Of a stretch of 64,000 nt of DNA, positions 1-64,000 are shown piece by piece; position 1 is the first letter of the stretch; each line of letters begins with the position of its first letter. Under the pieces are notes generated by a model. That model searched no databases and had not been told where the DNA came from. It saw only the letters and a program-made list of their open reading frames with translations. A program made the position numbers and the translations under genes. The stretch is taken from assembly GCA_031459765.1 (NCBI GenBank), contig JAVKHY010000001.1, positions 62,001 to 126,000 on the forward strand. The letters are read 5' to 3'. Origin of the DNA: Armatimonadota bacterium (GTDB lineage Bacteria; Sysuimicrobiota; Sysuimicrobiia; Sysuimicrobiales; Kaftiobacteriaceae).

Positions 1-644
1 GCGTGGAGCGCCTCGATCTGGCGATCGATCCCATCTACCAGGCCTTCCTGGACAGCCTGAGCGCCACCTTTGCCGGTCGCGCGGCGGATGCGACGGAGGA
101 GAACATCCAGGCCCGCATCCGCGGGACGCTGCTCATGGCCCTGTCCAACAAATTCGGCTGGCTGGTGCTGGCCACGGGCAACAAAAGCGAGATGAGCGTG
201 GGCTACGCGACGCTGTACGGCGACATGGCCGGCGGCTTCGCCGTGATCAAGGATGTGCCCAAGACGCTGGTCTACGAGCTGGCCCGCTGGCGGAACCTGC
301 GGCAGCCGATCATCCCGGAGGGCGTGATCACCCGGCCGCCGACCGCCGAACTCCGCGCCGGCCAGAAAGACACCGACACCCTGCCGCCCTATGAGATCCT
401 CGATCCGATCCTCCGGCTCTACATCGAGGAGGATGTGCCGCCGGAAGAGATCGCGGCCCAGGGCTATCCGGCCGAGGTGGTGGCGCGCGTGGTGACGATG
501 GTCGACCGGAACGAGTACAAGCGCCGCCAGGCCCCGCCGGGCATCAAGATCACGCCCAAGGCCCTGGGCAAGGACCGGCGCCTGCCCATCACCAACCGGT
601 TCCGCCATTCGCTGCCGCGCCCTGCGCCGGTCGACCCCTCCTGA
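1..644 (+). CDS. nadE: Glutamine-dependent NAD+ synthetase, C-terminal part
   Basis: The gene enters from the left edge; the first whole codon is at base 3 and 213 residues remain. It holds the second half of the ATP-pyrophosphatase synthetase domain. The stretch around residues 45-95 ([36 protein letters not shown]) is characteristic of NadE, which amidates deamido-NAD+ to NAD+. The N-terminal nitrilase-like glutaminase domain expected for this form lies outside the window. The C-terminus (NEYKRRQ, PITNRF) matches the long bacterial form. The TGA stop shares one base with the ATG of the next gene, so the two are probably cotranslated. Confidence 0.93.
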
Positions 645-3124
645 TGGGCTCCGCCCCCGCCTCCCGCTACCACATCGCCACCGCCCCGGCCCCCCCGCCG
701 TTTCCGCCTCCGGCGCGCTTCCGTCTGGGGGAGAACGACGAGTATGTGAAGTACGGCAAGCCGCCCTTCTCCACCCCCGGGCGGGGCGATCCCTACTGGA
801 CCCCGGAGATCATCACTCAGACGTGGTACATGGCCGAGCGCGGGAAGATCCCGATCTCGGGCGCCGGGTACGGCGGCCCCTTCGCCGGGCCGGGGTTCGA
901 CGCGTTGTGGCTGGACATGTCCGAGATCGTCCGCCCCACGCGGGACGGCATCCACGGCCGGGAGTACATCAGCACGGGCGTCGATCTGGGCCGCAAGCTG
1001 CCGTCTCTGCGCTTCGCCGGGGCGACGCCCGGCGAAGCCTCCGCTCCCCCGTTGGTCGAACTCCCCCTGCCCGTCATCTTCAACCCGTTTCCGTTCCCCC
1101 TCGCCGGCCGCAGCCAGATCCTCGGCATCGCCCGGGCGGCCTCCGCGCTGCGCACGCTCGCCGTGATCACCCCTGAGATGTGGGCCGACGACCTGGTCCC
1201 GTACGCGGCGTGGCTGGCGCCGCGCCTGGCTCCCGGCGAGGTGACGGTCCACAGACGGCTGTGGGCCCAGGCGCGGTACATCGAGATCGAAGGGGACGAT
1301 GCGCAGGACGCCGTCGCCAGGGTGAAAGGCGCGCGCCCCGACGTGGTCGTCGGGCAGCGCCTCCCGATGGATGCGGCGGACCCCGGAAGGGTCGAGAATC
1401 TCGTGCGCGCCGGCGCCGAGGTCATTCACCTCTTCGCCGACGAATCCGGCCAGTCGTCCCGGGGATTCATCGCCGAGGCCCTGCGGGCGGTCCACCGCCA
1501 TCTCGTGGCCCGGGGCCTCCGCGACGAGGTCACGCTCCTCGCCAGCGGGGGCATCGCCGCCGCGGAGCACGTGCCAAAAGCCATCGTCTGCGGCGCGGAC
1601 CTCGTGGCCGTGGACTTCGTCCTCCCCGTGGCCTTCGGCTGCGCCCTGTGGGCCGACCGCGCCTACTGCGGCGCGGAGCGCGGCGAGTTCGACGCGGCGT
1701 GGGGGGCGCAGCGCCTGATGAATCTCTTCAACGCCTGGCGGGACCAGCTGCTGGAGTGCCTGGGCGCCATGGGCATGCGCGAGGTCCGCCGGCTGCGCGG
1801 GGAAACCGGCCGGGCCATCTTCCAGCCCGAGGAAGAGGCGCAGTTCCGCGCGCTGTTCCCCGTGACCCGACCGGCGCCCGCCGAGAAACCGCTGACCGAG
1901 ATTCCCGAGATGGGCGATCTGCGCTGGACCCAGGAGCTGCTCCAGGCGACCTGGACGCAGGCCGCGACGGGAGCTCCCCCGGCGCGGGGGGAGGCGCGGG
2001 TCGGCCGATCCGGCGGGGGGTTCGACGTGCTGCGGTTCGTCTCGGAGGACGCCGGCTACACGCCGCCGGCGGCCGTGGACCCCGAGGAGGTCGACCTGAG
2101 CCTGGAGCTCAACCGGCGCGGGTACGGACCGGCGATCACCATCCCCGTGCCCTGGTACGGCGGCGGGATGTCCTTCGGTTCGGTGAGCCTGCAGACGATG
2201 CTGGCCCGGGCCATGGCGGCGAAGACGGTGGGCACCTTCACCAGCACCGGGGAGGGCGGCTATCCGGACGAACTGATCCCGTACGCCGATCACGTCATCA
2301 CCCAGGTCGCCACGGGGCTCTTCGGGGTGCGCGAGGAGACGATCCAGCGGGCCCGCTTCGTGGAGTTCAAGTACGCGCAGGGCGCCAAGCCCGGGCTGGG
2401 CGGCCATCTCCTGGGAGGCAAGACCACGGAAGTCGTGGCCACAATGCGCGAGGCCGTGGCCTGGACGTCGCTGTTCTCCCCGTTCCCCTTCCACAGTGTC
2501 TACTCGGTGGAGGATCACAAGAAGCACGTGGACTGGATCCGCGCCGTTAACCCGAACGCGCTGGTCGCGGTCAAAGTGAGCACGCCGACGGATGTGGACA
2601 TGGTGGCGGTGGGCATCTACTATGCGGGGGCGCATATCGTCCACCTCGACGGCGGCTACGGCGGGACCGGCGCCGCCCCGGAGATCGCCAAGAAGAACAT
2701 CGCCATGCCCATCGAGTACGCCGTCCCCAAGGTGCACCGGTTCCTGCTGGAGGAGGGCATCCGCGACGAGATTGTGTTGATGGCCTCCGGAGGGATCCGC
2801 ACCGCCTACGACGTCGCCAAGGCCATCGCCCTGGGTGCGGATGGGGCGGTCGTGGGGATGGCCGACCTGGTGGCGATCGGCTGCACGCGGCTGGCGGACT
2901 GCGAAAAGGGCAGAGGCTGTCCCTTCGGGATCACGACCACCGACCCGGAACTGTCCCGGCTCATCGACCCGGTCTGGGCCGCCGGGCGCATCGTCAATCT
3001 CTACCGGGCCTGGGCGGCGCAGTTGCGCGCCCTGCTCGCCGACCTCGGCCTGCGCTCGATCCGCGAGCTGCGCGGCCGCACCTCTCTCCTCGTCTACCTG
3101 GAATCGGACCCCAAAGCGGCATGA
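644..3124 (+). CDS. Glutamate-synthase-like FMN protein with two barrel copies
   Basis: 826 residues. The C-terminal half (about 480-826) is the FMN-binding barrel of glutamate synthase: GGGMSFGSVS near 506, STGEGGY near 536, KYAQGAKPGLGG near 585, HLDGGYGGTG near 670, ASGGIRTAYDVAKAIALGAD near 710. Cysteines 747, 753 and 759 (C-x5-C-x5-C) sit where the 3Fe-4S ligands lie. The N-terminal half repeats the late barrel pattern in weaker form (VIHLFADESGQSS, RDEVTLLASGGIAAAEHVPKA, then a pair of Cys with no third). I read this as an ancient duplication with a degenerate first copy. It would use ammonia made by the GATase encoded next, with which it overlaps by 4 bp. The exact substrate is unproven; glutamate synthase and N-methylglutamate synthase both use this fold. 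Confidence 0.85.
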   Translation: MGSAPASRYHIATAPAPPPFPPPARFRLGENDEYVKYGKPPFSTPGRGDPYWTPEIITQTWYMAERGKIPISGAGYGGPFAGPGFDALWLDMSEIVRPTRDGIHGREYISTGVDLGRKLPSLRFAGATPGEASAPPLVELPLPVIFNPFPFPLAGRSQILGIARAASALRTLAVITPEMWADDLVPYAAWLAPRLAPGEVTVHRRLWAQARYIEIEGDDAQDAVARVKGARPDVVVGQRLPMDAADPGRVENLVRAGAEVIHLFADESGQSSRGFIAEALRAVHRHLVARGLRDEVTLLASGGIAAAEHVPKAIVCGADLVAVDFVLPVAFGCALWADRAYCGAERGEFDAAWGAQRLMNLFNAWRDQLLECLGAMGMREVRRLRGETGRAIFQPEEEAQFRALFPVTRPAPAEKPLTEIPEMGDLRWTQELLQATWTQAATGAPPARGEARVGRSGGGFDVLRFVSEDAGYTPPAAVDPEEVDLSLELNRRGYGPAITIPVPWYGGGMSFGSVSLQTMLARAMAAKTVGTFTSTGEGGYPDELIPYADHVITQVATGLFGVREETIQRARFVEFKYAQGAKPGLGGHLLGGKTTEVVATMREAVAWTSLFSPFPFHSVYSVEDHKKHVDWIRAVNPNALVAVKVSTPTDVDMVAVGIYYAGAHIVHLDGGYGGTGAAPEIAKKNIAMPIEYAVPKVHRFLLEEGIRDEIVLMASGGIRTAYDVAKAIALGADGAVVGMADLVAIGCTRLADCEKGRGCPFGITTTDPELSRLIDPVWAAGRIVNLYRAWAAQLRALLADLGLRSIRELRGRTSLLVYLESDPKAA

Positions 3125-5778
3125 GCGCGCGACCGAATGCCGAGGCGGTCACCCAGCTCATCCGCTCGCGGGAGGGGCTGCCCGCCCCGGTCCCGTTCTC
3201 CCGGCGAAAGGTCGAAGCCGAGGGCGGGTGCGGCGTCGTCGGCCTGGCCGCCACCGTCCCCGTCCTGGGCCGGCACATTCTGGCTCCCTGCCGTCAGATG
3301 CACAACCGCGGCAACGGCAAAGGCGGCGGGCTGGCCGCGGCCGGCCTCCTCCCGGAGCAGATGGGGGTGGACGCGGACCGCCTGGCCACGGACTACCTCG
3401 TCCAGATCGCCTACCTCACCCCGGAGTTGCGCCGCGACATCGAGGCCGCGTTCATCGATCCCGTCTTCGACCTGCACGCCGGGTACCGGATTCCCACCGT
3501 CGACGACCACCGCGACGTTCCCGGACTGACCGTGCGGCCGCCGGACGTGTGGCGCTACTTCGCACGGGTGCGCGAAGATGTGCTGGCGCAGTTCATCGAA
3601 ACGCATCGCCTCGACGCCGTGTCCGTCCAGGCCGCGGAGGACGAATACGTCAGTCAGTGGGCGTTTCGTCTGAACACGCGATTCTACGCCGGCGGACCGC
3701 CCCCGGGCCCTCCCTCGGGGCCCGGCGCCTCCGGGCGGCACGCCTTCGTCCTCTCCTACGGCCGCGACATGCTGGTGCTCAAGATCGTCGGGTACGCCGA
3801 GGACGCCCTGCACTACTACCGGATGGAGGACGTGCGGGCCCGGATCTGGATCGGCCACCAGCGCTACCCGACCAAGGGCCGTGTCTGGCATCCGGGCGGC
3901 GCGCACCCCTTCGCCGCGCTGGACGTGGCGCTGGTCCACAACGGGGACTTCGCCAACTACCACGCGGTATGCGAGTATCTCGCCCAGCGGAATCTGTTCC
4001 CGCTGTTCCTGACCGATACCGAAGTCGCCGTCCTGTTGTTCGATCTGTGGAGCCGCACCTACGGCTATCCCACCGAGTATCTCATCGAGGCCATGGCCCC
4101 GACCACGGAGCGCGACTTTCTCCTGCTGCCGGAGGAGAAGCGCACGGTGTACCGCGCCATCCAGGCCAGCCACATCCACGGCTCGCCCGACGGGCCGTGG
4201 TTCTTCATCATCGGCCGCTCCCTGATCGAGCAGGGGCGGGTGGGGGGCTGGCAGCTGCTGGGAATCACCGACACCTCGATGCTGCGGCCCCAGGTGTTCG
4301 CCCTGCAGGAAGGAGAGGTCTCCGTCGGCATCATCGCCTCCGAGAAGCAGGCCATCGACGCCACGCTGGCCAGCCTCTCCCACGAGGATGCCCGGATCTG
4401 CCCCCTCGCCGACCGCTACTGGAACGCCCGCGGGGGATCCTACACCGACGGCGGGGCCTTCCTGTTCACGGTCCGGCCCGAGGGGACGCTGACCTGCAGC
4501 AACAAATTCGGCGCTGTGGTGCGCACGCCGCCGGGGCAGCGGCACCGCCTGCCGCTCCTCCGGGTGGCGTCGGTCGCGTCCCCGCCGGCCGGCTCCGGAG
4601 CGGGCCGGGCCGCCGCCGCGGTGCGCACTTCGCCTCCCGTGCATCTGACGACGCCTGAGGCCGTCTACGCCCAGGGGGTCCGGCTCTTCCGCAGCGCGGA
4701 CTACGAGACGATCGAACGCTGGCTCTCCGCGGTCCGGGCAGAGGCGCGCGGCGGCGGGTCAGTGCGCGCCGTCGCGCTGGAAGGGCTGACCCGGCTGCTG
4801 GACGGGCGCTGGCCGACGGGAGCAAAGAAGCGCGCCTCGCTGCTGGCCGTGCTCCACGCCGCCGTCTACGGCCTGCTGCGCGACGTGCCCCCGATCAACG
4901 GCGCGGCGCCCATGGTCCGCATCGGCCGGAGCGACTGGGCGATGCTCAGCGCGCCGCAGCGGCCGGACCAGACGCTGGTCATCGACGCCCGCGGGTTTCC
5001 CATGGAAGGCGAACAGGGTCTCTCCCGGGCCCTGGTCCGGGCCTACGCGCTCGGCTGGCGAACCCTGATCGTCTTCGACGTCCACGGCCAGCGGTTCATC
5101 GGCAGCGGCTTCGGCCCGCGGACGGGGGACGTGCGGCTGGAGATCTACGGGTCCTCGGGCGACTACCTCGGCTCGGGCCTGGACGGGATGACGCTCACCG
5201 TACACGGCGACGCCCAGGATCAGGTCGGGCAGATCCTCAAGGCCGGGAAGCTCGTCATCCACGGCAGCGTGGGCCAGACGTTCCTGTACGGGGCGAAGGG
5301 CGGCGAGATCTACGTGCTGGGCAGCGCCGCCGGGCGGCCGCTGATCAACGCCGTGGGCCGGCCGCGGGTGGTGATCAACGGCACCGCGCTGGACTACCTG
5401 GCCGAATCCTTCATGGCCGGCGATCCGCTGGAGGGCGGCGGGTTCTGCATCCTCAACGGCGTGACCTTCGACCACGACGGACGCATCGTCGATCTCGACA
5501 CGCCCTACCCCGGCGGCAACCTCTTCTCTCTGGCCAGCGGCGGCGCGATCTACGCCCGCGATCCCTATCGCCGCCTGGATGAAGACCAGCTGAACGGCGG
5601 CCGCTTTGCCGATCTGACCGCGGCCGACTGGAATCTGATCCGGCCCTACCTGGAAGAGAACGAGCGGCTCTTCGCCATCCCCGTGGAGCGACTCCTCACC
5701 GTGGACGGCCACGTCCGCAGCCCCGAAGACGTCTACCGCAAGGTCGAACCTGTCGAGCTGGGCGTGCTCAAAGGGTAG
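3121..5778 (+). CDS. Class II glutamine amidotransferase fused to GXGXG domain
   Basis: 885 residues. Residues 1-36 look like a propeptide before catalytic Cys37 in EGGCGVVG; processing would expose it as an Ntn nucleophile. Class II GATase residues are present: Arg248 in GHQRYPT, Asn274-Gly275 in HNGDF and Asp299 in TDTEV. From about residue 665 to 790 the protein has the beta-helix GXGXG pattern of glutamate synthase (GSSGDYLGSGLDG, ILKAGKLVIHGSVGQ, GAKGGEIYVLG). It lacks the FMN barrel normally found between these parts; that barrel is in the preceding gene. The GATase plus GXGXG pairing corresponds to MgsA plus MgsB (GlxB/GlxC) of N-methylglutamate synthase, fused. No GltD-like NADPH subunit follows. 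The ATGA overlap with the upstream stop suggests a complex. Confidence 0.87.
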   Translation: MSARPNAEAVTQLIRSREGLPAPVPFSRRKVEAEGGCGVVGLAATVPVLGRHILAPCRQMHNRGNGKGGGLAAAGLLPEQMGVDADRLATDYLVQIAYLTPELRRDIEAAFIDPVFDLHAGYRIPTVDDHRDVPGLTVRPPDVWRYFARVREDVLAQFIETHRLDAVSVQAAEDEYVSQWAFRLNTRFYAGGPPPGPPSGPGASGRHAFVLSYGRDMLVLKIVGYAEDALHYYRMEDVRARIWIGHQRYPTKGRVWHPGGAHPFAALDVALVHNGDFANYHAVCEYLAQRNLFPLFLTDTEVAVLLFDLWSRTYGYPTEYLIEAMAPTTERDFLLLPEEKRTVYRAIQASHIHGSPDGPWFFIIGRSLIEQGRVGGWQLLGITDTSMLRPQVFALQEGEVSVGIIASEKQAIDATLASLSHEDARICPLADRYWNARGGSYTDGGAFLFTVRPEGTLTCSNKFGAVVRTPPGQRHRLPLLRVASVASPPAGSGAGRAAAAVRTSPPVHLTTPEAVYAQGVRLFRSADYETIERWLSAVRAEARGGGSVRAVALEGLTRLLDGRWPTGAKKRASLLAVLHAAVYGLLRDVPPINGAAPMVRIGRSDWAMLSAPQRPDQTLVIDARGFPMEGEQGLSRALVRAYALGWRTLIVFDVHGQRFIGSGFGPRTGDVRLEIYGSSGDYLGSGLDGMTLTVHGDAQDQVGQILKAGKLVIHGSVGQTFLYGAKGGEIYVLGSAAGRPLINAVGRPRVVINGTALDYLAESFMAGDPLEGGGFCILNGVTFDHDGRIVDLDTPYPGGNLFSLASGGAIYARDPYRRLDEDQLNGGRFADLTAADWNLIRPYLEENERLFAIPVERLLTVDGHVRSPEDVYRKVEPVELGVLKG

Positions 5779-5871
5779 CCCGGCACCGTCCCCGGCTCCT
5801 GACCGCCGGCCGTCATCCGGTTTCCGGATCCGCGAAGGGAGCCCCCGCGCTCCACGGAATTGTAGTGATCC

Positions 5872-7053
5872 GTGTCCCGTGCTTTCGCCGGGTCCTCGTG
5901 GCGTTGGCTGATCCTCCTGGCCGCGGCCGAGGTGGCCACCATGCTCACCTTCGGCAGCTACTCCGGCGCGCTGCCGGTGCTGCGGCGGGAGTGGGGTCTC
6001 TCCGCCGCGCAGGCCGGGGCGATCTTCGCCGGCCAGCAGATCGGGTACACCGGTGCGGTGCTGGTCCTGAGCACCCTGACGGATGTGATCGGCGTCCGCC
6101 GCATCTACCTGGCCTCAGCGGTCTGGAACGGCGTCTTCGGCCTGCTGTTCGCGGGCTTCGCCCGCGACTTCCCCTCCGCCCTCCTCCTGCGCACCCTGGG
6201 CGGGATGGGCCTCGCCGGGACGTACATGCCGGGGATGCGCCTGGTCGTGGAGACCTTCCCCGCGGCGACGCGCGGCGGGGCCATGGGGGTGTACATCGGC
6301 GCCTTCAGCCTCGGGACGAGCCTCTCGCTGCTGCTGACCGGCGCCCTGCTGCCCCTGGGATGGCGGACCGCGTTCACCCTCACCGCCGTGGGTCCCCTTG
6401 CGGCCGCAGCCCTGGCCTGGCCCGTGGTGCAGGACGTCTCGCCGCTCCCGGCGCGACGCCGGATCGAGGTGGGACGGGTGCTGCGCAACGTCCGCGCCCT
6501 GCGTTTCATCACCGCCTACGCCGCGCACAACTGGGAGCTGTTCGGGATGCGCGCCTGGCTGCCGGCCTTCTTGACCTCGCTCTGGGTGGAACGCGGGCTT
6601 CCGCTCACCTCGGCGACGGCGCGCGGCGCCGCGTTTTCCTCCCTGGTCCTGCTGGCTAGCGGGGCGAGCAACGCCTTCGGAGGCTGGCTGTCCGACTCGC
6701 TGGGCCGGCGCCGGACCATCGTGATCTTCCTCACCGCCTCGGCCCTCCTCTCCGCGACCATCGGCTGGACGCCGTCGCTGGGCCTGCGATTCGTGCTCGG
6801 TCTGGCGGTCTTCTACGGCCTGCTGGTCACGGCGGAGTCGTCCACGCTGTCCACCGCCGTGGCGGAGTCCGCCGATCCCCGGGCCCTCGGCGCGACGATG
6901 GCGATCCAATCGAGCCTGGGCTTTCTGGTCACGGCGGTCTCCCCGCCCCTGTTCGGCGCCATCCTCGACGCGACCAACGGGACGTGGGGGTGGGCCTTCC
7001 TCTCGCTGGGGATCGTCGCGCTGCTCGGCGTCCTCGTGGTGGCCAGACTCTGA
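5872..7053 (+). CDS. MFS transporter
   Basis: 393 residues with about 12 hydrophobic segments. The first spans residues 10-30. The loop between segments 2 and 3 (STLTDVIGVRRIYLAS) resembles MFS motif A, and a matching GGWLSDSLGRRRTIV follows midway, as expected for the two six-helix halves. The protein belongs to the bacterial sugar/aromatic/nitrate-type MFS, but the substrate cannot be read from sequence. The start is GTG at 5872 with no clear Shine-Dalgarno. The 93-bp gap to the upstream gene contains a small inverted repeat (ATCCGG/CCGGAT, 5815-5829), so it may be a separate transcript. Confidence 0.85.
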   Translation: MSRAFAGSSWRWLILLAAAEVATMLTFGSYSGALPVLRREWGLSAAQAGAIFAGQQIGYTGAVLVLSTLTDVIGVRRIYLASAVWNGVFGLLFAGFARDFPSALLLRTLGGMGLAGTYMPGMRLVVETFPAATRGGAMGVYIGAFSLGTSLSLLLTGALLPLGWRTAFTLTAVGPLAAAALAWPVVQDVSPLPARRRIEVGRVLRNVRALRFITAYAAHNWELFGMRAWLPAFLTSLWVERGLPLTSATARGAAFSSLVLLASGASNAFGGWLSDSLGRRRTIVIFLTASALLSATIGWTPSLGLRFVLGLAVFYGLLVTAESSTLSTAVAESADPRALGATMAIQSSLGFLVTAVSPPLFGAILDATNGTWGWAFLSLGIVALLGVLVVARL

Positions 7054-7108
7054 CCGACGCTTCTCCCGTTCTCGCCCATCCCGTTCTCGCCCGGATGCAG
7101 TGTTCGTC

Positions 7109-7138
7109 TTGTGGTTCGCGCTCTGCGCTCGATACAAT
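7109..7138 (+). promoter_or_regulatory. Promoter for mfd
   Basis: TTGTGG at 7109-7114, an 18-bp spacer and TACAAT at 7133-7138. The -10 ends 11 bp before the ATG, so the predicted start of transcription (about 7145) leaves a leader of only about five bases with no Shine-Dalgarno. Confidence 0.65.
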
Positions 7139-7149
7139 GAGGTTTTGCG

Positions 7150-10100
7150 ATGAGTCTCCGCGGGCTGCTCCCGCCCCTGCGGGAGGAGCCGTCCTACAAG
7201 CAGGCGCTGGACGCCGTCCGCTCCGGAACCCGGCCGTGGCTGGTGGGCCCCACGGGATCGGAAAAGGCCCTGGTCCTGGCCGCCCTGGCCGGCGATCTCG
7301 ATCTGATCGCCGACGGCACGGTGCTCATCGTGACGCCCTCCCGGGAAGCGGCGGACCGGCTGCATGACGACCTGCTGGCGTTCCTGCCTGAACTCGAGGA
7401 ACGGCTCATCGTGTATCCCCAATGGGAGATCTTCACTGCAGACGACGGCCGGCCGCCCGCCGAGGCCGCCGGTGAGCGCCTGGCGGTGCTGATGCGCCTC
7501 CTGGAGCGGCCGGCCCTGTGGATCATCGCCCCGGTGGCCGCGTTGCTGCGTCGGATCCCGGGTCCCGATGACCTCCTCAAGACCTCGGAGCGCGTCGCGC
7601 CCGGGCAGCGCCTGGACCTGATGCGTCTGACCGCCTTCCTCGCTTCGGCCGGATACCGCCGCGTCGATCTGGTCGGTGCCCGCGGGGAGTTTGCCGTGCG
7701 CGGGGGCATCCTCGACGTCTTCCCGCCGCAGGCGGAGGCGCCGGTGCGGGTCGAGTGGTGTGGGGATGAGATCGAGTCCGTCCGCGCCTTCGAGATCGAA
7801 TCCCAGCGCAGCACGCAGATGCTGGGGCAGGCCCTCCTCCCCCCGGTTGCCGAGGCGGGGGGAGACGCGTCGCTCCTGACGTACCTGACCCCGGGCGCCC
7901 TGGTGGTGTACGACGAACCCGTAGACCTGCAGCGCCAGGCCCGCTCGCTGCTCGAGGGTCCTCAGGCGGCGGACCCACCGGCCTTTTTCACCTGGGACGA
8001 GCCGCCGCCGGAAGGGCTGCGTGCGGTGGCGCTGTCGGCGGTACATGGCGCCGACCGTCTTGAAGTCGAGATCCCGCTCCGCTTCCCCGGCGTCGAGGCC
8101 TTCGGCGGCCAGATGAAGCTCCTGGCCCGATCGATGGAGGAGTGGGTGGTCGCCGGGCGCCGTGTCGTCATCGCCACGGCGCAGAGCCGGCGGATCAGCG
8201 AGATCCTCCGGGACCACGGGCTGGCGGTGACGGCGGCCGCGGCGCTGGAGGCGGCGCCGGAACCGGGGCAGGTAGTCGCCGTGGAGGCCCCGCTGAGCCA
8301 CGGATTCCAGATCGAGACCGCGGGGCTCGTCGTGGTGACGGACAGCGAGATGGTGGGCTGGCGCCGGCGACGGCGGCGCCAGCGGTTCCGCGAGGGTGTC
8401 CGCCTGTACTCCTGGACGGACCTCGCCCCCGGCGACTACGTCGTCCACATCCATCACGGCATCGGGATCTACCGCGGCATGCGGCGGCTGCTCCTGAACG
8501 GCGCCGAGCGGGACTACCTGGAGCTGGAGTACGCGCAGGGCGACCGGCTCTTCGTGCCCACCGACCAGATCAACCTGGTGCAGCGCTACATCGGGGTGGA
8601 AGGCCAGCGGCCGAAGGTCCACCGGCTCTCGGGCGCGGAGTGGGAACGCGAGAAACGCAAAGTGCGCGAGGCCGCCCGGGAGATGGCCCGGGAACTGCTG
8701 GCGCTCTACGCGCTGCGGGAGAGCACGGCCGGACACGCGTTCGCTCCGGACACGCCCTGGCAGCACGAGCTGGAGGCGACCTTCGAGTTCGAGGAGACGC
8801 CGGATCAGTGGCTGGCCATCCAGGACGTGAAGCGCGACATGGAGCAGCCCCGGCCCATGGACCGCCTCATCGCCGGGGACGTGGGGTACGGCAAGACCGA
8901 AGTGGCCCTCCGCGCCGCCTTCAAGGCGGTGATGGACGGCAAGCAGGTCGCGGTCCTGGTCCCCACCACGGTCCTGGCCCAGCAGCACTACAACGTCTTC
9001 CTGAAGCGCCTCGCCGCCTACCCCGTCAGGGTCGATGTGGTCAGCCGCTTCCGGACCCGCGCCGAGTTGAAGAAGACACTGGCGGAACTGGCCGCGGGAA
9101 CCCTGGACATCGTCATCGGCACCCACCGGCTCCTGGAAAAGGACGTCCGCTTCAAGGACCTGGGCCTGCTCATCATCGACGAAGAGCAACGCTTCGGCGT
9201 ACGGCACAAGGAGAAGTTGAAGCAGCTGCGGGCGACCGTGGACGTGCTGACGCTCACCGCCACGCCGATCCCCCGGACTCTGCACATGTCCCTGGCCGGG
9301 CTACGGGACATGTCCGTGATGGAGACCCCGCCCGAGGCCCGGCTGCCCATCCACACCGAGATCCGCCCCTATGACGACGACCTGGTGCGCTGGGCGATCC
9401 TGCGGGAACTGGAGCGGGGCGGGCAGGTCTACGTCGTCCACAACCGCGTGGAGACCATCGAGCGCGCGGCCCGCCGCATCCGGGCCCTCGTCCCCGAGGC
9501 CAGGGTGGCCGTGGCCCACGGGCAGATGCCGGAGGAGCGGCTGGAGCAGGTCATGATGGACTTCCTGGGCGGGCGCGACAACGTGCTGGTCTGCACGACC
9601 ATCGTGGAGATCGGATTGGATATCCCGCTGGTGAACACCATCCTGATCGAGGACGCGCACCTGATGGGGCTGTCGCAGCTCTACCAGTTGCGCGGCCGCG
9701 TAGGACGGGCCGACCGGCAGGCCTACTGTTACCTCCTCTACCCCCGCGGGGCCCAGCTCACGGAGGAGGCGCGCCGGCGCCTGCAGGCGATGCAGGAGTT
9801 CGTCGAGCTCGGCTCGGGTCTCAAGCTGGCGATGCGCGACCTGGAGATCCGCGGTGCGGGCAACCTCCTCGGGCCCGAGCAGCACGGCCACCTGGCCGCC
9901 GTGGGGTTCGAGCTGTACGCGCGGCTGCTGGATGAGGCGGTGCGGGAGCTGCGCGGACAGATCGTGGAGGAGACGCCGGAGACGACCATCGACCTGGGCG
10001 TGGACGCCTTCCTCCCGGAGACCTACGTCTCGGACGAAGGTCAGCGCATGGCCCTGTATCGCAAGCTGGCCGCCGCGCGCACCGTTGAGGAGGCGGAGGA

Positions 10101-10443
10101 GGTGGCAGAGGAGATCGTCGATCGCTACGGGACCATGCCGGCCGCCGCGGCGCACCTCGTGGAGATCGTCCGGCTGCGCGCCCTGGCCCGGGAGGCCGGC
10201 GTGGTGGCGATCACGCGCGAGCGGGACCGCATCACCCTGCGGCCCGCCGCGGGATGGACCCCGACGGCCGAGGAGGAACCCCGGCTCACCGCGCCCTTCC
10301 GCGGGCGGCTCACCGTGGCCAGCGGGATGCTGCGACTGCGGACCGAAGGCACCAACTTCGCCGAGGACGCGGAGTGGATCCGCCGGGCCCTCTCCGCCCT
10401 CAAGGGCCTGACGCGCCGGCGCGAACCGGCGGCGGTTCGGTAG
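7150..10443 (+). CDS. mfd: Transcription-repair coupling factor Mfd
   Basis: 1097 residues, slightly shorter than the usual 1150-1180. It removes RNA polymerase stalled at DNA lesions and recruits UvrA. The N-terminal UvrB-like region is followed by the RNA-polymerase-interacting domain around residues 430-490 ([18 protein letters not shown]). The helicase core has Walker [17 protein letters not shown] near 577, Walker B DEEQRFG near 676, [14 protein letters not shown] and the TRG region after [14 protein letters not shown]. The C-terminal domain 7 is present. It stands alone behind its own promoter and is the first gene of a region syntenic with mfd-yabO-divIC-yabR of bacilli. Confidence 0.97.
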
Positions 10444-10482
10444 CTGGCGCAGACACCGCCGCCTCGGACCCATCCTCCACCG

Positions 10483-10512
10483 TTGCGCCTGCGCTTCCCC
10501 ACCCTGTACGAT
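10483..10512 (+). promoter_or_regulatory. Promoter for the PpiC foldase gene
   Basis: TTGCGC at 10483-10488, an 18-bp spacer and TACGAT at 10507-10512. The ATG of the gene begins at 10519, seven bases after the -10, which is where transcription would start. The mRNA is therefore predicted to be leaderless. The TTG of the -35 also opens an apparent in-frame extension of the protein, which I reject. Confidence 0.65.
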
Positions 10513-10518
10513 GAGGGC

Positions 10519-11472
10519 ATGGCCAAGAATCTACGCACCGTGGTGCTGGCTCTGCTCCTGGCGCTCGCGGGGACGGCGGCGGCGCTGGCCCTGACGCGGG
10601 GGATGCAACAGGGAACCGGCGTCGCGGCCACGGTCAACGGCGAGGTCATCTACCGCAGCGAACTGGACCGCGAGGTGGCGGCCGTCGCCCAGCAATACCG
10701 GATCGACCTGACCAGCGCCGAGGGACGCAAGCAGCGGGAGGAGATCTCGCGCATTGTGCTGGACCAGATGATCGAGCAGCGCCTGATTCTGCAGGAAGCG
10801 CGCAAACGCCACGCCCTGGCCACCGAGGCGCAGGTGGCCGCCGCCGTTGAGGAGATCCGCAAGAACTTCCCCTCCGATGCGGAGTTTCAGTTTGCCCTGG
10901 ACCAGCGCAACCTGACCCTGGACGACCTGCGGAAGCGGCTGCGCACCACCCTCACCGTCCAGAATCTGCAGGCCCGGGTCAGCCAGGCTACCGTTAACAG
11001 CTCGGAGGTCGCCAGGTACTATGAGCAGAACCGCCGGGAGTTCGACCGCCCGGAACAGGTGCGGGTGCGGCACATCCTCGTGGAGACCGAGGCGGAAGCC
11101 CGGCTCGTGCTGGCCCGGTTGATGCGCGGGGAGAAGTTCGCGGACCTGGCCCGGCAGCTCTCCAGGGACCCCGGCAGCAAGGACCAGGGCGGAGACCTGG
11201 GGTTCGTGGCGCGGGGCCAGCTCGTCCCGGAGTTCGAGCGGGCCGCCTTCGCCCTGCAGCCCGGCCAGATCTCCGGCATCGTCAAGACCCAGTACGGCTA
11301 CCATGTGATCCAGGGGATCGCCCGCCAGGCCGGCAAGCCCAGCACGCTGGCCGAGGTCTCCGACGAGATCCGCCGCCAGCTGTTGACCAGGAAGCAGGAG
11401 GCGGACTTTGCCCGGTGGTTGCAGCAGGTCAAACAGACGGCGACCATCACCCGAACCGATACGACTAGGTGA
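10519..11472 (+). CDS. PpiC-type peptidyl-prolyl isomerase (SurA/PrsA-like foldase)
   Basis: 317 residues from the ATG. A single N-terminal hydrophobic segment (about residues 7-28) acts as a signal anchor; there is no lipobox cysteine, unlike PrsA of bacilli. Residues 30-170 form the SurA-like chaperone helices (ATVNGEVIYRSELDREV opening). The parvulin domain follows at about 185-285, with VRHILVETEAEARLVL, FADLARQLSRDPGSKDQGGDLGFVARGQLVPEFE and YGYHVIQ. It should help secreted proteins fold outside the membrane. The upstream TTG in frame is part of the promoter -35, so the ATG is the better start. It overlaps or abuts rqcP downstream. Confidence 0.88.
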   Translation: MAKNLRTVVLALLLALAGTAAALALTRGMQQGTGVAATVNGEVIYRSELDREVAAVAQQYRIDLTSAEGRKQREEISRIVLDQMIEQRLILQEARKRHALATEAQVAAAVEEIRKNFPSDAEFQFALDQRNLTLDDLRKRLRTTLTVQNLQARVSQATVNSSEVARYYEQNRREFDRPEQVRVRHILVETEAEARLVLARLMRGEKFADLARQLSRDPGSKDQGGDLGFVARGQLVPEFERAAFALQPGQISGIVKTQYGYHVIQGIARQAGKPSTLAEVSDEIRRQLLTRKQEADFARWLQQVKQTATITRTDTTR

Positions 11473-11477
11473 GGGAC

Positions 11478-13011
<1,534 letters not shown>

Positions 13012-13068
13012 CGAACCCCGACCCCGGGGTCAATCGTACCTGACGTCGTCGAAGCAAACGGAGCAGCC

Positions 13069-13503
13069 GTGTCCCCAGCCATCCAGCGCCCCCGCGACCG
13101 GGCGCACCTTATTCCTCCCCCTCCGCACCTCCCCCGCTCCGCCCGTGTCGGCGCCGTCATCGCCGTCGTCGCGGCCGCCGCCTACCTCTTCGGGATTAAC
13201 GCCCTCCACGGCTACCGTCTCAACCGGGAAGCGGCCAGGCTGGCCGCCCTGAAGCGCACCCTCCAGGAGCACAACGCCGTCCTGCGCGAAGAGATCCGGC
13301 TCCTCCAGACCCCCGGCTACATCGAGAAGATCGCCCGCGAACAGCTGGGACTGGTCCGGCCCGGGGAGATCGCGATCCTCATCGTGCCGTCCCCGGCCTC
13401 CCCTCCCCCGCCGCCGGCCCGGCCGGAGGAGCCCACCCGTCCGCTGGTGGAACGGCTCTGGAACGCCCTGACCCGCTGGGTGCAGGCACGGGGCACCGAC
13501 TGA
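13069..13503 (+). CDS. divIC: FtsB/DivIC-family septum formation initiator
   Basis: 144 residues. A cytoplasmic N-terminal tail of about 24 residues is followed by one membrane helix (about 26-45). Then comes a coiled coil (NREAARLAALKRTLQEHNAVLREEIRLLQ) and the conserved PGYIEKIAREQLGLVRPGE motif of FtsB/DivIC. A proline-rich stretch and an amphipathic tail close the protein. It would act with FtsL and DivIB/FtsQ in the divisome. The start GTG 13069 puts the helix in the normal place. A 12-bp palindrome (13020-13031, GACCCCGGGGTC) lies between it and enolase. Confidence 0.88.
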   Translation: MSPAIQRPRDRAHLIPPPPHLPRSARVGAVIAVVAAAAYLFGINALHGYRLNREAARLAALKRTLQEHNAVLREEIRLLQTPGYIEKIAREQLGLVRPGEIAILIVPSPASPPPPPARPEEPTRPLVERLWNALTRWVQARGTD

Positions 13504-13533
13504 TTGACACTGCGGAATCGGGGGCCCTATAAT
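13504..13533 (+). promoter_or_regulatory. Strong promoter for the S1-domain gene
   Basis: Consensus TTGACA at 13504-13509, an 18-bp spacer and consensus TATAAT at 13528-13533. It begins directly after the divIC stop codon. Unlike the mfd and foldase promoters, the gene here has a normal leader of about 38 bases with AGGAGG at 13557-13562. Confidence 0.85.
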
Positions 13534-13577
13534 GCGCCTGCATATCCCCTGATCAGAGGAGGCGGGCTCGAACGTCT

Positions 13578-13955
13578 ATGGTCGTGGAGACCGGCGCGAT
13601 TGTGGAAGGCACCGTGGTCAAGATCACCCCATACGGCGCGTTCGTCGAACTCCCCGACGGTCGAAGCGGTCTGGTCCACATCCGGGAAATCGCCGACGTC
13701 TACGTCAAGGACGTCCGGGATTACCTGAAAGAGCAGGAGAAGGTCAAGGTCAAGGTCCTCGGCCTGAACGAGCGCGGCAAACTCGACCTCTCCGTCAAGC
13801 AGGCGCTCTCCCCCGAAGAGCGCGCCGCCCGCGCCCGCGCCAAGACCTCCTTCGAAGACAAGCTGAAGGCCTTCATGAAGGAGAGCGAGGAACGTCTCCT
13901 TGACCTGAAGCGCAACACCGAGGCCAAGCGGGGCGGCGGCAAGCGGCGGAAGTAA
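13578..13955 (+). CDS. S1 RNA-binding domain protein (YabR-like)
   Basis: 125 residues. One S1 domain fills residues 5-75 (GAIVEGTVVKITPYGAFVELPDG, GLVHIREIAD, VKVKVLGLNERGKLDLSVK), followed by a highly charged, lysine- and arginine-rich tail. The same single-S1 protein, YabR, follows divIC in Bacillus. The family binds ribosomes or RNA; the exact role is not settled. A near-consensus promoter lies upstream. AGGAGG is 15 bases from the ATG, longer than ideal, but no better start is seen. The gene ends facing the minus-strand operon. Confidence 0.87.
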   Translation: MVVETGAIVEGTVVKITPYGAFVELPDGRSGLVHIREIADVYVKDVRDYLKEQEKVKVKVLGLNERGKLDLSVKQALSPEERAARARAKTSFEDKLKAFMKESEERLLDLKRNTEAKRGGGKRRK

Positions 13956-13998
13956 CTCCCCCGCAGGACGCCGGTCCCGGCCCCGGGAAGCGCCTCCG

Positions 13999-14340
13999 TC
14001 AGAGGATCCCCAGCAGCCAGGCGATATCCTCGAAGGCCCTCCAGGTGATGTCGTCACGCTCCAGAGCGCGCGAGCGTTCCTGGATGTCGGTTCGGGCCTG
14101 CAACGCCTCCAGCTGTTCGTCCATCCGCGCCAGGCGCATCAGGACCTGCTGGAGCTGCGGGTCCGCCGGGGCCTTTCCCAGCAGGGCGCGCACGCGGGCC
14201 AGCGCGTCACGCTCCACCTCCCGCGCCCGGCGGTCCATCTCTCTGGCCTCCAGGCGGCTGTAGGCGACGAGTTCGCGGCGGGACTCCATCGCCTCCAGCA
14301 GCGCCGCCCGCACCTGCTCCACCGGCCTTCCTCCGCCCAT
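13999..14340 (-). CDS. Small coiled-coil protein of unknown function
   Basis: 113 residues, almost all helical and rich in Arg, Glu, Leu and Ala. The central part (about 30-100) has heptad-like spacing (LEAREMDRRAREVERDALARV, LARMDEQLEALQART). No signal peptide, membrane segment or known domain is recognised. It is the last gene of the seven-gene minus-strand operon and starts five bases after the ABC transporter stop. That suggests a role tied to the exporter, or simply residence in the operon. Confidence 0.6.
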   Translation of the reverse strand: MGGGRPVEQVRAALLEAMESRRELVAYSRLEAREMDRRAREVERDALARVRALLGKAPADPQLQQVLMRLARMDEQLEALQARTDIQERSRALERDDITWRAFEDIAWLLGIL

Positions 14341-14345
14341 CGCCG

Positions 14346-16175
14346 CTATCTCCGCTCGCCTGCAGACGCCCGTCGCTCCTGGTCCCGATACTGGAGCTGG
14401 TACAACTTCGTGTAGATGCCGCCCCGCGCCAGCAGGTCGCGGTGCGTGCCCTCTTCCACGATCCGCCCCTTGTGCATGACCAGGATGCGGTCCACGTTCT
14501 GGATGGTGCTGAGGCGGTGGGCGATGATGATCGAGGTCCGCCCCCGCAGCACCTTCTGCAGCGCGTCCTGGATCAGGGCCTCGGTGTCGGTGTCCACGCT
14601 GCTCGTGGCCTCGTCCAGCACCAGCAGGATCTCCGGGTTGTGGGCCAGCGCCCGGGCGAAGGCGATGAGCTGTCGCTGCCCCGCGGAGAGCGTGGCGCCC
14701 CGTTCCACCACCTCCGTGGCGTAGCCCTGGGGCAACCGCTCGATGAACGCATGGGCGTTGACAAATCGGGCGGCCCGGCGAAGCGCGTCGTCGTCGATCT
14801 CCGTGTTCCCCAACCGGATGTTGGAGGCGATGGTCCCGGAGAAGAGGAACACGTCCTGGAGGACGAGCCCCACGTGACGGCGCAGATCCTGCTGGCGGTA
14901 GCGCCGCACGTCCACCCCGTCCACCAGGACCTGCCCCCGCTGAGGATCGTAGAACCGGGTGATCAGGTTGATGATGGAGGTCTTGCCCGCCCCGGTATGC
15001 CCCACTACGGCCACGCTCTCCCCGGCTCGGATGCGGAAGGAGACGCCCTTGAGGACCCAGTCGGGAGCGCCGTCTCCGGCGGCGGGGGCCTCATCGTAGG
15101 CGAACCAGACATCGCGGAACTCCACCTCGCCGCGGACACGCGTCAGGGGTACGGGGTCGGGGGGATCCTGGACCGTCACCGGCTCGTCCAGGAGCCGGAA
15201 GATGCGCTCGGAGGAGGCCATCGCCGCCTGAAGGATGTTGTACTTCTCGGCCAGGTCCTGAATCGGCCGGAAGAAGCGCTCGGTGTACTGGATCTGGGCC
15301 ACGAGCACGCCGAGGGTGACAACGCCCTGCACCACCTGACCGCCGCCGTACCAGAGGAGCAGCGCGGTGGCCACCGCACCGAAGAATCCGGCCAGGGGGA
15401 AGAAGAGGGCCATGTATCGGGTGGCCTGCAGGTTACTCTCCAGATGGTCGCGGTTCAGCGCGTCGAAACGGGCGAAGTTCTTCGGCCCGCGGTTGAAGAG
15501 CTGGGCCACCATCATCCCCATGATGTTCTCGTTGAGGTAGGCGTTGATGCGCGCGATACGGATGCGCACGGCCCGGTACGACTCGCGCATCCGGGCCTGG
15601 AAGGCGAAGGTGGCCAGCGCCAGCACGGGCATGATGGCGAAGGCGACCAGGGCCAGCCGCCAGTCCAGCCAGATCATGGCCACGACGATCCCGGTGAGCA
15701 TGACGAGGTCGCCGATCACCGTCACCACGCCGGAGGTGACCATCTCGTTGAGCGTGTCCACGTCGTTCGTGATCCGCGTCATCAGCCGCCCCACGGGTTG
15801 GCGCGTGAAGAACGCCACCGGCAGACGCTGGAGGTGGCTGAAGAGTTGCAGGCGCAGGTCGTACATCACCTGCTGCCCCACGATCTGCATGAGGTAGTGC
15901 TGCCCGTAGCGGGCGGCGAAGGCGGCCAGCAGCGCCAGGAGGTAGAGCAGGGCCAGGCGCCCCACCCCGGCGAGCTGGCCCCGGGCGATGTACCGGTCGA
16001 TGGCCACCTTCACAAAGTAGGGGCCGAGCAGGTCCAATCCCGCGGTGAGCAGCAGGAGCAGCACGGACAGGATCACGACCCGGCGGTACGGCCGCAGGTA
16101 CCTCAGCAGACGCCGCATCAACCGGGCGTCGTAGGCTTTCCCCAGGATCTCGTCTTCCTGGAAGTGGACGCTCAT
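14346..16175 (-). CDS. ABC exporter half, membrane plus ATPase (BmrD-like)
   Basis: 609 residues. The transmembrane domain covers about 25-320 (type IV exporter fold) and the ATPase about 345-600. Walker A is GHTGAGKTS near 391. The signature is LSAGQ near 497, one change from LSGGQ. Walker B ends with the catalytic Glu in VLDEATSS near 522. It therefore carries the complete Walker B glutamate, while its partner in the next gene upstream does not. That is the pattern of heterodimeric exporters such as BmrCD and TM287/288. Its ATG overlaps the partner's stop by 4 bp. The substrate is unknown. Confidence 0.92.
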   Translation of the reverse strand: MSVHFQEDEILGKAYDARLMRRLLRYLRPYRRVVILSVLLLLLTAGLDLLGPYFVKVAIDRYIARGQLAGVGRLALLYLLALLAAFAARYGQHYLMQIVGQQVMYDLRLQLFSHLQRLPVAFFTRQPVGRLMTRITNDVDTLNEMVTSGVVTVIGDLVMLTGIVVAMIWLDWRLALVAFAIMPVLALATFAFQARMRESYRAVRIRIARINAYLNENIMGMMVAQLFNRGPKNFARFDALNRDHLESNLQATRYMALFFPLAGFFGAVATALLLWYGGGQVVQGVVTLGVLVAQIQYTERFFRPIQDLAEKYNILQAAMASSERIFRLLDEPVTVQDPPDPVPLTRVRGEVEFRDVWFAYDEAPAAGDGAPDWVLKGVSFRIRAGESVAVVGHTGAGKTSIINLITRFYDPQRGQVLVDGVDVRRYRQQDLRRHVGLVLQDVFLFSGTIASNIRLGNTEIDDDALRRAARFVNAHAFIERLPQGYATEVVERGATLSAGQRQLIAFARALAHNPEILLVLDEATSSVDTDTEALIQDALQKVLRGRTSIIIAHRLSTIQNVDRILVMHKGRIVEEGTHRDLLARGGIYTKLYQLQYRDQERRASAGERR

Positions 16176-17902
16176 GCCTCAGCCAGCTCTTCTTCCAGCA
16201 GCTGCCGCTGGTAGAGATCGGCGTAGAGCCCGCCGCGGGCCAGCAGTTCGTCGTGCCGGCCCTGCTCCACGATCCGCCCCCCGTCCAGGACCACGATCAG
16301 GTCGGCATGCCGGACAGTCGAGATGCGGTGAGAGATGAGGATGGCCGTGCGGGTGGCCATCACCTCCCGCAGCCGGGTCAGGATCTCTTCCTCGGTGTGG
16401 GTGTCGACGCTGCTCAGGGCATCGTCGAGGATCAGGATGCGCGGGTCACGGGCCACGGCGCGGGCGATGGCCGCCCGCTGCTTCTGCCCTCCGGAAAGGG
16501 TGACCCCACGTTCGCCGACCACCGTGTCGTAGCCCCGGGGGAACCCCTCTGCATCGCGCACCAGCGCCGAGATCTCGGCGGCCCGCTCGACGACACCGTC
16601 GCCGGAGTGGTCCAGCCCGTAGGCGATGTTCTCGCGCAGGGTCTCGGAGAAGAGGAAGGTGTCCTGGGGGACGAACCCGATCTGCCGGCGCAGGTCGTCC
16701 AGCCGGATGCGCCGGACGTCCACGCCGTCAATGAGCAGGCGGCCCTCGGTGACGTCGAACAGGCGGGGGATGAGGCTGACCAGCGTGCTCTTCCCGCTGC
16801 CCGTCGGCCCGACCACGGCCACGGTGTACCCGGCGGGGATGCGCAGGTTGATCTCCCGGAGCACGGGGACCCCGTGGTAGGCGAAGGTCAGGTTCTGGAA
16901 CTCGATCTCCCCTCGCAGCGACGGCATCGGCTGCGCGTCAGGATGATCGACGATCGCCGGGCGCTGGGCGAAGATCTCATCCAGGCGCTTCATGGAGGCC
17001 AGCCCGCGCTGCATCAGGTTCACCACCCAGCCCAGGGCGACCATCGGCCAGGCCAGCAACCCGAGGTAGGCCGTGAACTGCACGAACTGCCCGATGGTGA
17101 TGCGGCGGGTGATCACGGCCTCCCCGCCCTGCCAGAGGAGCACCACGGCGGCCAGACCGAGGAAGAGGTCGATGAGCGGCCACAGGGCCCCGGAGGTCTT
17201 GATCACGCCCAGGTTGCGCCGGATGTACTCGCGGTTCAGGGCGGCGAAGGCCTCGATCTCGTAGGGCTCCTGGGCAAAGGCTTTGACCACCCGGATCCCC
17301 GAGAAATTCTCCTGCGCCCTGGCCGAGATGGCGCTGAACTGGTCCTGGACGAGCTCGAACCGGGCATGGATGCGCGGGGCCAGGAGGATGAAGGTCAGGC
17401 TGACCAGGGGCAGGATGAACATCATCACCAGGGTCAGCCGCAGGTCCACGGTGAGCATGAAGCCCACGGCGATGGCGAAGGTGACCACGGTGGAGAAGCC
17501 GTGCATCAGCCCCGGGCCGAGGAAGCGCTGTACCGTGCTCAGATCGTTCACCGCCCTGGCCATGAGGTCGCCCGTGCGGGTGCGGTGGAAGAACCCCAGG
17601 TGCATGCGCTGCAGGTGGGCGAAGTAGTCGTTGCGCATCTCGTATTCGATCCGCCGGGAGGCCCCGAAGATGCTCATCCGCCAGGCGTAGCGCAGGGCCA
17701 GCACGGCGGCCTGCACGAGGACCAACCCCAGGGCGTACAGAGCGAGCTGCCGGATCGGAACGCCGCGGGCGATGCCGTCGATGGCCAGGCGCACCAGGAC
17801 GGGGTTGATCATCACCAGCAACGCCGCGACGATGCTCAGCAGGAAACCGACGGCGTAGGATCGGCGGTGACGCCACAGGTAGGCGCGCAGCCGGGGGCTC
17901 AT
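16172..17902 (-). CDS. ABC exporter half with degenerate ATPase site (BmrC-like)
   Basis: 576 residues with an N-terminal six-helix domain (about 15-310) and an ATPase domain. Walker A is GPTGSGKST near 366 and the signature is a canonical LSGGQ near 467. Walker B reads LILDDALSS near 491, with Asp in place of the catalytic Glu. One ATP site of the pair is thus expected to hydrolyse poorly, as in BmrC. It works with the gene immediately downstream. The gene starts three bases after the toroid protein ends, which links the exporter to the enzymes encoded before it. Confidence 0.92.
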   Translation of the reverse strand: MSPRLRAYLWRHRRSYAVGFLLSIVAALLVMINPVLVRLAIDGIARGVPIRQLALYALGLVLVQAAVLALRYAWRMSIFGASRRIEYEMRNDYFAHLQRMHLGFFHRTRTGDLMARAVNDLSTVQRFLGPGLMHGFSTVVTFAIAVGFMLTVDLRLTLVMMFILPLVSLTFILLAPRIHARFELVQDQFSAISARAQENFSGIRVVKAFAQEPYEIEAFAALNREYIRRNLGVIKTSGALWPLIDLFLGLAAVVLLWQGGEAVITRRITIGQFVQFTAYLGLLAWPMVALGWVVNLMQRGLASMKRLDEIFAQRPAIVDHPDAQPMPSLRGEIEFQNLTFAYHGVPVLREINLRIPAGYTVAVVGPTGSGKSTLVSLIPRLFDVTEGRLLIDGVDVRRIRLDDLRRQIGFVPQDTFLFSETLRENIAYGLDHSGDGVVERAAEISALVRDAEGFPRGYDTVVGERGVTLSGGQKQRAAIARAVARDPRILILDDALSSVDTHTEEEILTRLREVMATRTAILISHRISTVRHADLIVVLDGGRIVEQGRHDELLARGGLYADLYQRQLLEEELAEA

Positions 17903-17905
17903 GGA

Positions 17906-18724
17906 CTATCCGCTCCCCGACGGCACGCCGTAGGCCAGCAGCACCCCCAGGGCGCGCAGCGAGAGGTCGACCTCCCGGTCGGCGCCCTGCTCGCTGGTCC
18001 ATCCGCCGTCCTCCCGCTGGAGCCCCAACAGCCTGCGGATGGCCGGGGCGACCAACGGGTCTTCGGCGGCGAATCCGGCCGTGTGCAGACCGCCGAGGAG
18101 CTCGACCAGCCGGTCGGCGGTCCAGGCTTCCGGATTCACCCGCTCCAGCGCCTCGAGACCCGCAGCGGCGCTCCCCGGCCCTTCGATCATCGCCATCACC
18201 ACGGCCGCCAGCACCGCCACCTGCAGCGGTTCGTCTTCGGGCCGGCCGCCGTCGCGCCAGGCGCGAAGCGCCTGGGCGGCGCGCTGGACGCTGTCGTGGC
18301 GCACCCCCAGCAGCCGGGCCAGCCAGTAGGCGCCCAGCGCGGTGCAGTAGGTCCGCCCGGCGGCGTGTCCCGGCCGCGCCAGCGGCGGCGGATCATACTT
18401 GATGAGCGCCGGACTCTCCTCCCATGTCCCGTCGGGCCGCTGCACGGTGAGGAGATAGGCTCCCGCGCGCTCCACCTGGCTCGTGCCGGCGAGCCGCAGG
18501 TCGTGCAGCCACTGCAGGGCGGCGGCGGTGGAGGTCACGGCGGAGGGCCGACCGGGCACCATCTGGTAGGGAAAGCCGCCGTCCTCGTTCTGCCGGGTGA
18601 GCAGGGCGCGGACGGCCTTCGGCTCAGGCCGCTCCCGGCCGAGGAGCCCGGCCAGCCGTCCACGCTCCAGCTCGTCCCCGTTCTCCTGGATGTAGGCGAC
18701 GGCTCTGGCCAGGTAACCGTTCAT
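17906..18724 (-). CDS. Squalene-cyclase/prenyltransferase-like alpha-toroid protein
   Basis: 272 residues from ATG 18724; a longer reading frame upstream is not credible. Repeated QW-type motifs are visible: QNEDGGFPYQ near 44, QRPDGTWEE near 91 and QREDGGWTSEQ near 240. The sequence between them is helical. This is the alpha/alpha toroid of prenyltransferase/squalene-oxidase repeats. No DXDD cyclase acid motif is present and the protein is less than half the length of a real squalene-hopene cyclase, so a binding or partner role is as likely as catalysis. No signal peptide is seen. The start overlaps the pxpA stop by 4 bp. Confidence 0.75.
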   Translation of the reverse strand: MNGYLARAVAYIQENGDELERGRLAGLLGRERPEPKAVRALLTRQNEDGGFPYQMVPGRPSAVTSTAAALQWLHDLRLAGTSQVERAGAYLLTVQRPDGTWEESPALIKYDPPPLARPGHAAGRTYCTALGAYWLARLLGVRHDSVQRAAQALRAWRDGGRPEDEPLQVAVLAAVVMAMIEGPGSAAAGLEALERVNPEAWTADRLVELLGGLHTAGFAAEDPLVAPAIRRLLGLQREDGGWTSEQGADREVDLSLRALGVLLAYGVPSGSG

Positions 18725-19479
18725 CCCTCCACCATGCATTCCCTCATGGGCGCCACCCGGATCCCGGCCGCCTCCAGCGCCTGACGCACGGCGGCGGCGA
18801 TCGCCGGACTCCCGGGGGTGTCGGCGTGGACGCACAGGGTCTGGGCCCGAAGACGGACGGGCGCCCCCTCCACCGAATCCACCACACCGTCCCGCACCAT
18901 CCGGACGGCGCGGGCCGCGGCGGCCCGCGCATCGGTGAGCAACGCGTTGGGTCGATCGCGCGGCACCAGCCGGCCGGCGGCGGTGTAGCCGCGGTCGATG
19001 AACGCCTCCTCGGCGGTCCGCAGCCCCATGGACCTGAAGACCTCGGCCATGGGGGATCCGGCCAGGGCCACCGCGATCAGCCGCGAATCGACGCGGCGAA
19101 TCGCCTCGCCGATGGCGCGCGCCGTCGCCGCATCGTCCACCGCCACATTGTACAGCGCCCCGTGGGCCTTGATGTGGACAAGAGCCGTCCCGGCCGCCCG
19201 GGCGACCTCCTGCAACCGCTCGATCTGCCGGACCAGCGTGTCCACCAGCGCCTCGTGGGACATGGCCATGGGGCGTCTGCCGAACCCCTCCCGGTCCGGG
19301 TAGGAGGGGTGCGCTCCGATGCCGACGCCCCGCGCCGTGGCCTCCAGTACGGCCCGTCGCATCGACCGCTCGTCTCCGGCGTGTCCGCCGCAGGCGATGT
19401 TGGCGGAGGTGATCACCGCCAGCAGGGCGGTGTCGGTAGAGGCGCCCTCGCCCAGGTCGGCGTTCAGGTCAATCTTCAT
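18721..19479 (-). CDS. pxpA: 5-oxoprolinase subunit A (LamB/YcsF family)
   Basis: 252 residues, the family's normal length. It opens with MKIDLNADLGEG and continues with ITSANIACGGHAGDE, GAHPSYPDREGFGRR, VHIKAHGALYN, EAFIDRGYTAAGRLVPR and VHADTPG, all diagnostic of PxpA. With PxpB and PxpC it cleaves 5-oxoproline (pyroglutamate) to glutamate using ATP. Neither partner gene is in this window, which is unusual. It sits instead between an alpha/beta hydrolase and the toroid protein, with ATGA overlaps on both sides. Confidence 0.92.
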   Translation of the reverse strand: MKIDLNADLGEGASTDTALLAVITSANIACGGHAGDERSMRRAVLEATARGVGIGAHPSYPDREGFGRRPMAMSHEALVDTLVRQIERLQEVARAAGTALVHIKAHGALYNVAVDDAATARAIGEAIRRVDSRLIAVALAGSPMAEVFRSMGLRTAEEAFIDRGYTAAGRLVPRDRPNALLTDARAAAARAVRMVRDGVVDSVEGAPVRLRAQTLCVHADTPGSPAIAAAVRQALEAAGIRVAPMRECMVEG

Positions 19480-20189
19480 GAACTCCTCAGGGTGCCCAGA
19501 AACTCTTCGATGGCGGCGTTGGTCTCCCGCGGCCGCTCCAGCATGACCATGTGCCCGGCTCCGGGCACGATCACCAGTCGCGACCCGGCGATCTGCTCGT
19601 GCAGATACCGGGCGTACTTCACGGGCGTCATCCGATCCTCCTCGCCGCAGATGATGAGCGTGGGCACCGTGATCTCCCGGACGCGCGCCATCACATCGAA
19701 GTGATCCGCCGCCCAGAAGTCGTCGTACACCACCGCCGGAGCCACGGCGCGCAACGCCTGACGGGCGCGATCGACAATGCGCGGAGGGGCCGCGGGCGCA
19801 AACCACCAGCGGAGCAGCTCTTCCACCGCTTCCGAATAGCCGCGGCGGAGGAGGTCGAAGAACTCGGGCCGCACGCGCAGACGGGCGCCCGCGCCCAAGA
19901 GGATCAGTCCCCGCAGGCGGGCGGGAGCGTCCAGGGCCGCCTGGAGGGCGACCGCCGCGCCCAGCGAGTGACCGCCGAGGACGCAGGGCGCAGGGACCGT
20001 CGTGGCCACGAACTGCAACACCCACCCGGCCAGATCGGACACCGAGGACAGCCCGGGCCCGGTCGGATGCCCGGGCAGGTCGGGCGCCACGGCTTCGGGG
20101 AAGGCCAGCAGCTGGTTCTGCCACAGCTGTCCCAGGCCGCCGGCGCCGTGGAGGAGCACCATGGGAAGCAGCGGCCCGGGACGGGACAT
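19476..20189 (-). CDS. Alpha/beta-fold hydrolase
   Basis: 237 residues, a complete alpha/beta hydrolase without signal peptide. The oxyanion-hole segment VLLHGAGG lies near residue 11, the nucleophile elbow GGHSLGAAV near 72 (Ser), the acid in ICGEEDRMTP near 180 and the histidine in VPGAGHMVMLERP near 209. A lid region lies at about 105-155. The family covers esterases, lactonases and C-C hydrolases; the substrate cannot be named. It overlaps pxpA by 4 bp and starts two bases after the previous gene. Confidence 0.85.
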   Translation of the reverse strand: MSRPGPLLPMVLLHGAGGLGQLWQNQLLAFPEAVAPDLPGHPTGPGLSSVSDLAGWVLQFVATTVPAPCVLGGHSLGAAVALQAALDAPARLRGLILLGAGARLRVRPEFFDLLRRGYSEAVEELLRWWFAPAAPPRIVDRARQALRAVAPAVVYDDFWAADHFDVMARVREITVPTLIICGEEDRMTPVKYARYLHEQIAGSRLVIVPGAGHMVMLERPRETNAAIEEFLGTLRSS

Positions 20190-20191
20190 GC

Positions 20192-20527
20192 TCAGGAATG
20201 GCGAGTGGGGTGCGTCCGGCGGGTCGGCTGCGTGCGGCGATCCCCGGGGGCGGTCTGGTCGCGCCCCGCCCTGGCGCCGGGGAACCCGTCCAGGTAGCGG
20301 CGCGCCGCCTCGAAGCGCTTGAACAGACGGGTCTCCCAGTCTCCGGCCGCCAGATCGGCCTCCGGCATGAACAGCAACGCGGCGGCCGTGCCCAGGCGAA
20401 GTCCGAACTCCACGCCGGGATAGGGCTCGGCCACAGGGCGGACATTCCCGCGATCGAGAACCAGGCGCGGATCGACGCGGGCGATGACCTGCTCGAACTT
20501 ACGAATGGCGTCGTCGACGGGAATCAT
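20192..20527 (-). CDS. Unknown protein, first gene of the seven-gene operon
   Basis: 111 residues. I do not recognise a family. The first 85 residues look like a folded alpha/beta unit (DAIRKFEQVIARVDPRLVLDRG, GLRLGTAAALLFMPEADL, ETRLFKRFEAARRYLDGFPG). The last 25 are basic and low in complexity. There is no signal peptide. A promoter sits directly before the ATG, so the mRNA should have almost no leader. It is followed after two bases by the hydrolase gene. Confidence 0.6.
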   Translation of the reverse strand: MIPVDDAIRKFEQVIARVDPRLVLDRGNVRPVAEPYPGVEFGLRLGTAAALLFMPEADLAAGDWETRLFKRFEAARRYLDGFPGARAGRDQTAPGDRRTQPTRRTHPTRHS

Positions 20528-20535
20528 CGGCTTTC

Positions 20536-20565
20536 ATTGTACGCTAGTCGTGAAGAGATGAACAA
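20536..20565 (-). promoter_or_regulatory. Promoter of the seven-gene minus-strand operon
   Basis: On the minus strand: TTGTTC at 20565-20560, an 18-bp spacer and TACAAT at 20541-20536. The ATG is at 20527, eight bases past the -10, so the transcript is predicted to be leaderless or to have a leader of about two bases. Confidence 0.65.
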
Positions 20566-20583
20566 CGGACCCGGGGGCATCCT

Positions 20584-21144
20584 GTGGACTGGAAGAGCGC
20601 GTTCGATCGGGGACTTCTCTATCACGACTTTCTGGAACGCCACGGCACGGAGACGCATCGCAGGCGCTGGCAGGCCATCTACGACCGCGTGACGCTGACC
20701 CCCGCCCAGCGGGCGCTGGTGGCGGGATTCTCCCGGCAGATGTATCTGCTCTGTCTGGCCGGGACCTGGTGCGGGGATTGCGTCCGGGAGGGCGCCATCC
20801 TGCAGCGGATCGCGGAGGCCTCGCCCCGGATCGGACTGCGCTTCCTGGATCGTGAAGCGAACCCGGAGCTGGCCCGGGCGCTGTCCATCAACCGTGGCCT
20901 GCGCATCCCGATGGTCGTGTTCCTCAGCGAAGACTTCGCGGAGTGTGCCCGCTACGGCGAGCGGACACTGGCCACGTACCGGAAGATGGCCGTGGAAGGG
21001 CTGGGCCCCGCCTGCCCCGCGGGTATCGTGCCGCCCGGCGAGGAGTACCTGGCCACCGTGGCGCAGGAGTGGCTGAACGAGATTGAGCGCGTGCAGCTGA
21101 TGCTGCGTCTGTCGCCCCGCCTGCGGCAGGTGCACGGCGATTGA
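20584..21144 (+). CDS. Thioredoxin-fold protein with WCGDC site
   Basis: 186 residues, cytoplasmic. The active site is TWCGDC with Cys63 and Cys66, followed by REGAILQRIAEA. The cis-proline region is GLRIPMVVFLS near 116. The WCGDC variant is typical of the Thioredoxin_9 family rather than classical WCGPC thioredoxins. N-terminal helices (1-45) and a C-terminal helical extension (about 140-186) flank the fold. A disulfide reductase or redox-sensor role is likely, partner unknown. It starts at GTG 20584, divergent from the seven-gene operon. Confidence 0.8.
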   Translation: MDWKSAFDRGLLYHDFLERHGTETHRRRWQAIYDRVTLTPAQRALVAGFSRQMYLLCLAGTWCGDCVREGAILQRIAEASPRIGLRFLDREANPELARALSINRGLRIPMVVFLSEDFAECARYGERTLATYRKMAVEGLGPACPAGIVPPGEEYLATVAQEWLNEIERVQLMLRLSPRLRQVHGD

Positions 21145-21195
21145 CGCGAACGAGGTGATCGGACGGCGAGGCGGAGCGGGGGCAGCGTCGGCCGA

Positions 21196-21223
21196 TTGCT
21201 CCCCCCCGTCGTCCCGCTATAAT
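21196..21223 (+). promoter_or_regulatory. Promoter for tRNA-Glu
   Basis: TTGCTC at 21196-21201, a 16-bp spacer and perfect TATAAT at 21218-21223. The tRNA begins 12 bases later. Confidence 0.75.
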
Positions 21224-21235
21224 AGGAGCGGTCCC

Positions 21236-21313
21236 GGCCCCATCGTCTAGCCTGGTCTAGGACATGGCCCTCTCAAGGCCAAGACACGGGTTCAAATCCC
21301 GTTGGGGCTACCA
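21236..21313 (+). tRNA. tRNA-Glu, anticodon CTC
   Basis: The acceptor stem pairs GGCCCCA (21236-21242) with TGGGGCT (21303-21309), ending in a G-U pair, then A73 and an encoded CCA (21311-21313). The anticodon stem TGGCC/GGCCA encloses the loop CTCTCAA, giving anticodon CTC for GAG codons. The T arm ACGGG-TTCAAAT-CCCGT is intact. Confidence 0.95.
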
Positions 21314-21347
21314 GGCGTCTACCTCGGGCATCTCCCCCGGGCTTACC

Positions 21348-21428
21348 GTGGTGGAGCGCAGGGTCATCGCCCGTTCGGACGAACTCCACCGGCAGATGCG
21401 CTATGTCGCGCGGAGGAAGTACCGGTGA
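21348..21428 (+). pseudogene. Remnant of a small gene ending just before the regulator fragment
   Basis: A short frame closes with SDELHRQMRY directly joined to VARRKYR and a stop whose last bases overlap the GTG of the next fragment (GTGA). The pattern, a coupled short gene directly before an XRE-family regulator, recalls the small membrane proteins (DUF2178-like) often encoded before such regulators. Here no membrane helices remain between the charged start and the basic end. I infer an internal deletion; the family assignment is tentative. Confidence 0.35.
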
Positions 21429-21586
21429 AGAACCGGGTGGGCGACCCGAACCTCCCGCTGGCGTTCAAGATCGCGCAAACCTTCGGGCGGCCGATTGAGG
21501 AGATCTTCTTCCCCGACGGCGTGCGCGTTCCGGTTCGCGGGACCGGTCGGTCTCTTTGGCCGCGGCGAGGGACCGGCTCGCCGTGA
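21425..21586 (+). pseudogene. Truncated XRE-family transcriptional regulator
   Basis: 53 codons from GTG 21425. The opening VKNRV is the usual start of a short XRE/Cro-type regulator. It runs straight into DPNLPLAFKIAQTFGRPIEEIFFPD, the usual end of the same domain. About 35 residues carrying the helix-turn-helix are missing, in frame. The DNA-binding part is therefore gone and the fragment is unlikely to work. Its stop overlaps the GTG of the EamA gene by 4 bp. Confidence 0.7.
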
Positions 21587-22494
21587 GCGAGCGCGAGGGC
21601 TACCTGCGGATCGTTGCCGCCGCCGTGCTCTGGGGGAGCCTCGGAGTGGCGGGGCGCGTGGCCTTTCGAAACGGGGTCCTCCCGCTGGAGGCGGCGTTCC
21701 TGCGCGCGGGCATCGCCTTCGTGGCGATCCTCGCCGCCGTGCTCGCCACGGATCCCGGGCTGCTCCGCGTCCGCCGGCAGGACCTGCCCCTCTTCGGCGC
21801 CTTCGGGCTGGTGAGCATTGCCGCGTTCTTCTTCGTCTACCTGTACGCCATCAGCCGCACCACCGTGGCCACGGCGGCGATCCTGCTGTACACGGCCCCG
21901 GCCTTCGTCATCCTCCTCTCCGCCCTCTTCTTCCACGAACCGCTCACCCGCACCAAACTGGCCGCCGTGGTGCTGGCCTTCGCCGGCTGCATCCTGGTGG
22001 TCCGGGGATACGATCCGCTGAGCCTGCGTCTGAACCTGCCCGGGGTGCTGGCCGGCCTGGCCTCCGGCTTCACCTACGCGATGTACAGCATCTTCGGCAA
22101 GACGGCACTGCGGCGCTATTCGCCGATGACCACCCTGACCTATGCGCTGGGCTTTGGCACCGTGATCCTGGGAGCCGCGGCTGTTGGGACCGGGACGGTG
22201 CGGATCACCCATTCCCCGGCCGCCTGGTCCAGCGTCGTCTACCTGGCCCTGGTGACGACGCTGGTTGCCCAGTGGCTGTATCTGGCCGGGCTGGTTCCCC
22301 TGGAAGCGGGACGGGCCAGCCTCGTGGCGACATTGGAGCCGGTGGTCGCGGCTGCTCTCGGCTACGCGCTGCTCGGCGAAGGGCTGGAGGGCCTGCAGCT
22401 CCTGGGGGGGATGCTGGTGCTCAGCGCGGTCCTGCTGGTGCGGTCGAGCCCGCCCGCCGCGCCGCGACCAGGAGCAGGATCGTCCCCAGACTGA
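21583..22494 (+). CDS. EamA/DMT-family transporter
   Basis: 303 residues from GTG 21583. Ten hydrophobic segments form two EamA repeats (about 12-135 and 150-285). The conserved entry is AAVLWGSLGVAGRVAFRNG and the repeat ends are FHEPLTRTKLAAVVLAFAGCILVV and LGEGLEGLQLLGGMLVLSAVLLV. The family exports metabolites such as amino acids or nucleosides; the substrate is unknown. An upstream TTG at 21556 is possible, but the GTG overlaps the stop of the preceding fragment as is usual here. Its last 74 bp overlap the end of the opposite-strand MFS gene. Confidence 0.88.
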   Translation: MSEREGYLRIVAAAVLWGSLGVAGRVAFRNGVLPLEAAFLRAGIAFVAILAAVLATDPGLLRVRRQDLPLFGAFGLVSIAAFFFVYLYAISRTTVATAAILLYTAPAFVILLSALFFHEPLTRTKLAAVVLAFAGCILVVRGYDPLSLRLNLPGVLAGLASGFTYAMYSIFGKTALRRYSPMTTLTYALGFGTVILGAAAVGTGTVRITHSPAAWSSVVYLALVTTLVAQWLYLAGLVPLEAGRASLVATLEPVVAAALGYALLGEGLEGLQLLGGMLVLSAVLLVRSSPPAAPRPGAGSSPD

Positions 22495-23722
22495 GCAGGA
22501 CGGCGGCCCCGACGAAGGGCGCACTGGAGCCCATCTCGTCCCACAGCAGGCCGCCCAGCAGCGGACCGAGCACAAGCCCGAGGCCCTGCGCCGTCTGGAA
22601 GGTGCCCAGGGCGAAGGCGGTGCGCCCGGGCGGGGCGATCTCGCTGACCATGGCATGCCAGGCCGGAGCGGCCAGGGCATACCCCACGCCCAGGACGAAG
22701 GCGGCCGCGACCAGGACGGAAAGCACCGGCGAGACGGGAAGGATCCACATCCCCAGCGACGCCAGGGCCATCCCCCACGCCATCGAGCGCAGCTTCCCCC
22801 ACCGGTCGGCCAGACGGCCCGAGGGCACCGAGGCCGCCGCGACGCTCAACAGGAGGAGGAGGAACAGCGTGCCGATGACGTGCTCGGACAGCCCGACCAC
22901 CCGTCTGGCATAGATGACCAGGATCGGCGCCAGCAGACCGGCGCCGAACATCTGCAGGAAGGCCACGACCAGCATGCTCAGGAACAGGGGATAGCGCCGC
23001 GCGCTCTCCACGACCTCCTCCAGGCGGGGATTGGGAGCGGCGCCGTGATAGCCGATCTCCTCCGTCCGCGCCGGCGGGCGGGGCGGGGCCATCAGGTGGG
23101 TGGCACCCAGCCCGCGCAGCGCAACGCCCGAGATCAGGGCCGCGGCGAACAGCACGACCCCGGCCAGGTAGAACCCGGCCGCGTACGTCCCCGACAGGGC
23201 GACGGCGTACAGGCCCAGGGAGGGTCCCAGCGCCAGCCCGCTCAGGAAGAACATGTTCAGGGTGCCCATGGCCGCGGCGCGCTGGTGGGGCGGTGTCGTA
23301 TCGGCGATGACGGCGGCCGCGGCCGGCCACAGGGCCGACGAACCGCCGCCGTCGAGGAGGCGCAGCGGCACAAACAGCCAGGGGGTGCGCAGCAGAGACA
23401 TGGCGAAGGGCGTCAGGCTGCTGAGCAGCAGGCCTCCGATGATCATCGGCCGGCGCCCCACCCGATCGGCGAGCGACCCCCAGGCGGTCTTCATAACGGT
23501 CTCCACCAGGGCAAAGGCGGCCACGACCATGCCGACCATCTTGACACTCGCCCCCAGGCGTTCCGTCAGGTACAGCGGCAGCAGCGGGATAATGGTGGCG
23601 AACCCCAGTTCGGCCAGACCGATGACAAAGGCGACGCGGAGGGGGAGGCCGCGCCACCGGGCGATGCGCCCTTCGGGCCCGGTGGACGGCCGTTTGATAC
23701 GGCTGGGGGTCGAGGGCCTCAC
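22421..23722 (-). CDS. MFS transporter
   Basis: 433 residues from GTG 23722, which overlaps the gatD stop (GTGA). About 12 hydrophobic segments are present. Motif A appears twice (GSLADRVGRRPMIIGG and GRLADRWGKLRSM). The layout matches drug-efflux-type MFS carriers. Being the last gene of the NlpC-murT-gatD operon suggests a cell-wall-linked role, though this is inference only. The 3' end overlaps the convergent EamA gene by 74 bp, so both proteins' last residues share DNA. Confidence 0.88.
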   Translation of the reverse strand: MRPSTPSRIKRPSTGPEGRIARWRGLPLRVAFVIGLAELGFATIIPLLPLYLTERLGASVKMVGMVVAAFALVETVMKTAWGSLADRVGRRPMIIGGLLLSSLTPFAMSLLRTPWLFVPLRLLDGGGSSALWPAAAAVIADTTPPHQRAAAMGTLNMFFLSGLALGPSLGLYAVALSGTYAAGFYLAGVVLFAAALISGVALRGLGATHLMAPPRPPARTEEIGYHGAAPNPRLEEVVESARRYPLFLSMLVVAFLQMFGAGLLAPILVIYARRVVGLSEHVIGTLFLLLLLSVAAASVPSGRLADRWGKLRSMAWGMALASLGMWILPVSPVLSVLVAAAFVLGVGYALAAPAWHAMVSEIAPPGRTAFALGTFQTAQGLGLVLGPLLGGLLWDEMGSSAPFVGAAVLLSLGTILLLVAARRAGSTAPAGPR

Positions 23723-24456
23723 CGGCGGGCGGCGCGGGCGATCGCGGCGGTGTGGGCCTGGGTCTCGAGGGCATCGTCGAGGGGGAGGAGCCGGACCTCG
23801 CCGTAGCGGGGTCGCAGCGACGCGGCGATCAGGTGATCCGCGAAACGGGGATTCTTCGGCAGCAGCGGACCGTGCAGGTACGTGCCGTAGACCTGTCCGA
23901 CCACGGCGCCCTCGGTGCCATCGACGCCGTTGTTTCCGAACCCCGACAGCACTTCCCCAAGCGGCCGGGCGCCGGGCCCGAGCCTGGTGCGCCCGCCATG
24001 GTTCTCGAACCCCACGAGCGTCGCTCCGCCGAGCAGGGGACACCGAATCACAATGTTCCCGATCAACCGGGGGGCCCCCGGCCCGGGATGGTGCGTGGTC
24101 AGATCCAACAGGCCGATCCCCGGCAGGTCGGCGCCCTCCGACGGACGGTAGTAGTGCCCCAGCAACTGGTACCCGCCGCAGACGGCGAGGATGACGGCCT
24201 CCCGGGCCGCAGCCTCCCTGAGCGCGGCCTTCTTGCCCTGGAGATCCTCGGCGGCCAGCCGCTGCTGGCGGTCCTCGCCGCCGCCGATGAAGTACAGATC
24301 GTAAACGTCGGGCCGCAGCGGGTCCCCCAGCCGACACTCATCGATGCGCACCTCGAGGCCGCGCCGCCGGGCGCGGACGGCGAGGGTCATCAGGTTCCCC
24401 CGGTCGCCGTAGAGGTTCAACAGGTCGGGGTACAGGTGGCAGATGCGCAGTTCCAT
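23719..24456 (-). CDS. gatD: Lipid II isoglutaminyl synthase, glutaminase subunit GatD
   Basis: 245 residues from ATG 24456 (MELRICHLYPDLLNLYGDRGN, the family opening). It is a class I glutamine amidotransferase. Cys93 sits in AVCGGYQLLG and His195 in YGTYLHGPLLPKNP. With MurT it converts the alpha-carboxyl of D-glutamate in lipid II to an amide at the inner face of the membrane. An upstream ATG in frame lies inside murT, but the chosen start matches the family. The gap to murT is one base. Confidence 0.94.
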   Translation of the reverse strand: MELRICHLYPDLLNLYGDRGNLMTLAVRARRRGLEVRIDECRLGDPLRPDVYDLYFIGGGEDRQQRLAAEDLQGKKAALREAAAREAVILAVCGGYQLLGHYYRPSEGADLPGIGLLDLTTHHPGPGAPRLIGNIVIRCPLLGGATLVGFENHGGRTRLGPGARPLGEVLSGFGNNGVDGTEGAVVGQVYGTYLHGPLLPKNPRFADHLIAASLRPRYGEVRLLPLDDALETQAHTAAIARAARR

Positions 24457-24457
24457 G

Positions 24458-25843
24458 TCAATCCTCCCAGAACCCCCGCACCGCACCCCGCCGCTGGAGC
24501 ACCCGTCGCAGCTGGAGCATCGCCGTGTACGTGGGCAGGATGTACAGCGTCCGGCCGTCGGCGAGATCCGCCGCGGTGTCCAGCGCGCGGGCCAACTCCT
24601 TCTCCAGACGCACCGCGGGGGAATCGACCCCGGCGTACTTCAGCCGCAGCGCCATCTCCTCGGCGCGGATTCCCGAGACGACGACCCGATCGACCCGGCC
24701 GGCGAGCATCTCGAAATCGACATCCCACAACCAGGAGATGTCTCGGCCGTCGGCGGTGAGATCGTTGATTGCGATCAGCGCGACGCGTCCCCCGGCCCGG
24801 AGCATGGTGCGCAGGACCTCATTGAACCCTGCCGGGTTCTTCGCCAGGAGCAGCACCGCCTCGGTCTTCCCCACCTGCACGCGTTCGGCCCGGCCGAAGG
24901 CCGGCGCGAAGGTGACAATCCCGCGGGCGACCGTCGCCGGCGGGATCTCCAGGGATCGGCAGCAGGCCGCCGCGGCGAGCACGTTGTGGATGTTGTACAC
25001 GCCGGGAAGCCTGGTCTGGACGCGGGCTTCGCCTTCCGGGGTGCGCAGGAGAAACGCCGTCCCCTCGATCCCCCGGATCCGGACCTCCTCCGCGGCCACA
25101 GCCGGCGCAGGCCGCGCGCGAGCGCACTGCGGGCAGCGGTAGACGCCCATGTGGCCGAAGTAGACCACGACGTACCGGTAGGGCACCCCGCACCGGTAGC
25201 AGTATCGCGAGTCGGCCGTGTGCTCCAGGGTATCCAGCCCGCAGCCGACATCTTCGATCCCGTAGGGCACGCGCACGCCGGCGTGCGCCGCCGCGACCTC
25301 CGTCACCAGGGGGTCGTCGGCGTTGAAGACGACCACCCCCTGCGGCCCCAACTCCTCCAGGGCGGCGCGCCAGCGCGCGCCGATGATGTCGATCTCCCCG
25401 TAGCGGTCCAGCTGGTCGCGGAACAGGTTGGTCAGCACCACGACCCGAGGGCGCAGGTGCGGGCGGAGGAGAGGGAGCGTGGCCTCGTCCACCTCAAAGA
25501 CGCCCACATCGGCCCGGACGGCGCCGAGCACATCGGCCTGCTGCACCAGCGCGGCGGTGATCCCCGCAGCCAGGTTGGCTCCGGCGCGGTTGTGCACCGA
25601 AACCAGTCCGGCCAGCCCGAGGATGTGGCTGATGAGGCGGGAGGTCGTCGTCTTGCCGTTGGTCCCGGTCACGACGATCGTGCCCCGGGCCAGGCGCCGG
25701 GCCAGACGTGACGTGACGTCGGGGAGCAGGCCGCGCGCCACCCGGCCGGGCATCGTGGTTCCCCCGCCGGCTCCCAGGAACCGGGAGAGGGCGGCGGTGG
25801 TTTTTCCGGCAGCGATGGCGGCGGCCAGACGAAGGTCCGTCAC
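24458..25843 (-). CDS. murT: Lipid II isoglutaminyl synthase, Mur-ligase subunit MurT
   Basis: 461 residues. The Mur ligase P-loop is TGTNGKTTTSRLISHIL near 58. The inserted zinc ribbon CYRCG (near 213) plus CPQC (near 235) and the C-terminal DUF1727 region (LLLAKNPAGFNEVLR, INDLTADGRDISWLWDVDFE) are diagnostic of MurT. It activates the lipid II glutamate with ATP and receives ammonia from GatD. The start is GTG 25843, which lies in the second copy of a 17-bp tandem duplication shared with the end of the NlpC gene. Confidence 0.95.
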   Translation of the reverse strand: MTDLRLAAAIAAGKTTAALSRFLGAGGGTTMPGRVARGLLPDVTSRLARRLARGTIVVTGTNGKTTTSRLISHILGLAGLVSVHNRAGANLAAGITAALVQQADVLGAVRADVGVFEVDEATLPLLRPHLRPRVVVLTNLFRDQLDRYGEIDIIGARWRAALEELGPQGVVVFNADDPLVTEVAAAHAGVRVPYGIEDVGCGLDTLEHTADSRYCYRCGVPYRYVVVYFGHMGVYRCPQCARARPAPAVAAEEVRIRGIEGTAFLLRTPEGEARVQTRLPGVYNIHNVLAAAACCRSLEIPPATVARGIVTFAPAFGRAERVQVGKTEAVLLLAKNPAGFNEVLRTMLRAGGRVALIAINDLTADGRDISWLWDVDFEMLAGRVDRVVVSGIRAEEMALRLKYAGVDSPAVRLEKELARALDTAADLADGRTLYILPTYTAMLQLRRVLQRRGAVRGFWED

Positions 25844-25869
25844 TTAGAACCGTCCGTCACTTAGAACCG
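25836..25869. repeat. 17-bp tandem duplication at the NlpC/murT junction
   Basis: TCCGTCACTTAGAACCG occurs twice in a row (25836-25852 and 25853-25869). On the coding strand each copy carries the sequence TAA-GTG. The first copy supplies the NlpC stop codon and the second supplies the murT start. Confidence 0.95.
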
Positions 25870-26511
25870 GCGGGCCCCCAGGTACCGCGCCCTGTAGTAC
25901 CGGTGCTCCAGGGATGTCACGGTGACACGACCGAAGCCGCTGGAGGCGTGCACGAACTGGTTGGCGCCCAGGTAGAGCCCGACGTGGCTGGGGCCCGGCC
26001 GCGTCGTGGTGAAGAAGACGAGATCCCCCGCTTCCAGCTGGTCGCGCGCCACGGGGGTGCCCTGCGTCCACAATGCCCAGGTCGTGCGCGGCACGGTGAC
26101 CCGTACCCTCCGCAGGACATAACTGACGAACCCCGAGCAGTCGAATCCCGCGGGCGACCTGCCCCCCCACCGATAGCGCACACCCAGGTGGCGGCGCGCC
26201 GCGGCGGCCAGCAGGGCGGTCCACGCCGCGCCGCGCGACGGAAGGCGGCCCATCCGGGCAGCCGGACGCCGGGCCTGGCGCCCGGGGATAACCGGCCGCC
26301 GGCCGGCGCGCAGCCGGTCCGAATCGGGCAGAGGGTTGGCCGCGATGAGTTCCGCGGTGGAGACGCCGTAGCGGGCCGCGATCGCCGACAGCGTGTCTCC
26401 GTTTCCCACGGTGTGGGTTGCCGCGGCAAAGGCCGGGGCGGGGAAGAACAGGGCCCAGGCGACAACAATGATCAAGGCCTCCCGTGCCGGTTGCCGTCGG
26501 TCCACTTCCAC
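25861..26511 (-). CDS. Secreted LysM-NlpC/P60 cell-wall hydrolase
   Basis: 216 residues from GTG 26511, which has TGGAGG five bases upstream and puts a signal peptide at residues 8-26 (EALIIVVAWALFFPAPAFA). A LysM domain follows (HTVGNGDTLSAIAARYGVSTAELIAAN), then an NlpC/P60 domain with catalytic Cys in FDCSGFVSYV, and histidines in PSHVGLYLG and QFVHASS. It probably cuts peptide stems of peptidoglycan. The pairing with murT and gatD, which amidate the same stem, fits a wall-remodelling operon. Upstream in-frame codons would hide the signal peptide and are rejected. Confidence 0.9.
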   Translation of the reverse strand: MEVDRRQPAREALIIVVAWALFFPAPAFAAATHTVGNGDTLSAIAARYGVSTAELIAANPLPDSDRLRAGRRPVIPGRQARRPAARMGRLPSRGAAWTALLAAAARRHLGVRYRWGGRSPAGFDCSGFVSYVLRRVRVTVPRTTWALWTQGTPVARDQLEAGDLVFFTTTRPGPSHVGLYLGANQFVHASSGFGRVTVTSLEHRYYRARYLGARRF

Positions 26512-26670
26512 GCGGGCCTCCAGAGGCGAACTGCGCTGCGGTGTGCCGAACGGGTATTCGCGCCCCGGCCTGCGGGCTCCTGGCGTGACAGGAGCGTGAA
26601 GCCGGACGCGTAAGTTGACGGGGTCGAGTCCCCTGACGGGCGTAAGGGGTGGAGGAGGACGGGCATAGAG

Positions 26671-26700
26671 TTGGTACAATCCTATGCGACGGCGTATAAT
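26671..26700 (+). promoter_or_regulatory. Promoter for the bifunctional nuclease gene
   Basis: TTGGTA at 26671-26676, an 18-bp spacer and perfect TATAAT at 26695-26700. The ATG at 26719 has GGGGGAGGG before it. The TTG also opens a false N-terminal extension. Confidence 0.8.
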
Positions 26701-26718
26701 GACCGCCGGGGGGAGGGA

Positions 26719-27201
26719 ATGAGCTTGATCCACATGAAGGTGCGCGGAGTCGCGCTCGACCAGCAGATGAACCCGGTGGTCTTGCTGGTGGACCAGGCCG
26801 AAACGATGGCCTTACCCATCTGGATCGGCCAGGCCGAGGCCACAGCGATCGCCATGGAGCTGCAGAGCGTGAAGCCTCCGCGGCCGATGACCCATGATCT
26901 CCTTCGCTCCGTGCTCCAGCAGCTTTCCGTCGCGGTACTCCGGGTCGTGGTCACCGAGGTCAGAGAAGCCACCTACTTTGCGGAGATCCACCTGGCTAAG
27001 AACGGGACGCCCCTGGTGATCGACTCCCGCCCCAGCGACGCCATCGCCCTGGCCCTGCGGGCGGAGGCGCCGATCTTCGTGTCGGAGAGCGTGGCCAACC
27101 AGGCCATCCAGCTCAAGAAGCCGCTCGACCAGGAGATGGACGAGTTTCGCAAGTTCCTGGAGTCCGTGAAGCCCTCGGACTTCAAGGGCACCGTCCACTG
27201 A
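26719..27201 (+). CDS. Bifunctional nuclease (BFN/DUF151) family protein
   Basis: 160 residues. It opens MSLIHMKVRGVALDQQMNPVVLL and contains the conserved LPIWIGQAEATAIAMEL, RPMTHDLL and IDSRPSDAIALALRAEAPIFV blocks of the BFN domain. Characterised relatives bind or cut RNA and DNA and may act in stress; the molecular role in bacteria is unsettled. A C-terminal acidic helix (LDQEMDEFRKFLESVKPSDFKG) is typical. A strong promoter and ribosome site precede it. Confidence 0.88.
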   Translation: MSLIHMKVRGVALDQQMNPVVLLVDQAETMALPIWIGQAEATAIAMELQSVKPPRPMTHDLLRSVLQQLSVAVLRVVVTEVREATYFAEIHLAKNGTPLVIDSRPSDAIALALRAEAPIFVSESVANQAIQLKKPLDQEMDEFRKFLESVKPSDFKGTVH

Positions 27202-27309
27202 CGAAGGGCTCTTCGCGACCGGCTCCCTCTCGATTCCGCCGCACGGACGCCGCGGTTCTACGCGCCGGTCCGGTCCCGAACCCGCCGTTCCGGGCGTGAC
27301 GCCCCGTCG

Positions 27310-28050
27310 ATGATGGAGTTCGTCGGTAAAGTGGTCCTGGTGACCGGGGGAAGTCGCGGCATCGGCCGGGCCGTCGCCGCGGCCTTCGCCCAGGCAGGAG
27401 CCGCCGTGGCCGTCGCCTACCACCGGAGCAGGACCGAGGCGGAAGGCGTCGCCCAGGCGCTGCGCAGGGCCGGCCGCCGGGCACTGGCCATCCAGGCCGA
27501 CGTCTCGCGCGCGGGACAGGTGGCGGACCTCGTCCGTCGGATCCAGGAGGAGTGGGGACGGCTGGACGTTCTGGTCAACAACGCCGGGATCCTCAGGCGC
27601 AGCCCGCTGGACGGGCTCACGCTCCAGGAGTGGCAGGAGGTCCTCGACACCAACCTCACAGGGGCGATGCTGTGCGCGCAGGCCGCCGCCCCCTTGCTGC
27701 GGGCCAGCCGGGGGAGCATTGTGAACGTGGCCAGCATCCGCGGCCTGATCGGCGGCACCTCCCCGGCCTACGCCGCCAGCAAGGGCGGCCTGGTCGCCTT
27801 CACGAAGACGCTGGCCCGCACCCTGGCCCCCGAGGTCCGCGTCAACGCCGTCGCCCCCGGCTTCGTGGACACCGACCTGAACGCGCACCTCACCGTGGAG
27901 GACCGCGAGAGGATCACCGGACAGATTCCCCTCGGCCGGTTCGCCGAACCGGAGGAGATCGCCGCAGCCGTGGTCTTCCTGGCCTCGCCCCGCGCCGCCT
28001 ACATCACCGGGCAGACCCTCGTGGTGGACGGCGGGCTCACTATGTGGTAG
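27310..28050 (+). CDS. Short-chain dehydrogenase/reductase (FabG-like)
   Basis: 246 residues, classical SDR length. The cofactor motif TGGSRGIGRA lies near residue 13, NNAG near 90, the catalytic Ser near 140, and Tyr/Lys in YAASKGG near 156. The end is ITGQTLVVDGGLTMW. It resembles 3-oxoacyl-[ACP] reductases, but no other fatty-acid genes adjoin, so another alcohol/ketone substrate is possible. It stands alone and ends two bases from the convergent spoVR stop. Confidence 0.85.
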   Translation: MMEFVGKVVLVTGGSRGIGRAVAAAFAQAGAAVAVAYHRSRTEAEGVAQALRRAGRRALAIQADVSRAGQVADLVRRIQEEWGRLDVLVNNAGILRRSPLDGLTLQEWQEVLDTNLTGAMLCAQAAAPLLRASRGSIVNVASIRGLIGGTSPAYAASKGGLVAFTKTLARTLAPEVRVNAVAPGFVDTDLNAHLTVEDRERITGQIPLGRFAEPEEIAAAVVFLASPRAAYITGQTLVVDGGLTMW

Positions 28051-28052
28051 CC

Positions 28053-29219
28053 TCAGGTGGTGCTGAACCCGCGGCGGTCGTAGGTGTAGAGTTTGCCGTT
28101 GGCCCGCAGGCGGACCGGATTGCGCCAGAGCAGGTAGACGGCCTTCAGGAACAACCCCACGCGCTTGCTGTCCAGCTTGCGCTCTTCGTCGCGGTGGACC
28201 AGGACCAGTTCACGCTGGTGCGGTCCCGGCTCCACCTCGATGTAGGGCTCGCCCTTGAACAGCTTCTGGGTGATGAGCATCTCCTTGACCCGCTGCAGGT
28301 CGTAGGACTTCTGCTTCTCCTTGGGATCGTAGACGAAGATGTCCAGGGCCCGCACCATCTCCTCTGTCAGCACCTCGTCGATCAGCCGGATGTCCTCGTA
28401 ATAGGTGCGTATCTCCAGCGCCCGGTCGAAGCCCCGGTCGTTCTTCACCCGCTGGAACAGGGCGTAGCCGATGGTGTAGGGGGCGGGGCGGTTACACAGC
28501 TGGACACCCACGCTGGCCCACTCCCGGCTGGTCAGCACCTCGCGCAGCAGTTCGGCCTCGACGAAAGTGGCCCAGCCTTCGTTGATGATGTGGGTTCGCT
28601 GGATCAGGTCGAAGTATTCCGCCTCCTCGCGGATCATGGCCAGGATGTGCCGCTCCCACTCCTCCAGCGGGGCCCGCTCCTCCAGGGCGTAGATGAGGAG
28701 TCTGCGCCGCGCCGCCGGGTTGCGCTCGAAGGCGTTCACGGTGCGGGAGACGGTCAGCACGGCGTCCAGCAGCGGCTCAACACGCTCCCGGCCGTAGGTG
28801 GCCTCGTACTTCCGGATGGTTCGGGCGTGGAGCTCGGCCTCGTTGAGCATGTTCTTGTTGGACTTGCGGTACCAGTGGTTGTTCTTGAAGAAGTCCACGT
28901 GGCCGAAGACATGGGCGATGACCAGGACGTTCTGGAGGTAGGTGTTGCTGCCGCGCAGGAAGGCGTAGCTGGGATTCGTGTTCAGGACCAGCTCCAGGAT
29001 GCTGAAGACCTCCTTGTTCTGCTGGAGGGTCAGCTCCTTGTAGGCCCCGCCCCAGTACCAGTGGATGAACCGGTTGGGCAGGCCCATGCTGGCCACCTCG
29101 GCCAGCTCGTCGCTGTCTGTGAGGCGGAAGACCACCGGGTCGAAGGAGAGGCCGCGCTCCCGGGCCAGCCCCTCGATGCGGTCAATGACGCCGCGATAGG
29201 GCTCCACGCCGCCGCTCAC
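28053..29219 (-). CDS. spoVR: SpoVR-family protein
   Basis: 388 residues, somewhat shorter than the roughly 470-510 of Bacillus and E. coli members. The conserved N-terminal part contains MGLPNRFIHWYWGGAYKEL, NTNPSYAFLRGSN and VIAHVFGHVDFFKNN; further in are INEGWATFVEAELL and NPYAFG-like RPAPYTIGYALF. In spore-formers SpoVR affects the cortex; elsewhere it travels with PrkA and YhbH/YeaH in stress adaptation. It is the last gene of that trio. Its GTG start lies 38 bp inside yhbH; a later in-frame GTG (Val5) is possible. Confidence 0.92.
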   Translation of the reverse strand: MSGGVEPYRGVIDRIEGLARERGLSFDPVVFRLTDSDELAEVASMGLPNRFIHWYWGGAYKELTLQQNKEVFSILELVLNTNPSYAFLRGSNTYLQNVLVIAHVFGHVDFFKNNHWYRKSNKNMLNEAELHARTIRKYEATYGRERVEPLLDAVLTVSRTVNAFERNPAARRRLLIYALEERAPLEEWERHILAMIREEAEYFDLIQRTHIINEGWATFVEAELLREVLTSREWASVGVQLCNRPAPYTIGYALFQRVKNDRGFDRALEIRTYYEDIRLIDEVLTEEMVRALDIFVYDPKEKQKSYDLQRVKEMLITQKLFKGEPYIEVEPGPHQRELVLVHRDEERKLDSKRVGLFLKAVYLLWRNPVRLRANGKLYTYDRRGFSTT

Positions 29220-30348
29220 GTTCCTCGGCGAAAAACCTCAGGAATTCGGCCGCCGTCTTGCGGATGGCGTCGACGTCCACCAGGTTGCTGAACAGGACGC
29301 GGCCCCGCCGCCCCGCGGCCTCCTGCACGTACTCCGAAAAGCCGCCCACCCCGCGGCCGCCCGGGTTGACGTGCCCGTAGCAGACCAGGTCGAACCGCTC
29401 CAGGGCCTCGGCGAACCGGCGCTTGGCCAGATCAAAGTCGCCCGACGACGTCTCGCCGTCCGTGAAGAGGAACAGGAATTTGTCGTGCTCGGTGACGCCC
29501 TGGAGGAGCTGCACGGCCTTCTCAAACCCGGCGGAGATGTGGGTCCCGCCGCTGCTCTCGACGCAGAAAAACTCGTCGCGCGTCTTCTCCTCGGCCACAT
29601 CCTGGAAGACGACGTACCGCCGGAGGTTGGTGGGGTAGCGGCGCTCCAGGTAGTGCCACAGCACGAAAATCGTCTTCCGCACCAGGGAGAGGTACTCCCC
29701 GCGCATGGAGCCGGAGATGTCCAGGACGTAGACCTCGACGGAGCGGTGGTTCCGGTAGTCGGTGGGATCCTCCACGAAGTACCAGCCGTCCTGGGCCAGC
29801 TCGACCTCGTAGTCGCCGACGCCCCGCTCCCGGAGATTGCGCTGCAAAGCGGCCAGCATCGTCTCCTCCAGGTTCAGGTCGGGACGCAGGCCGATGCGGT
29901 CGAGATCGTACAGTTCCGGAAGATCCAGCGCCTCCGCTTCCCCGCCGGTGGCGGCATCGGCAAAGACAGGCAGGTGGATCTCGTCCAGCAGCACCTCCTG
30001 GGCCAGGCGGACGAACTCGTCGAAGTCCAGCTCCACCTTCATCTCCTTGCCGTGGTGGTCCCCGCCCAGCAGCCCGCCCAGAACCTGCATCTCCTCCCCG
30101 CCGGCCTGGCCGCTCCCCCCGCCGGCCCCGGCGCCGCCGCCGCGGGCCAGCACCGCGCTCTCCTCCCCAAACTTCAACGTCGGCAGGTCCAGCGTGGCGA
30201 TCTGGGTCTTCACCCGCCCGTCAACCACGAGCTCCTTCTGTTGGATGAGCTCGTTGAGATGCTGCTTGAGGTATTCGCGCAGGAGCGTGTCGTGTTTGTG
30301 CTGGGCGATGCGCCCCCGGTGGATGCGCATGGCGCGGGACGGGGGCAC
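29182..30348 (-). CDS. yhbH: YhbH/YeaH-family (DUF444) von Willebrand-like protein
   Basis: 388 residues. An N-terminal basic segment (RIHRGRIAQHKHDTLLREYLKQHL) is followed by a glycine-rich linker near 70-100. A VWA-like domain carries the metal-site sequence VLDISGSMRGEYLSLV near 215 and FTDGETSSGDFDLA near 300. This is the DUF444 protein that always accompanies PrkA and SpoVR; it probably bridges the two. The GTG at 30348 has GGGAGGAG nine bases upstream. It starts two bases after prkA. Confidence 0.92.
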   Translation of the reverse strand: MPPSRAMRIHRGRIAQHKHDTLLREYLKQHLNELIQQKELVVDGRVKTQIATLDLPTLKFGEESAVLARGGGAGAGGGSGQAGGEEMQVLGGLLGGDHHGKEMKVELDFDEFVRLAQEVLLDEIHLPVFADAATGGEAEALDLPELYDLDRIGLRPDLNLEETMLAALQRNLRERGVGDYEVELAQDGWYFVEDPTDYRNHRSVEVYVLDISGSMRGEYLSLVRKTIFVLWHYLERRYPTNLRRYVVFQDVAEEKTRDEFFCVESSGGTHISAGFEKAVQLLQGVTEHDKFLFLFTDGETSSGDFDLAKRRFAEALERFDLVCYGHVNPGGRGVGGFSEYVQEAAGRRGRVLFSNLVDVDAIRKTAAEFLRFFAEERERRRGALSRRH

Positions 30349-30350
30349 GG

Positions 30351-32006
30351 CTAGAAACTCCTCCCGATGACCTTGAACAGCGACCGGGCGCAGACGTCGC
30401 AGTAGCCGTACTCCTGGGTGGCGCTGCGGTACAGGACATCCAGCAGTTGCTGGCTCTTGCTGTCCAGCTCCTCGCTCTTCTCATAGAGCCGGAGGAGGTT
30501 CTTGATCTTGTTGAAGACGATCTCGTTGATCACCGGACGGAGGTGCTCGTTCTCCGTATAACGCATGCGGCGCAACTCATCCCTGCGCTCCAGCAGGACG
30601 TTCTCGAAGGCCACCCGCCCCTGCCGGCTGATCTGCCGCTTCTGGACCATAATCCCCTCGACCTCATCGACCAGTTCCTTCTCCCCGTTGGCCAGCGGCT
30701 CCCCGGCCACGTTGCGCGCGGCGGCGTCCAGATAGTTGAGGTAGAGGTTCTGGGCATAGTCGTAAAAGTGCCCGGGCACGATCTCCTCGACGATGAGATC
30801 GATCTTCCTGTTGATGAACTCGACCTTCGTCTCCTCGAACTGCTTGAGCAGTTCTTTCACGTTCAGGTCCTTGAAGGACTGGTGCTCGAAGGTCCGTTCC
30901 ACGGCCGCGGCGATCGTGTCCAGGTCCAGGCAGCGGTCGGCCAGGGTGTAGGCGTAGGAGAAGGCGTCCTCGAAGAACCGCGGGGACAGTCCGCGCAGCC
31001 CCTGGGACTCCTCGCGGGTCTTCAGGGCATAGCGCGCGGCGAGTTCGTAGACGTCCTCCGGGACGTGTTTGTCTTCTCCGCGGATGCGGTTGGCCCGGCT
31101 GATCAGGGCCTTGTAGATCTTCTTCTCGCCCTCCAGATCGGTGTTGTAGGGGAAGTCGATCTTGTGGATGCGGCCGCGCAGCGGCTCCATGATGTCCTCG
31201 GAGACGAAGACCGTGTACTCCGGGTAGTTGCTGTGCCCGATCACCACCTCGTCCACGTGCACGGTGGGAAAGCTGGCCAGGTCGATGCGCTTGCTCTGGA
31301 TGAGCTCCAACAGCAGGGAGAGGAGCTGGCGGCGGCTCTTGAAGACCTCCGTCCAGTCCAGGATGCCGCGGTTGGCCCAGATGATCTTTCCCTCGAAATC
31401 GTAGGCCGCGGGATCGTAGGTGGACCCCCGCTCCTTGAGCATGGCGAAATTGATGTTGCCGACGAAGTTGGTGATGTCCTCGCGCCGCAGGTCGGTGGGG
31501 GTGTGCTTGGCCACGCCGATCTTGTCCCGGGCCGAGATGTAGATCCGGGTGATGGGGACCGCGCGCCACGTGCCGTGGCGGGCGATGATCCGGTCACACA
31601 CCGGACAGGGCACGGCCTCCTCGTGCCAGAAGATGCCGTGGTCTTCGCGCACCTCCGGCGGCACCAGGTCGAAGGGGTGCTGGTGGAAGGGACAGCCCTC
31701 TACCGCGTACAGCGCGCCGCTCGCCGTGTGGGAGTATTCCTCCAGCTTGCGCTTCAGCCGGTCCACGGTCATGGACTTGCCCGAGCCCTGCGGACCGACC
31801 AGGAGGAGCAGCCGCCGTTCCATGGACATCGAGTACGCCCGGAAGTAGGCCACGATGTCGTCAAGCTGCTTCTCCATGCCGTAGACGCCCTCGAAGACGC
31901 GGTCCCGGCCGTAGTGTTCGATCATGTCGGAGATGTAGTGGTGCGTGGTCCGGCGGAGGCGGCGGTCGTGTCGCGACTCCTGGAGGTAGTCGGCAACGGT
32001 GTGCAT
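30351..32006 (-). CDS. prkA: PrkA AAA+ protein (serine kinase/protease family)
   Basis: 551 residues; Bacillus PrkA and E. coli YeaG are about 630-640, so this copy has a shorter N-terminus and some internal loss. Walker A is GPQGSGKSM near residue 76. Typical blocks follow: YAVEGCPFHQHPFDLVP, CPVCDRI, DITNFVGNIN, NRGILDWTEVFKS and EEIVPGHFYDYAQNLYLNYLDAA. The C-terminus ends in YGYCDVCARSLFKVIGRSF. PrkA was described as a Ser/Thr kinase and more recently as an AAA+ protease in Bacillus. It heads the prkA-yhbH-spoVR operon and follows a long structured leader. Confidence 0.94.
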   Translation of the reverse strand: MHTVADYLQESRHDRRLRRTTHHYISDMIEHYGRDRVFEGVYGMEKQLDDIVAYFRAYSMSMERRLLLLVGPQGSGKSMTVDRLKRKLEEYSHTASGALYAVEGCPFHQHPFDLVPPEVREDHGIFWHEEAVPCPVCDRIIARHGTWRAVPITRIYISARDKIGVAKHTPTDLRREDITNFVGNINFAMLKERGSTYDPAAYDFEGKIIWANRGILDWTEVFKSRRQLLSLLLELIQSKRIDLASFPTVHVDEVVIGHSNYPEYTVFVSEDIMEPLRGRIHKIDFPYNTDLEGEKKIYKALISRANRIRGEDKHVPEDVYELAARYALKTREESQGLRGLSPRFFEDAFSYAYTLADRCLDLDTIAAAVERTFEHQSFKDLNVKELLKQFEETKVEFINRKIDLIVEEIVPGHFYDYAQNLYLNYLDAAARNVAGEPLANGEKELVDEVEGIMVQKRQISRQGRVAFENVLLERRDELRRMRYTENEHLRPVINEIVFNKIKNLLRLYEKSEELDSKSQQLLDVLYRSATQEYGYCDVCARSLFKVIGRSF

Positions 32007-32279
32007 CTCAGCCCCTGGTATCCCTCCAGACGACGACGACCGGATTGCTGGTTCTCATGCCCACCCTCCCGCCCGGCCAGTCGGGCGAGAAACGCAGAAA
32101 CCCGGCCGACAGGCTTCCGCCGGGTTCCGCGACGACACGAGCGTGCGCCTGATTGCCTGGGGCGCGTGGTCGCATGGAATACGCTCCGTCTGGCCCGTCC
32201 CGGGGGACGGGACTGAGTCCGAGTATGCGCCGGATGATGACAAACCTGTCACGGCGGCGCGTCAGACCGCCGGATATTG
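32007..32279 (-). promoter_or_regulatory. Long structured 5' leader of the prkA operon
   Basis: From the predicted start of transcription near 32279 to the prkA ATG the leader is about 270 bases. In RNA sense it holds three hairpins. The first is a 7-bp stem with a 4-base loop (32211-32205 with 32200-32194). The second is a 10-bp stem with a 12-base loop (32128-32119 with 32106-32097), followed by a pyrimidine-rich run. The third is a 6-bp stem (32087-32082 with 32075-32070) whose 3' arm touches the ribosome site of a 16-codon reading frame. I recognise no known riboswitch class. No protein gene fits this 290-bp gap apart from the mini-ORF. Confidence 0.5.
32008..32058 (-). CDS. Putative 16-residue leader peptide before prkA
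   Basis: ATG 32058 is preceded by GGGAGGG at good spacing. It encodes MRTSNPVVVVWRDTRG and stops one base before the prkA ATG. The run of four valines and the tight junction suggest a leader peptide coupled to prkA translation; chance is not excluded at this size. Confidence 0.35.
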   Translation of the reverse strand: MRTSNPVVVVWRDTRG

Positions 32280-32285
32280 CTGGTG

Positions 32286-32314
32286 AGTATACGGCGGGCC
32301 TTCCCCGCTGTCAA
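32286..32314 (-). promoter_or_regulatory. Promoter of the prkA-yhbH-spoVR operon
   Basis: On the minus strand: consensus TTGACA at 32314-32309, a 17-bp spacer and TATACT at 32291-32286. It lies in the gap between prkA and the convergently placed end of the mntR-like gene's neighbour region. Confidence 0.8.
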
Positions 32315-32350
32315 ACCGTACGAGAGGACCAGAGGGGCCGGACGGGCGGC

Positions 32351-33031
32351 CTACGAAGCGTGGTCCGGGGTCAAGGCGGCCGGCGACGCCGCGACGTGCA
32401 CAGCGTCGGCCAAACGCCGACTGAGGTCCTGCTCCGCGCCCTCGGTGCGCACCCGCAGGCCGCCGTCGGCGGCGACCTGCAGCACGCGCACTTCGGTCCC
32501 CGGAAGCAACCCCGCCCCGGCCAGATCGCGCAGGACCTCCGGATTGCGGTCGCTCACGCGCACGATGGTGCCGCCCTGCCCCGCCCGCAGGTCGGAGAGG
32601 AGGGGATAGTGCGCCTCGGCCACCGTCCCGTCGCGGCCGGGGATGGGATCGCCGTGGGGATCGTGGGTCGGCTCCCCCAGGGAGGCGGCGATCCGCTCTT
32701 CCAACTCCTCGGAGAGGACATGTTCCAGGCGGTCCGCTTCCTGGTGGACGCGCTCCAGGCTGACCCCGAGCGCCTGGGACAGGTAGAGCTCCAGCAGCCG
32801 GTGATGGCGGATGACCTCCAGGGCCACCTTCTCCCCCGTCGCCGTCAGCACCACGCCGCGGTACGGCGCGTGCTCGACCAGGCGGAGCTGGGCCAGCTTC
32901 TTGATCATGTTGGAGGCGGACGCGGGGGAGACCGCCATCTCCGCGGCCAGGGCATTGGTGGTGACCCCCGCCTCCTTCCGCTGGAGCCGGTAGATCGTCT
33001 TGAGGTAGTCCTCGACGGAACGGGTGAGCAT
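32351..33031 (-). CDS. DtxR-family metal-dependent repressor, MntR-type residues
   Basis: 226 residues from ATG 33031. It contains a winged helix (1-65; MAVSPASASNMIKKLAQLRLVEH is the recognition region), a dimerisation/metal domain (66-140) and a C-terminal FeoA-like SH3 domain (about 150-215). At the primary metal site Asp8 (VEDYLKTIY) replaces DtxR Met10 and Asp100 (EADRLEHV) replaces DtxR Cys102, with Glu103 and His104 kept. Acidic residues at these two places mark Mn(II)-sensing MntR rather than Fe(II)-sensing DtxR/IdeR. It is the last gene of the operon it probably represses, beginning two bases after the ZIP gene. Confidence 0.9.
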   Translation of the reverse strand: MLTRSVEDYLKTIYRLQRKEAGVTTNALAAEMAVSPASASNMIKKLAQLRLVEHAPYRGVVLTATGEKVALEVIRHHRLLELYLSQALGVSLERVHQEADRLEHVLSEELEERIAASLGEPTHDPHGDPIPGRDGTVAEAHYPLLSDLRAGQGGTIVRVSDRNPEVLRDLAGAGLLPGTEVRVLQVAADGGLRVRTEGAEQDLSRRLADAVHVAASPAALTPDHAS

Positions 33032-33033
33032 CG

Positions 33034-34200
33034 TCAGGCCGCCACGAACAACCCGGTCAGATACATCACCAGCAGACCCGCCCCGAACCCGGCGAGCTGA
33101 TACCCGAAAGCCGGACGGCGCCCTTCGGCGACCATCATCCTGACGATCTCGTAGACGACCTGGAAGATCGCGCCCGCGCCGAGGGCCAGGAACAGCACGG
33201 CCAGCACCGGCGAATAGCTCAGGCCGCCGACCCAGGTCCCCAGGATCGTGGGCAGGCCGGCCAGCGCGCCCAGCCCGGTCAGCCGTCCCAGCGTCACGTG
33301 GTCGCGGGCGATGGGCGCGACGATGGCCAGCCCTTCGGTGGTATTGTGGACGGCGAACCCGATGACGAGGAAGGTGCCCAGCGCCACCTTGCCCAGACTG
33401 TAGGCCGCGCCGATGGCCAGCCCCTCCCCGAGGTTGTGCAGGCCGATCCCCAGGGCGACGAGGAGGGCCAGGGCGAAGCGCCGACGGACGCCCTCGGCCT
33501 GCACCAGGCGCCGGCTGACCCAGACCAGGAACAGCGCCGCGGCGAGGATCCCCAGCAGGACGAGGGCCGGCCCCTGGAAGGCCGGCGGGAGGCCGCCCGC
33601 GGCCTCGAGCGCATCCTCCAGCGCGTCCACGCCAAGAAACAGCAGCAACCCGGCGGTCAGCGCCAGGAAGAAGGACACCCACCGCTGGTCCAGGTCCCGG
33701 ATGAAGGGCAGCCACAGCAGGCCGAGGAAGACCGGGATAACCCCCACATAGACGCCGAGGAGCGTGAAGGTGAGCAGGTAGCGGGGGTCCACGCGCGGAC
33801 TGGCCGTCGCCACTTCCACAGTGTGCTCGAACGCCACGCCGGTGGAGGTGAGCAGCTTCAGATGGTGGGCTTCTCCTTCCACCCAGGGATAGGCCAGGGT
33901 GATGGTGGCCCTGCCCAGCCGCGGCACCGTGGCTCCGGGGACGATGGTGAACTGCCAGTACGCCCCGTCCACGAGGACCTGGGCGATGGTGACCGGCTGC
34001 GGCCCGCCGTTGGTCACATGGACCACCATCTGCCCCGGGCTGAGCGCGACCCGAGCGACGGTCAGTTCTTCGACGGGCGGGAAAGCGGCCTGGAACACTC
34101 CCAGCGGCCCGACCCGCAACAGCACGATGACCAGGACGGCGAGGAGGATCAGCGGCAGGACCGCCCAGATCAGGGTCGCCTGCCGTCTAGACGACGCCAT
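33034..34200 (-). CDS. ZIP-family metal transporter with extra N-terminal domain
   Basis: 388 residues. A membrane helix at 10-30 leads to an extracytoplasmic beta-rich segment (about 35-135; VVHVTNGGPQPVTIAQVLVDG, TITLAYPWVEGEAH). An eight-helix ZIP core follows. Metal-site motifs are HNLGEGLAIG near 253 and HNTTEGLAIV near 283. ZIP proteins import Zn, Mn or Fe; the MntR-like regulator points to Mn. The extra domain is not part of standard bacterial ZIPs and could be a metal-delivery or docking module for the multicopper oxidase encoded before it (14-bp overlap). Confidence 0.9.
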   Translation of the reverse strand: MASSRRQATLIWAVLPLILLAVLVIVLLRVGPLGVFQAAFPPVEELTVARVALSPGQMVVHVTNGGPQPVTIAQVLVDGAYWQFTIVPGATVPRLGRATITLAYPWVEGEAHHLKLLTSTGVAFEHTVEVATASPRVDPRYLLTFTLLGVYVGVIPVFLGLLWLPFIRDLDQRWVSFFLALTAGLLLFLGVDALEDALEAAGGLPPAFQGPALVLLGILAAALFLVWVSRRLVQAEGVRRRFALALLVALGIGLHNLGEGLAIGAAYSLGKVALGTFLVIGFAVHNTTEGLAIVAPIARDHVTLGRLTGLGALAGLPTILGTWVGGLSYSPVLAVLFLALGAGAIFQVVYEIVRMMVAEGRRPAFGYQLAGFGAGLLVMYLTGLFVAA

Positions 34201-35200
34201 CGTCGGTCACCTCGAACATCCCCATCCAGCCGAGCTCGGTGAACTCCGTCTGGTGGGCGTGGAACATGAACCGGCCGGCGAAGGGGAAGCGCATCTCGAG
34301 GATGGCGCGTTCGGCCTGGCACAGCATGATGGTGTCCGTGAACTCCGTGGGCCGCAGCTGCGTGCCGGTGCGGTAGACGTGGAAGAAGTTGCCGTGGATA
34401 TGGATGGAGTTGACGGGGTCGAACTCTGTGACGTTGACCAGGTAGATGCGCACCAGTTCGTTGCGCTTCACCGGGATGGGGTGTCTGGCGTAGTAGAAGG
34501 CTGCGGTGTTGACCGCATAGACCTCGTTCTCGTCGTCAAAGTTGGTGTCGAAGGCGTTCATCATCATGACCAGCTCCCGCGCCGGCGGTCGGCCCCGCTT
34601 GGGATCGACGATGAACGTGCCGTAGAGGCCCTTGTGGATGTGGCGCTTGAGGGGCAGGGAATGGCAGTGGTACAGATGGAGGCCGAAGGGGGAGGCCTCG
34701 AACTCGTAGGTGAAGGTCTCCCCCGGAAGGACGTCGCCCTTCCCGATGCCCGGCACCCCGTCCATCTCCGCCTTGTGGAACCCGTGAAAGTGCAGCGTGT
34801 GGGGATGCCGGCTGGCGTTGATCAGCTTGACGCGCATCAGATCCCCCTCCCTGGCCCGGAGGGTCGGGCCGGGGACCGCGCCGTTGAACACCCAGGCGGG
34901 GAAGAAGATCCCGGGGGCGATCTCGATCTCCCGCTCCGAGGCGACGATGGTGTACTCGCGGAGGGTGCGGCCGTCGGGCAACGTAGTGACCTTGCCCCAG
35001 TCGAACCGGGTCAGGTACTGCATCGGGTCGAAGCCCAGCCGCCTGAGGTCCACCTCGCCCACCGTGGCGTTGCCGCCGTGGACCGACAGGTGGGGTGGAG
35101 CGGCCACCGCCGCGGGAGACCTTCCCATCCGGCCGGCGGCAAGGACACCCAGCAGTCCGGCCGTACCCCTCAGCAGAAAGCCTCGTCTGGTCAGCGCCAC
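34187..35200 (-). CDS. Tat-exported two-domain multicopper oxidase
   Basis: 337 residues with a Tat-type signal (LTRRGFLLRG, hydrophobic to about 34). Domain 1 carries HTLHFHG (134-140) and HLYHCHSLPLKRH (175-187), the latter giving type 1 copper ligands Cys179 and probably His187. Domain 2 has HIHG (267-270), His274 and FHAHQTEF (His314, His316), with no Cys, so it lacks type 1 copper. This is the layout of two-domain oxidases with the type 1 site in domain 1 only. A metal oxidase (Mn, Fe or Cu) fits the operon. Starts at GTG 35200, touching the operator. Confidence 0.9.
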   Translation of the reverse strand: MALTRRGFLLRGTAGLLGVLAAGRMGRSPAAVAAPPHLSVHGGNATVGEVDLRRLGFDPMQYLTRFDWGKVTTLPDGRTLREYTIVASEREIEIAPGIFFPAWVFNGAVPGPTLRAREGDLMRVKLINASRHPHTLHFHGFHKAEMDGVPGIGKGDVLPGETFTYEFEASPFGLHLYHCHSLPLKRHIHKGLYGTFIVDPKRGRPPARELVMMMNAFDTNFDDENEVYAVNTAAFYYARHPIPVKRNELVRIYLVNVTEFDPVNSIHIHGNFFHVYRTGTQLRPTEFTDTIMLCQAERAILEMRFPFAGRFMFHAHQTEFTELGWMGMFEVTDDGVV

Positions 35201-35230
35201 TTTAGCCCCGTCTAAATTAGCCTTGGCTAA
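35201..35230 (-). promoter_or_regulatory. Tandem DtxR/MntR-type operator
   Basis: A perfect interrupted palindrome TTAGCC-TT-GGCTAA lies at 35217-35230, directly next to the -10 box and over the expected transcription start. A second, weaker one (TTTAG, six bases, CTAAA; 35201-35216) adjoins it and reaches the start codon. Size, symmetry and place fit binding by the MntR-like protein encoded in the same operon; binding is inferred. Confidence 0.7.
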
Positions 35231-35260
35231 AATCTACTCCAGGCTTTAGGCGGCAGTCAA
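35231..35260 (-). promoter_or_regulatory. Promoter of the multicopper oxidase-ZIP-mntR operon
   Basis: On the minus strand: TTGACT at 35260-35255, an 18-bp spacer and TAGATT at 35236-35231. The operator palindrome follows without a gap. Confidence 0.7.
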
Positions 35261-35276
35261 GGCCGTAGGACGGGGT

Positions 35277-36305
35277 TTAGGCGGGGAGGATCCGAGAGCT
35301 TTCGGCGGTCGGGGGCGGTCGGTCGGGTCCCAGCCGGCCGGGGTCAGGTCGGCCGGGGTCGGGCGGGCTGAGATCCGGCCGGTCACAGACCGGACAGGGA
35401 CGTTCGCAGGGCTCGACATGGATCGTGATGTCCGTCGCTGGCAAAGCCTCCTCGACGTGGCGCTCGAGGTCGTCGCAGAGGGCGTGGGCTTCCCCCACGC
35501 GGAGGACGCGGTGCAGCACCAGGTGCAGGTCCAGGAAGCGCCGCGGGCCCACTTTCCGGGCGCGCAGGGCGTGGTATTCGACGATCTCTCCGCGGTGCTC
35601 GTCCAGGATGCGTCGGACGGCCGCCTCTTCGCCCGGAGGAAGGCTGGTGTCCATCAACCCGCCGACCGCCTGCAGGAAGACCGTACCGCCCATCCGCAGC
35701 ACGTGCAGGGAGACCGCCACGGCGACCGCGGCGTCGACCCGCGGCTGCCGGAAGAACCAGCTGAGGCCGAGCCCGACGAAGACGCCGATCGATGTCAGCA
35801 CGTCGGCCAGCAGGTGTCGGGCGTCCGCCTCCAGGGCGGCGGATTCGACCACCCTTGAGACCTTCAGCAGGAAGCGCGCGGTCAGGTAGTTGGCCGTCGT
35901 CGCGGCGGCCAGCACGGCCAGTCCCCAGTCGAGGTGGCGCAGCGGCAGGGGGCTCAGAAGGCGGAGGACGGCCGTCACCAGGACCCAGCCCCCGGCCAGG
36001 ATGATCATCGCTCCTTCCGTGGCCCCGCTGAGATACTCGGCTTTCCCGTGGCCGTATTGATGGGCCGCATCGGGCGGCCGGGCGGCCACGATGAGGCTGA
36101 GCAGGGCGACGTTGGCCGCCACCACATTGACGACGGATTCGGCCGCATCGGACAGAATGGCCATGGATCCGGTCAGCAGGTAGGCGCCGAACTTGAACAG
36201 CAGGATGGCGACGCCGGCGCTCACCGAGACCAGCGCCGCCCTGACTTGCGGCACACCCATGGGCCCGGCCGCTGGGTTGGTGACGGGCTCCTCCCGAACG
36301 CGCAT
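35277..36305 (-). CDS. Cation diffusion facilitator (CDF) efflux transporter
   Basis: 342 residues. Six membrane helices span about 20-215. Helix 2 carries SDAAESVVN, as in CzrB-like members, and helix 5 carries HLLAD in DARHLLADVLTSIG. A cytoplasmic domain with LDLHLVLHRVLRVGEAHALCDDLE and ITIHVEPCE follows. The tail (about 305-342) is Pro/Asp/Gly-rich with PDPGR repeats after a CERPCPVCD cluster that could bind metal. It exports divalent cations by proton exchange. A possible extended -10 (TGG-TAGACT, ending near 36313) sits just before the ATG. It lies upstream of the metal operon on the same strand. Confidence 0.92.
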   Translation of the reverse strand: MRVREEPVTNPAAGPMGVPQVRAALVSVSAGVAILLFKFGAYLLTGSMAILSDAAESVVNVVAANVALLSLIVAARPPDAAHQYGHGKAEYLSGATEGAMIILAGGWVLVTAVLRLLSPLPLRHLDWGLAVLAAATTANYLTARFLLKVSRVVESAALEADARHLLADVLTSIGVFVGLGLSWFFRQPRVDAAVAVAVSLHVLRMGGTVFLQAVGGLMDTSLPPGEEAAVRRILDEHRGEIVEYHALRARKVGPRRFLDLHLVLHRVLRVGEAHALCDDLERHVEEALPATDITIHVEPCERPCPVCDRPDLSPPDPGRPDPGRLGPDRPPPTAESSRILPA

Positions 36306-36397
36306 CGGTACGAGTCTACCACCGGGAGGGGGGTGCGGCCGTCCCTGCCGGACCGCCGCGAGGAATTCCCCCCGCGGGCGCGAACGAGCACCCCAGC

Positions 36398-38737
36398 ATG
36401 CGACGCCTGCTGGCCTGGCTGCTGGCCGTTGTCCTGCTGGCTGTGGTCGTCGCCGGCGGAGCGGGCACCTATCTGATCATCCGCGCCTTCCCGCGCACGG
36501 AGGGTCTCCTGGCCGTCCCCGGCCTGGAGGAGCCGGTGGAAGTCCTCCGGGACCGCTGGGGTGTTCCGCACCTTGTTGCCCGCAATGCCTACGACCTGTT
36601 CTTCGCCCAGGGGTTCGTGCACGCGCAGGACCGGCTCTGGCAGATGGAGTTCAACCGGCGCGTCGCCTCCGGTCGGCTCTCGGAGATCTTCGGGGCCACG
36701 ACGCTGTCCACCGACCGCTTCCTCCGCACCGTCGGGCTGCGCCGCGCGGCGGAGGCGGAGTGGCCGATCCAGGACGAGGAGGCCAGGGCCGCCGCCCGGG
36801 CCTACGCCGACGGCGTCAACGCCTTCCTCAGGCTGGCCGGCTCCCGGCTTCCGGTGGAGTTCACGCTGCTGCGTTTCCGGCCGGACCCCTGGACGCCGGT
36901 CGATTCGCTGGCCTTCGCAAAGCTGATGGCCTGGGTCCTGTCGGGGAACTGGGAGTCCGAGATCCTCCGCGCCCACCTCGCGGCCCGCTTCGGTCCCGAC
37001 GGCATGCGGGCGCTGATGCCGCCGTACCCTGCGAATCATCCCGTCATTGTCCCCCGCACCGACTTCGCCGACTTCCGCTCGCCGGCCGTCCTGCGCCTGC
37101 TTGAGGCCGCCCCGTCGCGCCGCGGCGTGGGGAGCAACAACTGGGTCGTCTCCTCCGCCCGCACCGACACCGGGGCCCCCCTGCTGGCCAACGATCCGCA
37201 CCTGGAAGCGGGGATGCCCTCCATCTGGTACGAGATGCACCTGCAGGGCGGCGGGTTCAATGTCATCGGCGCCACCTTCCCCGGCACGCCGGGCGTCGTC
37301 ATCGGCCACAACGAGCACATCGCCTGGGGCGTCACCAACGCGGGGCCGGACGTCCAGGATCTCTACATCGAGCGCTTCCATCCTGCCGATCCGACGCGGT
37401 ACCTGTTTCGCGGCCGGTGGGAACGGGCCGCGGTGGTCGAGGAGCGCATCGTGGTCCGGGGCCGGCGGGAACCGGAGGTGTTGACCGTCCGCATCACCCG
37501 CCACGGTCCCGTCCTCAACGCCGTCGTGGAAGGATTGCCGTCGTTTCTGGCCCTGCGCTGGACGGCGCTGACGCCGGGGAAGATCCTCTCCTCCCTGGGC
37601 AGGCTGAACCGGGCCCGCAACTGGCGGGAGTTCCGGGAGGCCCTGCGCGACTGGACGGTCCCCGCGCAGAACTTCGTCTACGCGGACCGGGAGGGCAACA
37701 TCGGCTACCAGCTGCCCGGCCGCATCCCCCTCCGGGCCCGGGGCGACGGCCTGCTGCCCGTCCCCGGATGGACCGGCGAGTACGAGTGGGTCGGCGAGAT
37801 CCCCTTCGACCGGCTGCCGTCGTGGTTCAATCCCGAACGCGGATACCTCGTCACGGCCAACAACCGGATCGTACCGCCGTCGTACCGGTATCTCCTGGGA
37901 TTGGAGTGGGATCCCGGATTCCGCGCGCAGCGCATCGAAGCGATGCTGCGGGAGAAACCCAGGCTCGGCCTGCCGGATTTCCAGCGCATCCAGAACGACC
38001 TCCTCTCGCTTCCGGGCCAGGCCATGGTCCGCGCGCTGGGCACGGTGCGTGTGACGACGGAACCGGGGGCCTGGATGCTGGCGGAACTGCGGGGATGGGA
38101 CGGCGTGCTCAGCCCGGACAGCCGGGCGGCGGCGATCTACGAGGCGGTGCGGGTGACGCTGCCCCGCCTGCTGTTCGCCGATGTGCTCGGCCCCGACCTC
38201 TTCAAACGGTACCTGGACCGGTCGGATGCCTGGATGCTGGCGGTGACCCGCCTGCTCAACGATCCCGCCTCGCCGTGGTGGGCGCCGCGGGGTCGGGACG
38301 CCGTCGTGGTGCAGGCGTTGGAGGAAGCGTACGACATCCTGCGCCACCGGCTGGGCAGCGATCGGACGACCTGGACGTGGGGGCGCCTGCACGTGATGCG
38401 CTTCGAGCATCCCATGGGCCGGGTGCGGGCGCTGTCCTGGATCTTCAACGCCACAGCGCCCCCCACGGGGGGCGACCTCTACACCGTGAACAACGGCGGG
38501 TTCGACGCCACGACCTTCCGGCAGGTGGTGGTCGCCTCGTACCGACAGATCGTCGACCTCGCCGACTTCGACCGCTCCGTCGCCATTCACACCACGGGAC
38601 AGAGCGGGCTCCCCTTCCACAGGCACTACAAAGACTTCGTCCCCCTGTGGGCCCGGGGACAGTACCATCCCCTGGTGTTCTCGCGGACGCGGATCGAGGC
38701 CGAAGTGGCGGGTCGACTCACCCTCCGTCCTCCCTGA
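36398..38737 (+). CDS. Penicillin-acylase-family N-terminal-nucleophile hydrolase
   Basis: 779 residues. An N-terminal anchor (4-30) exports it. The alpha part opens with PVEVLRDRWGVPHLVARNAYDLFFAQGFVHAQDRLWQME. Autocleavage is expected at Gly245-Ser246 in GVGSNNWVV; Ser246 becomes the nucleophile of the beta chain. FNVIGATFPGTPGVVIGHNEHIAWGVTN is the usual beta-chain block. The family cleaves amide-linked acyl groups (beta-lactams, N-acyl homoserine lactones, N-acyl amino acids). Its place before fatty-acid oxidation genes favours a long-chain acyl substrate; that is inference. A short hairpin (38756-38778) follows. Confidence 0.9.
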   Translation: MRRLLAWLLAVVLLAVVVAGGAGTYLIIRAFPRTEGLLAVPGLEEPVEVLRDRWGVPHLVARNAYDLFFAQGFVHAQDRLWQMEFNRRVASGRLSEIFGATTLSTDRFLRTVGLRRAAEAEWPIQDEEARAAARAYADGVNAFLRLAGSRLPVEFTLLRFRPDPWTPVDSLAFAKLMAWVLSGNWESEILRAHLAARFGPDGMRALMPPYPANHPVIVPRTDFADFRSPAVLRLLEAAPSRRGVGSNNWVVSSARTDTGAPLLANDPHLEAGMPSIWYEMHLQGGGFNVIGATFPGTPGVVIGHNEHIAWGVTNAGPDVQDLYIERFHPADPTRYLFRGRWERAAVVEERIVVRGRREPEVLTVRITRHGPVLNAVVEGLPSFLALRWTALTPGKILSSLGRLNRARNWREFREALRDWTVPAQNFVYADREGNIGYQLPGRIPLRARGDGLLPVPGWTGEYEWVGEIPFDRLPSWFNPERGYLVTANNRIVPPSYRYLLGLEWDPGFRAQRIEAMLREKPRLGLPDFQRIQNDLLSLPGQAMVRALGTVRVTTEPGAWMLAELRGWDGVLSPDSRAAAIYEAVRVTLPRLLFADVLGPDLFKRYLDRSDAWMLAVTRLLNDPASPWWAPRGRDAVVVQALEEAYDILRHRLGSDRTTWTWGRLHVMRFEHPMGRVRALSWIFNATAPPTGGDLYTVNNGGFDATTFRQVVVASYRQIVDLADFDRSVAIHTTGQSGLPFHRHYKDFVPLWARGQYHPLVFSRTRIEAEVAGRLTLRPP

Positions 38738-38755
38738 TCGACCGGAATACCGGCG

Positions 38756-38778
38756 CGGCCCGATTCCCCTCCGGGCCG
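38756..38778 (+). terminator. Possible hairpin terminator after the acylase gene
   Basis: CGGCCCG (38756-38762) pairs with CGGGCCG (38772-38778) across a 9-base loop. No U-run follows, so termination would be weak or factor-dependent. Confidence 0.3.
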
Positions 38779-38860
38779 GCACCGCGCTACGCTGGGGCCA
38801 TCGGCAACGTCCCGCGGCGTCCAGGAGTTGTACCCGACCGCGGAGAAGGGGGACCCGTCC

Positions 38861-41251
38861 ATGCGCCGGTTGCGCAGCGCGGCCGTTCTCGGTTCGGGCG
38901 TCATGGGCGCGGCGATCGCCGCGCACCTGGCCAACGCCGGCGTGTCCGTCCTCCTGCTGGACATCGTCCCCACAGAGCTGACGGAGGAGGAGCGCCGACG
39001 CGGGCTGAGCCTGGACGATCCCGGGGTCCGCAACCGCCTCGCCGCCGCGGGCAAGGAGCGCGCGCTGCGGAGTTCCCCCGCCGCGTTCTTCACCCCGGCC
39101 CGGGCCAGCCTGGTCACGGTGGGCAACTTCGAAGACCACCTCCGGGACATCGCCGGCTGCGACTGGGTGATCGAAGCGGTGGTCGAGGATCTGGCAATCA
39201 AGCAGCAGCTGCTGGAGCGCGTCGAGCGGCACTGGCGGGAGGGGACCGTGGTCAGCACGAACACCTCGGGTCTGCCCGTGGCCCAGATCGCCGCGGGACG
39301 CTCGGCGGCCTTTCAGCGGCACTTCCTGGGCACGCATTTCTTCAACCCCCCGCGGTACCTGAAACTGCTCGAGGTCATCCCGCTGCCCCAGACCGACCCG
39401 GCGCTGGCGGCCACCGTCACGGCGTGGGGAGAGCGCCAGCTGGGGAAGGGCGTGGTCTACGCCCACGACCGCCCCAACTTCATCGCCAACCGGATCGGGA
39501 CCTACGGCTTCCGCAAGGCCGTGCAGCTCATGCTCGAACTCGGCCTGACCGTCGAAGAGGTGGACGAACTCACCGGCCCGCTGATCGGCCGGCCGCGCAG
39601 CGCCACCTTCCGCACCACCGATCTGGTCGGGCTGGACACCGTCATCCACGTCTCGGAGAACGCCTACCGCAACCTGCCCGACGACCCGGAGCGCGATATC
39701 TTCCTCGTGCCGCCGCTGTTCCACGAGATGGCCCGACGCGGCTGGCTGGGCGAGAAGAGCGGCGGCGGCTTCTACCGACGGGTGGACGGCGAGATCTACG
39801 CCCTCGACTACACCACGATGGAGTACCGGCCCCGCCGGAAGCCTCAGCTGGCCGGCGTGGAGAGCGCGCGGATGATCGAGGATCCCGCCAGGCGGCTGCG
39901 CCAGCTCCTTTCCCTGCCGGATAAGGCGGGGCAGTTCCTCTGGAAGCTTACCAGCAGCATCCTGGCCTACGCGGCGCGACGCGTCCCCGAGATCGCCGAC
40001 GACATCGTCAACGTGGACCGGGCGATGCGCTGGGGCTTTGCCTGGGATCTGGGGCCCTTCGAGACGTGGGACCTGCTCGGCGTCGGCGAGATCGCCACGC
40101 GGCTGCGGGACGAGGGCCGCGACCTCCCGCCGCTCGTCCAGGAGGTGCTGTCGCAGGGCGACGGCGTCTTCTACCGCACACGGAACGGGACCCGGGAGTA
40201 CTACGACCTCGCCCTGCAGTCCTATCGACCGGTCCCCGAACGGGCCCACGTCCTCTCGCTCTCCACACTCGTGGCCGGCGGGCGCACCGTCCACAGAAAC
40301 CCCGGGGCCAGCCTGATCGATCTCGGCGACGGCATCGCCTGCCTGGAGTTCCACTCCAAGGTCAACGTCATCGGCGAAGACACGCTGCGGATGTTGCAGA
40401 CGGCCCTGGACGAGGTGCGGCGCAACTTCGACGGTCTGGTCATCGGCAACCAGGGCCAGGAGTTCTCCGCCGGCGCCAACCTGATGCTCATGCTGCTCGA
40501 GGCGCAGGAGGGGAACTGGGACGACATCGCCGCTGCGATCCGCATCGGCCAGCGGTTGCATGAGGCCATCCGCTACTTCGAAAAGCCGGTGGTGGCGGCG
40601 CCCTTCAACCGGGCGCTGGCCGGCGGATGTGAGATCTGCCTGCACTGCGCCCGGGTCCAGGCCGCGGCGGAAACCTACATGGGCCTGGTGGAGACCGCCA
40701 TGGGCCTCATTCCCGCCTGGGGCGGCACCACGGAGATGGTGCGCCGGGCGGTCTCCCGTCTGCCCGCCGGCGTCGACGCCGACCTGTTCCCGATGGTCCG
40801 CTTCGCCTTTGAGACCATCGCCCTGGCCAAGGTCTCCACCTCCGCGGAGGAAGCCTTCGCCCTGGGCTATCTGCGCGAGGGTGACGGGATCACCATGAAC
40901 GGCGACCACCTCCTTCACGACGCCAAAGAGGTGTGCCTGTCCCTGGTTCGCACGGGATACCGGCCGCCGCTGCGCCAGACCTTCAGGGTCGTCGGGGAAC
41001 GCGGCCTGGCGGCCATCGAAACCTACCTGTACCTGATGCGCACCGCCGGCCAGATCAGCGACCACGACGCCCACGTCGGGCGGCGATTGGCCTACGTGGT
41101 CTGTGGGGGCCGCGTCCCCTACGGTACCGAGGTGTCGGAAGCGTACATGCACGATCTGGAGCGTGAGGCGTTCATCGGCCTGCTGGGGCATCCCCGCACC
41201 CAGGAGCGGATCCGTCACTTCCTGCAGACGGGCCGCCCCCTTCGCAACTGA
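38861..41251 (+). CDS. fadN: 3-hydroxyacyl-CoA dehydrogenase/enoyl-CoA hydratase FadN
   Basis: 796 residues from ATG 38861; Bacillus FadN is about 789. The NAD-binding start AAVLGSGVMGAAIAAHLANAG (8-28) begins the dehydrogenase part (to about 390), with THFFNPPRYLKLLEVIP and GEKSGGGFY. The hydratase part covers about 480-650: VIGNQGQEFSAGANLMLML, FNRALAGGCEICLHC and VETAMGLIPAWGGTTEMVRRA. This order (dehydrogenase first) is that of FadN, the reverse of FadB. It performs hydration and NAD-linked oxidation in beta-oxidation. fadA and fadE follow, as in the Bacillus fadNAE operon. Confidence 0.94.
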   Translation: MRRLRSAAVLGSGVMGAAIAAHLANAGVSVLLLDIVPTELTEEERRRGLSLDDPGVRNRLAAAGKERALRSSPAAFFTPARASLVTVGNFEDHLRDIAGCDWVIEAVVEDLAIKQQLLERVERHWREGTVVSTNTSGLPVAQIAAGRSAAFQRHFLGTHFFNPPRYLKLLEVIPLPQTDPALAATVTAWGERQLGKGVVYAHDRPNFIANRIGTYGFRKAVQLMLELGLTVEEVDELTGPLIGRPRSATFRTTDLVGLDTVIHVSENAYRNLPDDPERDIFLVPPLFHEMARRGWLGEKSGGGFYRRVDGEIYALDYTTMEYRPRRKPQLAGVESARMIEDPARRLRQLLSLPDKAGQFLWKLTSSILAYAARRVPEIADDIVNVDRAMRWGFAWDLGPFETWDLLGVGEIATRLRDEGRDLPPLVQEVLSQGDGVFYRTRNGTREYYDLALQSYRPVPERAHVLSLSTLVAGGRTVHRNPGASLIDLGDGIACLEFHSKVNVIGEDTLRMLQTALDEVRRNFDGLVIGNQGQEFSAGANLMLMLLEAQEGNWDDIAAAIRIGQRLHEAIRYFEKPVVAAPFNRALAGGCEICLHCARVQAAAETYMGLVETAMGLIPAWGGTTEMVRRAVSRLPAGVDADLFPMVRFAFETIALAKVSTSAEEAFALGYLREGDGITMNGDHLLHDAKEVCLSLVRTGYRPPLRQTFRVVGERGLAAIETYLYLMRTAGQISDHDAHVGRRLAYVVCGGRVPYGTEVSEAYMHDLEREAFIGLLGHPRTQERIRHFLQTGRPLRN

Positions 41252-41469
41252 ACCCTCTCCCCGGCCCTCGCGCGGGCCGAGGCGGCGACCACGATGAGCG
41301 GGCATCGCACCGGCGCCGTGACGTTGTTCTTCAAGGCCGTCGCCTTCGCTCTGGGGCGATAGCGGAGGGGTTAGAATAACGGCAGGAAGTCTCGGATCCA
41401 GGAGGCCGACACGGCGAATCCCGTTCCAGCCATCCTTCGTCTCAGCCACACCCCGCAGGAGGTGCCCTC
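41252..41469 (+). other. Spacer between fadN and fadA
   Basis: 218 bp. It contains a 6-bp GC hairpin (41262-41279), a 22-codon reading frame (41294-41362) with no support beyond being open, and TAGAAT at 41372-41377 as a possible -10 with no clear -35. fadA may have its own weak promoter here. Confidence 0.35.
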
Positions 41470-42654
41470 ATGCGACAGGCGGTCATCGTATCCGCGGTGC
41501 GAACGGCCGTGGGGAAAGCGCCGCGGGGCACGCTCAAGGACACCCGCCCCGACGAAATGGCCGCGGCGGCCGTCGCCGAGGCGGTCCGCCGCGTCCGGGG
41601 GCTGGAGCCGGCCCAGGTGGACGACGTCATCCTGGGCTGCGCCCTGCCGGAGGCGGAGCAGGGACTGAATGTGGCGCGCATCGCGGCGCTGCGCGCCGGC
41701 CTTCCCCACACCGTGCCCGGGCAGACCGTGAACCGGTTCTGCTCCTCGGGATTGCAGGCCATCGCCATTGCGGCCGAACACATCATGGCCGGCTTCGCCG
41801 ACGTCGTCGTCGCCGGCGGGACGGAGAGCATGAGCCTGATGCCGGGGCAGACCGGCCACACCTTCGCCCCGAACCCGCACCTGGTGGAGCATTGGCCCGA
41901 AGTGTTCACCTCTATGGGGCTGACGGCGGAGAACGTGGCGCGGCAGTTCGGCATCAGCCGCGAGGACCAGGACGCCTACGCCCTGCGCAGCCACCTCCGC
42001 GCGGCGGAAGCCATCCGCGGCGCGCGGTTCGCCGACGAGATCGTGCCCCTGGTGGTGAAGCGGTGGGAGTCCGACGGCGAAGGACGCCCCAGGGCCCAGG
42101 AGATCGTCTTCCAGACCGACGAAGGCGTGCGCTTCGACACCTCCCTCGAGGCGCTGGCCAAGCTCAAACCGGTCTTCGCCAGGGAGGGCACGGTCACGGC
42201 CGGCAACTCCTCGCAGACCAGCGACGGGGCGGCGGCGGTGGTCGTCATGTCGGACGAACGGGCCAGCCGGCTAGGACTCGAGCCGCTGGGAGTCTTCCGC
42301 TCCTTCGCCGTCGCCGGTGTGCCGCCGGAGATCATGGGCATCGGCCCGGTGGAAGCGGTGCCCAAGGCCCTCAGGCTGGCCGGTCTGAAACTGGACGACG
42401 TCGATCTGATCGAGCTGAACGAGGCCTTCGCCGCGCAGACCCTCGCCGTGATCCGACAGCTGGGTCTCGACGAGGAAAAGGTCAACGTCAACGGCGGGGC
42501 GATCGCCCTCGGCCATCCCCTGGGATGCACGGGGGCGAAGCTGACGGCAACCCTGCTCTACGAGATGGCCCGCCGCCGCAGCCGCTACGGCCTGGTCACG
42601 ATGTGCATCGGTGGCGGGATGGGCGCCGCGGGCGTCTTCGAACGGCCCCACTGA
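41470..42654 (+). CDS. fadA: Acetyl-CoA acyltransferase (3-ketoacyl-CoA thiolase)
   Basis: 394 residues. The acylated Cys91 is in [21 protein letters not shown]. The active-site His lies in [13 protein letters not shown] and the second Cys in [48 protein letters not shown] is a full thiolase signature. It is a degradative thiolase releasing acetyl-CoA at the end of each beta-oxidation round. GGAGG precedes the ATG. fadE follows after 25 bases. Confidence 0.95.
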
Positions 42655-42679
42655 CTCTGACATCCGGAGGAGGCGCGAG

Positions 42680-44452
42680 ATGGACGCGAAGGCAGTCACC
42701 GCCCCCGTCGCGGGCGGAGGGTTCCTGATCGGGGAGACGGCTCCGGCCGAGGTGTTCACGCCGGAGGATCTGAACGAAGAGCAGCGGATGGTCCGCCAGA
42801 GCGTCCGGGAGTTCGCCGAGCGGGAGCTGGTGCCCAACCTCAACCGCCTCGAGGAGAAGGACTGGGACCTGACGCGCCGCCTGTTCCGCACCCTGGGCGA
42901 GATGGGCATCCTCGGCATCGAGGTGCCCGCGGCCTACGGCGGCTCGGAACTGGACAAGATCACCGCCACCGTCGTGGCGGAAGAACTTTCCTACGGCTCC
43001 TTCGGCGTCAGCTACGGCGCACACACCGGGATCGGCATGGAGCCCATCATCTTCTTTGGCACCGACCTGCAGCGTCAGCGCTACCTGCCGAAGATGATCC
43101 GCGCCGAGCTGATCGGCGCCTACGCCCTCACCGAGCCCACCGCCGGTTCGGACGCCATGTCCATCCGCACCAGAGCCGTCCGGGCGCCGGACGGCGGCTG
43201 GATCCTAAACGGCACGAAGCAGTTCATCACCAACGCCGCGTTTGCCGACATCTTCACCGTCTTCGCCAAGGTGGACGGCGAGCACCACACCGCCTTCCTG
43301 GTGGAGCGCGGCTCCCCCGGCTTCACGGTCGGCGAGGAGGAGCACAAGATGGGCATCCGCGGCTCCTCCACGGCCTCGCTCTTCCTGGAGAACGTGCACC
43401 TACCCCCCGACCACCTCCTGGGCGAGGTGGGGCAGGGCTTCAAGATCGCGATGAACATCCTGAACATGGGCCGCTTCAAGCTGGCCGCGGCGCTGGTCGG
43501 GGCCTGCCGCCATATCCTGCCCCAGGCCGTGGCCTACGCCGTGGAGCGGCAGCAGTTCGGCCGATCGCTGAGTTCCTTCGGGCTGATCAAGGCCAAGATC
43601 GCGGAGATGGCCATCCGCACCTACGTCGCCGAGTCCATGGTCTACCGCACCGCGGGGCTGATCAACAACGCCCTGGGCGGTGTCCACGGCGATCCTCAGG
43701 AAGCGATGCGCGCCCTGGAAGAGTACGCCGTGGAGTGCGCCGTCAACAAGGTGTTCGCCTCGGAGGTCTTGGACTTCGTCACCGACGAGACCGTCCAGAT
43801 CTTCGGCGGCTACGGCTTCATCGAGGAGTACCCGGCGGCCCGGGCCTATCGCGACGCCCGCATCAACCGCCTCTTCGAAGGAACCAGCGAGATCAACCGC
43901 CTGCTCACCACCGGCATGCTGCTGCGCCGGGCGCAGCGCGGCCGGCTGGGGCTGATCCCGGCGGCGATGGCCGTGGCCCAGGAACTCACGGCCCCGGCCC
44001 TGGGCGAGTCTTTGGAGACGGGACTGCTGGCGGAGGAACGGCGTCTGGTGGCCATGGTGAAAAAGGCCGCGCTGTTCGCCGCCGGGGCGGCGGTGCAGAA
44101 GTACCTGGAGGCGATCGAGGAGCAACAGGAAGTGCTGGCGGCGATCGCCGACATGGTCATCGAAACCTTCGCCATGGAGAGCGGGCTGCTGCGCGCCCTG
44201 AAGGCGGTGCAGCGGGACGGCGAGGCGGCGGCGGCCACCAAGATGGCCATGATCCAAACCTACATCAACGATGCGATCCCGCGGGTGGACGCCTGGGCGA
44301 AGACGGTCCTGGCCGCGGTCGAGGAAGGGGACACCCTGCGCACCGCCCTGGCCGGCCTGCGGCGGTTCCTGCGCCACACGCCGGTGAACACCGTGACCCT
44401 GCGCCGGCAGATCGCCGACCGTCAGATCAGCGCGGGGCAGTACGTGAGCTGA
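42680..44452 (+). CDS. fadE: Acyl-CoA dehydrogenase FadE
   Basis: 590 residues from ATG 42680, with GGAGGAGG seven bases upstream; Bacillus FadE is about 594. The FAD acyl-CoA dehydrogenase core (about 35-410) shows YALTEPTAGSDAMSIRTRA, KQFITNAAFADIFTVFAKV and FGGYGFIEEYPAARAYRDARINRLFEGTSEINRLL, where the Glu in FEGTSEIN is the catalytic-base region. A further helical domain (about 415-590), absent from short acyl-CoA dehydrogenases, marks the FadE/VLCAD-like long form. It makes trans-2-enoyl-CoA. The next gene starts two bases after its stop. Confidence 0.94.
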   Translation: MDAKAVTAPVAGGGFLIGETAPAEVFTPEDLNEEQRMVRQSVREFAERELVPNLNRLEEKDWDLTRRLFRTLGEMGILGIEVPAAYGGSELDKITATVVAEELSYGSFGVSYGAHTGIGMEPIIFFGTDLQRQRYLPKMIRAELIGAYALTEPTAGSDAMSIRTRAVRAPDGGWILNGTKQFITNAAFADIFTVFAKVDGEHHTAFLVERGSPGFTVGEEEHKMGIRGSSTASLFLENVHLPPDHLLGEVGQGFKIAMNILNMGRFKLAAALVGACRHILPQAVAYAVERQQFGRSLSSFGLIKAKIAEMAIRTYVAESMVYRTAGLINNALGGVHGDPQEAMRALEEYAVECAVNKVFASEVLDFVTDETVQIFGGYGFIEEYPAARAYRDARINRLFEGTSEINRLLTTGMLLRRAQRGRLGLIPAAMAVAQELTAPALGESLETGLLAEERRLVAMVKKAALFAAGAAVQKYLEAIEEQQEVLAAIADMVIETFAMESGLLRALKAVQRDGEAAAATKMAMIQTYINDAIPRVDAWAKTVLAAVEEGDTLRTALAGLRRFLRHTPVNTVTLRRQIADRQISAGQYVS

Positions 44453-44454
44453 CC

Positions 44455-46146
44455 ATGGCCACCCTGATCGAGCACCGGCCCTGGCTGCGCTTCTACGAAC
44501 CGGGCGTACCCCACACGCTGCAGTACCCGTCCCTCCCGGTGCCTGCCCTGCTGGACGAGTCGGCGGCGCGCTTCCCCGACCACAGCGCGGTGGTCTTTTT
44601 CGGCGCGCGCCTGTCCTACCGCACGCTGGACCGCCTCACCCGGCGGTTCGCCGCGGCCCTGGGGCGGCTGGGAGTGGCCCCCGGCGACCGGGTGGCGCTG
44701 CACCTGCCCAACAGCCCCCAGTTCCTGATCGCATACTACGGCGCGCTGCGGGCCGGGGCCGTGGTCGTCCCCTTCAACCCGCTCTACGTGGAGCGGGAGA
44801 TCGAACATCAACTGTCCGACAGCGGGGCGGAGGTCTCCGTGACCTTGGACCTCTTCTACCCGCGGATTGCCGCCGTCCGTCAGCGGACCCGGGTGCGCGA
44901 GATTGTCGTCACCGCGATCAACGACTTCTTCCCCCTGCACCTCCGCCTGCTGTATCCGCTCAAGGCGCGGCGCGAGGGGCAGCTGGTGCCCGTTCCCAGG
45001 GCGAAAGACATCCACCGCCTGACCGACCTGCTCGCGTCGGATGCGGAGACGACGCCCCGATTCCCCGCCGTCGATCCGGGATCGACGGCGGTGCTGCTGT
45101 ATACCGGCGGGACGACCGGCATCCCCAAGGGCGCCGTGCTCACCCACCGGAACCTGGTGTGTAACGTCCTGCAGTGTCGGGCCTGGTTCACGGGGCTGCG
45201 TCCCGGCCAGGATACCGTCGTGGCGATCATCCCCTTCTTCCACTCCTATGGGATGACCTCGGCGATGAACTTCTCCGTGGCCACAGGGTCCCGTCTGGTC
45301 CCCCTGCCGCGATTCCAGCTGGAGCTGGCGCTGGAGGCCATCGACCGCTACCGCCCCCAGATCTTCCCGGGCGTGCCCACGCTGTACACGGCCATCATCA
45401 ACGCGCCCGAGATCGGCCGCCACGACCTGCGCTCCATCCGGGCCTGCATCTCCGGCGCGGCCGCGCTTCCCCTGGAGGTCCAGTCGCGCTTTGAGGCCCT
45501 GACCGGCGGCCGGCTGGTCGAGGGCTACGGGTTGACCGAGGCGTCGCCCGTCACGCACGCCAACCCGATCCAGGGGACGCGGAAGACCGGCAGCATCGGG
45601 ATCCCCTTCCCGGACACGGACGCCCGCATCGTCGACCTGGAGACCGGGACCCGCACGCTGGACCCGGGGGAGGTGGGCGAACTGGTCGTCAGCGGACCCC
45701 AGGTGATGCGGGAGTACTGGAACCGACCCGATGAAACCGCCCTCGTCCTGCGCGGGGGCTGGCTGTACACCGGCGATATGGCCCGGATGGACGAGGACGG
45801 GTTCTTCTACATCGTGGACCGCAAGAAGGAGATGATCATCACCGGCGGGCTCAACGTCTTCCCCCGCGAGGTGGAAGAGGCACTGTACGCGCATCCCGCG
45901 GTCCTGGAGGCGGCCGCGGTCGGTATTCCCGAGCCCTATCGGGGCGAAGTGGTGAAGGCCTACGTGGTACGCAAGCCCGGCGTCCAGGTCACCGCAGACG
46001 AGATCGTCGAGCACTGCAAGAAGCTTCTGGCGCCCTTTAAGGTGCCCAAGGTGGTGGAGTTCCGGGAGGCGCTGCCCAAGTCGATGGTCGGGAAGATCCT
46101 CCGCCGCGTGCTCCTGGAGGAGGAACGCGCCAAAGCGGGCAGGTGA
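44455..46146 (+). CDS. Long-chain fatty acid-CoA ligase
   Basis: 563 residues from ATG 44455. ANL-superfamily motifs: YTGGTTGIPKGAVLTHRN near 215 (ATP loop), GYGLTEASPVTH near 360, GWLYTGDMARMDEDGFFYIVDRKKEMIITGGLNVFPREVEE near 435-480 and the final catalytic Lys in PKSMVGKILRR. It resembles LcfA of Bacillus. It activates fatty acids with ATP and CoA and so feeds fadE, fadN and fadA just upstream in the same operon. A long perfect hairpin follows. Confidence 0.93.
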   Translation: MATLIEHRPWLRFYEPGVPHTLQYPSLPVPALLDESAARFPDHSAVVFFGARLSYRTLDRLTRRFAAALGRLGVAPGDRVALHLPNSPQFLIAYYGALRAGAVVVPFNPLYVEREIEHQLSDSGAEVSVTLDLFYPRIAAVRQRTRVREIVVTAINDFFPLHLRLLYPLKARREGQLVPVPRAKDIHRLTDLLASDAETTPRFPAVDPGSTAVLLYTGGTTGIPKGAVLTHRNLVCNVLQCRAWFTGLRPGQDTVVAIIPFFHSYGMTSAMNFSVATGSRLVPLPRFQLELALEAIDRYRPQIFPGVPTLYTAIINAPEIGRHDLRSIRACISGAAALPLEVQSRFEALTGGRLVEGYGLTEASPVTHANPIQGTRKTGSIGIPFPDTDARIVDLETGTRTLDPGEVGELVVSGPQVMREYWNRPDETALVLRGGWLYTGDMARMDEDGFFYIVDRKKEMIITGGLNVFPREVEEALYAHPAVLEAAAVGIPEPYRGEVVKAYVVRKPGVQVTADEIVEHCKKLLAPFKVPKVVEFREALPKSMVGKILRRVLLEEERAKAGR

Positions 46147-46163
46147 CGCCGGAAAACCCCGGC

Positions 46164-46195
46164 CGCGCCCCGCCGGGCTCGCCCGGCGGGGCGCG
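46164..46195. terminator. Shared hairpin between convergent genes
   Basis: A 15-base arm (46164-46178) is the exact reverse complement of 46181-46195, with a two-base centre. All paired bases are G or C. It lies between the ligase stop and the oppositely oriented HpaB-family stop, so it could end both transcripts. No U-run is present on either side. Confidence 0.65.
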
Positions 46196-46199
46196 GGGG

Positions 46200-47639
46200 T
46201 CAGCCGGAGGGGGTCCCGATGCCGGCCACCTGCCGGGCAAACCGCTTGTACCGCTCCAGATCCGCGTCCCCCAGGATGGTCAGCTTCTGGGCCTCCAGCG
46301 ACCCCTCGGCGTGGATGGCCAGCACCTCGAGGTAGCCGCCCAGGTCGGAGGCCGTCAGGTCGCGGACCAGGTTCATCGCCCGCAGCCGCTCCTCCGCGCC
46401 GACCGTCCCCACCAGGTAACGCTCCATGACCGCGCGCGTCTCCGGCGCGTTCCAATCCTCCTCCACCGGCGCCGTGACGACCAGCCCGCCGGCGATATCC
46501 TGCACCGCGCGCACCGCATCGTGGTAGTGCACGGCGAAGTGGTGCTTGGCGGCGTTCGTATAGGCGACGTGGGGCACGGCGATCCCTTCCTTGACCTGGC
46601 ACTCCGCGGCGGCGGCGCGGGTCAGCCCCCGAACCGTCTCCAGGTACATGACGAGCGACACGAGTTTGTCCCGCACGTGTCCGGCCCCGGCGATGCCGTT
46701 GTAGTCGGCGAGCAGGGCGGAGACGCCGATCAAAAGCTCCAGCAGCGGCGGTTTGTAGCTCACCGCGGTGAAGCGGTGGAACTCGACGAAGGTCCGGGCC
46801 AACAGACCCGCCGCCTGCCATTCGCCGAGCAAGAAGACCCGCTCCATCGGGACGAAGACGTCCTCGAACACGGTCAGCGACTCCACCGTCTTGTAACGCG
46901 CGCTGAGCGGGTGGTCGAACCGGCTGGTCGCCGCGAACCCGCGCGGACTGGCCAGCATCCTCACCCCACGGGTGGCGGCCGGCACGGCGAAGGCCACCGC
47001 CCAGGGGGTGTCGTCCTCCGTCAGGGCCCGCGTCGGCAGGACGATGATCTCGTCGGCGTAGACGGCGTTCGTGGTGTGGGCCTTGGCTCCGCGGACGACG
47101 ATGCCGTCGGGGCGGCGCTCTACGACGTGCACGTAGGTGTCGGGCTGGCGCTGCTCGTGCGGCCGCAGGCTCCGGTCGCCCTTGACATCGGTCTGGGCCA
47201 CGGCCATGGCCAGATCGTGGTCCCGGCAGTAGCGGTAGAACTCCTGGACACGCTGCAGGTAGCCGGTCCCGGCCCGGCGGTCGACCTGCGCCGCCACGAT
47301 CATCAGGGCAAAGAGCGCGTCGGTGCCGATTTCCTTCACCAGGGGCACGAAGGAGTTGCCGACCCGCGTCACAGTCTCGATGAGCTCATTGCGCCGGCGG
47401 AGATCCTCGGCGGTGCGCGGGATATGGAAGTAGCGGCTGTAGGGAGCGCCCGCTCCCTCTTCAACCACGACGAGCGGGCGGTAGGCCGGATCCTCGGCCA
47501 GGTGATAGTCCAGCGCGGTGTGAGCGGCGCCGCGGCTCAGCGCCGGATGGGTCGTGACGTCGTCCACCTTCCGTCCCCGGTAGTAGACTTCCCGGTGATC
47601 CCGCAGACCTGCGCGGTAGGCTTCAGGGGTGCGCAGCAT
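46200..47639 (-). CDS. HpaB-family flavoprotein lacking Fe-S cysteines
   Basis: 479 residues from ATG 47639, preceded by GGAGGGAGGAGG seven bases upstream. The pattern (TPEAYRAGLRDHREVYYRG, TDVKGDRSLRPHEQRQPD, RRPDGIVVRGAKAHTTNAVYADEIIVLPTRAL, DIAGGLVVTAPVEEDW) places it in the 4-hydroxyphenylacetate 3-hydroxylase / 4-hydroxybutyryl-CoA dehydratase family. The dehydratase needs three Cys plus His for a 4Fe-4S cluster. Here the equivalent region near 90-108 has no Cys, the third Cys is missing, and only the His in EFHRF remains. A flavin hydroxylase or a CoA-ester isomerase is more likely than a true dehydratase. Confidence 0.85.
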   Translation of the reverse strand: MLRTPEAYRAGLRDHREVYYRGRKVDDVTTHPALSRGAAHTALDYHLAEDPAYRPLVVVEEGAGAPYSRYFHIPRTAEDLRRRNELIETVTRVGNSFVPLVKEIGTDALFALMIVAAQVDRRAGTGYLQRVQEFYRYCRDHDLAMAVAQTDVKGDRSLRPHEQRQPDTYVHVVERRPDGIVVRGAKAHTTNAVYADEIIVLPTRALTEDDTPWAVAFAVPAATRGVRMLASPRGFAATSRFDHPLSARYKTVESLTVFEDVFVPMERVFLLGEWQAAGLLARTFVEFHRFTAVSYKPPLLELLIGVSALLADYNGIAGAGHVRDKLVSLVMYLETVRGLTRAAAAECQVKEGIAVPHVAYTNAAKHHFAVHYHDAVRAVQDIAGGLVVTAPVEEDWNAPETRAVMERYLVGTVGAEERLRAMNLVRDLTASDLGGYLEVLAIHAEGSLEAQKLTILGDADLERYKRFARQVAGIGTPSG

Positions 47640-47749
47640 CGCCCCGCCTCCTCCCTCCGGCATGTAGGAGCAGACTTCGGCTCCCCGGTGCCGGGCTCCC
47701 GCGGCGCGGACAGAGGACAGCGTGCGCGGCCGGCTCCGTGTGCGGCCGG

Positions 47750-48625
47750 TCAGGCGAACAGGCGCAGCAGCGGGCGCACGTCGGCGTCGGCCAGCTCCTG
47801 GGGCCAGATCGGCGCGCGCCTGAAGGCCTTCTTGTTCCGGGGGTTCCGGTAGATGATGCCGAGCGGCAACCGACCCCGCCGGTCGAAGTCGTTCAGCAGG
47901 TCCCAGGCGGCGTTGAGGTCGGAGGGGTCGTGATCGGCCGGAATTTCCTCGACGTGCTCGCGGTACCAGTCGTAGGTGTTGAACTTGTTGTAGGTGACGC
48001 AGGGCGAAAAGTCGTTGACCATGGCGAAGCCTTTGTGCTGCAGCGCCTGGACGTAGATCTCCGCGGCGTGCTTGGGGTCCCCGGAGAAGGACTGGGCGAC
48101 GAAGGTGGCCCCCGCGGTGAGGGCCAGACGCAGCGGCGAGAACGGCGGCGGCGCTTCCTCGGAGAACACCTCCAGGCCCATGCCGCGGCCGTGGGTGGGA
48201 GAGTGCTGCCCCTTGGTCAGGCCGTAGACCCCGTTATCCATGACCACGTGCATGATCTCCGGATCGCGCCGGCAGACGTGGACGAAGTTTTCCACGCCGA
48301 TGGCAAAGGTGTCGCCGTCGCCGCCCATGGAGATGACCTTCAACTCGGGGTTGACCATCTTGGCGCCGAGGGCGTAGGCCAGCGGACCGCCGTGCGTGCC
48401 GTGGAAGCCGTTGCCGTTGAGGTAGTTGCGGATCTGGCCCGAACACCCGATCCCCGTGACGATGAGGAGTTCGTAGGGGGTGATCTCCAGTTTGGTCAGC
48501 GCCATCTTCAGCGCGGCCAGCACGCCGAAGTCCCCGCACCCGGGGCACCACTGGATGCGATGCCGCGGGACGGCGTTCTCCTCCCAGACCTTCGCCGAGA
48601 TCTTCTGCGCTTTGGTCTCCGCCAT
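47750..48625 (-). CDS. korB: 2-oxoacid:ferredoxin oxidoreductase, beta subunit
   Basis: 291 residues. It binds thiamine diphosphate: CPGCGDFGVLAALKMAL near 27, IVTGIGCSGQIRNYL near 55, and GDGDTFAIGVENFVHVCRRDPEI with VMDNGVYGLTKGQ (about 101-140). Near the end GIIYRNPRNKKAF is typical of KorB/OorB. With the alpha subunit it oxidatively decarboxylates a 2-oxoacid (2-oxoglutarate or branched-chain) to an acyl-CoA and reduces ferredoxin. It starts 15 bases after korA. It has no ferredoxin domain of its own. Confidence 0.93.
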   Translation of the reverse strand: MAETKAQKISAKVWEENAVPRHRIQWCPGCGDFGVLAALKMALTKLEITPYELLIVTGIGCSGQIRNYLNGNGFHGTHGGPLAYALGAKMVNPELKVISMGGDGDTFAIGVENFVHVCRRDPEIMHVVMDNGVYGLTKGQHSPTHGRGMGLEVFSEEAPPPFSPLRLALTAGATFVAQSFSGDPKHAAEIYVQALQHKGFAMVNDFSPCVTYNKFNTYDWYREHVEEIPADHDPSDLNAAWDLLNDFDRRGRLPLGIIYRNPRNKKAFRRAPIWPQELADADVRPLLRLFA

Positions 48626-48640
48626 GATTCTCGATCCTCG

Positions 48641-50518
48641 CTAGTCGCCTTCCGACACCTTCACCGGCACCGGTCCATCCGTGATGCGCACGGTGCTCAC
48701 GCCCTGGCGGAGAATCGCCTCCACGCCTTCGGCGATCTCCGACGGATACAGCGGCACCCCGTTGTACTTCAGGATGCGCCGCACCGGGACCAGACAGTGC
48801 GCCTGGACGACCTCGGCGAACTGACCGGTGAAGTTCTGCTCAATGCAGATCACGGTGTTGGCCTGTTCCAACAGGGGCTTGGCGGCCTCGGTCGGGAAGG
48901 GCCAGAGGTGCGTGAAGTGGACCACCGCCGCCTCGATGCCGCGGGCCTGGAGACGCTGCTGCGCCTCCAGGATGACCGGCCGGGTACTCCCCCAGCCGAT
49001 CAGCACCGGACGGCCTTCGACCTTCCCGAACACCTGCGGCGGCCGGCCGTCTTCCTTGAGATAGGTCTGCAATTTGCGCAGGCGCTTGTCCACCTGCGCC
49101 TTGCGCACCAGGGGATCGGTGCTGACGAAGCCGCGCTCGTCGTGTTCTGAGCCGCTGGCCTTGAAGACCGCGCCCGGGGTGCCCGGGAGCAGCCGCGGGG
49201 AGATGCCGCTGGGGGTGACGGCGAAGCGCCGGTAGGCCCCGTCGCGGCGCAGGTCTTCCTCGGTCACCAGCGTGGAGCGATCGATCCGTGCCTTCTGGCT
49301 CAGGAAGAAGGACTCCGGGACGGCCTTGCGGCCCTCGGAGAGGTTCAGGTCGGTGAGGAAGAAGACCGGACACTGGTACTTGTCGGCCAGTTCGTGGGCT
49401 TCCATCATCAACGTGTAGCACTCTTCCTGGGTGGCCGGCGCCAGCACGATGCGCGGGACCTCGCTGTGGCCGCCGAAGACGGAGAGGTACAGGTCGCCCT
49501 GCTCGCTCTTCGTCGGCATCCCCGTGCTCGGCCCGGCGCGCTGCGTATCCACAATGACCACCGGGGTCTCGGTCATCCCGGAGACCCCGAACTCCTCCGA
49601 CTTCAAGGACAACCCCGGCCCGGACGTCCCCACCATGCTGCGCACCCCGGCCAGGGCCGCCCCGATCGCGGCGCGGATGGACTCGCGTTCGTTCTGGCCC
49701 TGCAGGGCACGCCCGCCGTACTTGGGCAGGTGCTCTTCCATGAACTCGAGGATGGCCGAAGCGGGCGTGATGGGGTAACCGGCGTAGAAGCGGCAGCCGG
49801 CCTTGATGGCGCCGATACTGAGGGCCTCGTTTCCGCTGATCAGCAGCAGCGGCTCGCGCAGGGGCCGCGGCTCCAGGCGGTAGCCGACATCGGTCCAGCC
49901 CTTGGCCTGCAAAATCGACTCGACGAGCTCCCGGCCGCGCTGCGCCGCCCTGATGTTGATGTCCACGGTCTGCTGCCCCTTGCGCAGGAACCGTTCCTCG
50001 ATCAGCGTCCGGAAGTAGGTCCCCGCCGGGTCGAAGTCCAGCACCCGAAAGAGGGCGCCGACCATGACAATGTTCTTGACCACGTCCCGCTTCAGTTCGT
50101 CGCGGGCCACGGTGCGGGCGGGGACCGGGAAGACCTTGATCCCGCGCCGCTCCAGCTCGCCGGCGTCGATCTCGCCCGTGCTGCTGTCGTAGATCAGGAC
50201 TCCGCCGTCCCGCAGTTCCCGGCCGTGGCGGAGCACGGTGTCGCGGTTGGGCTGCGGGGCGGCGTCGGGGTTGCTGTCGTAGTCCAGGGCGATCAGGACA
50301 TCGACCTCGCGGTCCCCCCAGGACAGGGGCGGCGTCTCCGTGATCCGCATGGGGTCGAACTGATGCGCGCCGTAGATCGTCGAGGCATAGCCACGTTCCA
50401 TGGCCAGCACGTACAGCCCGGCGCGGGTCATGATGCGCCCGAGCACGTCGGTCATGGTCACGACGCCGTCGCGAAGCTGCACCCCACCGACCAGAAGCTT
50501 CAGATTGTTGACGATCAC
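48641..50518 (-). CDS. korA: 2-oxoacid:ferredoxin oxidoreductase, fused gamma-alpha subunit
   Basis: 625 residues from GTG 50518 (VIVNNLKLLVGGVQL; GAGGAGGA upstream). An in-frame ATG 30 bases earlier is possible. The N-terminal gamma-type domain (1-180) has GGVQLRDGVVTMTDVLGRI and LDYDSNPDAAPQPN. The alpha domain has GNEALSIGAIKAGCRFYAGYPITPAS near 235-255, QNERESIRAAIGAALAGVRSMVGTSGPGLSL and GPSTGMPTKSEQGDL. Fused gamma-alpha subunits of this size are typical of KorA. The substrate is not decided by sequence; the neighbouring liv operon makes branched-chain 2-oxoacids plausible. Confidence 0.93.
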   Translation of the reverse strand: MIVNNLKLLVGGVQLRDGVVTMTDVLGRIMTRAGLYVLAMERGYASTIYGAHQFDPMRITETPPLSWGDREVDVLIALDYDSNPDAAPQPNRDTVLRHGRELRDGGVLIYDSSTGEIDAGELERRGIKVFPVPARTVARDELKRDVVKNIVMVGALFRVLDFDPAGTYFRTLIEERFLRKGQQTVDINIRAAQRGRELVESILQAKGWTDVGYRLEPRPLREPLLLISGNEALSIGAIKAGCRFYAGYPITPASAILEFMEEHLPKYGGRALQGQNERESIRAAIGAALAGVRSMVGTSGPGLSLKSEEFGVSGMTETPVVIVDTQRAGPSTGMPTKSEQGDLYLSVFGGHSEVPRIVLAPATQEECYTLMMEAHELADKYQCPVFFLTDLNLSEGRKAVPESFFLSQKARIDRSTLVTEEDLRRDGAYRRFAVTPSGISPRLLPGTPGAVFKASGSEHDERGFVSTDPLVRKAQVDKRLRKLQTYLKEDGRPPQVFGKVEGRPVLIGWGSTRPVILEAQQRLQARGIEAAVVHFTHLWPFPTEAAKPLLEQANTVICIEQNFTGQFAEVVQAHCLVPVRRILKYNGVPLYPSEIAEGVEAILRQGVSTVRITDGPVPVKVSEGD

Positions 50519-50603
50519 GGTGCCGTCGTCCTCCTCAGGACAAAGCAAGCCCCTGGTGGTCCACTCCCAGAGGCCCGGCCAGCGGTCGTTTCAATCCGCC
50601 GCT

Positions 50604-50630
50604 ATCATACCACAGGGCCTTTCCCCGCAA
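50604..50630 (-). promoter_or_regulatory. Possible promoter for korAB
   Basis: On the minus strand an extended -10 TGG-TATGAT (core 50609-50604) lies 15 bp from TTGCGG (50630-50625). The spacer is short, but the extended -10 can compensate. Confidence 0.4.
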
Positions 50631-50657
50631 CACCGGGCAGCACCGCAGGGATGACCT

Positions 50658-50680
50658 CCGGCCGGAGAGAAGTCGGCCGG
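50658..50680 (+). promoter_or_regulatory. Hairpin presenting the livM ribosome site
   Basis: CCGGCCG (50658-50664) pairs with CGGCCGG (50674-50680). The 9-base loop between them contains GAGAGAAG, the only Shine-Dalgarno-like sequence before the GTG at 50682. Confidence 0.5.
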
Positions 50681-50681
50681 C

Positions 50682-51662
50682 GTGGAACTCCGCCAGCGCT
50701 ATGAGGAGGACCTCTACCTCGTCCGCGGCGCCCTGGGCTGGGCGGCGTTGCTGGCCTTCGCCCTGCTGCTCCTCCTGGTTCCCATCCTGGCCCCACGGTA
50801 CTTCCTCTACACCGCCGCCCTGATCGCCGCCCACGTCGTGATCGCCGTCGGCCTCAACCTGCTCGTGGGCTACACCGGGCAGATCTCCCTCGGCCATGCC
50901 GGGTTCGTGGCCCTGGGCGCCTACACCGCCGGGATCCTGGCCGCCCGCCACCACCTCCCCTGGCTGCCGGCCTTCGCCGCGGCGGGGATCGTCGCCGCGC
51001 TCTTCGGCTTCCTGGTGGGCATCCCGGCCCTGCGCCTGACCGGGCCCTACCTGACCATTGCCACGCTGGGCTTCGGCATCGCCGTGAACCAGGTGCTGAC
51101 CAACTGGGACGCCCTCTCCGGCGGCCGCGGCGGGCTCTTCCTGCCCAAGTTGAGTGTGGCCGGCCTGCGCCTGACGGATGCCCAGGTCTACTACCTGTTT
51201 ACGGCGCTCGCCGCGCTGCTGGTCTGGGTGGCCTTCAACCTCGTCCGCTCCCACATCGGGCGCGCCTTCGTGGCCATCCGCGACAGCGACATCGCCGCGG
51301 AGGTGATGGGCGTCAACCTCACCGTGTACAAGACCCTGGCCTTTGCCGTGAGCGCCTTCTACGCCGGGATCGGCGGGGCCATGCTGGCCTACCTGCTGGG
51401 ATTCCTCGAGCCGCAGATGTTCACGCTCTTCGAGTCCATCTACTACTTCAGCATGATCGTCGTCGGCGGCCTGGGTACGATCCCCGGCTCGATCCTGGGA
51501 GCGGTCCTCCTGACCCTCCTCCCCCAGCAGCTGGCCGGGTTCAAACAGTACCTTCCGCTCATCTACGGGGCGACCATCGTCTTCGTCATGGCCGTGGAGC
51601 CGTGGGGGCTGTACGGCCGCTGGCTGAAGATCAAGCTCTGGTTCAAGACATGGCCCTTCTAG
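50682..51662 (+). CDS. livM: Branched-chain amino acid ABC transporter permease LivM
   Basis: 326 residues with about nine membrane segments. The LivM family blocks AVGLNLLVGYTGQISLGHAGFVALGAYTAGIL (about 58-90), LRLTGPYLTIATLGFGIAVNQV and VRSHIGRAFVAIRDSDIAAEVMGVNLTVYK are all present, ending with VVGGLGTIPGSILGAVLLTLLPQQL. It forms the membrane channel with LivH. It starts at GTG 50682 behind a hairpin that holds the ribosome site. It is the first gene of livMHKGF and overlaps livH by 13 bp. Confidence 0.94.
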   Translation: MELRQRYEEDLYLVRGALGWAALLAFALLLLLVPILAPRYFLYTAALIAAHVVIAVGLNLLVGYTGQISLGHAGFVALGAYTAGILAARHHLPWLPAFAAAGIVAALFGFLVGIPALRLTGPYLTIATLGFGIAVNQVLTNWDALSGGRGGLFLPKLSVAGLRLTDAQVYYLFTALAALLVWVAFNLVRSHIGRAFVAIRDSDIAAEVMGVNLTVYKTLAFAVSAFYAGIGGAMLAYLLGFLEPQMFTLFESIYYFSMIVVGGLGTIPGSILGAVLLTLLPQQLAGFKQYLPLIYGATIVFVMAVEPWGLYGRWLKIKLWFKTWPF

Positions 51663-52528
51663 CCCAGTACCTCGTCGGCGGGCTGGCCGTGGGGAGCCTC
51701 TACGCGCTGGTGGCCCTGGGGATCGTCCTGCTGTACCGCACCTCGCGCATCCTCAACTTCGCCCACGGCGACCTGGCCACATTCGGCACCTTCGTCGCCT
51801 ACGCCATGCTCACCGCCCTGCGCTGGCCCTTTGGCGCGGCGGCCGGGGGCAGTTTGGTTGTCACGGCCGTCGTGGGCGCGGCGTTCTTCTTTCTGATCCT
51901 CCGGCCGGCCAGAGAAGCCACGCTGCTCGGAAAGATCGTCATCACCCTCGGCCTGGCGCTCTTCCTGCAGGGAGGAGTTGCCGTGCTCTGGGGGACGGAC
52001 ACGAAAACGATGCCCTTCCCGCTGTCGGACGTGAAAGTCTATCGCCTGGGCGAGGTGGTGGTGAGCCAGCTGAGCCTCGGCAGTGTCGCGGTGGGCCTCA
52101 TCCTCCTGGCCGGGATGTACGTCCTGGTGCAGCGGACTCGGGTCGGCCTGGCCATGCGCGCCGTCTCGCAGAACACCGTGGCCGCCCAGGTGCTGGGGAT
52201 CCCCGTCCGCCGGATCTTCACCCTGACCTGGGGGCTGGCCTCGGCGCTGGGCGCCGCCGCAGGGATCCTGCTGGCCCCGGTGACGCTCCTCGATCCCTAC
52301 ATGATGCTCGATCCCTTCCTGAAGGGGTTCGCCGCGGCCGTCCTGGGCGGGATCGACAGCATGCCCGGGGCGGCCCTGGGCGGCCTGCTGCTGGGGGTCG
52401 TGGAAACCCTCTTCGGCGCCTACGTCTCCGTCAAGTTCAAGACCACCCTGGCCTTCCTCATCATCATCGCCGTCCTCATCGTCCGGCCGGAAGGGTTGCT
52501 CGGCAGGGAGTACAAGCGTCGCGTGTAA
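51650..52528 (+). CDS. livH: Branched-chain amino acid ABC transporter permease LivH
   Basis: 292 residues from ATG 51650, inside the end of livM. The family opening LLAQYLVGGLAVGSLYALVALGIVLLYRTSRILNFAHGDLATFGTF is exact. LAMRAVSQNTVAAQVLGIPVRRIFTLTWGLASALGAAAGILLAP is the cytoplasmic loop that contacts the ATPases. The C-terminus has GGIDSMPGAALGGLLLGVVETL and ends VRPEGLLGREYKRRV. An upstream GTG in frame would overlap livM much further and is unlikely. Confidence 0.94.
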   Translation: MALLAQYLVGGLAVGSLYALVALGIVLLYRTSRILNFAHGDLATFGTFVAYAMLTALRWPFGAAAGGSLVVTAVVGAAFFFLILRPAREATLLGKIVITLGLALFLQGGVAVLWGTDTKTMPFPLSDVKVYRLGEVVVSQLSLGSVAVGLILLAGMYVLVQRTRVGLAMRAVSQNTVAAQVLGIPVRRIFTLTWGLASALGAAAGILLAPVTLLDPYMMLDPFLKGFAAAVLGGIDSMPGAALGGLLLGVVETLFGAYVSVKFKTTLAFLIIIAVLIVRPEGLLGREYKRRV

Positions 52529-52565
52529 CTAGTTTCGATACCATCTTCGGCGGAGGGGTGAGGAG

Positions 52566-53747
52566 ATGAAAGGGGCGAGGCTAGGCGTCTTCGCGACCGT
52601 GCTCCTGCTGGCGGCGACGGCCACCGTGGCGCAGACCCAGGAGCGCGGGGTCACCGACACCGAGATCGTGATCGGCAGTTCCCAGCCGCTGTCCGGCCCG
52701 GCCGCCTTCTGGGGACAGGGCGTGGGCGGCGGGATGGCCGCCTACCTGCAGTGGATCAACGATCAGGGCGGCATCCACGGGCGGAAGATCCGTCTGGTCC
52801 TGCGGGACGACGGCTACCTGCCGCCGCGCGCCGTGGCCAACGTGCGCGAACTGGTGGAGCGGGAGCGGGTCTTCGCCATCGTCAGCCTCATCGGCTCGGC
52901 CAACGCCTTCGCCGTGCGCGACTACATCATCGAAAACCAGGTGCTGTGGATCACCCCCACGGCGGACGCCAACATGTGGGCCGGCTTCAAGAACAAGAAG
53001 TACCTCTTCGTCACCTACCCGGGCTACGTGGACGAGGGCCGCATCCTCACCACCTACGCGGCGAAGAACGAGGGCGCAAAGTCCTTCGCCGTCTTCTACC
53101 AGAACGACCTGTACGGACAGAAGGGCCTCCTGGGCGTCAAGCGGGGGATTGCGGAAACGAAGACGAAGCTGGCCGTCGCCGTGCCCTACGAGGTCACGGA
53201 CCGCGACCTCAGCGGCCACGCCCTCAAGCTCCGCCAGTCCGCTGCGGACGCCGTGATCCTCTACGCCACGCCCACCCAAGGCGCGCTCATCGTCCGCGAG
53301 ATGGCCAAGATCGGTTACACGCCACGGCTCTTCGCCTCCTTCACCCTGGCCGACCCGATCATGTTCCAGCTGGCCGGCGACGCCTGGAACGGGATCATCC
53401 TGACCGCCTACTATCCCGTCCCCGGCACCGATCCCAAGGTGGACGCCATGCTGGAGACCCTGCTGAAGATCAACCCGCAGCTGCGGGCCAGCCCCTTCAA
53501 CGCCCTGGCCGGGGTGTCGTTCATCGAGCCCTTCATCGAGGGACTCCGCCGGGCGGGACGGAATGTGACGCGGGACAGTGTGGTGGCGGCCATGGAGTCG
53601 CTGCGCAACTGGAACGGCGAGGTGATCCGCGGGGTGACCTTCGGCCCAGACCGTCGTCAGGGCATCAACCGGATCTACATCATCCGATCCGAGAACCGGC
53701 AGTACCGCAAGCTCACCGACTGGGTGGAGTACCCGGTCGGGTTCTGA
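52566..53747 (+). CDS. livK: Branched-chain amino acid-type ABC substrate-binding protein
   Basis: 393 residues. A signal peptide covers 1-22, cleaved after TVAQ or near it, with no lipobox Cys. The mature part is a type I periplasmic binding protein (TDTEIVIGSSQPLSGPAAFWGQGV, DDGYLPPRAVANVRELVERERVFAIVSLIGSANAF, FAVFYQNDLYGQKGLLGVKRG, RDLSGHALKLRQSAADAVILYA). Related proteins bind branched-chain amino acids, amides or aromatic acids; the ligand here is not certain. GGAGGGGTGAGGAG just before the ATG is a very strong ribosome site, fitting the need for excess binding protein. Confidence 0.92.
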   Translation: MKGARLGVFATVLLLAATATVAQTQERGVTDTEIVIGSSQPLSGPAAFWGQGVGGGMAAYLQWINDQGGIHGRKIRLVLRDDGYLPPRAVANVRELVERERVFAIVSLIGSANAFAVRDYIIENQVLWITPTADANMWAGFKNKKYLFVTYPGYVDEGRILTTYAAKNEGAKSFAVFYQNDLYGQKGLLGVKRGIAETKTKLAVAVPYEVTDRDLSGHALKLRQSAADAVILYATPTQGALIVREMAKIGYTPRLFASFTLADPIMFQLAGDAWNGIILTAYYPVPGTDPKVDAMLETLLKINPQLRASPFNALAGVSFIEPFIEGLRRAGRNVTRDSVVAAMESLRNWNGEVIRGVTFGPDRRQGINRIYIIRSENRQYRKLTDWVEYPVGF

Positions 53748-53759
53748 TCTCTGCGGGAT

Positions 53760-53793
53760 GCGGGCGGGGGTGAGAGGGGTCATCCCCGCCCGC
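53760..53793 (+). terminator. Intercistronic hairpin after livK
   Basis: A 10-bp perfect GC stem (GCGGGCGGGG at 53760-53769 with CCCCGCCCGC at 53784-53793) closes a 14-base loop between livK and livG. It can stabilise the livK mRNA end or lower transcription into the ATPase genes. Confidence 0.6.
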
Positions 53794-53801
53794 GCTCCGA
53801 C

Positions 53802-54610
53802 GTGATCGACGCCGTTCCGACCCGTCAACCTCCGCCGGAGGCGGCCTCTCCCCTGCTCCTGGTGGACGGCGTGTCCATCGCCTTCGGCGGCATCGTGGCT
53901 CTCGACAACGTCACGCTCGGCGTGCCCGCCGGGGCCCTGATCTCGGTCATCGGCCCCAACGGCGCCGGGAAGACCACGCTCTTCAACTGCATCACCGGCC
54001 TGTATCGCCCCGACCGGGGCCGGATCACCTTCGCCGGACACAGCCTGGTCGGCCGCAAGCCGGACGCCGTGGCGCGCCTGGGCATCGCCCGCACCTTCCA
54101 GAACGTCGAGCTGTTCCTGCGCATGACCGCCCTGGAGAACCTGCTGCTCGGGCGCCACCTGCACTTCCGCAGCGGGTTCGCGGCGGCGGCGCTGGGACTG
54201 CCGCCGTGGCGGCGGGAGGAGGTGGCCCACCGGCGGCGGGCCGAGGAGATCCTCGACTTCCTGGACCTTCAGGAGGCGCGCCACCGTCGGGTCGGCGACC
54301 TGCCCCTGGGCCGCCAGCGGCTGGTGGAACTGGGGCGGGCGCTGGCCACCGATCCGAAGCTCCTGCTCCTGGACGAGCCGTCGTCGGGCATGACGGCGGA
54401 GGAAAAGGCGGACCTGGTCTTCCGGATCAAAGACATCCGCGAGGAGATGGGCATCACCGTGATTCTGGTCGAGCACGACCTCAAGCTGGTCATGGGCATC
54501 TCCGACTGGATCGCCGTGCTCGACCACGGTGTGAAGATCGCCCAGGGCACGGCGGCCGAGATCCAGGCCAACCCCGAGGTGGCCCGGGCCTATCTGGGAG
54601 AAGCCCCGGC

Positions 54611-54614
<4 letters not shown>
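53802..54614 (+). CDS. livG: Branched-chain amino acid ABC transporter ATPase LivG
   Basis: 270 residues from GTG 53802. Walker A is GPNGAGKTTLFNCITG near 49, the Q-loop region is RTFQNVELFLRMTALENLLLG and Walker B is LLLLDEPSSGM near 188. The signature reads LPLGRQR, a LivG-type departure from LSGGQ. The C-terminal LivG element (IAQGTAAEIQANPEVARAYLGE) is present. It powers transport with LivF, with which it overlaps by 4 bp. Confidence 0.94.
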
Positions 54615-55387
<773 letters not shown>

Positions 55388-55413
55388 GGGGTCCCCCTCG
55401 CCGGCGCCCCCGG

Positions 55414-57258
55414 TCAGTCCCGGTACAGACCGGCGACGATGTCGCCGAACTTCTCCATGATCGCCTTGCGCTTGACCTTCATCGTCGGCGTGACTTCGCC
55501 GTCCTCATGGTAGAGGCGCTTGGGGAGCAGGGCGAACTTCCGGACCTGCTCGGGGGAGGACAGCGTCCTGTTGACCTGTTCGACCTCGGCCGCGATCAGC
55601 TTGCGCACCTCGGGACTCTGGGTGAGATCGGTGAAGGTGGTGAACGGCACGCGGCGCTCCTGGGCCCACTTGCCCACGTTGTCCTCGTCGATGACGATCA
55701 ACGCCACCAGGTACTTGCGGCCGTCGCCGATCACCACAGCGTCGTTGATGAACGGGCTGAACTTCAGTTTGTTCTCGATATACTGCGGGGCGATGTTCTT
55801 GCCGTAGGCGTTGATGAAGATGTCCTTCTTGCGGTCGGTGATCTTCAGGTTGCCCTCGGCGTCGAACTCCCCCACATCGCCGCTGTGCAGCCAGCCGTCG
55901 ATGATCGTCTTCGCCGTCTGCTCGGGGTCCTTGAAGTAGCCTTTGAAGACGCCGGGGCTGCGCACGCAGATCTCACCGTCCTCGGCCAGGCGGACCTCGA
56001 TCCCGCCGATGGGCTTGCCCACCGTGCCGAGCGTCACGTCGCCGATGGGGTGCGCCGTGGTCAGGCCCGAGCCCTCGGTCTGGCCGTAGATCTCCCGGAT
56101 CTCCAGGCCCAGACTCCAGAAGAAGCGCAGCACCTCGGGCGAGATCGGCGCCGCGGCCGACAGGGCGATGCGCGCCCGGTCCAGCCCCATCCGGTGGCGC
56201 AGCGGGGCCAGGACGGTCAGGCGGGCCAGGGCGTAGGCCACGCGCAGCGCCAGCGACGGCCGGCGCTTCATCAGTTTGGCGGAGGCGTAGGCCTTGCCCA
56301 CCCGGACGGCGAGGGCGAAGGCCAGCCGCTTCACCCCGTCGGCGTCCTTCATCCCCAGGACGATGCCGGAGTGCAGCTTTTCCCAGATCCGCGGGACCCC
56401 GAAGATGATCGTGGGCCGCACCTCGCGCAGGTTCTGGGGCACGGTCTCCAGGCTCTCGGCGAAATTCACCGTACAGCCGCGGTACACCGGGATGGTGATG
56501 GAGAACGACCGCTCCGCAATGTGTGCCAGGGGCAGGTAGGAGAGCAGCTCGTCGCCTTCCCGGGCCGGGATGGCCCCCTCGCAGGCCGTGGCCACCTCCC
56601 ACATGATGTTGCGGTGGGTGAGCATCGCCCCCTTCGGCGGCCCTGTGGTACCCGAGGTGTAGATGAGGAGGGCGACGTCGCCGGGGGAGACCTGCGCCAG
56701 GCGTTCCTCCACGGCCGTGGGGTGGCGGCGCAGGTGCTGCTCGCCGAGGCGGAGGAACTCTCCGAACATCATCACCTGGGGGTCGGAGAACGTGCGCAGT
56801 CCTTCCGGATCCATCACGATGATCCGCTGCAGGCGCGGAAGACTCCCCCGCACCTCCAGCAACTTGTCGAGTTGCTCCTCGCCCTCCACGATGACAAACC
56901 GGGCTTCGGAGTGATCGAGAATATAGCGCACCTGCTCCGGGCTGTTCGTGGCGTAGATTCCCACCGAGACCCCGGCGGCGCTCTGGATCCCCAGGTCGCT
57001 GTACAGCCACTCCGGGCGGTTCTCGCCCAGGATGCCGACCCGTTCGCCGGGCTGCAATCCCAGGGCGATCAGGGCGTGGGCCACCCAGCGCACGTTGCGG
57101 GCGTAGTCGCGCCATGTGATGCGCTGCCAGATGCCGAACTCCTTGCGACGCAGGGCCACCCGGTCCGCCAGGCGCTCGGCCTGGGCAAAGAAGACGCCCA
57201 TCAGGGTCTCGGCGGGGACCGGCCTCGGGATGGCCGGCGGACGCTGCACCAGGGCCAT
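55414..57258 (-). CDS. AMP-dependent long-chain acyl-CoA synthetase (FadD15-like)
   Basis: 614 residues. Motifs: LIYTSGTTGPPKGAMLTHRN near 201, FGVPRIWEKLHSGI near 290, IYGQTEGSGLTTAHPIG near 390, GWLHSGDVGEFDAEGNLKITDRKKDIFINAYGKNIAPQYIENKLK near 470-510. This is the long FadD15/FAA form rather than the LcfA form encoded at 44.5 kb. It activates long-chain carboxylic acids to CoA esters. It is convergent with livF and divergent from the SDR-thiolase genes. Confidence 0.93.
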   Translation of the reverse strand: MALVQRPPAIPRPVPAETLMGVFFAQAERLADRVALRRKEFGIWQRITWRDYARNVRWVAHALIALGLQPGERVGILGENRPEWLYSDLGIQSAAGVSVGIYATNSPEQVRYILDHSEARFVIVEGEEQLDKLLEVRGSLPRLQRIIVMDPEGLRTFSDPQVMMFGEFLRLGEQHLRRHPTAVEERLAQVSPGDVALLIYTSGTTGPPKGAMLTHRNIMWEVATACEGAIPAREGDELLSYLPLAHIAERSFSITIPVYRGCTVNFAESLETVPQNLREVRPTIIFGVPRIWEKLHSGIVLGMKDADGVKRLAFALAVRVGKAYASAKLMKRRPSLALRVAYALARLTVLAPLRHRMGLDRARIALSAAAPISPEVLRFFWSLGLEIREIYGQTEGSGLTTAHPIGDVTLGTVGKPIGGIEVRLAEDGEICVRSPGVFKGYFKDPEQTAKTIIDGWLHSGDVGEFDAEGNLKITDRKKDIFINAYGKNIAPQYIENKLKFSPFINDAVVIGDGRKYLVALIVIDEDNVGKWAQERRVPFTTFTDLTQSPEVRKLIAAEVEQVNRTLSSPEQVRKFALLPKRLYHEDGEVTPTMKVKRKAIMEKFGDIVAGLYRD

Positions 57259-57320
57259 GGTGCGGTACCTCTACGCCGCCGGGAAGGTAACCCCTGCCTC
57301 CTGTAGAAGCGCATCCCCGC

Positions 57321-58097
57321 ATGTCGTCCCCGGCCGAGCTGTTCTCCCTGCACGGCCGCGCCGCGCTGGTCACCGGCGGCTCCCGGGGCCTCGGTCTGGA
57401 GATCGCCGAGGGGCTGGGGCAGGCCGGCGCGCGGGTGGCCATCACGGCCCGGCGGCGCGAGTGGCTGGATGCCGCCGCCTCGCGGCTGCGGGCCCTGGAT
57501 GTCGACTGCCTGGCCGTCAGCGGAGATGTGGCGGACAGCCGGGATGTCCAGCGCGTAGTGGAGGAGGTGACGCGTCGATTCGGCACCATCGACATCCTGG
57601 TCAACGCCGCGGGCCGGGCCTGGGGCGCGCCCGCGGAGGAGATGCCGCTGGAGAAGTGGCATGAGGTGATGGAAGCGAACGCCACGGGGACCTTCCTGAT
57701 GTGCCAGGCCGTGGGGCGCGGCATGATCGCCCGGCGCTACGGCCGGATCATCAACGTGGCCTCGCTGGCCGGGCTGGCCGGCCAGCCGGCCGAGGTGATG
57801 GACGCCGTGGCCTACAGCGCCAGCAAAGGGGCGATCATCGCCCTGACCAGAGATCTGGCCGTGAAGTGGGCCCGCCACGGCATCACCGTGAACGCCATCG
57901 CACCGGGATGGTTCCCCACCCGCCTGTCGGAGAAGGTCATCGAGCGGGCCGGGCAGGCCATCACGGCGATGATCCCCATGGGGCGGATCGGCCGCCCCGG
58001 CGAAGTGAAGGGCGCGGCCGTGTTCCTGGCCTCGGAGGCGGCCAGCTACATCACCGGCCAGGTGTTCGCCATTGACGGAGGGCTGCTGGCGCTGTGA
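57321..58097 (+). CDS. Short-chain dehydrogenase/reductase
   Basis: 258 residues. TGGSRGLGLEIAEGLGQAGA is near 18 (NAD(P) site). NAAGRAWG near 95 replaces the common NNAG. The catalytic set includes the Ser in NVASLAGLAG, and Tyr and Lys in AYSASKGA near 172. A NAPGWFPT-like turn and ITGQVFAIDGG close the fold. Gluconate-5-dehydrogenase and 3-hydroxyacyl-CoA dehydrogenase types look alike here. The 4-bp overlap with a thiolase favours oxidation of a 3-hydroxyacyl-CoA whose product the thiolase splits. Confidence 0.87.
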   Translation: MSSPAELFSLHGRAALVTGGSRGLGLEIAEGLGQAGARVAITARRREWLDAAASRLRALDVDCLAVSGDVADSRDVQRVVEEVTRRFGTIDILVNAAGRAWGAPAEEMPLEKWHEVMEANATGTFLMCQAVGRGMIARRYGRIINVASLAGLAGQPAEVMDAVAYSASKGAIIALTRDLAVKWARHGITVNAIAPGWFPTRLSEKVIERAGQAITAMIPMGRIGRPGEVKGAAVFLASEAASYITGQVFAIDGGLLAL

Positions 58098-59224
58098 ACG
58101 CGGCCGTCATCGTCCAGGCAGTGCGCACGCCGATCGGGCGGCGCGGCGGGGCGCTGTCCGAGATCCGCGCCGACGACCTGCTGGCCGCGGTGCTGCAGGA
58201 GGTCGTGGCCCGGGCGGGGATCGACCCGGGGGCCGTCGAGGACGTCATCGCCGGCTGCGTGACGCAGGTGGGCGAGCAGGGCGCCAACGTGGCGCGGACG
58301 GCGGCGTTGCTGGCCGGCTTTCCCGTGGAGGTCGCCGCCGTCTCCGTCAACCGGCAGTGCGGCAGCAGCCATCAGGCCATCCACTTCGCCGCGCAGGCCA
58401 TCGAAAGCGGCGACGCCGGGGTGGTCATCGCCGCCGGGGTGGAAAGCATGAGCCGCGTGAAGCTCGGGGCGGACTACGGCGAGTGGAACCCCCGCCTCCT
58501 GGAGCGCTACCGGCTGGTACACCAGGGCGTGGCCGCCGAGATGCTGGTCCGCCGCTACGGCCTGACACGGGAGGAGTGCGACCGCTACAGCCTCGAGTCC
58601 CACCGGCGCGCCGCGCAGGCCACCGACGAGGGGCGGTTCCACCGGGAAATCCTCCCCGTCGCGGGGAAAGACGGGGTCACGGTCACCGCCGACGAGGGCA
58701 TCCGCCGGGACACCTCGCTGGAAAAACTGGCCGCGCTCCAACCGGCCTTCGATCCCCAGGGGGTGATCACAGCAGGCAACTCCTCGCAGATCAGCGACGG
58801 CGCGGCGGCGCTGCTGCTGATGAGCGAGCGGCGCGCGCAGGAGCTCGGGTGCCGCCCGCGGGCCCGCCTCGTCTCCCGCGCCGTCGTGGGGAGCGATCCC
58901 GTGATCATGTTCACCGGCGTCGTCCCCGCCACCCGCAGGGCGCTGGCCCGCGCCGGGATGCGGCTCGACGACATGGACGTGGTGGAGATCAGCGAGGCCT
59001 TCGCCCCGGTGGTCCTGGCCTGGGCGGCGGACCTGGAGCCGGAGATGACCCGCGTCAACCCCAACGGCGGCGCCATCGCCCTGGGGCACCCCGTGGGCGC
59101 CTCGGGGGCGCGTCTGGCCACGACCCTGCTCCACGAACTCGAGCGCCGCGGCGGCCGGTACGGCCTGCAGGTCGTGTGCATCGGCTGGGGGATGGCCACG
59201 GCCACGGTGATCGAGCGACTCTGA
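58094..59224 (+). CDS. Thiolase (acetyl-CoA C-acyltransferase family)
   Basis: 376 residues from GTG 58094. The nucleophile Cys89 is in VNRQCGSSHQAIHFAAQAI. NEAF is replaced by SEAFAPVVLAWAAD, His is in ALGHPVGASGARL and the second Cys in VCIGWGMATATVIE. The QCGSS form resembles acetyl-CoA acetyltransferases acting on short or branched chains rather than the FadA CSSG form at 41.5 kb. It probably acts on the product of the SDR encoded just upstream. Confidence 0.9.
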   Translation: MNAAVIVQAVRTPIGRRGGALSEIRADDLLAAVLQEVVARAGIDPGAVEDVIAGCVTQVGEQGANVARTAALLAGFPVEVAAVSVNRQCGSSHQAIHFAAQAIESGDAGVVIAAGVESMSRVKLGADYGEWNPRLLERYRLVHQGVAAEMLVRRYGLTREECDRYSLESHRRAAQATDEGRFHREILPVAGKDGVTVTADEGIRRDTSLEKLAALQPAFDPQGVITAGNSSQISDGAAALLLMSERRAQELGCRPRARLVSRAVVGSDPVIMFTGVVPATRRALARAGMRLDDMDVVEISEAFAPVVLAWAADLEPEMTRVNPNGGAIALGHPVGASGARLATTLLHELERRGGRYGLQVVCIGWGMATATVIERL

Positions 59225-59231
59225 TTTGCGC

Positions 59232-60170
59232 ATGCAGGTGCACCGGATCGAACTGCCTACGCCGTTTCCCGTCGGACCGGTCAACGCCTACCTCCTGGAG
59301 GGCGATCCGCTGACGCTAATCGACGCCGGCCCCAAGACGGAGGCGGCCCGGGCGGCGCTCGAGGACGGCCTGGCCCGCGCTGGCCGGAGGGTGGAGGAGA
59401 TCCGCCGCATCATTCTCACCCACGGCCACACCGATCACTTCGGCAACGCGGTATGGATCCGGGACCGCTCCGGCGCGGAGATCTACGCCCACCCCGCCGA
59501 AGGGCCGAAACTGGCCGGCGCACGCTGGGTCGGCGATCACCTGCGGCGGCACTTCCTCCTCTCCGGTCTCCCCGACGCCTTCCTGACGGCGTTCCTGGAC
59601 CGGATGCGCGCGGTGCGGACGCTGTTCGATCCGGTGACGGAGTTCCGTCCGCTCCAGGACGGCGCCACGGTGGAGATCGCCGGTGACGGCTGGCGCGTCC
59701 TGCACTGTCCGGGTCATTCCATCGGGCATGTGTGCCTGTTCCACCTGGACGGAGTCCTGATCGCGGGAGACCTCCTCCTGGCCGATATCAGTCCCAACCC
59801 CGTTGTGGAGTTCACGGAGGACGGGCGGCGCATCGCCATGCTCCCCCGCTACCTGCAGTCGCTGCGGCGGATTCTGCTGCTCAACTGCGAGCGGGCGCAT
59901 CCCGGCCACGGCGCAACGATCGGCAACCCCGGGGCCCGGATCCGGGAACTCATCAGCCACCACGAGCAGCGCAAAGAAGAGATCTACCGCCGCCTGGGGC
60001 GCCGGCCCAAGACCCTGTTCGAGCTGACCGGGGAACTCTATCAGCACCTGGACGAGATCAACCTGACCCTGGCCCTCTCCGAAGTCATCGGTCACCTCGA
60101 TCTGCTCGCGGAGGAGAAGCGCGTCCAGGCCGTCCGCCGGGGCGTCGCCTTCGGGTTCCGCGCCCGCTGA
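59232..60170 (+). CDS. Metallo-beta-lactamase-fold hydrolase
   Basis: 312 residues from ATG 59232. The zinc motif THGHTDHFGNA lies near 63, a further His in LHCPGHSIGHVCLF near 158, Asp in LIAGDLLLADISPN near 178 and a last His in AHPGHGATIG near 225. A helical C-terminal domain (about 235-305) is like those of LACTB2/glyoxalase-II-related thioesterases. A CoA-thioester or lactone substrate would fit its place right behind a thiolase; this is inference. Confidence 0.87.
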   Translation: MQVHRIELPTPFPVGPVNAYLLEGDPLTLIDAGPKTEAARAALEDGLARAGRRVEEIRRIILTHGHTDHFGNAVWIRDRSGAEIYAHPAEGPKLAGARWVGDHLRRHFLLSGLPDAFLTAFLDRMRAVRTLFDPVTEFRPLQDGATVEIAGDGWRVLHCPGHSIGHVCLFHLDGVLIAGDLLLADISPNPVVEFTEDGRRIAMLPRYLQSLRRILLLNCERAHPGHGATIGNPGARIRELISHHEQRKEEIYRRLGRRPKTLFELTGELYQHLDEINLTLALSEVIGHLDLLAEEKRVQAVRRGVAFGFRAR

Positions 60171-60205
60171 CCCCCCTTCGTCCGGCCGGATTCCTGCCCG
60201 TGGCC

Positions 60206-60225
60206 GGATTCTTGCTGGAGAATCC
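60206..60225 (+). repeat. Small inverted repeat before the 63-residue gene
   Basis: GGATTCT (60206-60212) pairs with AGAATCC (60219-60225) across six bases. GGCCGGATTC also occurs twice nearby (60184-60193 and 60203-60212 region). Confidence 0.4.
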
Positions 60226-60233
60226 CGATCGGC

Positions 60234-60425
60234 ATGCCCGTCCGGACGACTGTGGAAACCGGAAGAGCCTCGGCCCGGGACCTCTACCCGTCGGCCTGGG
60301 GGCTGTTTGGGGCGGAGAACGGCAGCCGGCGGCGGAGGAGGGCGGCGTTTGTGTGGCTCCTGGCGGGGGCCCTTGCCGCCCTGCTCGGCTGGCGGGTGCT
60401 GGCCTGGGCCGACCGCAACCTGTAG
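60234..60425 (+). CDS. Small single-helix membrane protein
   Basis: 63 residues. A hydrophilic, basic N-terminal part (1-36, including NGSRRRRRA) is followed by one membrane helix (about 38-57, FVWLLAGALAALLGWRVLAW) and a short end. Positive-inside charge predicts the N-terminus in the cytoplasm. No family is recognised. The ATG at 60234 has no strong ribosome site. It lies between the MBL-fold and fabH genes in the same direction. Confidence 0.45.
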   Translation: MPVRTTVETGRASARDLYPSAWGLFGAENGSRRRRRAAFVWLLAGALAALLGWRVLAWADRNL

Positions 60426-60480
60426 CCGGGGCAGAGACGGACCGCCAGGAACCGCCCCCGGGCCGGAGAACGTAACGGGG

Positions 60481-61479
60481 ATGGCGTCGGCACCCGTGCG
60501 CGCGGCGATCCAGGGGCTCGGGGTCTGCATTCCCTCCAGGGTCCTCACCAACGACGACCTGGCCCGCAGGGTGGACACCACCGACGAGTGGATCACCGCC
60601 CGCACCGGCATCAAGCGCCGGCACATCGCCGACCCCGATCAGACCACTTCGGATCTGGCGGTGGCGGCCGGGGAACAGGCCCTGGCCGAAGCCGACATCG
60701 CGGCCGAAGACCTGGACCTGATCATCGTCGGGACGGCGACGCCGGACATGTTCTTTCCGGCCACCGCCTGCCTGGTGCAGGACCGCCTGGGCGCCAGACG
60801 GGCGGGGGCCTTTGACCTCCTGGCGGCGTGCTCGAGCTTCGTCTACGGGCTCATCTCCGCGGCGCAGCTGATCCAGGCCGCAGTGGTCCGCCACGTCCTG
60901 GTCATCGGTGCGGAGACCCTGAGCCGTCTCATCGACTGGGACGACCGCCGCACCTGCGTCCTGATCGGCGACGGGGCGGGGGCCGCCGTGCTGGGACCGG
61001 CGACCCACGGGCGCGGCATCCACAGCGGCAGGGTCGGCGCGGACGGCTCGGCCGGCGAGGTGCTCAAGGTCCCCGCGGGGGGCTCGCGCCTGCCGATTAC
61101 CCGCGAGGCCATCGCGCGCAAACTGCACCGCGCCACCATGGACGGGCAGGCCGTGTTCAAGCTGGCCGTCCGCACCATCCCGGAGCTGATCCGCGCCACG
61201 GTCCGGCAGGCCGGCTGGCGTCTGGCCGACGTGGACCGGTTCGTCCCCCACCAGGCCAACCTGCGCATCATCGAGTCGATCCGCGACCAGCTGGGCGTGA
61301 GTCTTGAGAAGTTCGTCGTGAACATCCAGGAGTACGGGAACACCTCGGCGGCCAGCGTGCCCATCGCCCTGTGGGAAGCGGTGCGGTCCCGGCAGATCCG
61401 CGAGGGCGACCGCGTGGTGCTGGCCGCCTTCGGCGGCGGCTTCACCTATGCCGCCTGCGCTCTCGTCTGGGGCCGTTAG
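60481..61479 (+). CDS. fabH: Beta-ketoacyl-[ACP] synthase III
   Basis: 332 residues from ATG 60481. The catalytic triad is Cys117 (LLAACSSFVYGL), His257 (VPHQANLRIIES) and Asn287 (EYGNTSAAS). RTGIKRRHIADPDQTTSDLA and GDGAGAAVLGP are further FabH marks. It condenses an acyl-CoA primer with malonyl-ACP to begin fatty acid synthesis. Branched-chain CoA primers are common in Gram-positive lineages and could come from the KorAB/liv pathway here. It is alone; no other fab gene is near. Confidence 0.94.
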   Translation: MASAPVRAAIQGLGVCIPSRVLTNDDLARRVDTTDEWITARTGIKRRHIADPDQTTSDLAVAAGEQALAEADIAAEDLDLIIVGTATPDMFFPATACLVQDRLGARRAGAFDLLAACSSFVYGLISAAQLIQAAVVRHVLVIGAETLSRLIDWDDRRTCVLIGDGAGAAVLGPATHGRGIHSGRVGADGSAGEVLKVPAGGSRLPITREAIARKLHRATMDGQAVFKLAVRTIPELIRATVRQAGWRLADVDRFVPHQANLRIIESIRDQLGVSLEKFVVNIQEYGNTSAASVPIALWEAVRSRQIREGDRVVLAAFGGGFTYAACALVWGR

Positions 61480-61523
61480 GGAGCGGGCACAGGACGACGA
61501 ACCGATCCCGTCACGGCCGTCGT

Positions 61524-64000
<2,477 letters not shown>

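Follow-up and report, generated by a model that had tools for sequence, protein, structure and literature searches.

The prkA gene of the window, the whole 64,000-nucleotide stretch of DNA that was analysed, lies on the minus strand at positions 30351–32006, starts with an ATG at 32006 and encodes an AAA_PrkA domain and the PrkA C-terminal domain. It is followed directly by a yhbH-type gene (DUF444; 29182–30348, minus strand) and, as the third member of the presumed prkA operon, by a spoVR-type gene (28053–29219, minus strand). Upstream, on the same strand, a gene for an MntR/DtxR-type metal regulator with a FeoA domain occupies positions 32351–33031. Its stop is separated by 36 bases from a sigma-70-type promoter, TTGACA-N17-TATACT (32286–32314, minus strand), which matches the TTGACA/TATAAT consensus at 11 of 12 bases and was located exactly as the original prediction described it. 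This is the sole sigma-70-like site between positions 31400 and 32700, where shuffled sequences yield 0.0 ± 0.2 such sites. The perfect pattern TTGACA-N16-18-TATACT occurs three times in the 2.8-Mb genome, including the copy at prkA, and never in the reversed control. The other two copies are found in L059 (1501–1528) and L060 (1501–1530); one precedes an apparent thrS T-box leader and the other sits between an apparent ftsY and a ylxM-like gene, the gene names being read from the DNA without a search. Within the window, the sole other TTGACA-N16-18-TATA(A/C)T site is TTGACA-N18-TATAAT on the plus strand (13504–13533), 44 bases before a 125-residue frame (13578–13955) that presumably encodes an S1-domain-like protein.

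With the transcription start inferred from the promoter, the predicted 5' leader of the prkA mRNA spans 273 nt (32007–32279, minus strand). All of its features are on the minus strand. A promoter-proximal GC hairpin, CCCGTCCC..GGGACGGG, is located at 32194–32211. The putative attenuator is a terminator hairpin, AACCCGGC..GCCGGGTT (32099–32126), with eight outer and two inner Watson–Crick pairs, followed by an interrupted U-tract, TCTGCGTTTCT (32088–32098); the attenuator-like stem and the pyrimidine-rich run that had been predicted are thus both present (32126–32088). A third hairpin with a 6-bp core, CGCCCG-ACTGGC-CGGGCG (32070–32087), adjoins the Shine–Dalgarno-like GGAGGG (32064–32069) of a 16-codon frame, MRTSNPVVVVWRDTRG (32008–32058), the TGA stop of which lies one base before prkA. 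In the predicted fold this hairpin comprises 9 bp (32090–32067) and extends into the GGAGGG. Folding of the whole leader is modestly above that of shuffled sequences (z −2.19; 5 of 200 shuffles as good). The three hairpins that had been proposed can each be located, but at minimum energy the leader folds into a single large branched structure, not into three separate stems. Six terminator-like sites on both strands of the 64-kb window score at least 18, and the prkA hairpin is the second best of them; a stricter terminator scan gave no site near prkA.

The locus was compared across the little-studied phylum CSP1-3, named Sysuimicrobiota (PMC11604079). A PrkA match was present in 34 of 43 Sysuimicrobiota genomes. 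Two of these lacked a usable leader and were left out, one because its contig ends inside prkA (G033) and the other because only the C-terminal part matched (G031). Since G007 contributed two loci, the comparison set comprises 33 prkA loci from 32 genomes, the window's own genome included; L031–L043, L048 and L049 are repeats of these loci, and the Wallbacteria/Riflebacteria loci L044–L047 were excluded. PrkA identity to the window's protein is 76–93% in 15 of 19 loci. The metagenome-assembled genomes (MAGs) of those 15 are labelled Armatimonadetes/Armatimonadota, ANGP1 or, singly, Bacillota or unnamed bacterium. PrkA of the CSP1-3 genome G038, which belongs to the same order as the window's genome, is 80% identical. 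In G007 (L003, L051), a full prkA is accompanied by both ends of a second prkA on two other contigs (84–87% identity), the 5' end of which carries its own promoter and attenuator; this gene is either a second copy or contamination. Among the excluded loci, three from MAGs labelled Wallbacteria (L044, L045, L046) display, by eye, a GC hairpin before prkA; its tail is T-rich (CTCATTTCTGG or similar), and the hairpin lies within about 100 nt of the gene, directly after a promoter-like site.

In 31 of the 33 loci the promoter before prkA matches the consensus at 11–12 of 12 bases and has a spacer of 17 or 18; the exceptions are L009, which scores 10, and L054, which scores only 7. Across the phylum the perfect promoter pattern is found 133 times in 37 of the 43 genomes, compared with 4 in the reversed control. 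By inspection of the printed leaders, a GC-rich hairpin was recognised in 26 of the 33, with a tail of the type CTGTGTTTTC behind it. An automatic rule identified terminator-like sites in 20 of 33 leaders versus 1.15 expected from dinucleotide shuffles. Nineteen of the 20 fall in the 26 leaders recognized by eye, the site in L028 being a different one; in L012 and L019 the rule reports another register or the inner hairpin only, and it misses seven of the 26 (L003, L004, L009, L014, L017, L022 and L023). No such hairpin was found in the other seven loci (L010, L011, L026, L027, L028, L054 and L056), and prkA can therefore do without it.

Covariation was assessed on 23 of the 26 hairpins, the near-identical L008, L052 and L023 being dropped; L014 and L012 seem misaligned by about one base and were retained. 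In this alignment 88.3% of the stem cells are paired, 41 cells are changed on both sides, and two-sided changes affect 8 of the 10 stem pairs. None of 500 stem shuffles reached the observed number of paired cells, of changed cells or the score; one of 500 reached the number of pairs changed and 23 of 500 that of further pair types. Sliding the alignment by one to three columns lowers every covariation measure. As read from the alignment, stem pairs switch between A-U and G-C within both family f1, to which the window belongs, and family f7, so the stem changes do not represent one inherited event. Once the relatives are compared, the putative terminator hairpin is thus far beyond chance, and the covariation check that accompanied the original prediction, now run on related leaders, leaves attenuation unrefuted because the stem covaries.

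The hairpin could in principle belong to the upstream gene. MntR is encoded upstream of prkA in 11 of the 33 loci, all in families f1 and f5, and in 9 of the 26 hairpin-bearing loci. It was not found upstream in the other 17 of the 26, in 12 of which more than 1 kb of upstream DNA was searched, which argues that the hairpin is not merely the mntR terminator.

The interruption of the U-tract finds a counterpart in the T-box leaders (RF00230) of the same genome. Twelve T-box hits (L061–L072) were obtained at E ≤ 0.001, the best at 80 bits; the Rfam gathering score is 93, so default Rfam annotation would report no T-box here. Among the 12 hits, ten loci contain a T-box-like core string, and a rule of the same kind finds a terminator in eight of them. 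The tails of the T-box terminators in this genome (for example CTGTGTTTCTTG, CTGTGTTTCTTGCG, TTGTGTTTGCGGCC and CGCCTTTCATTTTC) resemble that of the prkA hairpin, and an interrupted U-tract is therefore normal for its attenuators. The prkA and T-box leaders share a long structured leader and an intrinsic terminator with an interrupted U-tract, and the T-box leader of the apparent thrS, like prkA, also follows a perfect TTGACA-TATACT promoter. Unlike the T-box leaders, the prkA leader has no RF00230 match and no antiterminator signal, and the gene that it precedes is not related to amino acids.

In the 26 hairpin-bearing leaders the distance from the predicted start to the terminator has a median of 179.5 nt (range 99–244, CV 0.19), and that from the terminator to prkA varies more (CV 0.51). 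No sigma-70-like promoter between terminator and prkA exceeds the level of simple letter shuffles in any of the 26; the best sites there score 5–8 of 12, and the smallest shuffle fraction is 0.33. A promoter for an alternative sigma factor may lie after the terminator. In six loci without the hairpin (L010, L011, L026, L027, L028 and L056) the promoter is kept, with 62–97 nt from the predicted start to prkA, and in L054 neither promoter nor hairpin is clear. The predicted terminator module is thus apparently gained or lost among loci. The comparison itself shows the promoter, the terminator stem with its covariation and with selection acting on it, their order and their spacing.

This layout bears on the reading that the segment is a stand-alone small RNA gene of about 180–200 nt, with prkA expressed mainly by read-through or from another promoter. 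The likelihoods given here to this and the other alternatives, sub-cases included, are not mutually exclusive. The fairly constant length between promoter and terminator, next to a variable distance from terminator to gene, would suit a small RNA, as would the occurrence of strong matches to a sequence model of the leaders (R1, below) only at prkA. However, no sigma-70-like promoter above shuffle level precedes prkA in 26 of 26 leaders, and what lies between promoter and terminator cannot be recognised from one family to another. Moreover, because the promoter is kept before prkA in the six hairpin-less loci, it evidently serves prkA, and a separate small RNA gene is quite improbable.

Several of the observations, namely the imperfect U-tract and the failure to find a sensor or an antiterminator signal, would also fit a partial terminator that is not regulated, or a 5' hairpin with a stabilising role, either of which would do no more than reduce the output from a strong promoter. 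Yet a weaker promoter would suffice for that purpose, whereas several families retain the near-consensus promoter together with the covarying terminator, which makes an unregulated element a rather unlikely explanation.

At the gathering score, Rfam 15 gave nothing in the leader when the window was searched; a tRNA was found at 21236–21310. Searches with the leader at E up to 10 and with 17 loci (among them L001, that of the window's own genome) at E up to 5 returned sub-threshold matches only, which are taken for chance. RF00230 is absent from the matches listed for the prkA leader, and the leader is absent from the T-box hits of the genome. The original statement that the leader matches no known riboswitch is thus borne out as far as Rfam 15 goes, for the window, the leader and the 17 loci. 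Tests on 23 leaders (L008, L052 and L022 dropped) detected no antiterminator pairing (p 0.58 and 0.81) and no anti-antiterminator. Between families f1 and f7 no common sequence could be recognised in the stretch from promoter to terminator, and RNAalifold applied to whole-leader alignments of f1 and of f7 gave weak, unhelpful consensus structures. The nearest relatives, L002 and L003, carry hairpins of different sequence at the position of the 32194–32211 hairpin, as judged from the alignment by eye. An apparently shared motif, GGAGC...ACCA, was rejected since it did not hold up outside the training data: f7-trained profiles missed f1, and f1-trained ones missed f7. Three leaders of one f7 genus (L024, L025 and L050) have, by eye, a conserved CGTACGGGGTATA segment between terminator and prkA.

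A helix closing the segment ahead of the terminator was also considered. Measured as duplex energy, it received no support (p 0.23 and 0.47). Measured as the longest contiguous helix, it gave p values of 0.0001–0.033 over five settings and of 5e-5 to 0.036 over 15 settings; the reversed-sequence control gave p 0.010–0.016 and within-family permutation p 0.025–0.040. The values were 0.005–0.007 with f5 omitted and 0.0002–0.007 for f7 alone, in which the first 20–30 nt were paired with the segment preceding the terminator. For f1 alone, the family of the window, the helix was unsupported (p 0.50–0.68). A closing helix is not claimed for the window, given the null result in f1 and the part of the signal that composition accounts for.

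A sequence-only model of the leaders, R1, came out without base pairs. In a genome search with stricter filters, in which 86 candidates were scored per genome, it returned 19 places below E 1e-5, all of which are prkA leaders and 17 of which had served for training; it missed one training leader (G037). Seventeen weaker matches range from 0.0025 to 0.1; the best of these is the opposite strand of a prkA leader, and the leader of L013 is among them. As strong matches of this weak model occur only at prkA, the element seems dedicated to the prkA operon.

These searches bear on a sub-case of attenuation in which an aptamer of unknown class between promoter and terminator would gate the terminator in response to a small molecule. 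The order of promoter, structured segment and terminator is that of a riboswitch, and in f7 the 5' 20–30 nt pair with the pre-terminator segment above permuted pairs, as a closing helix would. However, the reversed and within-family controls, the null result in f1 and the negative duplex energy detract from the helix; there is no Rfam match and no antiterminator signal, the segment is not common to the families, and the strong matches of the weak model R1 lie only before prkA. A riboswitch of this kind therefore appears unlikely.

Translation of the leader would offer two further routes to control. The 16-codon frame ending one base before prkA is real, as had been noted, but a specific role for it is not supported, since the nearest relatives do not keep it intact: L003 has lost one base directly behind the mini-ORF ATG, and in L002 the homologous frame has no stop before prkA. 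Similarly, the hairpin abutting the ribosome site of the mini-ORF is present, but it is not conserved by eye in the aligned relatives, and a functional role for it gains no support. Frames of at least 8 codons that have a Shine–Dalgarno-like site, lie after the terminator and end between −9 and +1 of prkA occur in 10 of 23 leaders versus 2.83 expected from shuffles; for those ending between −5 and +1 the figures are 7 versus 2.58, and for those ending at +1 (the ATGA overlap) 6 versus 2.07. Without the ribosome-site requirement the corresponding counts are 12 versus 5.27, 8 versus 4.82 and 6 versus 3.87. For these counts the start of prkA was re-chosen in L019 and L020 (and in L052, which is not counted) once the overlaps had been seen.

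The enrichment of ribosome-site-bearing frames that end at the prkA start makes translational coupling plausible, in which the short frame behind the terminator would control prkA by termination and reinitiation, a reading compatible with attenuation. The excess is smaller without the ribosome-site requirement, the encoded peptides differ, the frame is broken or unstopped in the two nearest relatives, and two of the starts were re-chosen, and this form of control is accordingly offered only tentatively. A conserved peptide encoded by the upstream frame is not plausible; neither frame nor peptide is conserved over the set, and as read from the alignment the peptides look alike only within one f7 genus.

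If attenuation depended on the ribosome, translation of a leader frame that precedes or crosses the terminator would decide whether transcription stops. L001, L002 and L003 each have a terminator-crossing frame that begins with MRPRAP, is preceded by GGAG 8 nt before its ATG and has a stop that begins 4, 5 and 12 nt ahead of prkA, respectively. The stem is crossed in one and the same frame in L001 and L003, but in another in L002, which is from the genus of the window's genome; no frame is open across the whole set, and long frames are common in such GC-rich DNA. For a leader peptide of the trp type, none of the frames that run through the stem stays open in all 26 leaders, frames wholly upstream of the stem having been inspected by eye only. 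A decision by the ribosome is thus very improbable. A conserved small protein encoded through the terminator, suggested by AGFLxFS-like peptides, was discarded, several members having nearby stops in each frame.

The preferred interpretation is that the region is a leader subject to attenuation at an intrinsic terminator, and that prkA-yhbH-spoVR is expressed by read-through. This is quite likely, and the attenuation of the prkA operon proposed at the outset gains weight from the comparison: a covarying terminator lies behind a conserved promoter, no second promoter rises above the shuffles, and the tails resemble those of the T-box terminators. RNA polymerase would start at the near-consensus housekeeping promoter and synthesize about 180 nt of structured RNA before meeting the intrinsic terminator, and only polymerases that read through would reach prkA-yhbH-spoVR. 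The hairpin is inferred to terminate transcription in the cell. Since the promoter is strong and of the housekeeping type, the amount of PrkA would most likely be set at the terminator. Read-through would be regulated, presumably by a protein factor or an RNA fold that acts on the rapidly evolving stretch separating the promoter from the terminator. Because no antiterminator pairing was found, protein-mediated antitermination seems likelier than a classical riboswitch based on alternative folds. Here and in several other genomes translation may in addition be coupled through a short frame that lies beyond the terminator and ends at the start of prkA. The leader may allow conditional control of the operon, possibly linked to a stress signal.

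The gene order prkA, vWA-domain gene, spoVR-like gene is also that of Rhizobium etli, in which the genes were shown to form an operon (PMC3188799). In that species prkA expression is dependent on sigma-N and (p)ppGpp; RpoS for yeaG in Escherichia coli and S. Typhimurium and sigma-E in Bacillus subtilis are cited in the same source. The control described for these bacteria acts through alternative sigma factors, whereas the present locus combines a near-consensus housekeeping promoter with a terminator in the leader. Expression by read-through would thus shift control of prkA in this phylum to elongation. It is possible, though doubtful, that the promoter–terminator segment acts as an RNA sensor of an unrecognised kind or as the landing site for an unrecognised antitermination factor, through which the PrkA-YhbH-SpoVR module would be controlled at elongation in place of an alternative sigma factor.

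Premature terminators in 5' leaders, many of them without a known sensor, were described by comparative genomics in PMC2965389 and are the same kind of feature; the names prkA, yeaG, yhbH and spoVR do not occur in the main text of that paper. The names prkA, spoVR and yeaG are likewise absent from the main text of PMC2864571, and spoVR occurs in PMC4448311 only in tables of B. subtilis segments. PrkA has been studied in sporulation and osmotic stress of B. anthracis (PMC13001217), and neither "leader" nor "untranslated" occurs in the main text of that paper. Among the best matches in the open-access literature, judged by title and the start of the abstract, no description of such a leader of the prkA module was found. 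The element appears to be an attenuator-type leader that is widely retained within one phylum; its place and its gene are new, its kind is known.

The PrkA-YhbH-SpoVR module is widespread and is strongly induced by stress or in stationary phase in several bacteria (PMC3188799). The retention of the promoter together with the covarying terminator across several families makes a concrete test possible. Finding what lets polymerase pass the putative terminator would provide the signal for this poorly known module.
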